A DNA stretch of 46,175 bases, from IMG/VR virus record IMGVR_UViG_3300046530_000038, positions 1 through 46,175 of that record; one strand, 5' to 3'. Every line of letters begins with the position of its first letter. The first letter of the stretch is position 1. Shown here piece after piece: positions 1 to 46,175 of the stretch. A program made the position numbers and the translations under genes. This DNA comes from a virus. The notes under the pieces were generated by a model. The model was given only the letters and a program-made list of their open reading frames with translations, was not told the DNA's origin and did not search any database.

Positions 1-75
1 GCCCTGGGCATCGACAACCACAGCGAGCCGGACATGATCGTTGAGGCGGTTCGTGAGCTGAAGGGGCGACCATGA
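1..75 (+). CDS. 3' end of the Ea22-like gene that is complete at 45518-46123
   Basis: The first 75 bases are the last 24 codons and stop of the gene seen complete at the other end of the window. The gene is split only by the arbitrary cut of the circle. The final codons overlap the next start as ATGA. Confidence 0.9.
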   Translation, partial: ALGIDNHSEPDMIVEAVRELKGRP

Positions 76-127
76 CTGACCTGAACAAGCTTTCACCGGC
101 TGCGCGCTCTGCTGCAATGCGAGGCGG
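1..127. repeat. 127-bp terminal direct repeat (assembly overlap of a circular genome)
   Basis: Bases 1-127 are identical to 46049-46175, so the window is a closed circle of 46,048 unique bases. Exactly 127 bases is a common maximum assembly k-mer, so this is most likely the overlap an assembler leaves when it closes a circular or circularly permuted molecule, not a physical terminal repeat. The repeat lies inside coding sequence: the end of one gene and the start of the next, which overlap by ATGA. Confidence 0.95.
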
Positions 128-326
128 CATCTCTGGATGGGGCCAGGTTGGTGGTGTTGCTGGCCAAATCAGGTATATGGAGCCTCGGCCAAAACGACCG
201 GGTCGCAAACCGAAATGCGGCTGTGGGTGCGGCACTCCGAAAACACACACGGGGTTTGCCAATGGCGTCTGCTTAACGAGTGGCTGTGAACTGTACGTTC
301 GTCGCTGGGTGAAAGCTGCGGCCTAA
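72..326 (+). CDS. Small basic, cysteine-rich phage protein
   Basis: 84 aa, starting in an ATGA overlap with the gene that crosses the circle junction and ending just before a terminator. The middle carries a dense cysteine cluster (CGCGCG near residues 49-54) and two further cysteines about 15-20 residues later, which would suit a small zinc-binding knuckle. It is followed by a basic C-terminus (YVRRWVK). I do not recognise the family. As the last gene of the rightward early operon it may be a DNA- or RNA-binding accessory protein, but that is inference. Confidence 0.7.
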   Translation: MTDLNKLSPAARSAAMRGGISGWGQVGGVAGQIRYMEPRPKRPGRKPKCGCGCGTPKTHTGFANGVCLTSGCELYVRRWVKAAA

Positions 327-343
327 TCACATCGATAACCCCC

Positions 344-386
344 AAGGCGCCCAGCCCGCATAGCGGATGCTCGGCGCCTTTTCTTT
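344..386 (+). terminator. Rho-independent terminator ending the rightward early operon
   Basis: AAGGCGCC (344-351) pairs with GGCGCCTT (373-380). An inner CCGC-ATA-GCGG hairpin sits in the loop, and the T-rich TTCTTTT follows. It lies 18 bases after the stop at 326 and before the promoter of the next operon. Confidence 0.85.
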
Positions 387-397
387 TGCTTGGCAAA

Positions 398-440
398 TTA
401 ACCATTTAGGTTTGACTGGGCTGATTTTAATGGTTAACAT
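398..440 (+). promoter_or_regulatory. Promoter with overlapping inverted-repeat operator for the XRE gene and replication operon
   Basis: TTGACT (412-417) and TAACAT (435-440) are spaced by 17 bp. A perfect 9-bp inverted repeat, TTAACCATT (398-406) and AATGGTTAA (429-437), flanks the -35 and overlaps the -10. A dimeric regulator bound there would block polymerase. The XRE protein encoded directly downstream is the obvious candidate. Confidence 0.7.
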
Positions 441-471
441 CTGAATCTTGAAAAAGGTCAGGAGGTTTGAA

Positions 472-672
472 GTGAACGTAGGGAAAAGCCTAAAGATCGC
501 TATGGCGATGCGTGAGATCAAGCAGGTAGAGATGGCCAGGGATATGAAGGTTTCTCAGGTCTACATCAGCAGGCTGGCAAACTCGCAGCATGCCGGGATA
601 GGCACCGTTTCAAAGCTTGCGAAGGCACTCGGCATGAGCGTAAGTGAATTCATAGCCCTCGGCGAAGATTGA
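472..672 (+). CDS. Small XRE-type helix-turn-helix regulator
   Basis: 66 aa, essentially one HTH_XRE domain: residues about 5-60 carry QVEMARDMKVSQVYISRLAN and then KLAKALGMSVSEFIAL. I chose GTG 472 because AGGAGG (460-465) sits six bases upstream. An in-frame TTG at 448 has no Shine-Dalgarno and would lie almost on the transcription start. It opens the replication operon, in the place where lambdoid phages have CII or Cro, and its promoter holds an inverted repeat, so autoregulation is likely. A full-length repressor with a C-terminal domain is absent. Confidence 0.85.
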   Translation: MNVGKSLKIAMAMREIKQVEMARDMKVSQVYISRLANSQHAGIGTVSKLAKALGMSVSEFIALGED

Positions 673-681
673 GGTGGTGGA

Positions 682-1596
682 ATGCACTACTACCAGCACC
701 ACATAGGGGACTTCCTGAAGGACACAGCCAATCTGGATGACCATCAGATGGCGACGTATCTCAGGATGATTTGGTCGTACTACGGGTCAGAAAAACCATT
801 CGATGATGATTGCGAAGGCATTGCGTTCGCAGTGCGTTCGGATGAAAAAACGGTGCGATTGATCCTCAAGCATTACTTCGAATTGACCGAAAATGAATGG
901 CATCACAATCGATGTGATCGAGAAATAGCGCAGTACCACTCGAAGGCTGGAAAGGCGCGAGATTCTGCGAACGCACGCTGGAAGAATGCGAAGGCAATGC
1001 GAACGCATAGCGAGCGCAATGCGGACGAACCTAAAAACGATGCTAACCAAGAACCAATAACCAATAACCAAGATAAAGATCAAAAGCCTTCTCGCCAAAC
1101 CAAGGTTTTAGCGTCCGAGTCGTTCGATTCGTTCTGGAAGCTTTATCCGAAAAAAGCGAGCAAGAAAGACGCCATCAAAGCTTGGTCAAAAATAGAACCT
1201 GATAAGCACCCCGAGATCATGCAGGGGCTTGCCAGTCACAGGGTCAGTCAAGGATGGGTCAGAGACGACGGCCAGTTCATACCAAACGCCGCAACATGGC
1301 TTAACGCAGAACGCTGGGAAGACGAGGTAAGGCCGCATGTCGAAGGAAGACCAAACACCGGAGCAGGTAGCACGGGCAAGCCTAGCCTCTCTGAACAAGT
1401 CCGCCAACGTAACGCCGAGCGCCAAGCTGAGCGGGACCGAGAGGCGGGACAAAGCGCTCAGGGCTCAGCCGAACTATTCACGTCCGGAATGGATGACTAC
1501 GGAAGAGACTTCGAAGGCGAGTTCTCCCGCATCAACGATCTTGATGGAAAAATTGTGGTCGCTGATGACCGACCTGTATGGGCACAAGTGGACTAG
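682..1596 (+). CDS. Replication initiation protein, DUF1376 + lambda O-like
   Basis: 304 aa. Residues 1-100 resemble DUF1376 (starts MHYYQHHIGDFLKDT, with the LDDHQMATYLRMIW helix). A polar linker follows, then at about 148-215 an O/DnaT-like segment (FDSFWKLYPKKASKKDA... FIPNAATWLNAERWEDE) typical of phage replication proteins. The likely role is recognising the phage origin and recruiting the helicase loader encoded next. The start follows GAGGTGGTGG. The last 260 nt also encode the start of the next gene in another frame. An origin with iterons inside this gene, as in lambda O, is possible, but I did not see clear iterons. Confidence 0.8.
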   Translation: MHYYQHHIGDFLKDTANLDDHQMATYLRMIWSYYGSEKPFDDDCEGIAFAVRSDEKTVRLILKHYFELTENEWHHNRCDREIAQYHSKAGKARDSANARWKNAKAMRTHSERNADEPKNDANQEPITNNQDKDQKPSRQTKVLASESFDSFWKLYPKKASKKDAIKAWSKIEPDKHPEIMQGLASHRVSQGWVRDDGQFIPNAATWLNAERWEDEVRPHVEGRPNTGAGSTGKPSLSEQVRQRNAERQAERDREAGQSAQGSAELFTSGMDDYGRDFEGEFSRINDLDGKIVVADDRPVWAQVD

Positions 1597-2149
1597 CGTT
1601 CACGGTCTAGAGGATGCCAGCGGGGTTTGGGGCAAGGCGCTGTCAGGCGTAGACAAGTACCAGATCGCAGCGGGGGCAAAGGCTTGTGCGCTGTCTGGTG
1701 AAGCATGGCCACCGTCCGCCCCGGAGTTCCGTGCCATGTGTTTCGAGGGCGGATCTGATCTTGGGATACCTGATCCAATCATCGCCTGGCGTGAGGCCGT
1801 AGAGGCCAGCAGCAACCCGGCAACGTGGAAGTTCTCTCATCCGATTGTTCAGGAGGCTGGGAAACTTACGGATTGGTTCAGCATCCGAACCGGCATGCCG
1901 AAGGCTGAGACGATCCAGAATCGGTTTATGAAGCGATACGCTGAACTGACTACCAAGTTGCAGCGCGGAGAGCATCTAGTGGCCTCACAGGCTCTTCTGG
2001 CGCATGAAAAGGCGCTGAGCGACGTTGAAGAATCCGAAAAGGCGAATGAAAACCTGATCAAGCAGCGAATCAAGGATCAGGGGCTGGACAAAAAAACACC
2101 GACCGAACTGCGGGCGGAAATGCTGGCGAAGATGGGGATTAAGCGATGA
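1337..2149 (+). CDS. Replication protein P-like helicase loader
   Basis: 270 aa in the +2 frame relative to the preceding gene. From about residue 70 it matches the lambda P-type family: MEKLWSLMTDLYGHKWTSVHG, a WGKAL...I..G segment, and the diagnostic WPPSAPEFRAMC. Such proteins load the host DnaB helicase at the phage origin. ATG 1337 has a GAGGTAAG upstream and gives a 260-nt overlap. ATG 1493 or 1544 would keep the recognisable domain with less overlap but have poor ribosome sites. The N-terminal 65 residues are low-complexity and could be dual-coding or untranslated. Confidence 0.75.
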   Translation: MSKEDQTPEQVARASLASLNKSANVTPSAKLSGTERRDKALRAQPNYSRPEWMTTEETSKASSPASTILMEKLWSLMTDLYGHKWTSVHGLEDASGVWGKALSGVDKYQIAAGAKACALSGEAWPPSAPEFRAMCFEGGSDLGIPDPIIAWREAVEASSNPATWKFSHPIVQEAGKLTDWFSIRTGMPKAETIQNRFMKRYAELTTKLQRGEHLVASQALLAHEKALSDVEESEKANENLIKQRIKDQGLDKKTPTELRAEMLAKMGIKR

Positions 2150-2469
2150 GCAAGGAAAGAGTTTCACACATGGAGTCGTGCTTGAGCTGTGGGCTCACCA
2201 ACAGCGGCGCGATAGACCGAAATCCCGAATACGAACAGCTTGCTGGGGTTGTGGTCGATCTTGCTGTTAGCGCTGGCAATCACAAGGCGCTCCATGACTT
2301 GGCCATTCAGCAGCTTGATCGAGTGGGCCTTTTTTCTACTTGCGGTCACAAGCAGGCAGGCCCTAGCTCGTTGTATGCGCTTCGCCGGCTACGCATGGCG
2401 AGTAAGTCGATCAGCGCCTTGATAGAAATGCTTGAGCCGCAAGCAAACGACGAACATCGCTTCGACTGA
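2146..2469 (+). CDS. Hypothetical small phage protein with CxxC and CxH
   Basis: 107 aa, starting in an ATGA overlap with the P-like gene. An N-terminal CLSCG and a later CGHKQ could form a metal site. Otherwise it is helical, with a terminal SALIEMLEP stretch. ATG 2170 is an alternative start with AAGGAAAG upstream. I do not recognise the family. Tight coupling suggests a replication-module accessory protein. Confidence 0.65.
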   Translation: MSKERVSHMESCLSCGLTNSGAIDRNPEYEQLAGVVVDLAVSAGNHKALHDLAIQQLDRVGLFSTCGHKQAGPSSLYALRRLRMASKSISALIEMLEPQANDEHRFD

Positions 2470-2507
2470 TTGAATTTCGACTAACAACGTGGAAAGGAGT
2501 GTTTCTG

Positions 2508-2723
2508 ATGGAATTGCCAAAAGTTAAAACCGGCGTGCCGATGCCGGAATGCAAAAGACCCCGCGAGGAAAGTGATGAGATCTCGATGCGAGATTATTTC
2601 GCGGCGAAGGTTTATGCCGCGATGATCGCTGGCGGCTACTGGCCTACCGATGCAACCCGCGAAGACCAGGCGAGCATGGCATACAAGCACGCTGACGCGC
2701 TTATTGCGGAGCGTGCGAAATGA
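2508..2723 (+). CDS. Conserved small phage protein (MRDYFAAKxxA... ADALIAER type)
   Basis: 71 aa. ATG 2508 was chosen because AAAGGAG (2492-2498) lies nine bases upstream. An in-frame GTG at 2499 would sit on the ribosome site. SMRDYFAAKVYAAMIAGG and the C-terminal YKHADALIAERAK are found in many short phage proteins of unknown function. It heads a run of genes that overlap by four bases, so the run is probably translated as a coupled unit. Confidence 0.75.
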   Translation: MELPKVKTGVPMPECKRPREESDEISMRDYFAAKVYAAMIAGGYWPTDATREDQASMAYKHADALIAERAK

Positions 2724-2938
2724 ACCTGAAAGTTTTCTTGGAGATCAGCGACGACCATCTAAACGCACTTCACCGATTCAATGAAACATGCGAGGACGGT
2801 CAAGAATACGATGTGAGTCGCCGGGTCATGAAGTCCATGACCTTCATTGGCCTGGTCAGGTGGTGCGGTGGCAGCAGGTTTGAAATAACCGATATTGGAA
2901 TAGCGGTTCTTGAGTCCGCGAAGGAGCTCGAAAGATGA
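2720..2938 (+). CDS. Small hypothetical protein, possibly winged-helix-like
   Basis: 72 aa, ATGA-coupled on both sides. The end (GLVRWCGGSRFEITDIGIAVLES) looks like the beta-wing and last helix of a small winged-helix fold (G-x-Y/F-x-IT-x-x-G). No clear recognition helix is visible, so DNA binding is only a guess. Confidence 0.65.
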   Translation: MNLKVFLEISDDHLNALHRFNETCEDGQEYDVSRRVMKSMTFIGLVRWCGGSRFEITDIGIAVLESAKELER

Positions 2939-3252
2939 TCCAGTCAAAAACCAATCGCGGCTTCGACGTCATTGAATTCACGGATCGCTACGGCGATACC
3001 TGCAACATCCAGAAAAGCAGCCTGGCGACTGATGACGCAATATGGTTCGGCGTTGCCGATGCTTGCCCGCAGATCATGGCTAGCGATGCGTTGGAGGCCG
3101 GCGTGGACACCGAAGAAACAACCGGCTGGGTTCCGTACCCGATGCCAAAGAATGTGCTGCTGACGACGCGCATGCACTTAACCCGCGAACTGGTGGCCGA
3201 GCTGCTGCCAATCCTTCAGCGGTTTGTCGATACAGGGGAGATTTCAGAATGA
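2935..3252 (+). CDS. Conserved phage protein (FTDRYG...SSLA...GWVPYP..VLLTTRMHL)
   Basis: 105 aa. The blocks FTDRYGDTC, SSLATDDAIWFGV, TGWVPYPMPKNVLLTTRMHLTRE and AELLPILQRFVDTGE recur in a widespread family in phages and prophages of proteobacteria. The function is unknown. The family usually sits, as here, among small early genes. Coupled by ATGA on both sides. Confidence 0.75.
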   Translation: MIQSKTNRGFDVIEFTDRYGDTCNIQKSSLATDDAIWFGVADACPQIMASDALEAGVDTEETTGWVPYPMPKNVLLTTRMHLTRELVAELLPILQRFVDTGEISE

Positions 3253-3575
3253 GCAATCACACCAAAGAAGAGTGGCTGGTAGATCGCGAGGGCTACTCGA
3301 TCTGCGTTGAGCGTGGCGGCGATTACCTGGGCGTGGCAAACCTTTCGCCAATCGATCACAACGGCATCAAGCACGTGATCGGCGATGAGACTTGGGCAAA
3401 CGCCTATCTGATCCGCACGGCGCCGCAGATGCTGGAAATGCTCAAAGAGTTGATGGCTAAGGCCTACAAGCAGAACTGGAACGACCAATACCCAGAGCTG
3501 CTGGAGAAGGCCGAAAAGGTATTGGCGCTGGCCACGGCTGGAACCCCGACTTGTGACGACGAAGGTGAATTATGA
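3249..3575 (+). CDS. Small early protein with ANAxLIxxAPxxLExL motif
   Basis: 108 aa. The central ANAYLIRTAPQMLEMLKELM matches a motif common in Ea22-like and related phage proteins. The gene at 44905 carries the same motif (ANALLISAAPDLLEALE), so the two look like distant paralogues. The N-terminal half is beta-rich (WLVDREGYSICV). Function unknown. Confidence 0.7.
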   Translation: MSNHTKEEWLVDREGYSICVERGGDYLGVANLSPIDHNGIKHVIGDETWANAYLIRTAPQMLEMLKELMAKAYKQNWNDQYPELLEKAEKVLALATAGTPTCDDEGEL

Positions 3576-3778
3576 GTAAGCCAAAATGGGTCCACGCCCC
3601 AGCCTGGGCGCAGTACCTGGCCCAAGACGAAGGCGGCGAGTGGTACTGGTACGAACACAAGCCGATCGCCATGCATGCGCGGCATGAGATTGATTATTCT
3701 GAAGGCAAGAGCAGCAGTCGTGCCATGCGGGCGCGCATCCACGATCAGTGGCGGGAAACGATGGAGGCTAGGCCATGA
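3572..3778 (+). CDS. Small hypothetical protein rich in aromatic residues
   Basis: 68 aa, ATGA-coupled. WVHAPAWAQYLAQDEGGEWYWYEHKP is a recognisable phage small-protein pattern of unknown function. The C-terminal half is basic and helical. Confidence 0.65.
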   Translation: MSKPKWVHAPAWAQYLAQDEGGEWYWYEHKPIAMHARHEIDYSEGKSSSRAMRARIHDQWRETMEARP

Positions 3779-3981
3779 GGCCCGAACAGCAACAACTGGC
3801 CGAATGCCGCGCCCATTGGGAGGCCACAAAGCCCGACGCGGTGTTCCCGGATTACTGGCTGGGCTGGAAGGCGGCACGGGAGAGTCTGCTGATTGAATTG
3901 CCTAAGGTAATTGGGTCTTTGATGTATTCCAGCGATGTCTATGAGGCCATTGAAGCGGCAGGCGTAAAGGTGAAATCATGA
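3775..3981 (+). CDS. Small W-x-GWKAARESLxIELP protein (paralogue of 4973 gene)
   Basis: 68 aa. YWLGWKAARESLLIELP followed by EAIEAAGVKVKS parallels the gene at 4973 (WDAWQASRESLVIELP... EAVEAAGLKVKG) and partly the one at 5299 (WMAWQARASLEIKP). The shared two-part layout points to duplication within the operon. I do not know the function. Confidence 0.7.
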   Translation: MRPEQQQLAECRAHWEATKPDAVFPDYWLGWKAARESLLIELPKVIGSLMYSSDVYEAIEAAGVKVKS

Positions 3982-4322
3982 GTGGATTCGTAAAGGTTAA
4001 AACGCGGGACTTGTCGGGCGCCGCGCTGGATTGGGCTGTGGGGAAGGCTGAGGGCATCCTGGTCGCTGACACGACAGGTCTTAATCGCGGGATGTGCAAG
4101 CCGTATCGTTATTCGCCATCGGCTGACTGGAGTCAGGGCGGCCCGCTGATCGAAAAATACATGATCGGATTCGGCCTCTACGAGAGTTCATTGCTGGCCA
4201 TTATCGGACATAACGATTTTGCCGGGTGCGAACATGGCAAAACCCACTTGATCGCCGCATGCCGCGCCATCGTCTCCGCCAAGCTCGGCGATGAGGTTGA
4301 TGTGCCGGAGGGGCTGGTATGA
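3978..4322 (+). CDS. NinX-like / DUF2591 protein
   Basis: 114 aa with the family blocks VKVKTRDLSGAALDWAVGKAEG, SPSADWSQGGPLIEKYMIGF and THLIAACRAIVSAKLGDEVDVPE. The length is usual for the family. Members occur in the nin regions of lambdoid phages and have no established biochemical role. Coupled to both neighbours. Confidence 0.85.
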   Translation: MSGFVKVKTRDLSGAALDWAVGKAEGILVADTTGLNRGMCKPYRYSPSADWSQGGPLIEKYMIGFGLYESSLLAIIGHNDFAGCEHGKTHLIAACRAIVSAKLGDEVDVPEGLV

Positions 4323-4450
4323 GCAAGCGCAACTGGACCGTGCGCGCATCCGGCAAGTCGTTTCAGATGGTCGTTCTGGAGGCCGCCATCGATCACGCCG
4401 AGGCTCTACGCTCTGCCAGATTGATTTGGCCACATGCAGAGGTTTCGTGA
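4319..4450 (+). CDS. 43-aa conserved small phage protein (NWTVxxxGKxF...HAEALRxARLIWP)
   Basis: A short gene starting in an ATGA overlap with the NinX-like gene. The protein (MSKRNWTVRASGKSF... DHAEALRSARLIWPHAEV) has the compact beta-hairpin plus helix pattern of a small phage family commonly found beside ninX-like genes. It closes this coupled run. The promoter of leader RNA A follows within 35 bases. Confidence 0.7.
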   Translation: MSKRNWTVRASGKSFQMVVLEAAIDHAEALRSARLIWPHAEVS

Positions 4451-4481
4451 AAAACCACTAGCCAAGCAAGTTAACCGCCAG

Positions 4482-4487
4482 TATGAT
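4482..4487 (+). promoter_or_regulatory. -10 element for leader RNA A
   Basis: TATGAT in the sequence CCAGTATGATTTGCG. No good -35 lies 17 bases upstream, so it may need an activator. Similar AG(C)GGTATRAT elements precede leader B (5949) and the 11867 methyltransferase leader (11773). Confidence 0.45.
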
Positions 4488-4493
4488 TTGCGA

Positions 4494-4600
4494 ACAGCCT
4501 TGGCGGGCTTTCAATTCAGTAAGGCTAGAGCGATGCAGTGCATGTACTGAACATGTCCGCCGATTCCAGAAATGGAAACTGCATCGCTCTAGCCTTTTTT
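4494..4600 (+). ncRNA. Leader RNA A: double-pseudoknot terminator-like RNA
   Basis: The stem c/c' is 19 bp and perfect (4521-4539 with 4578-4596) and runs into a T-tract (4595-4600). Inside its loop is a hairpin d/d' (4541-4545 with 4551-4555) whose ACTGA loop (b', 4546-4550) pairs with TCAGT upstream (b, 4516-4520). The segment after d' (a', 4556-4563) pairs with TTGGCGGG upstream (a, 4500-4507; 8 bp with two wobbles). This is the same order a-b-c-d-b'-d'-a'-c' seen in leaders B and C. GTGGGG and the ATG at 4615 follow the T-tract. It may be an attenuator for the next genes or a terminated small RNA. Confidence 0.7.
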
Positions 4601-4614
4601 GTGGGGCAATAGAA

Positions 4615-4791
4615 ATGGATAAGAAAACGATACGCGAGGCTGTTGCTGGGGCGATCTGGAGCGTTCGCCGCGAGAGCGAAGATCGATGCGACATGAATCT
4701 TGAGGATATGGGGCTCGATCATTCGGTATGGGATGAGGCGGACGCTGTGATTGACGCGCTAGACCTGATTGGTGTTGAGGTGAAGCCATGA
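4615..4791 (+). CDS. 58-aa hypothetical protein downstream of leader A
   Basis: Starts 14 bases after the T-tract of leader A. An in-frame ATG at 4483 is rejected because it would read through the promoter and the long stem. The protein is acidic and helical (EAVAGAIWSVRRES, DEADAVIDALDLIGVEVKP). Its end resembles the EAVEAAGLKVK tail of the 4973 gene. GTGGGG serves as a weak ribosome site. Function unknown. Confidence 0.65.
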   Translation: MDKKTIREAVAGAIWSVRRESEDRCDMNLEDMGLDHSVWDEADAVIDALDLIGVEVKP

Positions 4792-4976
4792 ACCGCGCCA
4801 GCCCGGTACAACTCAGGAAATCCCTTGAAGTCGCCCACGCCTTCGCCAAGGCTGGCATCAGTTTCGTCGTCATGCCGGTAGTTGATGAGGCCGACCATGC
4901 GAATCTGGCGGGGCAGGCCCAAGAGCGATTGGAGCGGATCGCGGTCATCGTTGAATCGAAGGAGCGGATGGTATGA
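4788..4976 (+). CDS. DUF1382 family protein
   Basis: 62 aa: RASPVQLRKSLEVAHAFAKAGISFVVMPVVDEADHANLAGQAQERLERIA is a clear DUF1382 match in sequence pattern and length. Lambda carries a member in its early left region. The function is not established. Coupled by ATGA on both sides. Confidence 0.85.
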   Translation: MNRASPVQLRKSLEVAHAFAKAGISFVVMPVVDEADHANLAGQAQERLERIAVIVESKERMV

Positions 4977-5302
4977 GTGTCGAAAAGATGCGTGAAGAGT
5001 TTGAGGCTTGGTATCTAAATAAATTTTGCGGCGGTCAAGCTCGGCTATTTCGATGCGTGAACGCCGATAAGATTTATTACTTCACTGAGGTTCAATCGAA
5101 GTGGGATGCTTGGCAAGCCTCCCGCGAATCGCTGGTGATTGAGCTTCCGGCCAAAAACCCTATAGGCTCCGGTACCGGCGACAGCGGTGATGGTCGGCCG
5201 AGCTTCGAGCAGCACTGCGCTGCTGAGTGCAATTTCATTCTCCGCGACTGCCGTGAAGCCGTCGAAGCTGCTGGCCTGAAGGTGAAAGGAGAAAAGCAAT
5301 GA
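4973..5302 (+). CDS. W-x-AWQASRESLxIELP accessory protein
   Basis: 109 aa. The N-terminus FEAWYLNKF and later WDAWQASRESLVIELP are typical of phage accessory proteins with a paired F-E-x-W ... W-x-x-W-Q-A motif. The C-terminus REAVEAAGLKVKGEKQ matches the short gene at 3775. A serine-glycine-aspartate linker of about 15 residues separates the parts. Probably a duplicated module. Function unknown. Confidence 0.7.
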   Translation: MSVEKMREEFEAWYLNKFCGGQARLFRCVNADKIYYFTEVQSKWDAWQASRESLVIELPAKNPIGSGTGDSGDGRPSFEQHCAAECNFILRDCREAVEAAGLKVKGEKQ

Positions 5303-5664
5303 TTTCTGACCTAATCACAATCGCGGATGATGCAGTAGACGCCTGCGCCGAAGTTGAGCGCACTGGTACGCCGGGTAGCGTGATCCGCGAAATGAACGAT
5401 GAGCTGGTGGATCTGCGCGCCAGGATGGCGGAGCGGGATGCGCTTATCCAGAAGGCCGCCGCCCATGTTCGGCCAACTTGCCACGATCTTTATGCTGAGC
5501 TGATGCAGGCCCTATCCGCCAGCGCAGAGCCGAGCGCTCCGGCTGAGCAGGATGAGCGCGCAGACTTTGAAGCGTGGCACGCCTCTGTATGGCCGGAGGG
5601 CGGAATCATGGTAGGTCGCTGGATGGCATGGCAGGCCCGCGCATCACTGGAGATCAAGCCATGA
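5299..5664 (+). CDS. Ea22-like helical accessory protein with FEAWHA...WMAWQARASL
   Basis: 121 aa. The N-terminal 60 residues form a heptad-rich helix (MNDELVDLRARMAERDALIQKAA). The end carries DFEAWHASVW and WMAWQARASLEIKP, the same paired tryptophan motif as the previous gene. Domain shuffling of this motif is common among Ea22-like phage genes. Function unknown. Confidence 0.7.
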   Translation: MISDLITIADDAVDACAEVERTGTPGSVIREMNDELVDLRARMAERDALIQKAAAHVRPTCHDLYAELMQALSASAEPSAPAEQDERADFEAWHASVWPEGGIMVGRWMAWQARASLEIKP

Positions 5665-5945
5665 GCCAATCATGCGAAAAGCACGCCGCCCTTCCAGTAG
5701 TCGGTCATTCCCCGTGCGCAGGGTGCGAGATAGAAAGGCTGAAGGCTGAGAATGAAGAACTGCGCAAGGACGCCGAGCGCTATCGGTGGATAAGGAGCGA
5801 TGTATCGGTAGGAAAATCAGACTTCTGCATCATGCGAAAGCATTGGGGAGCAGACTCATTAAGCGCCGTTGTTTGTCTTGATGAGGCTGATATCCAGATC
5901 GACGCCGCCATGAGCAAAGACCCATTGGCCAATCCAGGCCAGTAG
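5661..5945 (+). CDS. Small protein with N-terminal CxxC and AERYRWIR helix
   Basis: 94 aa. The start is the ATGA overlap at 5661, not in-frame starts further upstream inside the previous gene. The N-terminus carries H-x-x-C-x-G-C spacing (GHSPCAGCEIERLKAENEELRKDAERYRWIRSDV), a possible zinc knuckle followed by a coiled coil. The C-terminus is DEADIQIDAAMSKD. The KDAERYRWIR phrase is widespread in phage early proteins. Function unknown. It ends the coupled run before leader B. Confidence 0.7.
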   Translation: MSQSCEKHAALPVVGHSPCAGCEIERLKAENEELRKDAERYRWIRSDVSVGKSDFCIMRKHWGADSLSAVVCLDEADIQIDAAMSKDPLANPGQ

Positions 5946-5954
5946 CGGTATGAT
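5925..5954 (+). promoter_or_regulatory. Promoter of leader RNA B
   Basis: TTGGCC (5925-5930), an 18-bp spacer and TATGAT (5949-5954) give a start near 5961. The promoter overlaps the end of the preceding gene. AGTAGCGGTATGAT closely matches AGTAGCGGTATAAT at 11766-11778. Confidence 0.6.
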
Positions 5955-5960
5955 GTGAGT

Positions 5961-6093
5961 TCGGGTGTAGTAGCCCGGTGTTAATGGATCGAGGGTAACA
6001 AAGGTTTAAGATTGCACCGTTCCTGTTGGGTTGAGTTCCCCCTCGATCCAGGCCCAGCAGGTCTACTACCGGTGCAATCTTAAGCCTTTTTTT
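5961..6093 (+). ncRNA. Leader RNA B: double-pseudoknot terminator-like RNA
   Basis: Stem c/c' is 19 bp with one wobble (6001-6019 with 6070-6088), followed by seven Ts (6087-6093). Inner stem d/d' is 9 bp (6022-6030 with 6053-6061). Its loop holds b' (6040-6050), which is perfectly complementary over 11 bases to upstream b (5985-5995). Segment a' (6063-6069, CTACTAC), directly before c', pairs with a (5967-5973, GTAGTAG), which itself sits in the loop of a CGGG/CCCG hairpin (5962-5977). Order and placement match leaders A and C. GTGGGTGAG and ATG 6106 follow. Confidence 0.8.
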
Positions 6094-6105
6094 GTGGGTG
6101 AGAAT

Positions 6106-6822
6106 ATGATCGGAACAAAGCTTTATGGGAAAGGACAGGTTTATGCTGTGATGTTTTCTGATGGCTGGATAAAGATCGGAAGAGGTCGAGATGCATCGAA
6201 AAGAATAAACAGCCATATAAGCGTTTCAAAAATCAGGGGTGCTAAGCCTGTAAAATCAATAATCTCAGGAGAGTTGCTTCATACGCATTCCGCAGAAAAA
6301 AGATTGAAAGATTATTGTGCTTGTATTTGCACAGAAAGGCATGGTGGGGAGTGGTTCAAGGGCGTATGTATTGAAAAAGTCTCAGAAATAATCCGAGTTG
6401 AATTTCCAGGTGATGACCAAGAGGAAATTATGAAAGCAATCTCGGAGCAGGCTGAAAGAATTAAAACAGGATTTAGCTATGAATTCCTTGAGGAAGATAG
6501 AATTCAAAAATTATCTGACCGTGATGAAAAGTGGGCAACATCCATGTCTCATGCGACTGTTATGAAAAGCATGTACACCAACTGGATGTATGGTGGTGAT
6601 CTTTTCATGCCTATAGATAATGGCGCGTCCAAGTTCGAGCTGTTTTCCGCTCTGGCTCTATACAGTATGAGCACAGAAGAAATAGGCGATGCCTATGTAA
6701 CGATCAGTGATGACCCTGACGAGGGGATATCTTTTTTGATGAGCGCTTCGCAAAAGTCAGCAAAAGCTATACTTGACTCAAAGAAAATAGAACCTGAAAA
6801 GGCCCTTGAGGTGCCGGCGTGA
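6106..6822 (+). CDS. T5orf172/MUG113-like (GIY-YIG superfamily) protein
   Basis: 238 aa. Residues about 7-100 fit the T5orf172 type of GIY-YIG fold: GQVYAVMFSDGWIKIGRGRDASKRINSH, a conserved E in HTHSAEKRLKDY, and GGEWFKG. The family is associated with nucleases or DNA-binding proteins of phages. The C-terminal 130 residues are unrecognised. ATG 6106 follows GGGTGAG; an in-frame start at 6031 lies inside the leader RNA. The gene is much more AT-rich than its neighbours and has its own promoter and elaborate leader, the marks of a recently acquired moron. Catalytic competence is uncertain. Confidence 0.7.
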   Translation: MIGTKLYGKGQVYAVMFSDGWIKIGRGRDASKRINSHISVSKIRGAKPVKSIISGELLHTHSAEKRLKDYCACICTERHGGEWFKGVCIEKVSEIIRVEFPGDDQEEIMKAISEQAERIKTGFSYEFLEEDRIQKLSDRDEKWATSMSHATVMKSMYTNWMYGGDLFMPIDNGASKFELFSALALYSMSTEEIGDAYVTISDDPDEGISFLMSASQKSAKAILDSKKIEPEKALEVPA

Positions 6823-7598
6823 GCGAATTCAATCTTATGCGCGGCGATTGCCTGGAGGTGATGCGGTCATTGCCAGATGCCAGTGTTGATATGGTGCTAG
6901 CCGATCTGCCTTATGGAACGACCCAGTGCGCATGGGACACTATCATCCCGCTCGAGCCGCTCTGGTTGGAGTACTTGCGGATCGCCAAGCCGGAAGCGGC
7001 AATAGTTCTTTGTGCTGCGCAGCCGTTCGCGTCTATGCTGGTTGCGAGCAACCCAAAGCACTACAAGTACGAATGGATCTGGGAGAAAGGGGCAGCAACC
7101 GGATTCCTGAACGCCAAGAAGCAGCCGCTGCGCGCTCATGAAAGCGCCCAGGTCTTCTACCGCAAGCAGCCGGTATACAACCCACGCATGACAACCGGAC
7201 ATGAGCGCAAGACGTCGAAGCGGAAGTCGGTGGAATCCGAGTGCTACGGGAAGGCACTGAACCTCACCGAGTACGACTCAACCGAGCGGTACCCGCGTTC
7301 AGTGCAGTTCTTTTCAAGCGACAAGCAGACCGCCAGCTACCACCCGACTCAAAAGCCAGTCGCCTGGATGGAATTCTTAGTCAGCACCTACTCAGATGAG
7401 GGCGGCGTAATTCTGGACAACACCATGGGAAGCGGCACTACGGGTGTTGCCTGTATGAATTTGCGTAGGAAGTTCATCGGCATCGAACGCGACAGCGGAT
7501 ATTTCGAGACAGCCCAGCAACGAATCGCCGATGCGATCATCGTCCGCGACACCCCGGTACCGCAAATCGATATGTTCAAAGAGGCCGATCATGGCTGA
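6819..7598 (+). CDS. DNA adenine/cytosine-N4 methyltransferase, beta class
   Basis: 259 aa. The catalytic motif IV is DLPYG (residues 29-33, a DPPY variant), near the N-terminus. The AdoMet-binding motif I, NTMGSGTTG, comes near residue 210, preceded by HPTQKPV. This IV-before-I order defines the beta class (N6-adenine or N4-cytosine). No partner nuclease is adjacent, so it probably protects phage DNA or marks it. ATGA-coupled to the T5orf172-like gene. Target sequence unknown. Confidence 0.85.
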   Translation: MSEFNLMRGDCLEVMRSLPDASVDMVLADLPYGTTQCAWDTIIPLEPLWLEYLRIAKPEAAIVLCAAQPFASMLVASNPKHYKYEWIWEKGAATGFLNAKKQPLRAHESAQVFYRKQPVYNPRMTTGHERKTSKRKSVESECYGKALNLTEYDSTERYPRSVQFFSSDKQTASYHPTQKPVAWMEFLVSTYSDEGGVILDNTMGSGTTGVACMNLRRKFIGIERDSGYFETAQQRIADAIIVRDTPVPQIDMFKEADHG

Positions 7599-8031
7599 CC
7601 TAATGCTTCGCAACGAGTCAGACCGTACTCGTCTGATCGGCTATCTGACCGCGCTGGACCTGTCCAAGCCTCGCAAGCTGACAATCGTCGAAGTCCGCAG
7701 CAAGCGCAGTGACGCGCAGAACAAAATGCTGTGGATGTGGAACGGCCTTATCCAGACGCATCTGCGCGAGTCTTTCGGCCAGCTCGCCAGTTCCGAAGAG
7801 TGGCACGAGATTCTGGTATCTAAGCTGTGGCCGGCCGAGGTTCATCCGGTCGAACTACCAGACGGCACCCGGTACCGCGTCGGCCGAGCCAAGACCCGCA
7901 AGTTCACCATCGCGGAGATGACTCAGTATCTTGAACTGCTGGACGCCTACTGTGCAGAGCACTTGCAGCTGTTGCTTCCGCACCCTGATGACCTGATGTA
8001 CGCCATCTACGGCGAGCGGAGACCATCATGA
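7591..8031 (+). CDS. ninB: NinB recombination protein
   Basis: 146 aa with the NinB pattern: LRNESDRTRLIGYLTALDLSKPRKLTIVEVRSKRSDAQNKMLWMWN, then SSEEWHEILVSKLWP, and KTRKFTIAEMTQYLELLDAYCAEH near the end. NinB (Orf of lambda) works in phage recombination as a recombination mediator that acts with SSB-coated DNA. The start at 7591 overlaps the methyltransferase end by eight bases. NinG follows with a four-base overlap, as in lambdoid nin regions. Confidence 0.9.
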   Translation: MADLMLRNESDRTRLIGYLTALDLSKPRKLTIVEVRSKRSDAQNKMLWMWNGLIQTHLRESFGQLASSEEWHEILVSKLWPAEVHPVELPDGTRYRVGRAKTRKFTIAEMTQYLELLDAYCAEHLQLLLPHPDDLMYAIYGERRPS

Positions 8032-8624
8032 CCCTGCAAGCCAAGAAGCCGCGCCCGAAGAAATGCCGGGTCGAATCATGCAGAACCTTATTCGTCCCTG
8101 CTCGCATGGGGCAGGCGGTTTGCTCGCCGGCCTGCGCGATTATTGATGCGCCGAAGAATCAGGATAGGGCGAAAAAGGCACTCGTCCAGGTAGAGCGCAC
8201 GCAGACCAAAGAGCGCAAGGAAAAGCTCAAGACGAGATCCGACCACATGAAGGAATGTCAGAGGTCGTTCAACGAGTTCATCCGCTGGCGTGATCGTGTA
8301 GCCGGCCATCCTTGCATCTCAAGCGGGCGCGCCCTGGATTGGTCCGGGAACATGACCGATTGCGGGCACTATCGCTCGGTTGGCTCATCGCCACATTTGC
8401 GCTTCGACCAGCGCAACGCCCATGCCCAAAGTAAGCACGATAATCAGTTCCTCTCTGGTAACGTCGTGGCCTACCGCATAGGGCTGATTGATCGCATAGG
8501 GCTAGAGGCGGTCGAGGCGCTGGAGTGCGACCAAGAGCCAAGGAAGTATTCGACGCAGGATCTGATTGATATGGCGGCCCAATACCGGGCCAAGACTCGC
8601 GAACTCAAAAGGACCACGGCATGA
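8028..8624 (+). CDS. ninG: NinG/Rap-type recombination endonuclease
   Basis: 198 aa. The N-terminal zinc-binding region (C-x4-C...CSPAC, residues about 13-36) leads into a basic helix. Then come the family blocks CISSGRALDWSGNMTDCGHYRSVGSSPHLRFDQRNAHAQSKHDNQFLSGN, typical of NinG. Lambda Rap is a structure-specific nuclease that resolves recombination intermediates. It probably acts with NinB and the ERF/YqaJ pair on the other strand. Confidence 0.9.
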   Translation: MTLQAKKPRPKKCRVESCRTLFVPARMGQAVCSPACAIIDAPKNQDRAKKALVQVERTQTKERKEKLKTRSDHMKECQRSFNEFIRWRDRVAGHPCISSGRALDWSGNMTDCGHYRSVGSSPHLRFDQRNAHAQSKHDNQFLSGNVVAYRIGLIDRIGLEAVEALECDQEPRKYSTQDLIDMAAQYRAKTRELKRTTA

Positions 8625-8941
8625 AAAGTAAGTTTATCTCGGCGCTCATCAGCACCTTGTTCAGTCTCGCGCTGCTGTCTGGCATCGACCCGCTGCATCA
8701 GTTCGCCTTTTACGTGACGCTTGTCATGAACGTCATTGCGTGGCTGGCCTTGTTCTGCGGAGCGGTCAAGGGCGAAGTGGCGGATAAGTTGCGCAAAAGC
8801 CCATGGGTCGGAATGGCAAGCACGGCATTCAGCCTCTACGCGCTTATCTTCACTGGTCACGCCATCCTTGCAGCGTCGAGCTTCATGGTCACGTTCTTCA
8901 TCCTGCTCATCGCCTTCAGAAAGCCGGAGGTGGCCGCATGA
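8621..8941 (+). CDS. Small multi-pass membrane protein
   Basis: 106 aa with about three to four hydrophobic segments (FISALISTLFSLALLSGI; FYVTLVMNVIAWLALFCGAV; MASTAFSLYALIFTGHAILAA; FMVTFFILLIAF). No family recognised. Coupled to NinG. Its position before two more tiny membrane genes suggests an inner-membrane function such as host takeover or exclusion, but nothing in the sequence fixes that. Confidence 0.7.
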   Translation: MKSKFISALISTLFSLALLSGIDPLHQFAFYVTLVMNVIAWLALFCGAVKGEVADKLRKSPWVGMASTAFSLYALIFTGHAILAASSFMVTFFILLIAFRKPEVAA

Positions 8942-9048
8942 TCATTCACTTGTACTTCGGATTCATGCTGTTGCTGGCCGGGGGATGCCTTGAGGGTTGC
9001 CGCCGCCTGATTCGCCGGGACCGGATTGCGCGAGGTGTAAGGCCATGA
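8938..9048 (+). CDS. 36-aa membrane microprotein
   Basis: ATGA-coupled at both ends. One hydrophobic segment (IIHLYFGFMLLLAGGCLEG) is followed by a very basic tail (CRRLIRRDRIARGVRP), so the tail should face the cytoplasm. I know no family. The coupling on both sides is the main evidence that it is real. Confidence 0.6.
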   Translation: MIIHLYFGFMLLLAGGCLEGCRRLIRRDRIARGVRP

Positions 9049-9230
9049 AGTACGAAACCATGTCGCAGATTGTTCGCGAAAAGCTTGATGGTCGGGCATT
9101 TACCGGAACGGAACGATTTCTTTGGATGGCATGGGTTAATAAGGATGAAAGCTACCGGATGGTAAGGACGATTGCCCTGCTTGGCTGGGCTCTGGCGCTG
9201 ACTGGGCCGCTAGTTATTATCTTCGGCTAA
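9045..9230 (+). CDS. 61-aa protein with C-terminal membrane anchor
   Basis: Starts in an ATGA overlap. The soluble N-terminal 40 residues end in a hydrophobic anchor (TIALLGWALALTGPLVIIFG) up to the last residue. It is the last gene before a 600-base noncoding stretch. Function unknown. Confidence 0.65.
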   Translation: MKYETMSQIVREKLDGRAFTGTERFLWMAWVNKDESYRMVRTIALLGWALALTGPLVIIFG

Positions 9231-9246
9231 AGGTTCTCAAAAGGCC

Positions 9247-9276
9247 TTCACAGAGTTAAGCTGGTTGTTCTATACT
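9247..9276 (+). promoter_or_regulatory. Promoter of the large noncoding RNA
   Basis: TTCACA (9247-9252), an 18-bp spacer and TATACT (9271-9276) predict a start near 9283, at the edge of the structured region. Confidence 0.55.
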
Positions 9277-9282
9277 GGATCA

Positions 9283-9747
9283 GTGCAGATGTTATGGATT
9301 CCCTGTAAAGGGTGTGCCGTCCCGTGACCCACAAGCGCACTTGAACGATAAGAGTCGCCATCTGCCAAGATCAACCAACGCCAGCGACGCGGAGAACAGC
9401 TTCCGCCAGCCCGCACATGCGGAATCGTCTTTATCTGACAGCTCTCCCCCAGTCAGCGAACACCCACCCAGACGTAAAACTCTGGATTAGCCAGGGAGCA
9501 CGCAGGGAGGGCTGCCAGATGCAGATGAATGCGCAGGCTGATGCGCGCAGACGCAATCAGGAGGACGGAGCAAGACGAGGCTCTATGTTGCCAGCACATG
9601 CGCGACTATCGTCGATAAGCGCGCTGGCTAAACCTGAAAGGCCGGAGATCAGCGCCGGCCATCTGCATCAATCCGGGAAGCCTGAGACAGTTCGGATCAA
9701 AGCTACAGTCAGGCACAAAAGCCCCGACATAAAAACCGGGGCTTTTT
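9283..9747 (+). ncRNA. Large structured noncoding RNA (~465 nt)
   Basis: This stretch lacks a credible gene and is full of pairings. 9285-9291/9359-9365 encloses a GUAA-loop hairpin (9301-9312) and 9313-9317/9335-9339. Next come 9389-9393/9402-9406 and 9411-9414/9419-9422, then 9439-9448/9505-9514 (10 bp, one wobble) around 9468-9472/9481-9485. 9518-9527/9660-9669 (10 bp, perfect) encloses the bulged stem 9590-9595/9623-9628 with 9607-9610/9614-9617, and the hairpin 9641-9645/9655-9659. Then 9680-9685/9709-9714 precedes a terminator. Promoter at one end and terminator at the other support an independent RNA. It resembles the large ornate phage RNAs in style only; no named class is recognised. 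Confidence 0.75.
9717..9747 (+). terminator. Rho-independent terminator of the large RNA
   Basis: AAAAGCCCCG (9717-9726) pairs with CGGGGCTTTT (9737-9746) across a ten-base loop, giving a GC-rich stem with flanking A and T tracts. Between here and the next gene at 9840 I see no further clear signal. Confidence 0.85.
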
Positions 9748-9839
9748 CATGCCCGTTAATCTGCCAAGTAGCATATTGACATGACGAACGAATCCAGAGC
9801 GCATACAATCAACCAATACGCGAATACGAAGGGTCGAGA

Positions 9840-10103
9840 ATGAAACCGTCTACCGCTTGGAGCTGTCTGGCTTTCTCGCTGGCCCTGGCCAGTTACTCGA
9901 TGAATCGGGACATCAGCGCGAACGTGTTCCTGGCTTGCGTTTTCATTATCCAGGGCCTAAAAAGAACCGATGGATCGAAACATGAAGGGCTTACTTCCGT
10001 GCTTGCTTTTGCACTCAGCGCCGGCATTGTGATCTTCTCAGCGTCGAACCTGATTGACGGATCTGATAAAAGCGCGCCGGCCCACTTCCGCTACAAACAC
10101 TAA
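9840..10103 (+). CDS. Small membrane protein
   Basis: 87 aa with hydrophobic segments at about 6-20, 27-38 and 52-67 (TSVLAFALSAGIVIFSAS). GGGTCGAGA precedes the ATG. Unrecognised. It stands directly before two putative holins, so a lysis role is possible. Confidence 0.6.
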   Translation: MKPSTAWSCLAFSLALASYSMNRDISANVFLACVFIIQGLKRTDGSKHEGLTSVLAFALSAGIVIFSASNLIDGSDKSAPAHFRYKH

Positions 10104-10113
10104 AGGACTGAAT

Positions 10114-10494
10114 ATGGCCGATGTCGCCACCACGGCAGCCTGCACCGTTGTCGGAATCGCCGGGGTTGCCGTGGCAAGCTGTCTGCCTCAGATCGACCTG
10201 AGCGCGGTTGTGTGCTCGTTCGTGGGAGCGCTGATCTTTGTCTTGTGGGCCAAGGAACTGAGCACGCCGCAGCGGGTCGGATACTTGCTAGCTGGATGGG
10301 TTGGTGGGTACTACGCCGCCGCCGAAGTGCTCGCCCAGGCTTGGACCAAGACCAGCGGCATCGCCGCATTTGGATGCAGCCTGATTATCGTATTGGTTAG
10401 CATCAGCGTTCTCGAAACTTTCAGCACCGGGAAACTCCCGAAGTGGCTCACAGAATTACCCGCCGCTATCGGAAAACTCCGGAGAGGTGAATGA
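10114..10494 (+). CDS. Putative phage holin (Pseudomonas phage type)
   Basis: 126 aa. Start at ATG 10114, after AAAGGA. There are about four hydrophobic segments, beginning MADVATTAACTVVGIAGVAVASCLPQ and including GYLLAGWVGGYYAAAEVLAQ and GIAAFGCSLIIVLVSISVLE, with a short charged tail (KLRRGE). This matches the pattern of a putative-holin family common in Pseudomonas phages. Holins make inner-membrane lesions that time lysis. The endolysin and spanins are 24 kb away. Confidence 0.7.
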   Translation: MADVATTAACTVVGIAGVAVASCLPQIDLSAVVCSFVGALIFVLWAKELSTPQRVGYLLAGWVGGYYAAAEVLAQAWTKTSGIAAFGCSLIIVLVSISVLETFSTGKLPKWLTELPAAIGKLRRGE

Positions 10495-10808
10495 TGAGTC
10501 TTTCTCATGCCCATACGCTGCTGTACGCCATGTTGTGCGGCAGTCTTTGCTTTGTTGTGGCGTTCATGTACCAACGCAATGGCGCCAAGTACAAGCTGTT
10601 CCCGAGCATCACGGCCTTCTGCATTGCCGCAGTAGCTGGCTCCGAGTGGATCGAGGTCATGGGCTCAATAATCCTGTACAAGCACTGGCCCTCAATCTCC
10701 CCGGTCGTCACCATCTTTTTATCCCTGTTGCTTATCCTGGCGGTCAAAGAGCGCGGCAATGTCGCCCGCATCATTGACCGCCTACTGTTCGTGCGCGCCA
10801 CAAATTGA
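10491..10808 (+). CDS. Putative 3-TM phage holin
   Basis: 105 aa, ATGA overlap with the preceding holin gene (ATGATG, second ATG at 10494). Three hydrophobic helices (LLYAMLCGSLCFVVAFMY; ITAFCIAAVAGSEWI; ISPVVTIFLSLLLILAV) with a YQRNGAKYK turn between the first two fit the putative three-TM holin family of proteobacterial phages. Two adjacent holin-like genes could be a holin and antiholin. Confidence 0.7.
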   Translation: MMSLSHAHTLLYAMLCGSLCFVVAFMYQRNGAKYKLFPSITAFCIAAVAGSEWIEVMGSIILYKHWPSISPVVTIFLSLLLILAVKERGNVARIIDRLLFVRATN

Positions 10809-10859
10809 GATGATTCAGTTTTGTGGTGCGAAAAACCAACCCTTGGCGGAGTTATGTTT

Positions 10860-11192
10860 ATGAAAAGTTTTGCAGTAGCAGCATTGATCGCAGTATCCCT
10901 GTGTCAGCCGGTAATGGCCGACTCAAAGATCCCTAACGACATCCACCAAAAGCCGGCACTGTTTTGCTTGGTCGCTGGAGCGATGTCCAACATCGTCATG
11001 AAGCGCATCAACCTCGGCGAGCCCATCGAGTACCTGTACGAGGAAGCTGCAGCGCTCGAAAACCCGCAGCTTCGCGCCTACATGCTTCAAACCGTCACCA
11101 TGGCCAGCTGGGCTCCTCTTCAGACCCCCGGCGGTCAGTTCTCTGAGTGGAACTATCAACGGTGCCTGGTAGTGATGAACAGTCGCCAATAA
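10860..11192 (+). CDS. Small secreted (periplasmic) protein
   Basis: 110 aa. ATG 10860 is preferred over ATG 10854 because GGAG ends at 10850. The N-terminus is a signal peptide (MKSFAVAALIAVSLCQPVMA, likely cut before DSKI). The mature part has two cysteines that could pair (FCLVAGAM; YQRCLVVM). Family not recognised. Its place between holins and terminase suggests a late periplasmic function. Confidence 0.65.
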   Translation: MKSFAVAALIAVSLCQPVMADSKIPNDIHQKPALFCLVAGAMSNIVMKRINLGEPIEYLYEEAAALENPQLRAYMLQTVTMASWAPLQTPGGQFSEWNYQRCLVVMNSRQ

Positions 11193-11202
11193 GGAACGCA
11201 GT

Positions 11203-11769
11203 ATGGCGTTGACCCCCAAACAAGAAAGCTTCTGCCTTGCGTACCTGGAGACGGGTAACGCGAGCGAGGCTTATCGACTTGCATACGCTGCCGGCAAGAT
11301 GAAGCCGGAGACGATAAACCGTACTGCGAAAGAGTTACTTGATAACCCCAAGATTGCCGCAAGGCTTGAAGATCTTACAAAGGCAGCCACATCCAAGGCC
11401 GTAATGACCCGTCAGCGAGCCCTTGAGCGCCTCAGCTTGATTGCTGAGACATCCATTACGGATATCCTTGAGTTCGACCAGCAAGAGCTTGACGGGCCTG
11501 ATGGGCCTGTTCGAGAAACAATCTGGCGAATGAAGGATAGCGCCGAGATTCCAGATATCGCGGCCGCCACCATCAAGTCCGTGACCATGACAAAGTTCGG
11601 GCCAAAGATTGAGATGTACGATCGGCTGTCGGCCATCCAGCAGCTGGCCAAGATGCAGGGCTGGGAGTCGGCGCATAAGGTGGACCACATCAGCAGTGAT
11701 GGCAGCATGGCGCAAGGTCCGACTAGGATTGAAATCGTCGCTCCGTCCATGGTTAGTGATGGCGAGTAG
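11203..11769 (+). CDS. terS: Terminase small subunit
   Basis: 188 aa. The opening LTPKQESFCLAYLETGNASEAYRLAYAAGKMKPETINRTAKELLDNPKIAARLEDL is the helix-turn-helix region of the Terminase_2 family, which binds the phage packaging site and regulates the large subunit. AAGGA precedes the ATG. The large subunit is not the next gene: a methyltransferase with its own promoter intervenes. Confidence 0.9.
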   Translation: MALTPKQESFCLAYLETGNASEAYRLAYAAGKMKPETINRTAKELLDNPKIAARLEDLTKAATSKAVMTRQRALERLSLIAETSITDILEFDQQELDGPDGPVRETIWRMKDSAEIPDIAAATIKSVTMTKFGPKIEMYDRLSAIQQLAKMQGWESAHKVDHISSDGSMAQGPTRIEIVAPSMVSDGE

Positions 11770-11772
11770 CGG

Positions 11773-11778
11773 TATAAT
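11773..11778 (+). promoter_or_regulatory. -10 element for the methyltransferase leader
   Basis: A perfect TATAAT right after the TerS stop. A -35 is weak. The context AGTAGCGGTATAAT repeats that of leader B. Confidence 0.55.
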
Positions 11779-11781
11779 TTC

Positions 11782-11835
11782 AGGGTGGCAGCGGTTTGCA
11801 AGCCGTGGCAGAGATAAGCGCCTGCCAGCCACTCT
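11782..11835 (+). ncRNA. Structured 5' leader forming a three-way junction
   Basis: Starting at the predicted transcript start, P1 is 11782-11789 with 11828-11835 (8 bp, one wobble). P2 is CGGTT-TGCA-AGCCG (11792-11805). P3 is TGGCAG/CTGCCA (11806-11811 with 11822-11827). P3 abuts both P2 and P1 with no unpaired bases, so the junction is compact. It could stabilise the methyltransferase mRNA or be a binding site for autoregulation. Confidence 0.55.
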
Positions 11836-11866
11836 ATTTAATGCTTACCTGGCTTAAAGGGATAAA

Positions 11867-12541
11867 ATGGAAAACTTCAAAAACGGAAAGGTCAGCCTGC
11901 TAAACGGCGACTGCATGGACTATCTAAAATCGCTGCCTGATGACGCGTTTGATTTGGCTATTGTCGATCCGCCCTATGGAATAGGCGAAAGCGGAGACAG
12001 GAACAAATCTCGCGGCAAGCTGGCGACTGCAAAAGACTACAAGGCATTTTCGGGTGGGGACAAGAGTGCGCCAGACCCGGAGTACTTTGTCGAGCTATCA
12101 CGAGTATCCAAAAACCAAATAATCTGGGGCGCCAATCATTTTGCTGACCGCTTAGTAAGCCCGTCATCCCCGTGCTGGATCGTATGGGATAAGCAAACCG
12201 GGGAAAGTGATTTCGCTGACTGCGAACTGGCTTATGCCAGTTTTAAAACTGCAGTCCGTAAATTTACGTTCAGGTGGTCAGGGATGCTGCAGGGGTGCAT
12301 GAAGAACAAAGAGGTGCGCATCCACCCGACCCAAAAGCCCGTAAAGCTTTACGAATGGTTGCTTTCGAACTACGCAAAAGAAGGCGACCGCATTCTAGAT
12401 ACGCATCTCGGTAGCGGATCTAGCGCAATTGCTGCGCACTACGCAGGGTATGAGTTTGTCGGGATAGAGATGCACCCTGATTATTATGCGTCGGCTATTG
12501 ATCGATTCCAGCGAGAGACATCGCAAATGTCTTTTCTGTAA
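11867..12541 (+). CDS. DNA methyltransferase, beta class (moron between terminase genes)
   Basis: 224 aa. DPPYG (residues 34-38) is motif IV. HPTQKPVKLYEWLL precedes motif I, LDTHLGSGSSAIAA, near residue 180, so it is an N6-adenine or N4-cytosine enzyme of the beta class. AAAGGGA precedes the ATG. It differs clearly from the methyltransferase at 6819 in sequence and composition. Its own promoter and leader, and its place inside the usually uninterrupted terS-terL pair, mark it as an insertion. It probably protects DNA before packaging. Confidence 0.85.
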   Translation: MENFKNGKVSLLNGDCMDYLKSLPDDAFDLAIVDPPYGIGESGDRNKSRGKLATAKDYKAFSGGDKSAPDPEYFVELSRVSKNQIIWGANHFADRLVSPSSPCWIVWDKQTGESDFADCELAYASFKTAVRKFTFRWSGMLQGCMKNKEVRIHPTQKPVKLYEWLLSNYAKEGDRILDTHLGSGSSAIAAHYAGYEFVGIEMHPDYYASAIDRFQRETSQMSFL

Positions 12542-12543
12542 AG

Positions 12544-13959
12544 ATGACAACTCTCCGCATTGAAATGCCCCCCGTGATGATCCCAAGCTTCGCCCCCGCT
12601 CGTGGCAGCTTGCGTTACAGGGCATGGCGCGGCGGTCGCGGATCGGGCAAGTCATTCAACGCGGCCAAGATGGCGGCGGTATGGGGGGCTGTAGAGTCGA
12701 TACGCATCGTCTGCGCTCGAGAGCTGCAGAACTCGATCAAGGAGTCATTCCACGCCGAGCTGAAGAACGCTATTGAGTCGTGCGCCTGGCTGAAGACCCA
12801 ATACGACGTCGGCACCGACTTTCTTCGACACAAGAGCAACGGCACCGAGTTCATCTTCAAGGGGCTGAGGCACAACATCGAGGCCGTCAAGTCGATGGCC
12901 CAGATCGCCCTGCTGATCGTCGAGGAAGCCGAGACGGTCCCTCACTCAAGCTGGATTGACCTGCTCCCCACCATCCGGGCGCCGAAGTCAGAGATATGGC
13001 TGATCTGGAACCCGAAGCGGCCGAATAGCTGGGTAGCCGAGAACTTCGACAGCAACCCGCCTCCGCGATCCCTGGTGACGAACGTCAACCACTCGGACAA
13101 CCCATGGTTCAGCAAGGAGCTTGAAGAGTCTCGCGTGCATGACAAAGCGACGATGCCCATCAACCTCTACAACCACATTTGGGAAGGCGCCTACCTGCTC
13201 GATGACGACACGTCGGTTATCAAGTCGGCGTGGGTCGAATCCGCGATTGATGCGCACAAGCTGATTCCGGGAATGGACGAAGGCAGAGCCTCGCTAGGGT
13301 TTGATGTCGCCGATGATGGCAAAGATCTTTGCGCTACCGTCCTTCGGAAAGGCTCCGTGGCCCGCTCTGCCGACGAATGGCATGGTCGAGAAGACGAGCT
13401 ATTCAAGTCCTGCATTCGCGCCTATCACGATGCCCAGGGAGCCGGAGCCCATATCATCTACGACAGCATCGGTGTGGGTGCTGGCTGTGGTTCTAACTTC
13501 AACGTGCTCAACAAGGACCACCCGAACAGCCGGGTCACGCACGATGGGTTCAACGCTGGCGGCAAGGTACTCCGCCCTGAGGCGATCTATGGACAGACCA
13601 AGATCAAGAACAAGGACTTTTTCAGCAACATCAAGGCGCAGATGTGGTGGGATGTTGCCGACCGCTTCCTGCTGACTCACCTGGTGGTTGAGTCGATCAA
13701 GAACGGAACCGTGCCGCCTAAGTTCAAGATAGAGGACCTAATTAGCATCGACAGCGCCATCAGCCACCTGTCCAAGCTGAAGATGGAGCTGTGCACGCCG
13801 CTGCGCGACTTCGACAATAACGGGCGCGTAAAGGTAGAATCTAAAAAGGACATGAAAAAGCGCGAAGTGGCTTCCCCCAACCTTGGCGATGGCTTCATCA
13901 TGGCCTACGCTCCGATTCGCCGGGGTTTGAATATCAACCCAGAGAACCATCGACCATGA
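12544..13959 (+). CDS. terL: Terminase large subunit
   Basis: 471 aa, usual length for the PBSX/Terminase_3 group. Walker A is GGRGSGKS (30-37), Walker B LLIVEE (123-128) and the coupling motif WNPKRP (155-160). The nuclease half has GFDVADDG (Asp about 254), IIYDSIGVGAG and a late GDGFIMAY acidic site. It drives ATP-dependent packaging and cuts concatemers. No cos site was recognised, and the closed circular assembly is in keeping with headful packaging. Confidence 0.95.
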   Translation: MTTLRIEMPPVMIPSFAPARGSLRYRAWRGGRGSGKSFNAAKMAAVWGAVESIRIVCARELQNSIKESFHAELKNAIESCAWLKTQYDVGTDFLRHKSNGTEFIFKGLRHNIEAVKSMAQIALLIVEEAETVPHSSWIDLLPTIRAPKSEIWLIWNPKRPNSWVAENFDSNPPPRSLVTNVNHSDNPWFSKELEESRVHDKATMPINLYNHIWEGAYLLDDDTSVIKSAWVESAIDAHKLIPGMDEGRASLGFDVADDGKDLCATVLRKGSVARSADEWHGREDELFKSCIRAYHDAQGAGAHIIYDSIGVGAGCGSNFNVLNKDHPNSRVTHDGFNAGGKVLRPEAIYGQTKIKNKDFFSNIKAQMWWDVADRFLLTHLVVESIKNGTVPPKFKIEDLISIDSAISHLSKLKMELCTPLRDFDNNGRVKVESKKDMKKREVASPNLGDGFIMAYAPIRRGLNINPENHRP

Positions 13960-15569
13960 TCGACCTACTTGGCCGCAAGCGCCGCAAAGAAGCAGAGCTG
14001 AAAGAGCGCGAGCTTGAGTTGGCCGAGAAGACTGCCGACATTGAAGACCGCAGGCTCAAGCAGCAGCGCACGATTATCCGCATGATGCAGGACGAGCAGG
14101 TCCGCACGGCGCGGAATGACGCGCCGGTGATGCTGGCCGCTCCCGCGCTGATGCCTTCCGTGGTTCCGGCTGACCAGAAGCCCGCCGTGGCCATGGACAG
14201 CTGCCAGTCGATCTACGAATACGCCTCCATCGGCATTCCGAACTTCTACGGCACCTTCCCCGGCTATCCGGTCCTGGCCGCCATGAGCCAATCCAGCGAC
14301 TACCGCGCCGTGGCCGAGACGACCGCCACCGAGATGACCCGCGAGTGGGGCCGCTTCAAGATTGACGACCCGGACGCCGACAGCGGCTCAGACCTGACCG
14401 ACGCCCAGCTTGAAGCCTTCAAGATGCGCGAGGAAGAACAAGCCTCTGTGCGTCAGAAGAAAATCAACCAGATCAATGACGCCTTTGAGCAGCATGGCGT
14501 GCGCGAACTGGTGCGCCGTGCCATCGAGGTTGAGTTGGGTATGGGCCGAGCCCAGATCTACATCAAGCTGGACCATAGCGACGATGGACTGCCATTCGTG
14601 ACCGATCCTCGCGGCGTCAAGAAAGGGGCCCTAAAAGGGTTCCGTCTCATCGAGCCGATGTGGTCCACCCCGAGCGCCTACAACGCCTACGACCCGACCG
14701 AGGCGGACTTCTACGTCCCAAGCAAGTGGTTCGTACTGGGCAAGCAGGTGCATGCTGACCGCCTGATGACACTGGTTATGCGTCCAGTGCCCGACATCCT
14801 GAAGCCCGCCTACAACTTCGGCGGCATCTCGATGTTCCAGCTCATGAAGCCCTACGTCGAGCGCTACCAGCGCACCGCCGACAGCATTGCCCAGATCGTC
14901 CAGGCGTTCAGCCTGACTGTCCTCTCTACCGACATGAGCGGCATTCTGTCGAGCGGCGAGAGCGATGCCAACCTGTGGCTGCGCGCCGGGATCTTCAACC
15001 GCTTCCGCGAGAACAGCGGCATGATGCTGCTGGACAAGGAAAGCGAAGAGCTGGACCAGATCAACACGCCGTTGACCAGCCTGCCAGAGCTACTGACCAG
15101 AGCCCAAGAGCAGATGGCGGGGCCTAGCCACATTCCATTGGTTAAGCTGCTGGGCATCACTCCTGGCGGCATCGGCAATAGCACTGATGGAGAGATTCGA
15201 GTCTATTACGACTACATCATGGCGCAGAACGAAGCCCATGTAGGGCCGATGATCAAGACGTTCTCCGACCTGATTCAGTTGAGCCTGTTCGGCGAGATCG
15301 ATCCGGCGATCAAGTGGGAATTCAACCCGCTGTACCAGCTCAACGCGAAGGAACTGGCCGAGGTTCAGGACATCAACGGGCGAAACGCCGCGCAACTGGT
15401 CACGGCTGCCATTGTCTCGCCGCAGGAAGCCCGCCAGGCACTGTCGAAGGACGAGCAGAGCCCGTTCAACGGGATTGACGTAGACGACGTGCCGGAGGGC
15501 CAGGGCCTGAATAGTGCCTACGATGATTCCGATTTCAACGAACCGAACACCAATAAATCAGAGGAATGA
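13956..15569 (+). CDS. Portal protein (DUF1073 type)
   Basis: 537 aa. The N-terminal 45 residues form a charged coiled coil. The core YEYASIGIPNFYGTFPGYPVLAAMSQSSDYRAVAETTATEMTREWGRFK and the later IPLVKLLGITPGGIGNSTDGEIRVYYDYI are characteristic of the DUF1073 portal family, whose database entries are sometimes named Acb1-like by association. The dodecameric portal is the DNA entry point. It overlaps TerL by four bases. Confidence 0.9.
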   Translation: MIDLLGRKRRKEAELKERELELAEKTADIEDRRLKQQRTIIRMMQDEQVRTARNDAPVMLAAPALMPSVVPADQKPAVAMDSCQSIYEYASIGIPNFYGTFPGYPVLAAMSQSSDYRAVAETTATEMTREWGRFKIDDPDADSGSDLTDAQLEAFKMREEEQASVRQKKINQINDAFEQHGVRELVRRAIEVELGMGRAQIYIKLDHSDDGLPFVTDPRGVKKGALKGFRLIEPMWSTPSAYNAYDPTEADFYVPSKWFVLGKQVHADRLMTLVMRPVPDILKPAYNFGGISMFQLMKPYVERYQRTADSIAQIVQAFSLTVLSTDMSGILSSGESDANLWLRAGIFNRFRENSGMMLLDKESEELDQINTPLTSLPELLTRAQEQMAGPSHIPLVKLLGITPGGIGNSTDGEIRVYYDYIMAQNEAHVGPMIKTFSDLIQLSLFGEIDPAIKWEFNPLYQLNAKELAEVQDINGRNAAQLVTAAIVSPQEARQALSKDEQSPFNGIDVDDVPEGQGLNSAYDDSDFNEPNTNKSEE

Positions 15570-15571
15570 TG

Positions 15572-15856
15572 ATGATCGATATCAAGGCTGGCGATGTAGT
15601 TGAAATCAAGTCAGGAGGCCCGCGCATGGTTGTTGTGTCTGATGTTGATGATTGCGCCAGCGTACCAAAAGTGTGGGTTCAGTGGTTTTCTGAAGGCGCT
15701 GGCGAGTTCATGTCTGACAATGTGGCTGTGATCTGCCTGAAAAAGCATGGCGATCAAGCAGCTCATTGCGGAATCTGCGGGCAGATCCCTGATGGTCAGC
15801 AGGGTGAATATCCATGTGTAGGATGTGGCCTTCCAACCGTCCATGATGGCGAATAA
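15572..15856 (+). CDS. YodC/DUF2158-like domain fused to a small zinc ribbon
   Basis: About 94 aa from ATG 15572, chosen from three consecutive ATGs for its spacing to GAGGA. Residues 1-45 (DIKAGDVVEIKSGGPRMVVVSDV... VWVQWF) match the YodC-like DUF2158 SH3-type pattern. The tail has CGICGQ...CVGCGLP, two CxxC pairs as in a zinc ribbon. Its place between portal and MuF is odd for a regulatory-looking protein, so it is probably a moron or a minor virion factor. Confidence 0.7.
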   Translation: MIDIKAGDVVEIKSGGPRMVVVSDVDDCASVPKVWVQWFSEGAGEFMSDNVAVICLKKHGDQAAHCGICGQIPDGQQGEYPCVGCGLPTVHDGE

Positions 15857-16628
15857 GGTAAAGCGTAAGCGCGTAGTGCTGCCCGACTTCCGGCCTAACG
15901 TCGGGGTTCGGGCGTCCTACCGCGCCGAGCTGAATAGCCTTCTGCGCAGTGCGCGCAACGAGGTGATGCAGGCGGTCGCCAATAACTGGCAGGCGCCTCA
16001 GCCGGTTGCCATGGACGCGGCGCGGGACATCCTCGGGCGCGTGATCGACGCCATCATTGCCAAGTGGATGACCAGCCTGAACGACTTGCCGCAGAAGATG
16101 GCGCGGCGCTTCGTTGGGCAGACTGCCGGGGCTCTGGATCGAGGATTGAGCGCAACGCTCAAGAAGTCGGGCTTTGCCGTCAACCTGCAATTGACCGATG
16201 TGACCAAGGAGGCGATGCGTGCCGCTGTCGGCGTGAACGTCGGCCTGATTAAGTCGATCCCTGGCGAGTACCTGGGCGATGTGCAGAAATACGTGTGGGA
16301 GTCGGTCGAGGCGGGTTTCGACATAAAGACCCTGACCGACAACCTGGAGCACGCTTATCACATCGGGCGCAACCGGGCCAAGCTGATCGCCCGCGACCAG
16401 TCAAACAAGGTCCACGCCGTCATGGAGCAGGCGCGCCGCCAAGAGCTGGGAATCAAGAAAGCCATATGGCGCCACTCTGCAGCAGCCAAAGAGCCGCGGC
16501 AATCTCACGTAAAGGCCAACGGCAAAGAGTTCGATATCGCAAAGGGCATGTATCTCGACGGCGAGTGGGTGCTTCCAGGCCAGGCCATTAACTGCGGCTG
16601 CACCAGTAGTAGCGTACTGGAATGGTAG
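15843..16628 (+). CDS. MuF-like head morphogenesis protein
   Basis: About 261 aa. The start is ATG 15843 or the adjacent 15846; an in-frame GTG at 15825 is possible. It overlaps the preceding gene by 14 bases. The C-terminal domain has the MuF signature: AKLIARDQSNKVHAVMEQARRQELGI, W..SAAAKEPRQSHVKANGKEF and VLPGQAINCGCTSS. MuF proteins are minor capsid proteins tied to the portal and early head assembly. No toxin domain is attached. Confidence 0.88.
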   Translation: MMANKVKRKRVVLPDFRPNVGVRASYRAELNSLLRSARNEVMQAVANNWQAPQPVAMDAARDILGRVIDAIIAKWMTSLNDLPQKMARRFVGQTAGALDRGLSATLKKSGFAVNLQLTDVTKEAMRAAVGVNVGLIKSIPGEYLGDVQKYVWESVEAGFDIKTLTDNLEHAYHIGRNRAKLIARDQSNKVHAVMEQARRQELGIKKAIWRHSAAAKEPRQSHVKANGKEFDIAKGMYLDGEWVLPGQAINCGCTSSSVLEW

Positions 16629-16671
16629 TGTATAGTTATACAGTGGCGCTCATGAACTACGAGGTTCTGCC

Positions 16672-17793
16672 GTGACAAGAAACATCGCCTTTGACTCTTC
16701 CGTGCGCTCTATCGACGAGAGCGGACACTTGCGCATTGCTCGCACGATCATCAGTAAGGCTCAGGTTGATCCTTACTTCGGGAGCGAGATCGTCGGCTAT
16801 GAAAAGCTCGGTCTTGATCCTGCCCGCATCTATCAGATGCTTCGCGACCCTGCTGAGCTCGAAAAGACTGCCGACACCGCAAAGGGAAAGCAGATCCTCT
16901 TCAAGCACATCTACGTCGATTCCAAGAAGCCCGAAAAAGAACTTACCGTTGGCGCCATCGGCTCTGACGTGGAATATGCGGACGGCAAGCTGTATGCCGA
17001 CCTGACCTTCTGGGACGAAGAGGCTATCGCCCTCATCGAAGCGGAAAAAATGGAGGAGTTGTCATACTCCTACTACTACGACCCGGACATGACGCCCGGA
17101 GTGTTCGAAGGCAAGCCATATGATGGCGTCATGCGCAATCTCCACGGCAACCATCTAGCATTGGTTGAGCGTGGTAGAATTGGGCGTGATGCGGTTATCA
17201 GTGATGCACTTCCCCTTGAAATGAGGTTAAACATGAAACTGAAAAAAGGCGCGGTGCAGCTGATTACTGCCCGCCTGCGAGCTACTGCGCAAGATGGCGT
17301 AACTCCCGAGTTTGAAAAGGCCCTTCGCGCCATTGTTGGTGATGAAGAGATGGATAAGCTGGTTGGTGCTGATGGCGATCCTGACCTCCTGACCGCCGAA
17401 GACGAAGAAGCCGACGCCAAGAAAAAAGAGGCCGAGGAAAAGATCGCCAAGGATGAAGCGGACGCCAAAGAGGCTGCCGATAAAAAAGAGGCCCTAAACA
17501 GAACCGCGATGGACGCTGACTCTATCGCCGCTGCTGTCGGCGCCAAGATCGAATCCAAATACGCCGCCCGTGATGCCGTTGAAAGTATCGTTGGACGTAT
17601 CGCCTGCGACAGCTTCCCGGACGCCGCAGCGATCTACGCCTACGCGCTCAAGCAGAAAGGCATTGCCTGCGACGGCATCAACGAAGCCGGCCTCAAGGCT
17701 CTGGTTGCCATGCAGCGTGACGTCAAGCCGGTACGCGATATCGCCCAAGACGCCGCGCCTTCCACTCTCACTACTCGCTTCAAGCAGGGGTAA
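16672..17793 (+). CDS. Capsid maturation protease fused to scaffold (DUF2213)
   Basis: 373 aa, GTG start after CGAGGT. Residues 1-182 are the DUF2213 region, with ELSYSYYYDPD (candidate serine near 131-133) and LHGNHLALVERGRIGRD (His about 161), like prohead proteases. Residues about 240-275 are a very acidic, lysine-alanine coiled coil typical of scaffolding. The C-terminus (ARDAVESIVGRIA...) may bind the capsid protein. It would assemble with, then cleave, the precursor head. See the internal start at 17233. Confidence 0.85.
   Translation: MTRNIAFDSSVRSIDESGHLRIARTIISKAQVDPYFGSEIVGYEKLGLDPARIYQMLRDPAELEKTADTAKGKQILFKHIYVDSKKPEKELTVGAIGSDVEYADGKLYADLTFWDEEAIALIEAEKMEELSYSYYYDPDMTPGVFEGKPYDGVMRNLHGNHLALVERGRIGRDAVISDALPLEMRLNMKLKKGAVQLITARLRATAQDGVTPEFEKALRAIVGDEEMDKLVGADGDPDLLTAEDEEADAKKKEAEEKIAKDEADAKEAADKKEALNRTAMDADSIAAAVGAKIESKYAARDAVESIVGRIACDSFPDAAAIYAYALKQKGIACDGINEAGLKALVAMQRDVKPVRDIAQDAAPSTLTTRFKQG
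17233..17793 (+). CDS. Possible internal start giving scaffold alone
   Basis: In frame with the protease gene, ATG 17233 (Met188) follows TGAGGT (17222-17227) at suitable spacing, exactly between the protease and coiled-coil halves. Lambda C/Nu3 shows this arrangement, in which a separate scaffold is made from a nested start. It is a hypothesis; the fused protein alone may suffice. Confidence 0.4.
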   Translation: MKLKKGAVQLITARLRATAQDGVTPEFEKALRAIVGDEEMDKLVGADGDPDLLTAEDEEADAKKKEAEEKIAKDEADAKEAADKKEALNRTAMDADSIAAAVGAKIESKYAARDAVESIVGRIACDSFPDAAAIYAYALKQKGIACDGINEAGLKALVAMQRDVKPVRDIAQDAAPSTLTTRFKQG

Positions 17794-17796
17794 GCC

Positions 17797-18264
17797 ATGA
17801 CCTTTCAACGTTCTCTCAATCGTGATTTGCCTCGCGGTGTGGCTGGCGATTTCGCTTCGACCAACCCGCGCAAGTCCATGCTGGCCGGTGAAGGCTCGCT
17901 GGTTGCTGCCGAGGCTCTGACCGTAGGCCAATTCGCCTACGCCGACCTGGCGACCGGCAAGGTCTACACCGCGTTCGCTTCTGGTCGCCGCGTGGGCTTC
18001 GTGCATCGCAACAACCAAGCCATCGTCGCACTGGGCGCTGCTGCAAGCATGGTCATTCCGGTAGGCAAGGAAGTGGCACTCTTCACCGATGGCGACTTCT
18101 ACGTGGTCGCGCCGGCTGTTGTCACTGTTGGTGCTCCGGTTTACGCCGTCACCGCTACCGGTGCCGTCACCGACGTAGTGACCGCGAACCAAGTCACCAA
18201 CTTCGTGTTTGCCGAGGCCGCCGCATCTGGCGCGCTCGTCAAAATCACTCGATTCTCGATCTAA
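17797..18264 (+). CDS. Capsid decoration / cement protein
   Basis: 155 aa, beta-rich, starting MTFQRSLNRDLPRGVAGDFASTNPR, with VGQFAYADLATGKVY and a repeated V..GAPVYAVTATGAVTDV stretch. This matches a family of small structural cement proteins encoded directly before DUF2184-type capsid genes. It should bind the capsid surface or threefold sites. Confidence 0.75.
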   Translation: MTFQRSLNRDLPRGVAGDFASTNPRKSMLAGEGSLVAAEALTVGQFAYADLATGKVYTAFASGRRVGFVHRNNQAIVALGAAASMVIPVGKEVALFTDGDFYVVAPAVVTVGAPVYAVTATGAVTDVVTANQVTNFVFAEAAASGALVKITRFSI

Positions 18265-18274
18265 GGGGGCAAGC

Positions 18275-19291
18275 ATGAACTTGCATGATTTGCAACAAAA
18301 CGCGGGCATTGTGTTCGCCACCGGCATCGCGCCGACCATGCTGACCGACGCCGATAAGGCGCGCCTGAATCGCGAGATTCGTGGCACCGCGAGTGACGCC
18401 GCGCCTCTGCTCACCGCGCCCAACGCCGGCATCCTGTCGCTGTTCACCACCTTCGTGGACCCTCGCGTGGTCGAGTTCCTGGTTGAGCCGATGAAGGCTG
18501 GCCAGATCTTCGGCGAGACGAAGAAAGGTTCGTGGACTGACGACTTCCTGCAATTCCCAATCGCAGAATCGACCGGCGAAACCTCGTCCTACGACGACTT
18601 CTCCGAAAGCGGCATGAGCGGCACCAACGTCAACTGGGAAGCCCGTGACACCTACTACTACCAGACCATCATCGAACTGGGTGAGCGGGAAGTAGAGCGT
18701 GCCGGTGCGGCCAAACTGGATTGGGTTTCGCGCAAGCAGATCAGCGCCGCGCTGACCCTGAACAAGTTCCAGAACAAGACCTACTTCAACGGCGTTGCCG
18801 GTCTGCGCAACTGGGGCATCCTGAACGATCCGTCGTTGCTGGCTGCCGTTACCCTGCCGACCTGGGTGGCCGCTGGCGGTGACGTGGTCTACGCCGGTAT
18901 CGCTCAGCTCTACGGCGAACTGGTCGAGCAGACTGCCGGCCTGATCGACCGTGAAACTCCGATGATCCTGCTCCTGTCTCCCCAGGCAGAAGCGACCTTC
19001 ACTCGTACCAACCAGTACAACGTGAACGTCAGCGATCAGATCAAAAAGAACTTCCCGAACATGGAAGTTCAGACCGCGCCGGAGATGTCCACCGGTGCCG
19101 GCGAGGCGATCAAGCTGATCGTGAAGAGCTACGAAGGCGTGGACACCGTTGAGCCGACCTTCACCGAGAAGATGCGTGTGCATCCGATGGTGCTGGGTCT
19201 GTCGAGCTGGCGCCAAAAGCGTTCGCAGGGCACCGTGGGCACGATCATCTATCGCCCGATCATGGTAGCCAGCGCACTGGTGGCAATCTAA
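18275..19291 (+). CDS. Major capsid protein (DUF2184 type)
   Basis: 338 aa from ATG 18275, after AAGGGGG. ILSLFTTFVDPRVVEFLVEPMKAGQIFGETKKGSW, GERE...RKQISAALTLNKFQNKTYFNGVAGL and IYRPIMVASALVAI are typical of the DUF2184 HK97-fold coat proteins of this type of myovirus. Codon use is strongly biased toward GC-ending codons, as expected for a highly expressed gene. A UUCG hairpin follows the stop. Confidence 0.92.
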   Translation: MNLHDLQQNAGIVFATGIAPTMLTDADKARLNREIRGTASDAAPLLTAPNAGILSLFTTFVDPRVVEFLVEPMKAGQIFGETKKGSWTDDFLQFPIAESTGETSSYDDFSESGMSGTNVNWEARDTYYYQTIIELGEREVERAGAAKLDWVSRKQISAALTLNKFQNKTYFNGVAGLRNWGILNDPSLLAAVTLPTWVAAGGDVVYAGIAQLYGELVEQTAGLIDRETPMILLLSPQAEATFTRTNQYNVNVSDQIKKNFPNMEVQTAPEMSTGAGEAIKLIVKSYEGVDTVEPTFTEKMRVHPMVLGLSSWRQKRSQGTVGTIIYRPIMVASALVAI

Positions 19292-19298
19292 ACTGTGC

Positions 19299-19318
19299 GG
19301 CGGGGCTTCGGCCTCGCC
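19299..19318 (+). promoter_or_regulatory. UUCG hairpin after the major capsid gene
   Basis: GGCGGGGC (19299-19306) pairs with GCCTCGCC (19311-19318) through a C(UUCG)G tetraloop. No T-tract follows, so it is more likely to protect the 3' end of the capsid mRNA or to reduce downstream transcription slightly than to act as a full terminator. Confidence 0.6.
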
Positions 19319-19338
19319 CTACTTCGAAGGAGAATTGC

Positions 19339-19530
19339 ATGACTACCACCGTAACGATCAATGCTCACTGCGCCAGCAACAAAGAAGTTGTCGTGGTTAT
19401 CCATGACCACGTTGCCGACGCTGTTGTAGAGACCTTCACTCTTCAGGATGGCGCAAAGGCTGATCGCGTCGTTTTCGAAGGTCGTGAAATCTCGGTTATG
19501 GAAGTTGTAAAGGCGGAGAGCGGCGAATGA
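19339..19530 (+). CDS. Small beta-rich virion-module protein
   Basis: 63 aa after GAAGGAG. The sequence (TTTVTINAHCASNKEVVVVIHD... FTLQDGAKADRVVFEGREISVMEV) looks like one small beta sandwich. Similar short genes follow capsid genes in related phages. Function unknown. Overlaps the next gene by four bases. Confidence 0.65.
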   Translation: MTTTVTINAHCASNKEVVVVIHDHVADAVVETFTLQDGAKADRVVFEGREISVMEVVKAESGE

Positions 19531-19862
19531 GCACTGTAACCATCGGCTGCAAACTTCCGAACGGCATCCACATGCAAGTAGGCGATTCGCCGCGCGTGCG
19601 CATTCTGGGCTGGAACAACAACGAGATTGCAGGCCTGTCGCACGGCATCACTCGCGACGTTCCAGCAAGCCTGTGGGAGGCCTGGAGCAAAGAACACGCC
19701 GACTCCAAGCTGGTCAAGAATGGATTCATCTTCGCCGAGGAATCGGAGAAGCGCGCCAAGGACAAGTCCAAGGACAACAAAGAACAGAAATCTGGCTTCG
19801 AGCAGTTGCCGCAGATCAAGGAAACTGACAAGGCCGGCGTTCTCGGCAAGTCGGACGTTTAG
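19527..19862 (+). CDS. Conserved hypothetical virion-module protein
   Basis: 111 aa: CKLPNGIHMQVGDSPRVRILGWNNNEI..GLSHGITRDVPASLWEAWSKEH is a conserved N-terminal block found after capsid genes in such phages. The C-terminal third is a charged, probably disordered tail (EKRAKDKSKDNKEQK). Possibly a head or connector accessory protein. Confidence 0.7.
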   Translation: MSTVTIGCKLPNGIHMQVGDSPRVRILGWNNNEIAGLSHGITRDVPASLWEAWSKEHADSKLVKNGFIFAEESEKRAKDKSKDNKEQKSGFEQLPQIKETDKAGVLGKSDV

Positions 19863-19864
19863 CC

Positions 19865-20284
19865 ATGGATGACGTCGTAGTCTTCGACCCGGCTGAATTC
19901 CGGGCGCTGTACCCTTCGATAACTGCCACCGATGTGCAGCTTGAGGACTACTTCGCCATGGCGGAAACCTTCCTCGATAACACCGAGTGCAGCGTCGTCA
20001 AGGATTTGGGCGCGCGCAAGCGGATGCTCTATCTGCTGGTGGCGCACATTGCGACCATCACTGGCATGGCCGAGAAAGGCAACCCGGTCGTGGGTCGCAT
20101 CTCCAATGCTACCGAGGGCACCGTATCGGTATCGCTGGACTACGGCACCATGGGCAACAACGAGCGCTGGTATCTGCAAACCCCGTGGGGCGCGATGTAC
20201 TGGCAGCTCACCAAGCGCTATCGCTCGGCCGTCTACCGCCTGGGCATTGCGCCTATGCCTGTGCAGAGGACGTTCACCCAATGA
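19865..20284 (+). CDS. DUF4054 head-tail connector protein
   Basis: 139 aa: VVFDPAEFRALYPSI, LEDYFAMAETFLDNT, RKRMLYLLVAHIATI and GRISNATEGTVSVSLDYG... WYLQTPWGAMYW match DUF4054, the gp6-like adaptor of this group. It probably forms a ring under the portal. Confidence 0.85.
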   Translation: MDDVVVFDPAEFRALYPSITATDVQLEDYFAMAETFLDNTECSVVKDLGARKRMLYLLVAHIATITGMAEKGNPVVGRISNATEGTVSVSLDYGTMGNNERWYLQTPWGAMYWQLTKRYRSAVYRLGIAPMPVQRTFTQ

Positions 20285-20841
20285 GCAAGCTGACCGACAT
20301 GATCAATAAGATTCTCGGGCGGACTAAATCCGCCAAGAATCTTGCCTTGAAGGTCGGCATCATGGGCGACAAGACGTATCCCGACGGGCAGAAAGTTTCG
20401 TTCGTTGGATATGTCAATGAGTACGGCTACAAAGGGATTGTGCCAAGCCGATACGGCATGGTTTATCACAAGCTGGACAAGGACGGGAACATTGCCAATG
20501 GCGGCCGATTCGTGAAGGAGTCCAAGGCCAGCATAGAGCGACAGGTCGTCATCCCTGACTACGAGCTGAACATTCCGTCGAGGCCCTTCTTTCGGACCGC
20601 TGTTGCGAACAACAAGGAGGCCCTGAAAGAGGCCATTGCCAAAGCAATTAGGCATGGCGGCGTGGATTTCGGGGTGCGCATCGCCGGCGAGTTCATGGTT
20701 GACGCACTGAAAGAGTCGGTCATGACCTGGACTGATCCTCCGAACGCGCCGAGTACTGTGAAATCCAAGGGCTACCAAGCCCCCTTGCGCGCCAACGACA
20801 AGCTGCTGCGCAACTCCTTCACCTACGAGATTGAGCAATGA
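20281..20841 (+). CDS. HK97 gp10-like neck / tail-completion protein
   Basis: 186 aa from the ATGA overlap at 20281. LALKVGIMGDKTYPDGQKVSFVGYVNEYGYKG and NIPSRPFFRTAVANNKEALKEAIAKAI are the usual gp10-like or virion-morphogenesis blocks. The end, APLRANDKLLRNSFTYEIEQ, is also typical. Located between adaptor and tail genes, it likely joins head and tail. Confidence 0.75.
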   Translation: MSKLTDMINKILGRTKSAKNLALKVGIMGDKTYPDGQKVSFVGYVNEYGYKGIVPSRYGMVYHKLDKDGNIANGGRFVKESKASIERQVVIPDYELNIPSRPFFRTAVANNKEALKEAIAKAIRHGGVDFGVRIAGEFMVDALKESVMTWTDPPNAPSTVKSKGYQAPLRANDKLLRNSFTYEIEQ

Positions 20842-21218
20842 TTAACGTGCGCGGACTGGCCAACATGGCCACGCAGAACGTCAACCCAAACCAGGTCGTC
20901 ACCCTCGAGGTGAATACCGGGTTTACGGTGGACGATTACGGCAATCAGGTTCCGTCGTTCCTGTCGCAGCAGATCGAGGTGCAAACCCAGTCGATGACCT
21001 CGACCGAGAAGTACAACCTCGACTTGAACAACAAGCAGGGCCAGTTCATCGCGATCTACGCCTACGGCACCATTGACGGTATTCGTCGCTGGCTGCAAAA
21101 AGGTTCGTCGAAGTTCACCTTCCCGGCCTATGGCGAAGAAGATCCGGCTGTGTGGATGGTCGATCAGGTGGTTGAGTCCTATGCGACGTGGACGCGGGTG
21201 ATCGCATGGCGAGCCTGA
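20838..21218 (+). CDS. Neck/connector protein
   Basis: 126 aa, ATGA-coupled. Beta-rich (VVTLEVNTGFTVDDYGNQVPSFLSQQIEVQTQSMTSTEKYNLDLNN). It occupies the position of the head-tail joining proteins between gp10-like and neck-terminator genes. I identify it by position and pattern only. Confidence 0.65.
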   Translation: MINVRGLANMATQNVNPNQVVTLEVNTGFTVDDYGNQVPSFLSQQIEVQTQSMTSTEKYNLDLNNKQGQFIAIYAYGTIDGIRRWLQKGSSKFTFPAYGEEDPAVWMVDQVVESYATWTRVIAWRA

Positions 21219-21706
21219 ACGTCACGCAGCAGGAGATTTACAAGGACGTGCGCACCTTCCTGCTCGGCCTGTTTCCTGGCTCCGAACTGCAGATCATCCA
21301 AGCGGCGCAGAACAACAACCCACTGCCTAATCAGGCGGTGGTGATGCAGGTGCTGTTTTCCAAGAACCTGGACATTGCCGTCGTAACGAATCTGCCGCCG
21401 ACCGAGGCCGCGATTCAGAACTCTGTCGAAGTGCGGATGCAGATCGATTTCTACGGCGTGAATGCCGAGGCGCGCAGCCGGGTAGTGGCCAACCTCTGGC
21501 GCACTGGCTACACCTGCGACCTGCTCACCACTTGCCAGCCACTCTATGTGCAGTCGCATGACCGACACATTTACGTCAACGACTCAAATCAGTACGAAGA
21601 CCGATGGATCATTGATGTCGGCCTGCAATACAATCCACAAGTTACCGTCGTGCAGGATTTCACTGACCGCGCCGGTGTGACCATCATCCCAGTATCAGGA
21701 GTCTGA
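21206..21706 (+). CDS. Neck terminator-like protein
   Basis: 166 aa from ATG 21206. The sequence QQEIYKDVRTFLLGLFPGSELQIIQAAQNNNPLP... VEVRMQIDFYGVNAEARSRVVANLWRTGYTCDLL and the late YEDRWIIDVGLQYNPQVTVVQDF correspond to a neck/tail-terminator family adjoining sheath genes in DUF3383-type myophages. It would cap the tail tube and sheath. Confidence 0.75.
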   Translation: MASLNVTQQEIYKDVRTFLLGLFPGSELQIIQAAQNNNPLPNQAVVMQVLFSKNLDIAVVTNLPPTEAAIQNSVEVRMQIDFYGVNAEARSRVVANLWRTGYTCDLLTTCQPLYVQSHDRHIYVNDSNQYEDRWIIDVGLQYNPQVTVVQDFTDRAGVTIIPVSGV

Positions 21707-21707
21707 T

Positions 21708-23180
21708 ATGTCTATCCCGGCAAGTCGCATTGTCACGATCAACCCGTCTGCCATCGGCACTGGCGGCAATCCGCTGGCCATGAACACCCTGCTCATTGTG
21801 AGCGGTCCTGAACGCACGATCGGCGTGCAAAAGTTTGGCAGCGCTGCCGAGGTTGGCGCTTTCTACGGCCTGACGTCGCCCGAATACACCTTTGCCGGCC
21901 GCTATTTCCTCGGCTATGACGGTGCCTTCAAGGTGCCTGGTGCGCTGAACGTCGTGCAGAACCCGTCTGCCGCACTGCCTGCCATCCTGCGCGGCGCCAG
22001 TGTGCGCAATATGACGCTGACGCAGCTCAAGGCCATTGTCGGCGATCTGGTGGTAACGATTGACGGCTCGCCGATCACTGTGCCGGTCAACTTCTCGGCA
22101 GTCACCAGCTTCTCCGAAGCTGCCGCCCTGTTGACCGACGTGAGCAACTTCGTCGGCGACTACAACGAGCAGCAACAGTGTTTCGAGCTGACCACCGTTG
22201 ACACTGGCGCCACCGCCAACATTAGCTTCGGTTCTGGCGTTGTCGGCCTGGCGATCAAGCTGGATCAAGCAGCCGGCGCGCAGAAAGAAAACGGCCGCGC
22301 TGTAATGACCGACGCCGAGTTGATGGCATACGTCCTAAATAGAACCCAGAACTTCGGCGTCATCACCCACGTTGCCGAGCAGATTCGCGCCGACAAAGAA
22401 GCCATGTCCGCATGGGTGACGCTGCAGAACAGCCGCTTCGCCTACATCGCCCAGGACACTGACGGCACGGCGCTGGTCACCAACAACGACGCCAGCTTCG
22501 GCGCATGGCTGGCTGAAACCGAGCAGAACGGCACGACCCCTTACTACGGCACCATCGAGCAAGTGGCGGCAGTCTGTGGCGGTATCGCGGCCATCGACTT
22601 CAAGCGCACCAACGGCCGTCGCAACATCATGTTCATGAAGCAGGCCGGCATTGCCGCGACCATCACCGAAGAAGGCGAATACACCGCGCTGATGAGCAAC
22701 GGCTACACCTTCTACGGCGAGTTCGCGACTGCCAACGATGAGTTCACCTTCAACGTCAACGGCGCCGTATCGGGTCAGTTCAAGTGGCTGGACAACTACG
22801 TCAACCAGATCTACCTGAATGCGCAGTTCCAGTTGGCGATGGTGACCATGCTCGTCAGCTACGGCTTCATCCCGTACAACGAAGCGGGCAAGGCGATTCA
22901 CCGCGCAGCAGCTTCCGCCCCGATCAGTGAAATGCTCAAATTCGGCGGCATCGTTGCGCTGATTGATCCTGCAGCGCTGACCGATCAACAGAAGTCGATC
23001 ATCAACACTCAGGCCGGTTTCAACATTGTGCCTTCCCTGCTTTCCAAGGGCTGGGCCATCGACATCAAGACGCCGGATGCGCAGACGCGCGGCAACCGTG
23101 GCTCGTTCCCGTTCACCTTCTGGTACACAGACGGCGGATCGGTTCAAGAAGTCAACATGGCCTCCATCAACGTTCAATAA
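21708..23180 (+). CDS. Tail sheath protein (DUF3383)
   Basis: 490 aa with DUF3383 features: ASRIVTINPSAIGTGGNPLAMNTLLIVS, the GAFKVPGALNVVQNPSAALPAILRG segment, VAAVCGGIAAIDFKRTNGRRNIMFMKQ and VNQIYLNAQFQLAMVTMLVSYGFIPYNEAG. It is the contractile outer layer of the tail. Its presence makes the particle a myovirus. Confidence 0.9.
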   Translation: MSIPASRIVTINPSAIGTGGNPLAMNTLLIVSGPERTIGVQKFGSAAEVGAFYGLTSPEYTFAGRYFLGYDGAFKVPGALNVVQNPSAALPAILRGASVRNMTLTQLKAIVGDLVVTIDGSPITVPVNFSAVTSFSEAAALLTDVSNFVGDYNEQQQCFELTTVDTGATANISFGSGVVGLAIKLDQAAGAQKENGRAVMTDAELMAYVLNRTQNFGVITHVAEQIRADKEAMSAWVTLQNSRFAYIAQDTDGTALVTNNDASFGAWLAETEQNGTTPYYGTIEQVAAVCGGIAAIDFKRTNGRRNIMFMKQAGIAATITEEGEYTALMSNGYTFYGEFATANDEFTFNVNGAVSGQFKWLDNYVNQIYLNAQFQLAMVTMLVSYGFIPYNEAGKAIHRAAASAPISEMLKFGGIVALIDPAALTDQQKSIINTQAGFNIVPSLLSKGWAIDIKTPDAQTRGNRGSFPFTFWYTDGGSVQEVNMASINVQ

Positions 23181-23192
23181 GGGGAACGCATC

Positions 23193-23642
23193 ATGACAAT
23201 GTCTCAGAACCCCCGCACGATCACGGCGGCCAACAGTGTCGTTATGTTCACCGCTGCGGGCTACTACGATCAGGCGATCCAGCTCCAGGGCTTCCAGGTC
23301 GATAACGCTTTCGGCTTCGGCGATGCCACCGTCGGCGAAACTCGCATCGGCGTGGACGGCAAGCAGTCGGGCGGCTGGGTCGCGCACGAGGTGCCGGTGA
23401 CGGTTTTCTTCGAAGCGAACAGCGCCAGCCGTTTGCAGATGGAGCAGTACCGCGCCTGGTGCAACGCCAACCAAGAAACCAGCCTTTGCACGCTGGATAT
23501 CACCATTCCGTCGATTGGCCGTCGTATCCAAGCCAGCGGCTTCATGGTTAGCCAAGGTGGCGGCCCTTCCGCGCAGAAGCTCATCAACGGCACGCAGTAC
23601 GTCTTCAACATGGTCATCAACAGCGAGGAATCCATCTCGTGA
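23193..23642 (+). CDS. Tail tube protein
   Basis: 149 aa after AAGGGGAACGC, directly downstream of the sheath gene. Beta-rich with QLQGFQVDNAFGFGDATVGETRIGVDGKQSGGWV and TLDITIPSIGRRIQASGFM, as in DUF3277-like tube proteins. It forms the inner rigid tube. Confidence 0.8.
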   Translation: MTMSQNPRTITAANSVVMFTAAGYYDQAIQLQGFQVDNAFGFGDATVGETRIGVDGKQSGGWVAHEVPVTVFFEANSASRLQMEQYRAWCNANQETSLCTLDITIPSIGRRIQASGFMVSQGGGPSAQKLINGTQYVFNMVINSEESIS

Positions 23643-24067
23643 TTACCACCAAGGACGTGATCATCGAGGACGGCACGGACGCCGGCAAGACGTTCATCGT
23701 GAAGAAGATGCCTCTTCTTCGCGGTGATCGTTGGGCCAACCGCGTGGCGCTGTCGCTGTGCAAGGGCGGCGTTGATATTTCCGGCCTGACCACGACCGAC
23801 GAAAACGGCAAGTTAGTGTTCCGTGGTCTGCTGGACATGGCGGGCGTGGTTAGCGTGGCACTGAAGGCCTTGGGCGGTGTTGATGATGTCACCGCTCAAG
23901 ACCTGCTGGACGAGGTGCTGCAAGACGTTCGCCTGCGCCTGCCCGGTGGATCGGAACGACCATTGATTATCGAAACCGACGTGACCAGCATTTCCACACT
24001 CTGGAAACTTCGCATCGAATCGATCAAGGTCAACCTCGATTTTTTAACGGCCGGCGTTACCCAGTAA
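23639..24067 (+). CDS. Tail assembly chaperone, zero-frame product
   Basis: 142 aa, GTG start overlapping the tube stop. ITTKDVIIEDGTDAGKTFIVKKMPLLRGDRWANRVALSL is typical of chaperones encoded between tube and tape measure. Six codons before the stop, the heptamer T-TTT-TTA lies in the zero frame at 24040-24046. A -1 slip fuses it to the next frame. It binds the tape-measure protein during tail assembly, like lambda G and T4-type equivalents. Confidence 0.8.
   Translation: MITTKDVIIEDGTDAGKTFIVKKMPLLRGDRWANRVALSLCKGGVDISGLTTTDENGKLVFRGLLDMAGVVSVALKALGGVDDVTAQDLLDEVLQDVRLRLPGGSERPLIIETDVTSISTLWKLRIESIKVNLDFLTAGVTQ
24026..24046 (+). promoter_or_regulatory. Programmed -1 ribosomal frameshift signal
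   Basis: TTTTTTA (24040-24046) is in the exact X-XXY-YYZ register of the zero frame (GAT TTT TTA). AAGG at 24026-24029, ten bases upstream, could act as an internal Shine-Dalgarno stimulator as in dnaX. No strong downstream stem was seen. Confidence 0.75.
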
Positions 24068-24297
24068 TCGAAACCGATGGGTTGCAGATGCCTCTGAACA
24101 CCGAGGCGTTTGCAAGGTGCGTAAACCTGAGTAGCCAGGCCTTCTATGTCCTCGACAATGGCCTGGCCACTTACGCTGATCTTGACGCGCACCTAACGCT
24201 TGAAGACGCCATCACGATGATCGAATTTCATCAGGTGTCCGCGCACAACAAGGCACTGATTAAGGAATTACAGGATGAGCTCGGTAACGGTCGATGA
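24046..24297 (+). CDS. Tail assembly chaperone, -1 frame extension
   Basis: After the slip, translation continues AAC GGC CGG ... for 83 codons, giving a fusion of about 219 aa. The extension (QMPLNTEAFARCVNLSSQAFYVLDNGLATYADLDAHLTLEDAITMIEFHQVSAHNKALIKELQDE) is helical, as in the T part of lambda G-T. The only independent starts are TTG 24082 and a poorly placed ATG 24088, which favours expression by frameshift. It overlaps the tape measure start by 23 bases. Confidence 0.75.
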   Translation, partial: NGRRYPVIETDGLQMPLNTEAFARCVNLSSQAFYVLDNGLATYADLDAHLTLEDAITMIEFHQVSAHNKALIKELQDELGNGR

Positions 24298-26539
24298 ACT
24301 GGTCATGCGTATCGAGATCGAACTGGACAAGTTTCGATCCGAGGCGGGCCAGGCTGAGGGCATCGAGAAAAAGCTGCGCGCCGCGATCAAGGGCACCGGG
24401 GAGGCGTCTGATGAAGCCGGCAAGAAAGTCGATGATATGGCTTCCAAGCTGGGCGACTCCAGCAAGCAGCTCACCAAGAATCAACAGGCCTTCGTGGCTT
24501 TGACTGGTAAGGCCGTCGCCTTCCTTGGCGCGATAGCTGGCTCTAACGCCATCGTCAAATTCACCACCGCCATTTCCAACGCCAACGATCAATTGGGCTT
24601 CATGTCCAAGCGTCTTGGCTCGACTGCCCGAGACATCAAAGGGATGGACACCGCCGTTGCCGGCCTGGGCGGCGCGGGCGCCTCCGCTGAAAACACCATG
24701 AAAAGCCTGAACCAAGGGATTCAGGAAATGGTGCTGATGGGCAATGATTCGCTGATCCCGTTCTTCAGCGCGCTCGGCGTCGGCGTGGTCGATGCCTCGG
24801 GCAACGTGCGCAAGATGAATGACGTGCTGCTCGATATGTCTGACTCGCTGTCGAAGATGGACCCGCAGCAGGCCTATGCGATTGCCTCGGCGATGGGGCT
24901 GGATGACGGCATGGCCAGCGCCCTGATCCAGGGCCGTGACGCCATGCAAGAAATGCTCAGCATGCAGGAAAAGGCCTACGTCTCAAGCAAAGAGGATATT
25001 GCCGCCAGTCGCGAACTGAGCAAGGCGCAAGCATTCCTGGCCGCGCAATGGGAAGGCCTGAAAACCATGCTGGCCAACGCCCTGATTCCCGTCCTGCTCA
25101 AGATCACCAAAGTGGTGTCGGGCTGGATGGATTACCTGGCGCGCAACGAGCGCACGGCGCGCAACTTCTTCGAGGGCATCGCCATTGCGGTGACGGTTCT
25201 GCTCATCCCGGCGCTGGTCAAGGCAGGCATCGCCATATTGGCACTGGTGGCGCCGATCCTTGGAACGGCTGTCGTGGTGGCGATCCTGGCTGCTGGCTTC
25301 GCCCTGCTGTACGACGACTACAAAACCTGGTCTGAGGGCGGAAAGTCGCTGTTCGACTGGGAGAAGTTCGATAGTTACATCAAGGGCACCAACGTGTCCG
25401 TGGACAGCCTGGCCAAAGGCTTTTCACGCCTATTGACCGGATACGATTCGCTTGACGAGGCGCAGAAAGCGTTTTCGAAGTGGCTGCATGAAAAGGGCAT
25501 CATCGACGAAAACGGCGTATCCGTCCGGGGCTTGGCGAACGCCTTCAAGCAACTGGGCAAGGACATTTTCGAGTCGGTCCCGGCGATGAAAACCATGCTC
25601 GAACTGATCGGCGCCGTGATGGAAGGCCGGTGGAGTGACGCCTTCGATCTGGCAAAGAAGATCCCCGGCCAAATGGCGGGCACCCTTCTGGATGTGGGTC
25701 AGGCCGCCTCTGGCCATGTCGTTGGCGCAATAGACACCATGCTTGGGCACGACCCCGAGCAGGAGGGCACCATCTCCAGCGCGCAACGTGGCGCCTTCGA
25801 CTGGATGAAAAACAAGCTCGCGGGCTGGGTAGGCTCTTCAGGCTCCGGCTCGTCTGGTGGCGGCGCTGCGGGCGGCGGGCTCTCTAATGACAACGCCAAC
25901 TCTATCGCCAGGATCGCCCAGCAACTCGGCCTAGATCCTAACGATCTTGCACAGATCATCTCCTTTGAGACGGGCGGAACGTTTGATCCTAACGCACGCA
26001 ACCCGAACTCATCGGCCACCGGCCTGATTCAAAAGATGGCCGACCCGGACGGCAAGTATTACGGGAACACCCGAGACGAATTGGGTGCCATGGGCTTCGA
26101 TGAGCAAATGGAGAAAGTGGTCAAGCGCTATTTCCAGGAGCGAGGCTTCTCTGACGGTCGCACGCACACGGTCGGCGAGGCTTACGAGGCCGTGGCGGGG
26201 TCTGGCTACAAGAAGGGCTCGAAAGCCTACGACTTGAACAAAGTGTGGGATACAAACGGAGATGGCACGATTGGCCGCCAAGAGGCGGTGGAGTCGCCAC
26301 AGTTCAAGGCGCACGGGCAGGACTGGATGGGCGCGCAAAGAGCCATCCAGATGACGGGCATTCCAGGCGCTCCGGGCGGCGGCACTTCTAACAATCAGGG
26401 TGGCGCGCAAGTTACCATTGGCAGCGTCACCGTGCAGACCTCAGCGACTACCCTGCCGGAAGCCACTGCTGCAGGTGTAGCGGCGGGCGTATCGCGCAGC
26501 AGTCAGCTTATTAACCAATTGGGAGGCGGCACGCTATGA
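24275..26539 (+). CDS. Tape measure protein with C-terminal lysozyme-like domain
   Basis: 754 aa. The long helical N-terminal part (DELVMRIEIELDKFRSEAGQAEGIEKKLRAAI...) leads to a hydrophobic stretch at about 299-348 (IAIAVTVLLIPALVKAGIAILALVAPILGTAVVVAILAAG, split by charged ends). After a Gly/Ser linker, residues 545-660 look like a transglycosylase (IARIAQQLGLDPNDLAQIISFETGGTFDPNA, Glu near 564; SSATGLIQKM). It sets tail length, enters the cell envelope and may open peptidoglycan during infection. Confidence 0.88.
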   Translation: MSSVTVDELVMRIEIELDKFRSEAGQAEGIEKKLRAAIKGTGEASDEAGKKVDDMASKLGDSSKQLTKNQQAFVALTGKAVAFLGAIAGSNAIVKFTTAISNANDQLGFMSKRLGSTARDIKGMDTAVAGLGGAGASAENTMKSLNQGIQEMVLMGNDSLIPFFSALGVGVVDASGNVRKMNDVLLDMSDSLSKMDPQQAYAIASAMGLDDGMASALIQGRDAMQEMLSMQEKAYVSSKEDIAASRELSKAQAFLAAQWEGLKTMLANALIPVLLKITKVVSGWMDYLARNERTARNFFEGIAIAVTVLLIPALVKAGIAILALVAPILGTAVVVAILAAGFALLYDDYKTWSEGGKSLFDWEKFDSYIKGTNVSVDSLAKGFSRLLTGYDSLDEAQKAFSKWLHEKGIIDENGVSVRGLANAFKQLGKDIFESVPAMKTMLELIGAVMEGRWSDAFDLAKKIPGQMAGTLLDVGQAASGHVVGAIDTMLGHDPEQEGTISSAQRGAFDWMKNKLAGWVGSSGSGSSGGGAAGGGLSNDNANSIARIAQQLGLDPNDLAQIISFETGGTFDPNARNPNSSATGLIQKMADPDGKYYGNTRDELGAMGFDEQMEKVVKRYFQERGFSDGRTHTVGEAYEAVAGSGYKKGSKAYDLNKVWDTNGDGTIGRQEAVESPQFKAHGQDWMGAQRAIQMTGIPGAPGGGTSNNQGGAQVTIGSVTVQTSATTLPEATAAGVAAGVSRSSQLINQLGGGTL

Positions 26540-27246
26540 CGATTCCAGGGCTACCCAGCATCCCCGATTTTAAAGGGCTCGTATCGTCCGGCACCGGCGC
26601 GCTGATCAGCTTCGGCGGCGCGACCCTGATCCGTAAAATATTCGGCAATCAGTGGGGCATCTTCAACCAGTTCGGCATTCCGATCATGCTGGCGGACACC
26701 GTGTATTCGGTGAAGTACCAGAACAACAGCCAGGTGTCCCAGGCGCCGGTTGAGAAAGGCTCCTTCACCAGCTACAACAAGGTCGCGAATCCCTATCAGG
26801 CGACCGTGACCATGATTCGCGGCGGCGGTGACGCGACGTTACGCGGCCTGTTCATCGCTCAGCTGGAACTGCTGTCAAAGTCCACGCTGCTGTTTCACGT
26901 CATCACGCCCGAGTACGTCCACATCAATGCGGCGATCACCGGCTACGACTATGCGCGAATGCCGCAGGATGGCGCCCGCATGATCGCGGCGAACATCTAC
27001 CTGGAAGAGATTCGCGAAGGTGAGGTGACCTATGAAACCAAGGAGCCCGCCAACCCGGAGGACAAGCCAGGGACCGACGCGGGGTGGAAGCAGCCGGCGC
27101 CGGTCAGCGATTCAATCCTCTCAAGGGTGAATGGCGCGGTCGAAGATGCGGGCGGCATTCAGCAGGCCATCCAAACGGTCGGGGGCAAGGTGATGGAGAT
27201 GTTCGACCGATTCGTAAACGGAACGCCGGGGGCGGTGACGCAATGA
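26536..27246 (+). CDS. Dit-like distal tail / baseplate protein
   Basis: 236 aa, ATGA-coupled to the tape measure. GNQWGIFNQFGIPIMLADTVYSVKYQNNSQVSQAPVEKGSFTSYNKVANPYQATVTMIRGG is the conserved N-terminal block of the Dit-like proteins of simple-baseplate myophages. It should form the ring at the tube end. The C-terminal 60 residues are acidic and flexible. Confidence 0.8.
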   Translation: MTIPGLPSIPDFKGLVSSGTGALISFGGATLIRKIFGNQWGIFNQFGIPIMLADTVYSVKYQNNSQVSQAPVEKGSFTSYNKVANPYQATVTMIRGGGDATLRGLFIAQLELLSKSTLLFHVITPEYVHINAAITGYDYARMPQDGARMIAANIYLEEIREGEVTYETKEPANPEDKPGTDAGWKQPAPVSDSILSRVNGAVEDAGGIQQAIQTVGGKVMEMFDRFVNGTPGAVTQ

Positions 27247-27515
27247 CACTGATGAATATCCCGCTACAGCCGATCCCCAATCAGTCGGTTTCGTTCGTGC
27301 TGAATGACGAGTCGTACACTATTGACGTGGAGACCCGGCTCGAAAACATTTACATCTCGATATTTCGAGCGGGCGCATATGTGCTGCGCAATCGCGCCCT
27401 GCGCGCCTATGCTCCGGTCGGGTTCGACTTGCAGCTGGCCGACACGCTGGGCACGGATGACCCGGAATACACCGGCCTCGGTTCGCGCTGGCTGCTGATG
27501 GGATTGCAGGCATGA
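27243..27515 (+). CDS. Baseplate plug protein (Pam3 gp18-like)
   Basis: 90 aa from ATG 27243. IPLQPIPNQSVSFVLNDESYTIDVETRLENIYISIFRAGAYVLRN... GLGSRWLLMG matches small baseplate plug proteins of phages with simple contractile tails. Length and position (between Dit-like and hub) agree. Confidence 0.8.
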   Translation: MTLMNIPLQPIPNQSVSFVLNDESYTIDVETRLENIYISIFRAGAYVLRNRALRAYAPVGFDLQLADTLGTDDPEYTGLGSRWLLMGLQA

Positions 27516-28387
27516 ACAAGAAGATCATCAGGACCACCATCACCCTGGTCGGCGATACCTTCGCCCAGGGCAACCCGCTGGTCACTGAAAGCCTGCGCAC
27601 GATCTGCAACATCAACTTCGGAAACGGGTCAGTGGTGCCGACGGCCGAGGTCATCATCTACGGCCTCAACATGCCCGCCATGCTCAAGCTGATGCGCATC
27701 CGCTGGCGTGACATTCGTAGCATGCAGAACATGATCAAGGTCGAGGCCGGCGAACAGGGCGGCGAACTGACGACGGTCTACGAGGGCAACATTACCTTCG
27801 GTTACGTGGACATGAGCAACGCGCCCGACGTGGCGTTTCGTATCACCAGCTCGACGTCGATCCTCGACATGTACACCGCCGCTACGCCGATCACGTTCAA
27901 GGGTGAAACTCCTGTGGTACAGGCGCTCAGCACCATCGCGGCGGAGATGGGTTACGAACTGGAAAACAACGGCGTCCCCGATTCGCTGACGATGAAAGAC
28001 GTCACCCTGACCGATACTAACCTGAACAAGATCCGCGCCCTGTGCAAGCGCTACCAGATCGACCTGTACGTCGAGCAGAAGAGAATCAGCATTGCGCCTC
28101 AAGGTGGGGCGAGAGACATCCCTATCGCCACGCTACGCCCTGGCAACGGCCTCATTGGCTATCCGGCCCCGACGATGCAGGGCGTTGACGTGCGCTGCCT
28201 GTACAGTCCCGCGATTCGCTTCGGCGGCGTCATCCGCATTGCTGACTCCATCATGGAGACATGCAATGGCGATTGGCGGGTGTTCGGGGTTACACTAAAC
28301 CTAGAGTCCGAAGTGCCAGGCGGTAACTGGTTCATGGACATTCGCGCCACTCACAACGAGCCCAACAATGCCGCCATCAGTCGCTAA
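27512..28387 (+). CDS. Baseplate hub protein (gp44/gpD-like)
   Basis: 291 aa. FGNGSVVPTAEVIIYGLNMPAMLKLMRIRWRD, an IKVEAGEQGGELTTVYEGNITFGYVDMSNAPDVAFRI barrel segment and GGVIRIADSIMETCNGDWRVFGVTLNLESEVPGGNW resemble trimeric hub proteins of the gp27/gp44 type. It links the tube to the spike encoded next, which it overlaps by 20 bases. Confidence 0.8.
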   Translation: MNKKIIRTTITLVGDTFAQGNPLVTESLRTICNINFGNGSVVPTAEVIIYGLNMPAMLKLMRIRWRDIRSMQNMIKVEAGEQGGELTTVYEGNITFGYVDMSNAPDVAFRITSSTSILDMYTAATPITFKGETPVVQALSTIAAEMGYELENNGVPDSLTMKDVTLTDTNLNKIRALCKRYQIDLYVEQKRISIAPQGGARDIPIATLRPGNGLIGYPAPTMQGVDVRCLYSPAIRFGGVIRIADSIMETCNGDWRVFGVTLNLESEVPGGNWFMDIRATHNEPNNAAISR

Positions 28388-29012
28388 GCCGTTTCGCGCC
28401 GAGGATTCATCGGGCGGACCACTGGAAACCGAGTTCATCCTTGAAAGACTGATCGGTCGCGCCTACACCATCACGCTGGTCAAGGTGGGAGAAGTGCAGG
28501 CAGGCGGCACTGGACCGGTGGGCTTTCTGTCGGCGACCGACCTGATCCAGCAAATGGACGGCAACAATCAGGGCATTCCCAATGTGCCGATGGAAAACCT
28601 GCCCTACTTCCGCCTGCAGGGTGGCGCGAACGCGATCATCATCGATCCTAAGCCGGGTGACATCGGGCTGGCCGCGTTTGCCCGCCGCGACATCACTGTC
28701 ACCAAACAAAACAAGACCGAAGGTCCGCCGCCAAGTCTGCGCACGCATGACGTGTCGGACGGCCTGTATTTGGGCGGCCTGCTGAATGGCGCGCCGTCGC
28801 AGTGGATTCAGTTCCTCGACAGCGGCATCCACATCAAAGCCACGGCCGCCGTGACCATCGACGCCACGCTGCTTCAGGTGAACTGCCCGATCACCTCGAC
28901 CGGCGACATCACCGATCACACCAGCAGCATGCAAGACATGCGCGATCAATATAACGCGCACATCGGACATACCCCAACTGGCGGCGCAACGCCGAGCGTG
29001 CCAATGGAATGA
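28368..29012 (+). CDS. Baseplate spike protein (Gp138 N-terminal type)
   Basis: 214 aa. The N-terminal half (YTITLVKVGEVQAGGTGPVGFLSATDLIQQMDGNNQGIPNVPMENLPYFRLQGGANAIIIDPKPGDIGLAAFARRDITV) is an OB-fold typical of Gp138/gpV-like spikes. The C-terminal IHIKATAAVTIDATLLQVNCPITSTGDITD strands suit a beta-helical needle. No HxH tip motif is obvious; histidines near the end (YNAHIGH) may bind iron. Confidence 0.82.
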   Translation: MPPSVAKPFRAEDSSGGPLETEFILERLIGRAYTITLVKVGEVQAGGTGPVGFLSATDLIQQMDGNNQGIPNVPMENLPYFRLQGGANAIIIDPKPGDIGLAAFARRDITVTKQNKTEGPPPSLRTHDVSDGLYLGGLLNGAPSQWIQFLDSGIHIKATAAVTIDATLLQVNCPITSTGDITDHTSSMQDMRDQYNAHIGHTPTGGATPSVPME

Positions 29013-29359
29013 ACACCCTATTTCTTCTGCCGGATACATGGGACTTGGCGCTTGATTCTTCTGGTAACATTGCTGTGGCCAGTGAGATCTATCAGCAGGC
29101 TCAGGACGTGGCTAGCGCCTGCCGCACCTTCTTGGGCGATTTGTACTATGACCAAGCGACCGGCATCCTCTACTTTGAAAACGTATTGGGGCAGTTTGGC
29201 TTTCCGCTGTCGCTGTACAAGATGCACCTGGAGACGGCGGCCAAGTCGGTCGCCGGCATAGTGTCGGCCAGTGCCCAGCTACAACTTACCGGGCGCAAGG
29301 CCGGTGGCGCTATCCTGTTCACCAACGAAGACAATCAGACCGGGCAAATACAACTATGA
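29009..29359 (+). CDS. Baseplate wedge protein (gp25/gpW-like)
   Basis: 116 aa. TWDLALDSSGNIAVASEIYQQAQDVASACRTFLGDLYYDQATGILYFENVLG is characteristic of the gp25-like wedge proteins of this phage type. It anchors the sheath to the baseplate J protein, encoded next with a four-base overlap. Confidence 0.85.
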   Translation: MNTLFLLPDTWDLALDSSGNIAVASEIYQQAQDVASACRTFLGDLYYDQATGILYFENVLGQFGFPLSLYKMHLETAAKSVAGIVSASAQLQLTGRKAGGAILFTNEDNQTGQIQL

Positions 29360-30540
29360 TTCCAGTCATCGAGATCACCGACATCGGCCTGGTCGCCCCA
29401 ACACGCGAGGCGGTCACATCCGGCCTGTGGGAGATCATGCGCGGCGCTTTCGGCTCGGACCTGAACGAAGATGCGCGCACGCCGCAGGGACAGCTGGTCA
29501 CGTCGCTGACGGCGACCATCGATAACCAGAACAGCGCCATGATCGCGCTGGGCAACAACTTCGACCCGCGCTATGCGTTTGGTCAGTTCCAGGAGGCTTT
29601 GGGCGCCGTCTATTTCCTGACGCGAAAGCTCGCTACCCGATCCATCGCCATGCTGGACTTTATCGGCATTGGCGGCACGGTCATTCCGCAAGGCTATCTG
29701 ATCGTCGATGATGCCGGTTTAGAGTGGGAAGTCGCCGCCGCGTCAACCGTGGGCGCTGGCTTGGTAGCTGCCCTGTGTACAACTTCAGGCCCTATTCAGG
29801 CCGCGCCTTTGACCATCACCACCTTCAAGGAAACCATCGACGGCCTGGACCGCGTCGAAAACCCGGACGCCGCGGCAGCAGGTTCTAATCAGGAGTCCCG
29901 ATCCAACTTCGAGACGCGCCGTTATGAGTCGGTAGCAGCCAACAGCAAGAACATGAACGCCTCGGTGCGCGGCGCCGTGGGCAACCTGGCCGGTGTAATT
30001 GACGTGTTTGTGGCGGATAACCCCACGGACGCATCGATCGTCATTGGCGAGACGGACTACCCGATGATCCGCAACAGCCTGCTGGTGTCGGTGGTGGGCG
30101 GCGATGACCAAGAGCTGGCCAAGATGATTTTGGTGAAGGGCGGGACCGGCTGCTCATTCGTGGGCAACACGTCGATCATCTGGCGAGACGAAGACAGCGG
30201 CAGCGCCTTCTCGCCGGAGTACATCGTCAAGCTTGAGCGGCCTGCTCACGTCACGGTTTCTCTGCGACTGACCGTTGTAGACGCCTCGGTCATTTCCTAC
30301 GCCAACTCGCAAGCCGCCAAGGCGCAGATCGTCGCCGATTTCCAGTCCGGCGAGTATCGCGCCCGGATCGGCGGCCTGGTGGTCGGCGCCAACTACCTGC
30401 TGAATCTGGATAGCGCATTGCTTCGCCCGGTCAAGCTGGAGCTATCCACTGATGGCGTAGTGTGGGAAGAGTTCAAGCGCTTCGGCGCCGATCAGTACCC
30501 AACGACTTCGACCGCCAACGTCACGCTGGTGGGCATATGA
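29356..30540 (+). CDS. Baseplate J-like wedge protein
   Basis: 394 aa. The pattern GLWEIMRGAFGSDLNEDARTPQGQLVTSLTATIDNQNSAMIALGNNFDPRYAFGQFQEALGAVYFL followed by VIPQGYLIVDDAGLEW and NQESRSNFETRRYESVA is the gpJ/gp47 family. It builds the wedge that triggers sheath contraction. Confidence 0.9.
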   Translation: MIPVIEITDIGLVAPTREAVTSGLWEIMRGAFGSDLNEDARTPQGQLVTSLTATIDNQNSAMIALGNNFDPRYAFGQFQEALGAVYFLTRKLATRSIAMLDFIGIGGTVIPQGYLIVDDAGLEWEVAAASTVGAGLVAALCTTSGPIQAAPLTITTFKETIDGLDRVENPDAAAAGSNQESRSNFETRRYESVAANSKNMNASVRGAVGNLAGVIDVFVADNPTDASIVIGETDYPMIRNSLLVSVVGGDDQELAKMILVKGGTGCSFVGNTSIIWRDEDSGSAFSPEYIVKLERPAHVTVSLRLTVVDASVISYANSQAAKAQIVADFQSGEYRARIGGLVVGANYLLNLDSALLRPVKLELSTDGVVWEEFKRFGADQYPTTSTANVTLVGI

Positions 30541-31163
30541 TCGAAAAAACGATTATGAGCCAGTATGCCAACAGCCCTAGGCTGATGAGCATCATTACAG
30601 GGTTGTGGTCGGCGATAGATCCCGCCAAGTTCACCGGTGATTTTTATCGTCTGGTGATGGACATCCCGAACGCCAACAGCTACGGCCTGGACATCTGGGG
30701 CCGGATTGTCGGCATCGGCCGGACGGTGACGTTCGTTAACCCGTCCGGCGAGTACTTCGGGTTTGAGGATGGCTTCTATCCGTTTAACGAGCGCCCCTTT
30801 AGCGCGCCCGGAAGCAGTTCGGATTCTTGGGAGCTGGCCAATGATGCCTACCGCGAACTGATCCTGCTGAAGGCCCTGTCAAACATCGCCTACGCAACCG
30901 CGCCCAACATCAACGCACTGATGCGCGCCATGTTCGACAAGCCGTGCTATTGCCTGATCACCGGTCATATGCAGATGCGCTACGTGTTTGAGTTTGAGTT
31001 GTCGCCCTACCAGCATCACCTTGTTTACGAAACCGACATTCTTCCGCGCCCGTGCGGCGTTGAAATCAGCATCATCATAAGCGCCGATCCGGCCGGTCTT
31101 TTCGGTTTTTACGGGTCTGGATTGCAGCCATTCGGCCAAGGAGTTTTCTACAATGCAGCCTGA
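30537..31163 (+). CDS. DUF2612 baseplate protein (gpI-like)
   Basis: 208 aa from ATG 30537, ATGA-coupled. SQYANSPRLMSIITGLWSAIDPAKFTGDFYRLVMDIPNANSYGLDIWGRIVGIGRTV and the GFEDGFYPFNERPF... YRELILLKALSNIAYAT blocks match DUF2612. It should connect the wedge to the receptor-binding fibre. It overlaps the fibre gene by 11 bases. Confidence 0.85.
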   Translation: MIEKTIMSQYANSPRLMSIITGLWSAIDPAKFTGDFYRLVMDIPNANSYGLDIWGRIVGIGRTVTFVNPSGEYFGFEDGFYPFNERPFSAPGSSSDSWELANDAYRELILLKALSNIAYATAPNINALMRAMFDKPCYCLITGHMQMRYVFEFELSPYQHHLVYETDILPRPCGVEISIIISADPAGLFGFYGSGLQPFGQGVFYNAA

Positions 31164-32691
31164 TTTGATCCTGACCCCATTCGGCGAAAACGCCGCGCCG
31201 GGGACTATCGACCCGATTCCAGAAACGCGCGGCCCTGGCGATGACCCGCAACAGGCGACGTGGGATGAAGGCTTCCCTCTAGTCACCATGACCCCGCTGG
31301 GGGCGGGCGGCATTCCTCCGAAAGGCCAAGACTTCAACGGCGTGCTCAACGCCATCAGCGAACATACCGTGTTCACTGGTCGCGGCGGCCAATACAAGTG
31401 GTCAACTGCATACGTTACGGCCAGTGGTGGCTACTCGATTGGCGACGTCATCCAAGCCGACGACGGCCTGAACTCCTACGTCAGCCTGGTGAACACCAAC
31501 ACAGCCAACTTCAACACCACGCCAGCGGCCATCGGGGTTAGCTGGGGTCTGTATGCTGGGCGCAACACTCAGGTTCAGGCGTCCGAGACCGTTTCCGGCA
31601 TCGCCGAAATTGCCACGCAAGCCGAAGTCACGACCGGCGCAGATGACGCCCGGATCGTCACGCCCGCAAAACTGCGAGGCGCGCAGGCAACCCAAGCCGA
31701 AGCCGAAGCCGGGACTGACAACACCAAGCTGATGACGCCACTGCGTGCTCGCCAGCAACGTGACAAGGCTGGGTTTGCCATTGATACCGGCACCGCCAAC
31801 ACCTACGTCTGCGCATTCACCCCGGCGATTACCGTGCGCCTCGAAGGCCAAGTCCTGAAGTTCAAGGTGAAGACGACCAACAACGGCGCTTCCACCCTCA
31901 ACGATGGGGTGGGTGTCGTAGCGCTGGTGGGCGGCGCTCAAACCGCACTGCAAGGTGGCGAACTGATTGCCAACGGTGACGCATGGGTGCAGTGGAATAC
32001 GTCGGTTGGCGGCGGCTCGTATATCCTGCTGTTCTGCACTGGTGCCGCAGAGCAAGTTGCTCCAGCCACCCAAAGCCAGCACGCCATGCAGCTTGGTCAG
32101 GCGGTCGGTCGCCTGCTCAACATCCAAGTGTTCAGCACGCCTGGCGCCTTCACCTATACGCCGACGGCGGGCACAACCAAGGTGATTTCCGGGGTTCAGG
32201 GCGCGTGTGCTGCAAGTGGTGGCGCGCCAGCCACAGGTGCCGGCGTCTCGTCGCTCGGCGCGCCTGGCGGGGCAGGGGCATACGCAGAGGCTCTGATTCT
32301 TTCATCCTTCGCAGGGGTCACGATTACGGTCGGGGCTGGCGGGACTGGCGTGTCCGGCGCGCCCGGCAACAACGGAGGCCCTTCGTCGTTTGGCGCTCTC
32401 GTTAGTTCTCCAGGAGGGATCGGCGGCCCAACGGCCGGTCCGTCTAGCGCGGTATATGAAGTCAGCATGAATAGTACTGCGGCCCCGAGCGGCGGCACTA
32501 TTAAGTCAGCTATCGGCTTGCGCGGGACACTCACCATATCCTTGGCGCCTACCTCGCTATTCGTGGGGAACCCCGGCCAGGCCGAGCTAGGCGGGCTAGG
32601 TGGAGCCCCCACTGCGAACACGCCAAGCCTTGCCGCCAAAACCGGCAACGCCGGTGACAATGGGAAAGTGATTGTTTGGGAGTACGCATGA
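31153..32691 (+). CDS. Tail fibre with tail-fibre repeat and glycine-rich tip
   Basis: 512 aa. The N-terminus (DPIPETRGPGDDPQQATWDEGFPLVTMTPLGAGGIPPKGQDFNGVLNAISEHT) is a baseplate-attachment domain common in fibres. Residues about 137-195 hold two tail-fibre repeat units (ETVSGIAEIATQAEVTTGADDARIVTPAKL; TQAEAEAGTDNTKLMTPLRA). The last 180 residues have many GG-containing loops (GAPGGAGA, GAGGTG, GAPGNNGG), like polyglycine adhesin tips. It is the likely receptor-binding protein. Confidence 0.85.
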   Translation: MQPDLILTPFGENAAPGTIDPIPETRGPGDDPQQATWDEGFPLVTMTPLGAGGIPPKGQDFNGVLNAISEHTVFTGRGGQYKWSTAYVTASGGYSIGDVIQADDGLNSYVSLVNTNTANFNTTPAAIGVSWGLYAGRNTQVQASETVSGIAEIATQAEVTTGADDARIVTPAKLRGAQATQAEAEAGTDNTKLMTPLRARQQRDKAGFAIDTGTANTYVCAFTPAITVRLEGQVLKFKVKTTNNGASTLNDGVGVVALVGGAQTALQGGELIANGDAWVQWNTSVGGGSYILLFCTGAAEQVAPATQSQHAMQLGQAVGRLLNIQVFSTPGAFTYTPTAGTTKVISGVQGACAASGGAPATGAGVSSLGAPGGAGAYAEALILSSFAGVTITVGAGGTGVSGAPGNNGGPSSFGALVSSPGGIGGPTAGPSSAVYEVSMNSTAAPSGGTIKSAIGLRGTLTISLAPTSLFVGNPGQAELGGLGGAPTANTPSLAAKTGNAGDNGKVIVWEYA

Positions 32692-32915
32692 TGAGGGTGT
32701 ACGCATACATCGCCAATGGCGTAGTGCATTACTTGTTTCCCGCGGACGGCGACATAACAACCATGTTTCACGAAGAAATGACGTGGGTTGACGTGACCGA
32801 TGTTGCCCCGGCTCCCGCTGAACGTTGGACAGCAGTAGAAGTTGACGGGGGCTGGGAATTTGCAGCCCCCGTCACAATCAAATGGCCAGCCGACATGGAG
32901 CCCACTAATGATTAA
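32688..32915 (+). CDS. Small tail-fibre-associated protein
   Basis: 75 aa, ATGA overlap (ATGATG). MRVYAYIANGVVHYLFPADGDITTMFHEEMTWVDVTD resembles short proteins encoded after fibre genes, often called fibre-assembly or virion-associated chaperones. The role is inferred from position and pattern. Confidence 0.65.
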   Translation: MMRVYAYIANGVVHYLFPADGDITTMFHEEMTWVDVTDVAPAPAERWTAVEVDGGWEFAAPVTIKWPADMEPTND

Positions 32916-34020
32916 TGCTTCAGACTACCCATGTTTGCAGGAGGCGCTCGACGCATCCCTAAACGTCTTGATTCCGGCTGGGGTTTACGTTGACCAGCCG
33001 ATCACACTCAGACCAGGACATAGAGTGTTCGGCGAAGGCCGTGGCACGGTTTTAAAAGCATCTGGAAGCGCTACGGTGCAGGGCGCGCTTGTTAGTGCCA
33101 TATCCACAAACAACGTCGAATTGCGGAACATTGCGATAGATATCGACCCGGCTTGCGCTTCCTTGATCGGCGTGAATATTCAAAGCTCTGTAGGCAGCAC
33201 ATTAAGCAATATCGTATTTCTTAATGTCGGGCAAAGTTTTGGGGTTTACTCGCAGAGCTGCACCGACTGCATATTCGATTACATTGAAGTCCCGTCTGCC
33301 AAAGTTGAATGTATCCGGCACGAATACGGTATCAGGACCAAGACCCGACACCACAAATTATCCTCGCCCGGCGCAGACCATTGCATTCAGATCTACAAGG
33401 GCGTTAATAACGACGTGCAGTTTGGGTACGTTGAAAACGCGCCATGCTTTGGGGTCAGCTATTACGAAACAGATGGCGGTGATTGCTCAGGCAATAAAGC
33501 CTACAACACGACACTTGAAGCGTATCAAATAACCAACAGCGGCAGCGTCAGGATTCACGATAACGATGCGCGGTGGGATACTGGCAAATCCGTAGACTTT
33601 GGAATATCAATCTCTGGCGAAACTGTGTACCCACCAAATGTGGCGCCTGTAAGGTCTTATGCAAACCTCAACCAAGTCTACAACAATACGGTTAATGGTT
33701 GCGGGAAGTCAGGCATCGCCGTTGCGGGCAATGCCGTGGATAATCATGTCCACCACAACTTCATTATTAACCCTTGCGCCCTGCCAGAGGCTTTCACAGC
33801 TGGTATTGTGCTGTACGGGACATACTGCAATAGCAACTATATTGAAGGAAATGTGATCGGGTACTATGCGGCACCCTCTAAGATGCTTTACGGCATTGCT
33901 GAATGGAATTACGAGAGAGGTTACGCATCATCTAACAGGATCGTTTGCAATAAGATAACGGGCGCCAAGGTGTCGTCGCTGTCGATACAGCCAAGCACTA
34001 CCGCATATCTAAACAGTTAA
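32908..34020 (+). CDS. Right-handed beta-helix tail spike (putative depolymerase)
   Basis: 370 aa from ATG 32908; ATGGAG lies seven bases upstream. It opens with NVLIPAGVYVDQPITLRPGHRVFGEGRGTVLKASGS, the pectate-lyase-type start of tail spikes, then many NNVELRNIAIDID / VYNNTVNGCGKSGIAV-like coils. Spikes of this type often degrade capsule or O-antigen. The gene is more AT-rich than the fibre gene, a sign of separate acquisition. It overlaps the previous gene by eight bases. No catalytic residues can be assigned. Confidence 0.75.
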   Translation: MINASDYPCLQEALDASLNVLIPAGVYVDQPITLRPGHRVFGEGRGTVLKASGSATVQGALVSAISTNNVELRNIAIDIDPACASLIGVNIQSSVGSTLSNIVFLNVGQSFGVYSQSCTDCIFDYIEVPSAKVECIRHEYGIRTKTRHHKLSSPGADHCIQIYKGVNNDVQFGYVENAPCFGVSYYETDGGDCSGNKAYNTTLEAYQITNSGSVRIHDNDARWDTGKSVDFGISISGETVYPPNVAPVRSYANLNQVYNNTVNGCGKSGIAVAGNAVDNHVHHNFIINPCALPEAFTAGIVLYGTYCNSNYIEGNVIGYYAAPSKMLYGIAEWNYERGYASSNRIVCNKITGAKVSSLSIQPSTTAYLNS

Positions 34021-34032
34021 ATGGAGAAAGCC

Positions 34033-34584
34033 ATGCCAATCACCGCGCAGCAGCTGCTACAGATCCTCCCAAATGCCGGCAAGCAAGCAGGCGTTTTTGC
34101 GTCTGCGCTGAACTTGGCCATGGACCTCTATCAAATCAACATGCCGAAGCGCATGGCCGCATTCATCGCCCAAGTCGGGCATGAGTCCGGCCAGTTCCGC
34201 TATGTGAAGGAGCTGGGCGGCGACCAGTACCTGAGCAAGTACGACACCGGTCCACTGGCCAAACGCTTGGGCAACACGCCAGAGGCCGACGGTGACGGGC
34301 AGAAATACCGAGGGCGCGGCCTGATTCAAATCACCGGGCGCGACAACTACCTGGCGTGCAGCAAGGCCCTGTTCGGGGACAACCGCCTGCTGAGTACGCC
34401 CGAGCTTTTGGAGCAGGCCGAGTGGGCCTGCAAGTCGGCGGCGTGGTTCTGGAATTCGCGCAACCTGAATGCGCTGGCGGATGTCGGGGATGAAACCGGG
34501 ATATGCAAAAGAATTAACGGCGGACTGAACGGCCTGGCCGAGCGACAGGAATTCTATGCGCGAGCGCTGAAGGTGCTGGCGTGA
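34033..34584 (+). CDS. Endolysin, GH19 chitinase-like
   Basis: 183 aa. ATG 34033 follows GGAGA; an in-frame ATG at 34021 lies directly after the previous stop and overlaps that ribosome site. The catalytic region is FIAQVGHESGQFRYVKE (Glu51 and Glu60), then YRGRGLIQITGRDNY, and WFWNSRNLNALAD near the end, all GH19 hallmarks. No signal peptide, so release through the holins is expected. It cleaves peptidoglycan glycan strands. Confidence 0.9.
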   Translation: MPITAQQLLQILPNAGKQAGVFASALNLAMDLYQINMPKRMAAFIAQVGHESGQFRYVKELGGDQYLSKYDTGPLAKRLGNTPEADGDGQKYRGRGLIQITGRDNYLACSKALFGDNRLLSTPELLEQAEWACKSAAWFWNSRNLNALADVGDETGICKRINGGLNGLAERQEFYARALKVLA

Positions 34585-35093
34585 TCTGGGGCAAGGCGGC
34601 AGGAGCGCTGGCGATTATCGTGATCGTCGGCGCCGTGCTGTGCGCCGCCTATGACCATGGCCGAACAACCATGGATGCCGAGTGGCAAGCGCGATGGTCT
34701 GGCCGTGATGCCGCCGACAGCCGAGCGCTGGCCGACGCCGAAGTTGCCGAGCGCGCCGAGGAGCAAGCCCGACAGCAATCAATCAACAAGGTGATCCAAG
34801 ATGGTCAGAAAGCCATTGATTCTGCAACTGCTGATGCTGTCAGCGCTCGCGCTACTGCTGACGGCCTGCGCAACGACGTCGATAGAGTCGCCAGCCGTGC
34901 CGCAAGTCAAGCCAGCAGCCATTCCTGTACTGCCGCAGCAAGCCAAGCAGCAAGCCGCGCCGTCCTGGTGCTTGCCGAGCTGTTCAAGCGCGCTGATGAA
35001 AGAGCGGGAGATTTGGCGAGCTATGCTGATGAAGGCAGAATCCGTGGATTGAATTGCGAAGCGTCTTATCGAGGGATAGAAAATGGTAACTAG
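34581..35093 (+). CDS. Rz: Rz-like inner-membrane spanin (DUF2514)
   Basis: 170 aa, ATGA-coupled to the endolysin. One N-terminal membrane anchor (ALAIIVIVGAVLCAAY) is followed by DHGRTTMDAEWQARW, typical of DUF2514, then a long alanine-rich periplasmic coiled coil with two cysteines (HSCTAA; LNCEAS). It would pair with the lipoprotein encoded inside it and fuse inner and outer membranes at lysis. Confidence 0.85.
   Translation: MIWGKAAGALAIIVIVGAVLCAAYDHGRTTMDAEWQARWSGRDAADSRALADAEVAERAEEQARQQSINKVIQDGQKAIDSATADAVSARATADGLRNDVDRVASRAASQASSHSCTAAASQAASRAVLVLAELFKRADERAGDLASYADEGRIRGLNCEASYRGIENGN
34801..35052 (+). CDS. Rz1: Rz1-like outer-membrane spanin lipoprotein, nested in Rz
   Basis: 83 aa, read in another frame wholly inside Rz. 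The N-terminus is a lipoprotein signal with lipobox LLTAC (Cys about 23). A proline-containing stretch follows (ESPAVPQVKPAAIPVLPQQ), as in Rz1 proteins. The nested layout is the same as in lambda. Confidence 0.85.
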   Translation: MVRKPLILQLLMLSALALLLTACATTSIESPAVPQVKPAAIPVLPQQAKQQAAPSWCLPSCSSALMKEREIWRAMLMKAESVD

Positions 35094-35925
35094 CAAGGTT
35101 CTTTCGCCGTCCAACGGCGCGCAAGAGTTCGCGATTCTCGGCAGCACAATCGGCAGCTCGCAAATCACCGTCAACTTCGGCACAGCGCCGGGTGCTGGCA
35201 CCGTCTCCATAGCCACCAGAGAGCCGGGCTCTACAAGCTGGGCTACCCTTAGCAAGGCGAGCGCTGTCAGTATTACGAGCGGACTTCTCCAGGTTCGCGC
35301 AGACGGTGTATTTGATGCGGTGCGAGTCACCTTTGCGGGGCTTGTCGGCGGTGCTAATCCGGTCGCATGGGTAAGCCAGAACGAAACGCCGGAAGGTCTT
35401 TATGATGGCCTGGCGGCGATGTGCACCGAAAGCTATGTAGGCTTCAACGTCAAGAATGGATTGCAGTTCTACATCCAGCATAACTTGCCCCAGCTTCCAG
35501 CCACGACCGGCACCTACAAGCTGTTATTCACGACCGGATCCAAGAAGGCTCTAATCAAGGCGCGTGAAATGTACGGCAACGGCGAGCGATTTCAGATTCA
35601 GGTCTTCAAGCAGCCTTCAGCCGTAACGGGCGGCTCTCCGGTTATCCCTCAGAACTTCAACGACATATCCCCGGTGGCGACCACTGTAGCTGTGCAGGGA
35701 GGCGTGACAGCCGGAAACAACGGTACGTCTTGGGGCGATCCGCAGCGGATATTCAGCCAGTCAGCAGCGGGTCAGCGCGCAGGTTCCGGCCTGGCCCCTG
35801 GCGGCGACAGGATTCTCAAGGCGAACAGCACCTACCTGGTGGAGTTCAAAAATACCGGAAGCGGAACCGCCGATATCGACTACTTCCTGTCGTGGTACGA
35901 GGGTGATACGGACGTTCCTTTGTGA
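35083..35925 (+). CDS. Hypothetical beta-rich late protein
   Basis: 280 aa, overlapping the end of Rz by 11 bases; GAGGGATAG precedes the ATG. The N-terminal 100 residues look like an Ig/FN3-like sandwich (GSSQITVNFGTAPGAGTVSIATREPGSTSW... VSITSGLLQVRADGVFDAVRVTFAGL). The rest is a larger beta domain (YKLLFTTGSKKALIKAREMYGNGERFQIQVFKQP; YLVEFKNTGSGTADIDYFLSWYEG). Such proteins are often virion decoration or fibre parts. I do not recognise it. It is the last late gene. Confidence 0.7.
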   Translation: MVTSKVLSPSNGAQEFAILGSTIGSSQITVNFGTAPGAGTVSIATREPGSTSWATLSKASAVSITSGLLQVRADGVFDAVRVTFAGLVGGANPVAWVSQNETPEGLYDGLAAMCTESYVGFNVKNGLQFYIQHNLPQLPATTGTYKLLFTTGSKKALIKAREMYGNGERFQIQVFKQPSAVTGGSPVIPQNFNDISPVATTVAVQGGVTAGNNGTSWGDPQRIFSQSAAGQRAGSGLAPGGDRILKANSTYLVEFKNTGSGTADIDYFLSWYEGDTDVPL

Positions 35926-35957
35926 TGGTTTTAGCTTGTCCATAACGCCCGGTAGGC

Positions 35958-35982
35958 AACTACCTAGGAATCCTAGGTAGTT
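35958..35982 (+). repeat. 11-bp perfect inverted repeat hairpin
   Basis: 35958-35968 pairs perfectly with 35972-35982 around a three-base loop and contains CCTAGG in each arm. No T-tract follows. It stands just upstream of the terminator, at the point where plus- and minus-strand operons converge. Confidence 0.7.
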
Positions 35983-35990
35983 CAGAAGGG

Positions 35991-36013
35991 GCCCGCATTG
36001 CGCGGGCTTTTTT
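35991..36013 (+). terminator. Rho-independent terminator of the late operon
   Basis: GCCCGC (35991-35996) pairs with GCGGGC (36002-36007), followed by six Ts. It ends rightward late transcription before the converging minus-strand genes. Confidence 0.85.
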
Positions 36014-36018
36014 GTGGG

Positions 36019-36084
36019 TTATTGCTTTGGCCCCGAATAAATCATCCAGCCCATGTAGGCGATTGCGCAGAATGGAATAATCAT
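36019..36084 (-). CDS. 21-aa hydrophobic microprotein
   Basis: Last gene of the minus-strand block. The start is an ATGA overlap with the gene before it and has GGGAG seven bases upstream. The product (MIIPFCAIAYMGWMIYSGPK) is one hydrophobic helix. The strong ribosome site and coupling argue that it is translated. Function unknown. Confidence 0.5.
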   Translation of the reverse strand: MIIPFCAIAYMGWMIYSGPKQ

Positions 36085-36248
36085 GATTGTCTCCCTGTTT
36101 GATATTTTGCCTGGCGCTTCTTCGAGCAGGCCGCGTGGCTTCCGTGCGACCGGTGCCGGCCGCAATACTCGCAAGTCGGGTTCAGCTCAAGGACTGGCGT
36201 AGGCGAGCTGTTCCGGCGTACCTCGGCGGTTCGGTAGAGCTTGCTCAT
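36081..36248 (-). CDS. 55-aa zinc-finger-like protein
   Basis: Start in an ATGA overlap with the upstream gene. It is basic, with C-E-Y-C ... H-x3-H ... C spacing (residues about 26-42, CEYCGRHRSHGSHAAC), a likely single zinc site. Too short for firm family assignment. Confidence 0.6.
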   Translation of the reverse strand: MSKLYRTAEVRRNSSPTPVLELNPTCEYCGRHRSHGSHAACSKKRQAKYQTGRQS

Positions 36249-36931
36249 TGATTCAGCTCCTTGACCTTGTCTAGGCAGGCGTTCCAGCCCATGGCGTATT
36301 GGGTGTCTTTCAGGTTGGATTGCTTGCCGTGCGGATCAGGCAGAGCTAGCGGGCTAGCCTTCATTTGGTATTCGCAAAATCTGTAAAGGAACTGCTCGTA
36401 GGCGGGTCCTCTGCCAGACTTTATAACTGTCCAGTCCTTCCCGTTGCGGATTATGATCTCCCCGCTCTCAAGCCGTTCAAATGACCAATCGCCCTTCGGC
36501 TGATACGGCGTCTCCTCGCATTCAATGCCCGTCTGTTCGTGAGCTTGTTTTTTGGCATTGAACCAGTATTTAACTGATGCCGACAGATCGTCGTTGCTGC
36601 GTTGCAGTCGCTCGTTCTCCACCGTCAGCCGTGCGATGGTGGCTTGCAGTTCGGCGAGTTCGGGCGGGGCGTCATAGAGCGGTGTTACCTCTTTAACATC
36701 TGCCACGTCAGCGTCCGGCGCCTCACGTTCTAACTTGTCACGCCAAACGCTCCCTCCCAACCCCGTCGCCCATACGTATTCTTTGTAGGACCACGCTGCC
36801 GGCTTGCGCTCGACGACAGGGGCGGCGAGGATCTGGCGAAGTTCGTTCAGCGAATCAAGTGCAACTTTCATGTTCCTTCCACAGTCGAGACGCTCTAGCA
36901 ACTCACGCGAGACTTCAATTTTACTGCTCAT
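36245..36931 (-). CDS. Ea22-like accessory protein
   Basis: 228 aa. The pattern is VSRELLERLDCGRNMKVALDSLNELRQILAAPVVERKPAAW, then VTPLYDAPPELAELQATIARLTVENERLQRSNDDLSA, a coiled coil. The C-terminus ends GWNACLDKVKEL. Such mosaics (ELLERL...LR.ILA.PV / TPLY..PP / coiled coil / YAxGWNA) are frequent in phage early regions and have no known activity. It overlaps the upstream gene by 11 bases. Confidence 0.7.
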   Translation of the reverse strand: MSSKIEVSRELLERLDCGRNMKVALDSLNELRQILAAPVVERKPAAWSYKEYVWATGLGGSVWRDKLEREAPDADVADVKEVTPLYDAPPELAELQATIARLTVENERLQRSNDDLSASVKYWFNAKKQAHEQTGIECEETPYQPKGDWSFERLESGEIIIRNGKDWTVIKSGRGPAYEQFLYRFCEYQMKASPLALPDPHGKQSNLKDTQYAMGWNACLDKVKELNQ

Positions 36932-37109
36932 TCGCTTGCTCCTTATAGATTCGGTCGGAGATGGCTTTCAGCTCTTTCATGAAAAGCTCAAGCGGCTCGC
37001 CTTCGAGGTCGTCAAACTCTGCACCATGCGGGTATTCTAGGTTGTCGATGATCGCGGCCGCCCATTGCCTTGCACGAGTTTTTATGTGGAAACGTTCGGC
37101 ATGAGTCAT
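36921..37109 (-). CDS. Small hypothetical protein
   Basis: 62 aa, starting in an ATGA overlap. Mixed charged helix (AERFHIKTRARQWAAAIIDNLEYPHGAEFDDLEGEPLELFMKELKAISDRIY). Unrecognised. Confidence 0.65.
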   Translation of the reverse strand: MTHAERFHIKTRARQWAAAIIDNLEYPHGAEFDDLEGEPLELFMKELKAISDRIYKEQANEQ

Positions 37110-37483
37110 TCGCTTGCTCCCGATTCGGTGGGTTGTGCGTTACTCAAAAGACACGCGCGCTTGGCTTCCCAGTCAGAAGGAACCCATGCCATCAGAAGTT
37201 CTTTCGAAGACATGCGAACCGCATTAATCAGTACGTCCCGAAATTCAATACCTTTGTTCTTATGATCAACTTGAGCTTCAAGCTCCGCATTCCGCTGCTC
37301 GGTGGCTGTCAGTTCCGAAGTTGCGCGGTCCAGCGATGGACGCCAGTAGCTGTCGATCAAGGCCAGCTCTTCCCGCAGCGCAGCCAGTTCAAACTGCGCC
37401 TCGTTATATAGGGCGGCGTAGTGCGCGCCGGCTTCAGGGCGCCCAGTGCTCATGTGCTCTACAGACTTCTTCACTTCACTCAT
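37106..37483 (-). CDS. Coiled-coil hypothetical protein
   Basis: 125 aa with GGAGG eight bases before the ATG. Residues 30-85 are a predicted coiled coil (NEAQFELAALREELALIDSY... TSELTATEQRNAELEAQVDHKN). The end is KELLMAWVPSDWEAKRACLLSN. Function unknown. Confidence 0.65.
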   Translation of the reverse strand: MSEVKKSVEHMSTGRPEAGAHYAALYNEAQFELAALREELALIDSYWRPSLDRATSELTATEQRNAELEAQVDHKNKGIEFRDVLINAVRMSSKELLMAWVPSDWEAKRACLLSNAQPTESGASE

Positions 37484-37515
37484 TTTTCAAACCTCCGATA
37501 GTCCGTTATGAAAAA

Positions 37516-37827
37516 TTACTCGTCGTGGCAAACCCGCAGCGCTTCACGCTGATAGGCCTGATCAAGGTTTCGCGCCACGATTGGCGATACGTCGATGTTG
37601 TGGCGCGGCGGATCTAATAAGGGCCTCGCCCCACCAGAGCCCAGCGCGTGCAGATGGTGAATCATCAGCGTCAGGGCCTCGCCTTGCTCTTCGATACCTG
37701 CCCACTCCATCAGGTCAGCTAAGGCCTTCTTGGTGCCTGGGCGTACCTTTAGGCGTAGATCCTCTTCCTGAAGCTTGATGGCCTTCTCGCGGCGTTTCTC
37801 GTCTCGCTGTTGCTGGGTCAAAGCCAT
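37516..37827 (-). CDS. Conserved Pseudomonas-phage-like small regulator candidate
   Basis: 103 aa. RDEKRREKAIKLQEEDLRLKVRPGTKKALADLMEWAGIEEQGEALTLMIHHLHALG recalls ribbon-helix-helix-like or small DNA-binding proteins seen in Pseudomonas phages. It has a strong ribosome site (AAAGGAGG), but a GC-rich hairpin (37830-37848) can hide part of it. The C-terminus is PIVARNLDQAYQREALRVC. Function inferred weakly. Confidence 0.7.
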   Translation of the reverse strand: MALTQQQRDEKRREKAIKLQEEDLRLKVRPGTKKALADLMEWAGIEEQGEALTLMIHHLHALGSGGARPLLDPPRHNIDVSPIVARNLDQAYQREALRVCHDE

Positions 37828-37912
37828 GGGCGGCCTCCTTTAGGCCGCTCGGCGGCAAGTGGAATTGTTCGGCCCGCTTTCGGGTGCGGACTGCTGTACT
37901 GATGCGCTTCAT
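37715..37912 (-). CDS. Possible 65-aa overlapping gene
   Basis: Begins in an ATGA overlap with the gene at 37909-38370, which favours translation, but 113 bases overlap the next gene in another frame. The composition (many Arg, Pro, Gly, Thr) looks like an out-of-frame reading of it. It may serve to couple translation across the gap and open the hairpin at 37830-37848. Confidence 0.3.
   Translation of the reverse strand: MKRISTAVRTRKRAEQFHLPPSGLKEAAHGFDPATARRETPREGHQASGRGSTPKGTPRHQEGLS
37830..37848 (-). promoter_or_regulatory. Hairpin that can sequester the ribosome site of the 37827 gene
   Basis: On the minus strand GCGGCC (37848-37843) pairs with GGCCGC (37835-37830), and the loop TAAAGGA holds part of the Shine-Dalgarno. 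Translation from upstream would open it. Confidence 0.5.
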
Positions 37913-38370
37913 GCTGCTCTCTTGTTCGTCCAGGCGCCCATGGTTTTAAACACCTTGGCCGCCTGCTCTTCTGATAGATCGATGGCGTCAGGAACAGAAA
38001 TCCATCCAGACCCAATGACGTGGGTTCGGTTAGCGCTGGCGCACAGCTCGGCGTGGTACTGCTCCATGTGGTCAGCCAGGTTGATGACCAGATGCACGCC
38101 GTCCGTGGTGAACTGAATCGACTTGCTGTACTGCTCGCCGGCCGGGGTTTCGCAAAACACGCTGATGTAAATCGTCCAGCGGTGCGCGATATCGCACAGG
38201 GCATTGGCTACGGCCTGGCTACGGATCTGCGTGCAGTTCTTCCAATGCAGCATGATCTGTCGGTCGGGCGGCTCGACGTTCGCCACACAGGCGTAGTTCG
38301 TTTTTAGCAGCGCCCGTGCCGCTCGCTCCATACGGGCTTTGAAGTTGTGCGGCTTTCTTTTGATAGCCAT
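37909..38370 (-). CDS. Conserved phage protein (HWKNCTQIRS...ALCDIAHRWTIY)
   Basis: 153 aa. IMLHWKNCTQIRSQAVANALCDIAHRWTIYISVFC, then GVHLVINLADHMEQYHAELCASANRTHVIGSGWISVP are blocks of a family I associate with Pseudomonas phages; function unknown. A strongly basic N-terminus (AIKRKPHNFKARMERAARALLK) may bind nucleic acid. Confidence 0.75.
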   Translation of the reverse strand: MAIKRKPHNFKARMERAARALLKTNYACVANVEPPDRQIMLHWKNCTQIRSQAVANALCDIAHRWTIYISVFCETPAGEQYSKSIQFTTDGVHLVINLADHMEQYHAELCASANRTHVIGSGWISVPDAIDLSEEQAAKVFKTMGAWTNKRAA

Positions 38371-38372
38371 GG

Positions 38373-38588
38373 TCAGCTCCTTAGATCAGTTAGGCATTCA
38401 AGCGCGAACTGCACGGTGTACGGTGCTGGTCGATACAGCGGATCGTTCGGCTTTCGGATGTAGTTCTGAAAGCCGGCAGCGGATAGACCGATCTGCGCGG
38501 CCGCTGCTCGCTGGGACAGGCCCGAGAGCCTCAGCAGGTCACGCAGGTAGTCGGCGTCCGGGTTGTATTTGGTTGCGTCGGGTTTCAT
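38373..38588 (-). CDS. Small helix-turn-helix protein
   Basis: 71 aa. DADYLRDLLRLSGLSQRAAAAQIGLSAAGFQNYIR is a helix-turn-helix of the XRE or YdaS-like type, recognised by the LSQRAAAxxIGLS core. It lies downstream of the promoter at 39060-39088, whose spacer is a 17-bp palindrome, so it may bind that operator. Small size suits a Cro-like dimer. Confidence 0.7.
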   Translation of the reverse strand: MKPDATKYNPDADYLRDLLRLSGLSQRAAAAQIGLSAAGFQNYIRKPNDPLYRPAPYTVQFALECLTDLRS

Positions 38589-38600
38589 TGGCGCGTCCGA

Positions 38601-39014
38601 TCAATCTGTGTAGGCGACGTACTTGAATTTACCGCCATTGAAGTACTCAAAGCGTCCACCGAATGTGCCGGCCACTTCCTTTTCAACTTCGGCACGAGTC
38701 ATATACAGCGGGTAGACGCCTTCCTTGATCATGGTGAAGTGCGTGTGCGGGATATACCGCCAGTCAACTTTCGCTGGATCAAGTGGGCGTGGCTCTTCTG
38801 GATTCCATGGCTTGCCCGTGTACGGTTCTGGAGCTGGAATTTCTTCGTCTTCTTCGTCCCAATCGCACGAATCACAATGATTCCTAGGGGCGGTGCAGGC
38901 CGAGCAAGGCGGGCTGATATGGCAACTACAATTAACTGCCTTGCGCATCTGTATTACGCCTTCGCAGCCTTCCCGCCCGCAGGTGTCACCTTCGCAATAG
39001 CCTTGTCTCGTCAT
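38601..39014 (-). CDS. Cysteine-rich protein, first gene after the operator promoter
   Basis: 137 aa from ATG 39014, after GGGGTTACGG. An in-frame ATG at 39053 coincides with the predicted transcript start and would need leaderless initiation. Residues 7-50 contain about ten cysteines in CxxxxC, CxC and CxxC spacing (YCEGDTCGREGC; CSCHISPPCSAC; CDSCDW), probably two zinc sites. An acidic linker and a soluble C-terminal domain (FTMIKEGVYPLYMTRAEVEKEVAGTFGGRFEYF) follow. Function unknown. Confidence 0.65.
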   Translation of the reverse strand: MTRQGYCEGDTCGREGCEGVIQMRKAVNCSCHISPPCSACTAPRNHCDSCDWDEEDEEIPAPEPYTGKPWNPEEPRPLDPAKVDWRYIPHTHFTMIKEGVYPLYMTRAEVEKEVAGTFGGRFEYFNGGKFKYVAYTD

Positions 39015-39059
39015 ATCCGTAACCCCGTTCTGCCGAGCCGGTATGGCTGGCATGTGCGA

Positions 39060-39088
39060 ACTATAGACAAACAATGTTTGTCACGCAA
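39060..39088 (-). promoter_or_regulatory. Minus-strand promoter with a 17-bp palindromic operator as its spacer
   Basis: On the minus strand TTGCGT (39088-39083) and TATAGT (39065-39060) are separated by exactly 17 bases, and these 17 (39082-39066) form a perfect palindrome with arms GACAAACA/TGTTTGTC around one central base. The arms carry ACAA/TTGT half-sites as in lambdoid operators. A bound dimer would cover the whole promoter. Confidence 0.8.
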
Positions 39089-39635
39089 GGAGAGATTTAG
39101 GCATTTCTTCAGATCGCGCCTTCGTGCGATTCCTGAACTTCGGAAATTCGATTTCGTAGTCATCGATGATCCGGCGCAACGTGCCGCTGCCGATGCCCAT
39201 CTGCTTTTCCACCTGGTGGCGCGTCAACCCGACATCGCGCAGGGCGGTGATGCGCTCGATCAGCTTGGCATCATCGGACCTAGCATTGGGCTTGCCCATG
39301 GTGTCGGGAAGGAACTTAAATTCCTCGCGCTGCGCCATGGTCCACAGCGTGGTTTGCGCCATCCCTACGGCTGCCGACACTTCGCGGCACGTCATGGTCT
39401 TGGCCATCTCCGCGATGAGTGCTGAGCGCTGTTTGCTGCGCTCCAGTCGAGCCCCGCGCTGATGGATGCCCTTCGGCTTTTTCTCGCCAGGCTCTGGATG
39501 CTTGCGCGGCGGCTTCGGCCTGAATTCGAAGCCGGCCACTTCTTCGACCTTCCCGCCTGATTGGAAGAAAGCGGCTTGCGCCGCCTCCAGTCGTGCCTGC
39601 CGGTGGGTGCTAATTAGGATCTGATTATCGATCAT
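39081..39635 (-). CDS. Putative DNA-binding protein with two helix-turn-helix segments
   Basis: 184 aa. Residues about 70-100 (MAKTMTCREVSAAVGMAQTTLWTMAQREEF) and 130-160 (GLTRHQVEKQMGIGSGTLRRIIDDYEIEFP) each look like a helix-turn-helix. A basic proline-rich linker (RPKPPRKHPEPGEKKPKGIHQR) precedes them. It is ATGA-coupled to the exonuclease gene. It could regulate the early block or act in recombination. Confidence 0.65.
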   Translation of the reverse strand: MIDNQILISTHRQARLEAAQAAFFQSGGKVEEVAGFEFRPKPPRKHPEPGEKKPKGIHQRGARLERSKQRSALIAEMAKTMTCREVSAAVGMAQTTLWTMAQREEFKFLPDTMGKPNARSDDAKLIERITALRDVGLTRHQVEKQMGIGSGTLRRIIDDYEIEFPKFRNRTKARSEEMPKSLLA

Positions 39636-40255
39636 GCCTCGATCCCCAGAACGCGATTCATGCGGTCTTCAAGGAGTTCATAGAAGGTCTTGGCGCGCTC
39701 GGCCATCTTGCGGATCATCGCCTCGTCGCGGTGAAGGCGCTTCACGAACAGCGGCATGCCAGGCCAGTAGCTGATGAAGTCGATCCACTCTCGGCCCGAA
39801 ATCCAGAGTCCACCCTGGCACTGGGCCAGGTGCTCTTTAGGCACTTCGCCGGACAGGATCAGCTCAACCTGGTACTTGGGCAGCTTGGTCTTTATTTCAT
39901 TCAGGCCGTCCGCTCCCACTAATGAATCCGGGCTATAGCCGCACCCGTGGTTAAGGATGATCGCCACTTGCTCGCACGAATGGTCGGTCTGCATCTCGTA
40001 CAAGGCGCGGGCTTTCGGCTCAAGCTCGTGGCCGCGCTCGGTGTGACGGTTACCGGTGAACGGATCGGCAATCTCCTGGGTGATGCGCTCGCCAATCAGC
40101 GTGTTCATGTAAGTGAAGGCCTCGGCGCCGAAACCTTCCTCGCCCTTGCCGTTCACCAGCAGCGCACTCATGTTCGACATGGTCACAATGCCCATACGAA
40201 TCTCCAGCCATTCCGCGCTGCCCTGCTCCAGATCTTTGATGATTTGCATGGTCAT
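39632..40255 (-). CDS. YqaJ / lambda Exo-type recombination exonuclease
   Basis: 207 aa. DLEQGSAEWLEIRMGIVTMSNMSALL opens the YqaJ fold. HTERGHELEPKARALYEMQT and SPDSLVGADGLNEIKTKLPKYQVE supply the PD-(D/E)xK active site (Asp and Glu-x-Lys). It resects 5' strands at double-strand ends for annealing by the ERF protein encoded directly upstream and coupled by ATGA. Confidence 0.88.
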   Translation of the reverse strand: MTMQIIKDLEQGSAEWLEIRMGIVTMSNMSALLVNGKGEEGFGAEAFTYMNTLIGERITQEIADPFTGNRHTERGHELEPKARALYEMQTDHSCEQVAIILNHGCGYSPDSLVGADGLNEIKTKLPKYQVELILSGEVPKEHLAQCQGGLWISGREWIDFISYWPGMPLFVKRLHRDEAMIRKMAERAKTFYELLEDRMNRVLGIEA

Positions 40256-41007
40256 TGTGCTGCTTCCTGTTTTTTGGCTTTGGAGATTGAGTTGTTGAGG
40301 CCGGCAATTACGCCGTCAAGCGCGGACTTCGCGATCTGTCCAGGGTCGCCGTACATTTTTTCGAAGTTGGCGTGTACGGTTTCGCTGCACTTATCCAGAA
40401 GTGTCTGCACCTGCCGTGCCTGGGCCGGGGTGACAAGCTGTGGAGCATCATCGACATGCCCGTCATTGTCGTTGTCGTCGCCGCTGGTGATGTTCAACAG
40501 AGCGCACATGACATAGCGCTTGCCATAAGTGGTGGTCGATCCTACTTCTTGCACGGCGCTTCGGCCTTTTCCAGTATCCAGCGGGAGTCGCATAGAGGCC
40601 TCTTCTCGGTGGCCGTCCTTGTGCATAAGGATGCCAATAACGGTAACTCCAGCAGCCTCGTTGACGATCTTGAACGACACACCGAAGCCAAACTTAGCCA
40701 TGACCGGGCGAACTGAATAATTGATATCATCAAGATCTGCATACGTATTGCCCGTATGCGTGTTTTTACGGCGCTTGGTGACAGACGGCATTTCGCATTG
40801 CATTTCAGCAAAGGAAGCGTTGAATGCCTCCTTTGCGCTCTTGGCTTCCATGCGTTCCTGAAGGGCCATTAGGCGTTCAAGTTTTTCCATATCGCAGCGC
40901 GGATCGAGGGCGAGCCGGCTGATGGTGGCGAGCATGCTGATTTCTTGGTCTTGGTGCAGGGCGACTGACTGGGTTCGCTCTGGCGGCATGATGATTTCTT
41001 GTGACAT
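40252..41007 (-). CDS. erf: ERF-type single-strand annealing protein
   Basis: 251 aa, TGAGGAA before the ATG. AFNASFAEMQCEMPSVTKRRKNTHTGNTYADLDDINYSVRPVMAKFGFGVSFKI and VQEVGSTTTYGKRYVMCALLNITSGDDND are core ERF motifs (the family named after the P22 Erf recombinase). The C-terminal third is a variable helical region. It anneals ssDNA during phage recombination and genome circularisation. Confidence 0.92.
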   Translation of the reverse strand: MSQEIIMPPERTQSVALHQDQEISMLATISRLALDPRCDMEKLERLMALQERMEAKSAKEAFNASFAEMQCEMPSVTKRRKNTHTGNTYADLDDINYSVRPVMAKFGFGVSFKIVNEAAGVTVIGILMHKDGHREEASMRLPLDTGKGRSAVQEVGSTTTYGKRYVMCALLNITSGDDNDNDGHVDDAPQLVTPAQARQVQTLLDKCSETVHANFEKMYGDPGQIAKSALDGVIAGLNNSISKAKKQEAAQ

Positions 41008-41017
41008 TGAAAATTCC

Positions 41018-42118
41018 TCAGAAGTTGATAACGATATTCGGAACTTCGCCGCGAGCGATCTTCAGGACGATGGCCTTGGCCAGTTCCTCGGATATGTTCA
41101 TCGACATGATTGCTTCCTTCGCGGAGCCCAAGATCTTTGACTTGTGCGCCATGTCGGCCTGTCTGGCTTTCTGCTGGCGGATGATTTCGTCCGCTGCTGC
41201 CTGTTGGCGGGCCTGCTCATCAAGTCGCGCCTGCTCTACTGCTTCTTCCTGGCGCTTCACGGCGGCAATGCGATCCTGTTCGGCCTTTTGCTCGGCTTCG
41301 ACCTGCTCGCGCTTTGCTTGCTCGGCGCGGCGATCTGATTCCGCAGCCTGCAGCTTCAGATCGGCTTCGCGCTTCTCGGCGGCTGCCTGGTCGTCACGGG
41401 CTTTCTGCTCTTTCGCTTCACGCTCGCGCTGAGCCTTTTCTTCAGCCTCGAGGGTGGCTTTCTCGGCAGCTTCACGGGCGATACGGTCTTCGTTGTCCTT
41501 CTTGTCGCGGGCTTCTTTCTCTTCGCGCAGCTTTGCCAGTTCAGCCTGCTCGGCGTCGTATGCCTCACGCTTCGCCAGCGACGTGCCAAGCGCTTCGATA
41601 GCCTTGGCCTTGGCTCGGTGCGCCTCGGCTTCGAACTCTTCCCACTGCTCGCCAACGGTGATGGCTTCGACCTTGGCGATGCGGTCAGCCAGATCCTCGG
41701 CGGTGATGCCTTCCAGCGCTTCGGCGGATAGTTTCAGGCGGGCGATGGCGTCATTGTGCTTATCAACCCGCGCATCCTCGGCGGCCTGCCAGTCGTCCAG
41801 CGGCTTGCGCACTTCATCCTTCCACGCGTCGAGCAGGTCGCGCATCCGCTTACGCTCGGCATCGATCTTCTTCGGCACATCCTTCAGCTCGGCGACCAGC
41901 TCCTTGCCGATGTTGTCCAGTGCCGTTTTCGAGCGGGCAACGCTGTGGGCGATAGAGGCGATTGCCTGACGACCCTTGACGCTGGTGATGTCCGGGACAA
42001 AGCCGTCGATCTCTTCGCGGATCTTCGCCAGGTATGGGTCGAGGCCATTAGAGGCCTGGAACACCGACAAGGCGTTTTCTTTCGATGGAACAACAGCAAC
42101 TTCGTTTGCTTCTGACAT
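41018..42118 (-). CDS. Long coiled-coil protein of the recombination operon
   Basis: 366 aa from ATG 42118; in-frame starts further upstream lie in leader RNA C. Residues 25-140 form a globular helical region (YLAKIREEIDGFVPDITSVKGRQAIASIAHSVARSKTALDNIGKELV). Residues 180-320 are an Ala/Glu/Arg/Lys coiled coil that often attracts false TolA labels. The end is NISEELAKAIVLKIARGEVPNIVINF. Such genes regularly accompany phage annealing proteins. Function unknown. Expression depends on the promoter and leader just upstream. Confidence 0.75.
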   Translation of the reverse strand: MSEANEVAVVPSKENALSVFQASNGLDPYLAKIREEIDGFVPDITSVKGRQAIASIAHSVARSKTALDNIGKELVAELKDVPKKIDAERKRMRDLLDAWKDEVRKPLDDWQAAEDARVDKHNDAIARLKLSAEALEGITAEDLADRIAKVEAITVGEQWEEFEAEAHRAKAKAIEALGTSLAKREAYDAEQAELAKLREEKEARDKKDNEDRIAREAAEKATLEAEEKAQREREAKEQKARDDQAAAEKREADLKLQAAESDRRAEQAKREQVEAEQKAEQDRIAAVKRQEEAVEQARLDEQARQQAAADEIIRQQKARQADMAHKSKILGSAKEAIMSMNISEELAKAIVLKIARGEVPNIVINF

Positions 42119-42131
42119 TTCGATCACCCAT

Positions 42132-42287
42132 AAAAAAATCCGTTCTGCACTACCTTGGTGAGACGGGCCTTTCGATCTGACCAATGCCGGGAAAGCATAA
42201 GATCGAAAGCCCACAAGGTAGTGCACAACGGATTCATATCCCGGCTATTGGTCTGCGTTCGTCTTTGCCGTCTCACGGGCGCCAACA
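42132..42287 (-). ncRNA. Leader RNA C: double-pseudoknot terminator-like RNA
   Basis: Reading the minus strand: a (42276-42268), b (42253-42239), c (42234-42214), d (42212-42200), b' (42192-42179), d' (42178-42167), a' (42166-42158), c' (42157-42137), then seven Ts (42138-42132). c/c' pairs 20 of 21 bases. b/b' pairs 14 with one bulge. a/a' pairs 9 of 9. d/d' pairs about 11 with a bulge. The 3' elements b', d', a' and c' abut without gaps. ATGGGTGATCGAA and the start at 42118 follow. Same topology as leaders A and B. Confidence 0.82.
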
Positions 42288-42293
42288 GGACGA

Positions 42294-42322
42294 ACTATAA
42301 GCAATCCATCCGCCTCTAACAA
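42294..42322 (-). promoter_or_regulatory. Promoter of leader RNA C and the recombination genes
   Basis: On the minus strand TTGTTA (42322-42317), 17 bases, and TATAGT (42299-42294) predict a start near 42287. TATAGTTCG is shared with the promoter at 39060. Confidence 0.65.
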
Positions 42323-42331
42323 CCTGTTCGT

Positions 42332-42448
42332 TCATCCAGTGATGCAGCCAGCCAGCGCACTGGCAAGCATGAAACCGGAACAGGCGAGAAGCGTGATTGC
42401 ACTTCCTCGCCAGAAGGCATAGCGCTTGGCCCGTTGGTAGCCGGTCAT
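42332..42448 (-). CDS. 38-aa membrane microprotein
   Basis: Starts in an ATGA overlap with the DUF551 gene. A basic N-terminus (TGYQRAKRYAFWRG) precedes one hydrophobic helix (SAITLLACSGFMLASALAGCI). It ends the first minus-strand coupled run. Between it and the next gene lie a promoter and leader RNA C. Confidence 0.55.
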   Translation of the reverse strand: MTGYQRAKRYAFWRGSAITLLACSGFMLASALAGCITG

Positions 42449-42645
42449 TCGGGTATGTCCGGGATTGGGAGCCAGTGAGTGATGCGCGTGTGGCAAGTAT
42501 CGCCGTCGGTGTATTCCCACGGCTTGTACTGGCGATTCTTGCGGATCGCCATGAACGGCTGATGCCGAGTCTTTCCAACCCGGCAAACCAAAACCTTCTT
42601 GTTTGGCGCTGGTAGCGCATCCTCTACGCTTATCCAGCCGCTCAT
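42445..42645 (-). CDS. DUF551 protein
   Basis: 66 aa from ATG 42645. SGWISVEDALPAPNKKVLVCRVGK and the closing ITHWLPIPDIPE are diagnostic of DUF551, a short phage/prophage family of unknown function. ATGA-coupled on both sides. Confidence 0.88.
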   Translation of the reverse strand: MSGWISVEDALPAPNKKVLVCRVGKTRHQPFMAIRKNRQYKPWEYTDGDTCHTRITHWLPIPDIPE

Positions 42646-42791
42646 GATTTTACCAAGTAGGTCACAGTCCACTCACCGCACAGGCAAGCCCGCTGCGTCC
42701 AGGCGTGAACGTTTTCGACCCCTGCGTCATAGGCCAGCGACAGAGCGCCAAGCCATGACTTGTGGGTGAAGGCTAGGGTCATGGTGTTCAT
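42642..42791 (-). CDS. 49-aa small early protein
   Basis: ATGA-coupled at both ends. MTLAFTHKSWLGALSLAYDAGVENVHAWTQRACLCGEWTV has a CLCG pair near the end. Not recognised. Coupling supports reality. Confidence 0.55.
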   Translation of the reverse strand: MNTMTLAFTHKSWLGALSLAYDAGVENVHAWTQRACLCGEWTVTYLVKS

Positions 42792-43324
42792 TTTGCCTCC
42801 TGCTTGCGATTTTCGAATTCCATTAATATGTCTTCACACTTGTCAGCGGCATCCTTCCCATACTCTTGGGCGATTCCTTGAAGCCACGCCTGTGCGGACT
42901 TGATCCGTTCTTCGCGCTCGCGATCCGCGATGATCTGCTCTGGAGTGCGGACTGGGCGAAACTCGATCTCGTCATAGAGGAGTGTCCACTCATGGCCGTC
43001 ACGGTCACGATAGAAAACTTTCTTTTCGCCGTGCGCCAGAATTGTTGCTTGGCTCCAACTCATGCCGTTCCCCGTACGGTGATCGCACACGGTTCCGGCT
43101 GGCGGCAAGCCTTTGCCTGACCATGCCGGATGGCGAGTTTCGACGAGCGTCCAGTCATGCGGATGAATCATGTCCGCGCTCGCGTCGTTATCGACTTGCG
43201 AATAACCGATCCGCTGGCGAGCGGAGATGCCGCCAAACTGCGAGACATAAAACGCTTGATCGTCCTTCGACTTGATTACTGCGTTCGCCCATTCAGGCGC
43301 ATTTCTCCAATTAATCTTGCTCAT
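42788..43324 (-). CDS. Conserved phage protein (GLPPAGTVCDxR...RPxRTPEQ)
   Basis: 178 aa. The signature W...LPPAGTVCDHRTGNGMSWSQATILAHGEKKVFYRDRDGHEWTLLYDEIEFRPVRTPEQIIADRE is common among early proteins of many phages. The N-terminal part is less conserved, and the C-terminus is a charged helix. Function unknown. ATGA-coupled. Confidence 0.75.
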   Translation of the reverse strand: MSKINWRNAPEWANAVIKSKDDQAFYVSQFGGISARQRIGYSQVDNDASADMIHPHDWTLVETRHPAWSGKGLPPAGTVCDHRTGNGMSWSQATILAHGEKKVFYRDRDGHEWTLLYDEIEFRPVRTPEQIIADREREERIKSAQAWLQGIAQEYGKDAADKCEDILMEFENRKQEAK

Positions 43325-43545
43325 ACCTTCACCCCAATTTTCCGCATCAATTCGATTTGCTCGCGTTCAATAATCTTGCCGAGCCGTGCGACGTAGTGCC
43401 GGTGCAGATGTATATCAATCGCCCCGAGCGTGTAGGCCATTTCGATGGCCATGGATGTTTCGCCGTGAAGCATTCCAGAGCTGGATTTAATCAGCGCTGA
43501 AATCCGGGCCTCGATGATATCTACCGCCTGATCGTGCCTGTTCAT
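43321..43545 (-). CDS. Small helical protein
   Basis: 74 aa from the ATGA overlap at 43545. Helical throughout (DQAVDIIEARISALIKSSSGMLHGETSMAIEMAYTLGAIDIHLHRHYVARLGKIIEREQIELM). Unrecognised. Confidence 0.65.
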   Translation of the reverse strand: MNRHDQAVDIIEARISALIKSSSGMLHGETSMAIEMAYTLGAIDIHLHRHYVARLGKIIEREQIELMRKIGVKV

Positions 43546-43691
43546 TCTTCCTCCGGTTCGACATCGTTCTTTGGGCAGGTTGGTACATGCCTTATAAGTG
43601 CGTGAGTAGATCCGAAGATCCCGAAGCAGTACGGGCATTCGCGTTCGGCGTCCGGGTCTAGCTGGCGATCACCGATATAGACGCTGTTCAT
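43542..43691 (-). CDS. 49-aa C2HC zinc-finger-like protein
   Basis: ATGA-coupled at both ends. CPYCFGIFGSTHALIRHVPTC gives a C-x2-C-x7-H-x4-H-x3-C arrangement at residues 19-39, a plausible zinc finger. The tail is acidic (NDVEPEEE). Confidence 0.6.
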   Translation of the reverse strand: MNSVYIGDRQLDPDAERECPYCFGIFGSTHALIRHVPTCPKNDVEPEEE

Positions 43692-43960
43692 TCCGCGTCC
43701 TTTTCGTATTTTTCGCCGCAGAACATGCAGTAGTTTGCTTGCATGCTCATTGACTGTTTTTTCTCTTTCATAACGCCAGCTTTAGTCGGCGCCCGATACG
43801 TTACAGCAATCGGCATTACCTGACGCAGGTGCATCACGCCATCACCAATCATCATTGCGTAACCAGTCAGGCGGGCGCTTAGCCCTTCATGGCCTTCTGG
43901 GAGCTGATCTGGCAACGCTTCAGCCAGACCCGCTTCTGTTTCCTGCTTGCAATTACACAT
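43688..43960 (-). CDS. First gene of the leftward early operon, CxC and CxxC protein
   Basis: 90 aa after CGGAGAAAG. N-terminal CNCKQ and C-terminal CMFCGEKY bracket a soluble middle (LPEGHEGLSARLTGYAMMIGDGVMHLRQVMPIAVTYRA). The closing QANYCMFCGEKYE is a common end of short phage proteins. It is transcribed from the promoter at 44016-44045. Function unknown. Confidence 0.7.
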   Translation of the reverse strand: MCNCKQETEAGLAEALPDQLPEGHEGLSARLTGYAMMIGDGVMHLRQVMPIAVTYRAPTKAGVMKEKKQSMSMQANYCMFCGEKYEKDAE

Positions 43961-44015
43961 GGGCTTTCTCCGTTGTTTGCAGGTTCTCGTAAGGCCCTGC
44001 GCTTCGATGTGGTGA

Positions 44016-44045
44016 AATATACGTACCAGATGCGAACACCGTCAA
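44016..44045 (-). promoter_or_regulatory. Leftward early promoter
   Basis: On the minus strand TTGACG (44045-44040), 18 bases, and TATATT (44021-44016). It lies back to back with the rightward promoter and drives the 43960 gene and those after it. Confidence 0.7.
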
Positions 44046-44061
44046 CACCTTTTTTTAACTG

Positions 44062-44090
44062 TTGTTAGTTTTATTTTGGAACGCTATCAT
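44062..44090 (+). promoter_or_regulatory. Rightward early promoter before the Cro-like gene
   Basis: TTGTTA (44062-44067), 17 bases, TATCAT (44085-44090). AACT-GTTGTT-AGTT (44057-44070), a small dyad over the -35, may be an operator. The region 43961-44117 thus holds a divergent switch. Confidence 0.6.
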
Positions 44091-44117
44091 GGCGACATTC
44101 CCAATAAGGAGCTACAT

Positions 44118-44336
44118 ATGAAAGGCAAGCAGGTAATTGAGTTTTTCGGCGGCGTTCGGGCGGCAGCTCGCGCCCTGGGTCTTGGCGCATCGACGGTGTG
44201 CCAGTGGAAGGATGATATTCCTACGTCTCGCCTGACTCACGTACAGCTAGCCATGGAGGCAGAAGCCAAGCGCCGCACGGACGAAGAGGCGAAAGAAACC
44301 AAGAAGGCCGCACGCAAAGCGCGAAAGGCCGCATAG
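44118..44336 (+). CDS. Cro/YdaS-like helix-turn-helix regulator
   Basis: 72 aa from ATG 44118, after AAGGAG; an in-frame TTG at 44076 lies inside the promoter. VIEFFGGVRAAARALGLGASTVCQWKDDIPTSRLTHVQLAME matches the Cro/YdaS pattern (FGGxxxxAxALGxxxxxVxQW...IPxxR). The tail is Lys/Arg/Ala-rich. It is the first gene of the rightward operon, in Cro's position. A partner CI is not visible on the opposite strand. Confidence 0.8.
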   Translation: MKGKQVIEFFGGVRAAARALGLGASTVCQWKDDIPTSRLTHVQLAMEAEAKRRTDEEAKETKKAARKARKAA

Positions 44337-44354
44337 ACAACCGAGGAACGAACC

Positions 44355-44639
44355 ATGTACGACAACCCAAAACACCGCAAGCTGAGAGAAAGAACGCTGC
44401 GCTTTGATCCGTACCACGACGAGCGGCTATGTCAGGTCGCGGCATCGCTCGGGCTTCAGCCGGCTGTGCTGGGTAGAGAGTTGGTCGAGATGGGGGTGGA
44501 GCTGATGGGTAACAAAGACGTCACCTCGCTGGCGAAGAAACTGAAATGCTCCAAGGCCGCACTGATCCAGCAACTGGTGGCACAGGGCGCGCTTGAATTG
44601 AAAGCAATGCTCGAAGACAAAGAACGCCTAAGGGCCTAA
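44355..44639 (+). CDS. Small regulator-like protein, possibly ribbon-helix-helix
   Basis: 94 aa after GAGGAACG. ERTLRFDPYHDERLCQVAASLGLQPAVLGRELVEMGVELM has the strand-helix-helix layout of a ribbon-helix-helix domain (beta strand TLRF, then two helices). A second helical part (AKKLKCSKAALIQQLVAQGALELKAML) follows. Assignment is tentative. Confidence 0.7.
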   Translation: MYDNPKHRKLRERTLRFDPYHDERLCQVAASLGLQPAVLGRELVEMGVELMGNKDVTSLAKKLKCSKAALIQQLVAQGALELKAMLEDKERLRA

Positions 44640-44654
44640 ATAGGAGATGGTGGC

Positions 44655-44828
44655 ATGGCTAACAATGCCGTAACGGGGCGCAAGCCGCAGGAAGTGGGCG
44701 AAGTCCCGGAATCACTGAAGGAAATGATCCAAGAGGCGGCGCGGCGCTCATCGTCAAAGGTGGTCGAAGCATTGTCGCAACAATCCGAAGGCCTGCTGTT
44801 CCGGCTACCCGAAAAGCTCAGGGCCTGA
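44655..44828 (+). CDS. 57-aa hypothetical protein
   Basis: AGGAG (44642-44646) lies eight bases upstream. NNAVTGRKPQEVGEVPESLKEMIQEAARRSSSKVVEALSQQSEGLLFRLPEKLRA is helical and charged. Not recognised. It ends before a hairpin-bearing gap. Confidence 0.6.
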   Translation: MANNAVTGRKPQEVGEVPESLKEMIQEAARRSSSKVVEALSQQSEGLLFRLPEKLRA

Positions 44829-44848
44829 ACCGGTTCTGAATTGCACGC

Positions 44849-44877
44849 AAAAAAAAGCCGCCTTGGGGATGGGCGGC
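44849..44877 (-). terminator. Terminator-like hairpin oriented leftward
   Basis: On the minus strand GCCGCC (44877-44872) pairs with GGCGGC (44862-44857) and is followed by eight Ts (44856-44849). All nearby genes read rightward, so in that direction it is only a hairpin. It may stop antisense transcription. Confidence 0.6.
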
Positions 44878-44904
44878 TCAACTAACAACGGAGGAAGCAC
44901 GACT

Positions 44905-45252
44905 ATGAGTGATTCAAAAGAATTTGGCAAGCACACGCAGGGGCCTTGGTCTATTCCGCACTTTGCTGATGATAAATCAGCTTGTGGATGCGCATATATT
45001 TTTTCTGAGTCTCAGTCTGGTTTTGGCGCAATTGCGACAGTCCAGTTTGGCGGAGAAGATGAAGGCTATAAGACCGCAAAAGCCAATGCGCTCCTAATCT
45101 CCGCCGCGCCGGATTTGCTTGAGGCGCTGGAGTGGGCAATGAAAAACGGCCGACTTGATTACAACAAAAGAAATGAAATCAACAAAGCCTACTGCGACGG
45201 GGTTGATAAAGCCAAATCCGCCATCGACCGCGCCCGAGGCCTATCCCAATGA
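44905..45252 (+). CDS. Small early protein with TQGPW and ANAxLISAAPxLLEALE
   Basis: 115 aa from ATG 44905, after GGAGGAAG. GKHTQGPWSIPHF near the start and ANALLISAAPDLLEALEWAM are the two marks of a common phage family of unknown function. The second half (YCDGVDKAKSAIDRARGL) is helical. Likely a distant paralogue of the gene at 3249. Confidence 0.75.
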   Translation: MSDSKEFGKHTQGPWSIPHFADDKSACGCAYIFSESQSGFGAIATVQFGGEDEGYKTAKANALLISAAPDLLEALEWAMKNGRLDYNKRNEINKAYCDGVDKAKSAIDRARGLSQ

Positions 45253-45521
45253 CCGCGCCAAATCTCGCGCCACGAAATGCGAAGTGTGAGGTTTGTGGCG
45301 CTGAAACTCTAGCGATAGAACCAAGAACACCGATCAAAGGTTCAAACGGTTGGCATGCCCGCCATGGTGAGCGCTGGCGAGAAGCTATGAGCTGGCCTTG
45401 CTGGCACTTCATGCCGCACGGCTGCGAGCGAGATCCAAAGGTGATTCTCAGACAAAAGACGTTTGGCATTGTGTTCCACGACCGAGCGCTTAAACGACTG
45501 ACACAGGACTATGACGCATGA
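45249..45521 (+). CDS. Small protein with CxxC
   Basis: 90 aa, ATGA-coupled. An N-terminal CEVCGAE and a later CWHFMPHGC supply four cysteines and histidines for a possible metal site. The remainder (KVILRQKTFGIVFHDRALKRLTQDYDA) is soluble. Unrecognised. Confidence 0.65.
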   Translation: MTAPNLAPRNAKCEVCGAETLAIEPRTPIKGSNGWHARHGERWREAMSWPCWHFMPHGCERDPKVILRQKTFGIVFHDRALKRLTQDYDA

Positions 45522-46123
45522 CCATTGATAAAACCGCACTGAAGGCGCTGGCTGAGGCTGCGCCCGAAGGCCCATGGTTTGGCCCGGAATACGCGCCGGG
45601 AACCAGCTACGTGTTCGACGTTGACCTTGGCACCCTACTGGAATACCAAAGCATCGATACCGAAAAGGACGCATGCCTTCGGTACGTAGCCGCCGCCAAC
45701 CCCGCCGCGGTCCTAGCTCTGCTCGCTGAGAATGACCAACTTCGCATCGGCATGAAGGGCGACTACGACCTCGACGCATGGCTGGAATGGTCGGCAGATC
45801 GCGACCAGCTCAACCATGACCATGACAAGTGGGAATCGCTCTACCGCAACGAGCACGCGGCCGGCACGCGACTGCTCGACACGCTGACAGGGTTTCGCAC
45901 TGAGCGCGACCAGCACCGCGCCGAAGTCGCCCGCTCAACCGAGCGCGAGCTTCTGCAACTGGCTGAGATTGAGGCGCTGCGAAAGGACGCCGATCGCAAC
46001 AACCGCATGCTTGTGTCCGCAGCCATCACCATTGGCGAGATCTGCGAAGCCCTGGGCATCGACAACCACAGCGAGCCGGACATGATCGTTGAGGCGGTTC
46101 GTGAGCTGAAGGGGCGACCATGA
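45518..46123 (+). CDS. Ea22-like protein crossing the circle junction
   Basis: 201 aa, ATGA-coupled. KTALKALAEAAPEGPWFGPEYAPGTSYVFDVD... RYVAAANPAAVLALLAENDQLR is the usual Ea22-like start (LAEAAxxGPW, YVAAANPAxVLALLAEN). Then comes a coiled coil (HDKWESLYRNEHAAGTRLLDTLTGFRTERDQ; AEIEALRKDADRNNRML). The end is ALGIDNHSEPDMIVEAVREL. Its 3' end is duplicated at bases 1-75. No known activity. Confidence 0.75.
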   Translation: MTIDKTALKALAEAAPEGPWFGPEYAPGTSYVFDVDLGTLLEYQSIDTEKDACLRYVAAANPAAVLALLAENDQLRIGMKGDYDLDAWLEWSADRDQLNHDHDKWESLYRNEHAAGTRLLDTLTGFRTERDQHRAEVARSTERELLQLAEIEALRKDADRNNRMLVSAAITIGEICEALGIDNHSEPDMIVEAVRELKGRP

Positions 46124-46175
46124 CTGACCTGAACAAGCTTTCACCGGCTGCGCGCTCTGCTGCAATGCGAGGCGG
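46120..46175 (+). CDS. 5' part of the gene at 72-326 (duplicated by the circle overlap)
   Basis: The first 18 codons of the cysteine-rich gene, identical to bases 72-127. The gene is complete at the left end. Confidence 0.9.
   Translation, partial: MTDLNKLSPAARSAAMRG

Follow-up and report, generated by a model that had tools for sequence, protein, structure and literature searches.

A structured RNA core with kissing loops, exchanged as a cassette between phages of Proteobacteria

The gap between the nin genes and the holin-like genes of a viral DNA of 46,175 nt (IMG/VR record IMGVR_UViG_3300046530_000038, positions 1 to 46,175; this whole stretch is called the window below) contains an RNA core of about 150 nt that belongs to an undescribed family of structured phage RNAs. 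Compensatory changes among its relatives show that the fold, including a kissing pair between two hairpin loops, is under selection, and the comparison of loci shows the same core moving between unrelated phages as a cassette. As its biochemical function we infer, tentatively but in preference to the other explanations considered here, that the core is an RNA scaffold for passengers, variable and in some cases derived from tRNA, within noncoding transcripts of phages; in this it would be comparable to the phage RNAs GOLLD and ROOL, with which it is not homologous.

Relatives and distribution of the core

A BLAST search of the whole region against phages returned one 40-nt match, in an intergenic gap of Pseudomonas phage Jeremy, and this gap led to phages PS-1, AH02, Aurca01, and ZC03; in all of them the matching piece lies outside the annotated protein genes. 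Two short strings recur in these relatives, TGAATGCGNAGGCTGATNCGC and CCGGAGATCAGCNCCGGCCA, and their flanks pair with each other in every sequence type. Used as exact patterns, each has at least 120 matches in viral contigs, and TGAATGCGNAGGCTGATNCGC has at least 119 in bacterial genomes, from many Gamma- and Betaproteobacteria. In searches with R1, a covariance model built on an alignment of 48 diverse cores, 16 of 398 Pseudomonadota genomes had a match at E up to 0.001, roughly half of these matches being strong. At E up to 1e-6, the core was present in 23 of 149 Pseudomonas genomes (~15%) and in 11 of 149 from the enterobacterial family of locus L212 (~7%).

The core was found in more than 120 viral contigs, and we put its carriers at hundreds of unrelated phages of Proteobacteria. 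They include HK620, the P1-like RCS47, the Ackermann-type T751, the N4-like IME11 and ZC03, DS8, IME207, Tyrion, and the BASEL phages Bas77, Bas79, and Bas80. Cores can also stand in tandem, with three copies in RCS47; in the P1-like phage-plasmids L280 (6525-7351) and L327 (2586-3413) three tandem cores directly follow tRNA-Asn and tRNA-Thr. The reverse-strand genes annotated as plp/upl in RCS47, which may be spurious, overlap part of the tandem cores. Long stretches almost devoid of annotated genes were seen in an Ackermann-type phage (L329:1472-4809, with one core found) and in phage vB_EcoM_P54 (L331:1151-4442, with none found), and other structured RNAs may lie in them.

Covariation of the fold and the kissing pair

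The core comprises, in this order, an outer stem, hairpin H1 (GCGN-AGGCUGAU-NCGC, with a loop of 8 nt), an unconserved middle, and hairpin H2 (GCCGG-AGAUCAGCR-CCGGC, with a loop of 9 nt), and the two loops kiss through 6 bp (GCUGAU with AUCAGC). The outer stem, both hairpins, and the kissing pair are all present in the window, whose R1 score is given in Table 1. For the analysis of covariation, the 106 R1 matches from 100 loci were aligned, which gave 105 distinct sequences. Double compensatory changes were found in 18 of the 24 pairs; shuffles had a mean of 8.6, and none of 500 reached 18. Cells with double changes numbered 278 as against 84 in shuffles, and 94.6% of the cells were paired. 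An earlier note, made from the letters of the window, had proposed an undescribed structured noncoding RNA of ~465 nt, with the alignment of homologues as a check. This alignment upholds a structured RNA with strong covariation, but reduces the conserved unit to the core, the 5' module upstream of it being partly shared.

The loop-loop pairing was tested directly by searching for altered H1 or H2 loops. An altered loop was often matched on the opposite loop, as in L362, L361/L363, L369, L375, L376, L384, L391/L393, L408, and the second copy of L060, and the compensated pairs were GCCGAU/AUCGGC, GUUGAU/AUCAAC, GCUCA/UGAGC, GCUAAU/AUUAGC, GUCGAU/AUCGAC, and GGUGAU/AUCACC. Three of the six kissing pairs carry double compensatory changes. 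Only the nested stems, and not the kissing pair, guided the alignment, so these counts are independent of the model structure. Uncompensated single mismatches occur in L149, L379, L380, and the group with AUAAGC; one kissing pair (position 32/276) is broken in 8 of 102 sequences, mostly as GCUGAU with AUAAGC and without compensation, which counts against a scaffold.

The window locus

The ninB and ninG genes, recognized by PHROG matches (7531-8028 and 8028-8621), lie upstream of the locus (9231-9839), and downstream are small holin-like genes followed by that of the terminase small subunit, in agreement with the position between nin genes and holins described earlier. The features of the locus are collected in Table 1. 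Its closest relative, L387, has the same locus, with common upstream DNA, promoter, terminator, and downstream DNA.

Table 1. Features of the noncoding region of the window and what they rest on.
Feature	Position	Strand	Basis
Sigma-70-like promoter, TTCACA-18-TATACT	9247-9276	+	10/12 matches; identical sequence heads the tRNA operon of L387
Predicted noncoding transcript, ~466 nt	9282-9747	+	Promoter, terminator, folding energy (z = -3.85 versus dinucleotide shuffles), no conserved ORF
5' domain, closed by GCAGATG (9285-9291) / CATCTGC (9359-9365)	9285-9365	+	Sequence; comparison with L387
5' module AACCAACGCCAG...CGTCTTTATC	9373-9435	+	Common to other pseudomonad members; L387 match
Predicted hairpin domain adjoining the core, stem 9439-9448/9505-9514	9439-9514	+	Pairing probability ~1.0 (unconstrained ensemble)
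Conserved core of the family, ~150 nt	9518-9669	+	Model R1, 89.2 bits, E 1e-24; 106 relatives aligned
Outer stem, 5' arm (partner 9660-9669)	9518-9527	+	Nine modelled pairs, eight changed on both sides
Hairpin H1, kissing loop GCTGAT 9537-9542	9531-9546	+	Stem 99.8% paired, double changes in 3/4 pairs
Hypervariable middle (passenger slot)	9547-9640	+	Median 74 nt, range 19-254 nt (206 cores)
Hairpin H2, kissing loop ATCAGC 9648-9653	9641-9659	+	99.2% paired, double changes in 4/5 pairs; kissing pairs compensated
Outer stem, 3' arm	9660-9669	+	Covariation
Intrinsic terminator, GCCCCG/CGGGGC + T5	9717-9747	+	Read from sequence; kept in L387

The two ends that the note had recognized, a promoter-like start and a strong terminator, are both kept in L387, where the letters of the terminator stem differ and the pairing is retained. 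Promoter-like sites of this quality numbered 2, with 0.5 expected from shuffles; the terminator had been overlooked by the terminator scan because its loop has 10 nt. Judging from these sequence features, a stand-alone noncoding transcript is plausible. The note had also seen no credible gene here and had named a conserved, translated protein as evidence to the contrary. No such protein was found: neither PHROG nor a tblastn search of phages gave a match for the longest ORF (9417-9779), the ORFs of this region are likewise without PHROG or tblastn relatives, and frames are not conserved over the family.

Among the structural elements noticed earlier, the GUAA tetraloop hairpin is present at 9301-9312, the long-range stem of the hairpin domain is present as a prediction, and the second long-range stem, a perfect one of 10 bp, turned out to be the covarying outer stem. 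At least ten pairings had been called consistent, and here both long stems exist but not all of the pairings are compatible or conserved. The arms of the 5' domain are also able to pair with the outer stem of the core, and thermodynamics alone favours GCAGATG with 9660-9666; the outer stem was preferred because the comparative evidence overrides this alternative. Model R1 found no second copy of the core above noise in the 5' half of the window. Two proteins with DNA-methyltransferase-like motifs (ADLPYG, VDPPYG), encoded at 6819-7598 and 11867-12541, flank the nin-lysis-terminase region.

Association with tRNA genes

From promoter to terminator, L387 contains tRNA-Leu, tRNA-Met, tRNA-Asn, and one more tRNA match, as well as the 5' module and the core, whose H1 and H2 enclose another tRNA match (Rfam). 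Its 5' module is 98% identical to that of the window over 65 nt (window 9372-9435); the string AACCARCGCC of this module was found in the upstream regions of 13 of 206 cores. The 5' domain of the window stands where L387 has its tRNA genes and is possibly a decayed tRNA. Since L387 has a tRNA operon at the same locus (L387:5855-7363, minus strand), the window locus probably was such an operon once or is an alternative form of it. L387 also encodes, between its core and the terminator, a small protein that looks exported (MIIKRCLSFIGLALAMCLGS...).

Across the family, tRNA genes lie within 1.5 kb of 25 of 206 cores (~12%) as against 1 of 143 control stretches, and 38 of the 40 core-adjoining tRNA genes are on the strand of the core. 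A T-arm is found in the middle of 9 of 206 cores (~4%), compared with none in the reverse complement and 0-3 in shuffles, and ARAGORN recognizes a tRNA-Pro in the middle of the L167 core. Counting against a scaffold, most passengers in the slot are not recognisably tRNA, and the folding of the core middles is hardly stronger than that of shuffled sequences (mean z -0.77; control -0.37).

In the scaffold that we propose, the RNA would work as a structure and not as a message. The kissing loops would lock the core, so that the passenger, whether tRNA, decayed tRNA, or another hairpin, would be held and protected, and the carrier would be an abundant phage noncoding transcript, with a role comparable to that of GOLLD and ROOL. 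The scaffold may act as RNA alone or with host factors, because no protein is constantly linked to the core: we found no conserved protein partner, and 148 of the 268 loci of a gene-cluster survey had none of the ten labelled gene clusters. In the window, the tRNA passengers would have been lost or replaced, with the scaffold, the 5' domains, the promoter, and the terminator remaining.

Genomic context and a possible role in cis

Cores are placed on the sense strand of operon leaders or beside phage tRNA genes. In temperate phages the survey found two main positions: between CI-like repressor and N-like genes, in the pL leader from nutL to N, and after Q, NinG, or RusA and before holin or endolysin, in the late leader that follows Q/pR'. 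Neighbours show a pronounced sense-strand bias (repressor 58:10, N-like 18:0, NinG 15:0, holin 13:0, endolysin 18:2). A role confined to late control or lysis timing, as suggested earlier, finds no support, as the same core is found in early pL leaders and tRNA clusters and is also carried by lytic phages, N4-like and Ackermann-type ones among them.

The main rival to a scaffold, which we regard as possible though doubtful, is a cis-acting leader element: the core would form the tip of a stem that serves processing or regulation, of the RNase III type known from the lambda N leader, and would tune processing, stability, antitermination, or translation of its own transcript. Its best argument is the pL position. 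The order CI-like repressor, core, N-like antiterminator occurs in 13 loci, and in several inspected ones carrying nutL-type boxA/boxB the core lies 3' of these and ends shortly before the N ribosome-binding site. Here the core sits in the 5' UTR of N and replaces the apical part of the lambda regulatory stem, which suggests action in cis and counts against a scaffold. L027 and lambda have common stem arms (GGCTTTGGGGTGTG / CACACCACCAAAGC) around different inserts, and both the sense-strand bias and the position of the HK620 core, between pR'/qut and tQ, also speak for a leader element. However, lambda has the stem without the core, the cores of the window and L387 have a promoter and terminator of their own, other cores lie in tRNA clusters and in lytic phages outside any N or Q context, and the distance from core to next gene varies. 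A leader element and a scaffold are compatible and not mutually exclusive.

Several candidate elements around the core were rejected. Lambda is not a hidden member of the family, its insert being unrelated; this insert, in the lambda N leader (L405), may be another exchangeable cassette. The boxA-like string GCTCTTT/GCTCTTA, found 15-30 nt upstream in 26 of 241 loci, is not a general part, because enteric members pair it in a stem (GGTAAGAGCA/TGCTCTTTCC). A consistent terminator downstream of the core was dropped on a weak excess (57 of 191, versus 49 in the reverse complement). The GGTAAGAGCA/TGCTCTTTCC stem recurs 20-110 nt upstream of the core in L045, L092, L326, and other enteric loci; its 3' arm resembles boxA, and its flank CACAACA could pair with the 5' arm of the outer stem. 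The Rfam families DUF3800-VII (L382:3057-3141, minus strand), Proteo-phage-1 (L004:2772-2851), and isrJ (L212:3517-3593) lie close beside cores and may be parts of the same transcripts.

Exchange of the core between phages

The exchanged unit runs from TGAATG to GGCCA and is set in different complementary docking stems. In the L074 core it is precisely this unit that is matched in phages of E. coli, Klebsiella, Enterobacter, and Pseudomonas, whereas outer stems and flanks are different. In 23 locus pairs a shared core (at least 85% identity) is combined with different outer stems and unrelated upstream DNA, 7 of 9 locus pairs with the same upstream DNA carry different cores, and five examples of exchange were compared letter by letter. 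Recombination at the conserved ends would suffice for such exchange, with transposition as an alternative.

A selfish or mobile cassette, with conserved ends serving exchange (recombination or transposition of some kind into stem-loops) and an RNA fold merely tolerated in leaders, seems to us unlikely. It would accommodate the exact boundaries at the outer stem, the TG..CA ends, the exchange across unrelated phages, and the tandem copies, but H1, H2, and the kissing loops carry compensatory changes, which speak for selection on a folded molecule, and the strong sense-strand bias also argues against it. No transposase or recombinase was seen among the genes that commonly adjoin the core, and no special enzyme is needed for exchange if the conserved 20-nt ends recombine. 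An empty-site search with the joined flanks of L045, a single query, gave no match across the junction.

We would put forward with some reserve that the scaffold is a mobile RNA module, locked by its kissing loops and traded as a cassette, which brings exchangeable passengers, tRNAs included, into major phage operon leaders, RNA-only and analogous to GOLLD and ROOL yet independent of them.

Search for known families and coding potential

The Rfam check proposed in the note returned nothing at gathering score in the window and only low-scoring chance matches at E up to 10. The covariance models of GOLLD (RF01998) and ROOL were without a match in the window (E up to 10) and in the loci of 35 relatives (gathering score), and a known family was rejected as the identity of the core. 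A literature search with the conserved strings and relevant phrases found no description; the supplementary tables of large RNA-motif surveys, outside its scope, may hold an unnamed entry, and a survey of 26 genomes from 2021 mentions neither phage nor Pseudomonas. Covariation, the lack of an Rfam match, and the absence of the conserved strings from the literature searched bear out an undescribed structured RNA. It is very improbable that the core is a divergent member of a known phage RNA family such as GOLLD or ROOL: the common habits (phages and prophages, tRNA islands, a conserved 3' part, a variable 5' part, and a tRNA in the linker; PMC12286853) stand against the missing matches and the difference in size. 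A conserved small protein or overlapping gene in place of an RNA is hardly conceivable: some frames through the core are open and a 120-aa ORF in the window spans it, but a protein-coding family is refuted by even motif spacing over the three frames (63/79/64) and by only 52, 3, and 3 open cores of 206 in the three frames tested, there is no family or tblastn match, and some members have T at position N of H1, which puts a stop into the MNA reading.

Comparison with known phage RNAs

The core is carried by laboratory-tractable phages (HK620, RCS47, Bas77, Bas79, Bas80, IME11) and absent from the RNA catalogues searched. Its places include the control points that are best studied in temperate phages (pL/nut/N and Q/pR'/lysis) as well as tRNA clusters; its function is therefore directly testable. 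Our results suggest that phages trade RNA domains as cassettes.

The put antiterminator RNA of HK022 is a structured RNA of lambdoid operon leaders; it resembles the core in location and is set apart by its make-up of two hairpins that have neither an outer stem around them nor a kissing pair. In pL-type members such as L027 the outer stem has the same place, between nutL and N, and the same arms as the stem of the lambda N leader, whereas the core of the window follows ninG. Proteo-phage-1 (RF03044), isrJ (RF01393), and DUF3800-VII (RF02967) are phage-associated small RNAs that adjoin the core in PS-1, L212, and L382 and do not overlap it beyond model tails; the Proteo-phage-1 model has no match at the core itself, being only a neighbour in PS-1. 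The Pas sRNAs and STnc100 are likewise prophage RNAs in regions with tRNA hits, but they are short base-pairing sRNAs, PasA having 84 nt (PMC13192938), and STnc100 had no match in the loci scanned with Rfam.

The closest likeness is to GOLLD and ROOL, phage- or prophage-borne structured RNAs of unknown function near tRNA islands, with kissing loops; in GOLLD the 3' region is conserved, the 5' region varies, and the linker sometimes contains a tRNA (PMC12286853). The core family shares the location in phages and prophages near tRNA genes and, in some members, has a tRNA in the slot. It differs in the absence of a sequence or covariance match, in size (~150 nt versus ~600-800 nt), in its occurrence here in phages of Proteobacteria, and in its exchange as a cassette from one docking stem to another; it may be a Proteobacterial counterpart to these RNAs. 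That phages carry large RNAs of unknown function close to tRNAs is already known, and the novelty here is an RNA family with cassette behaviour.
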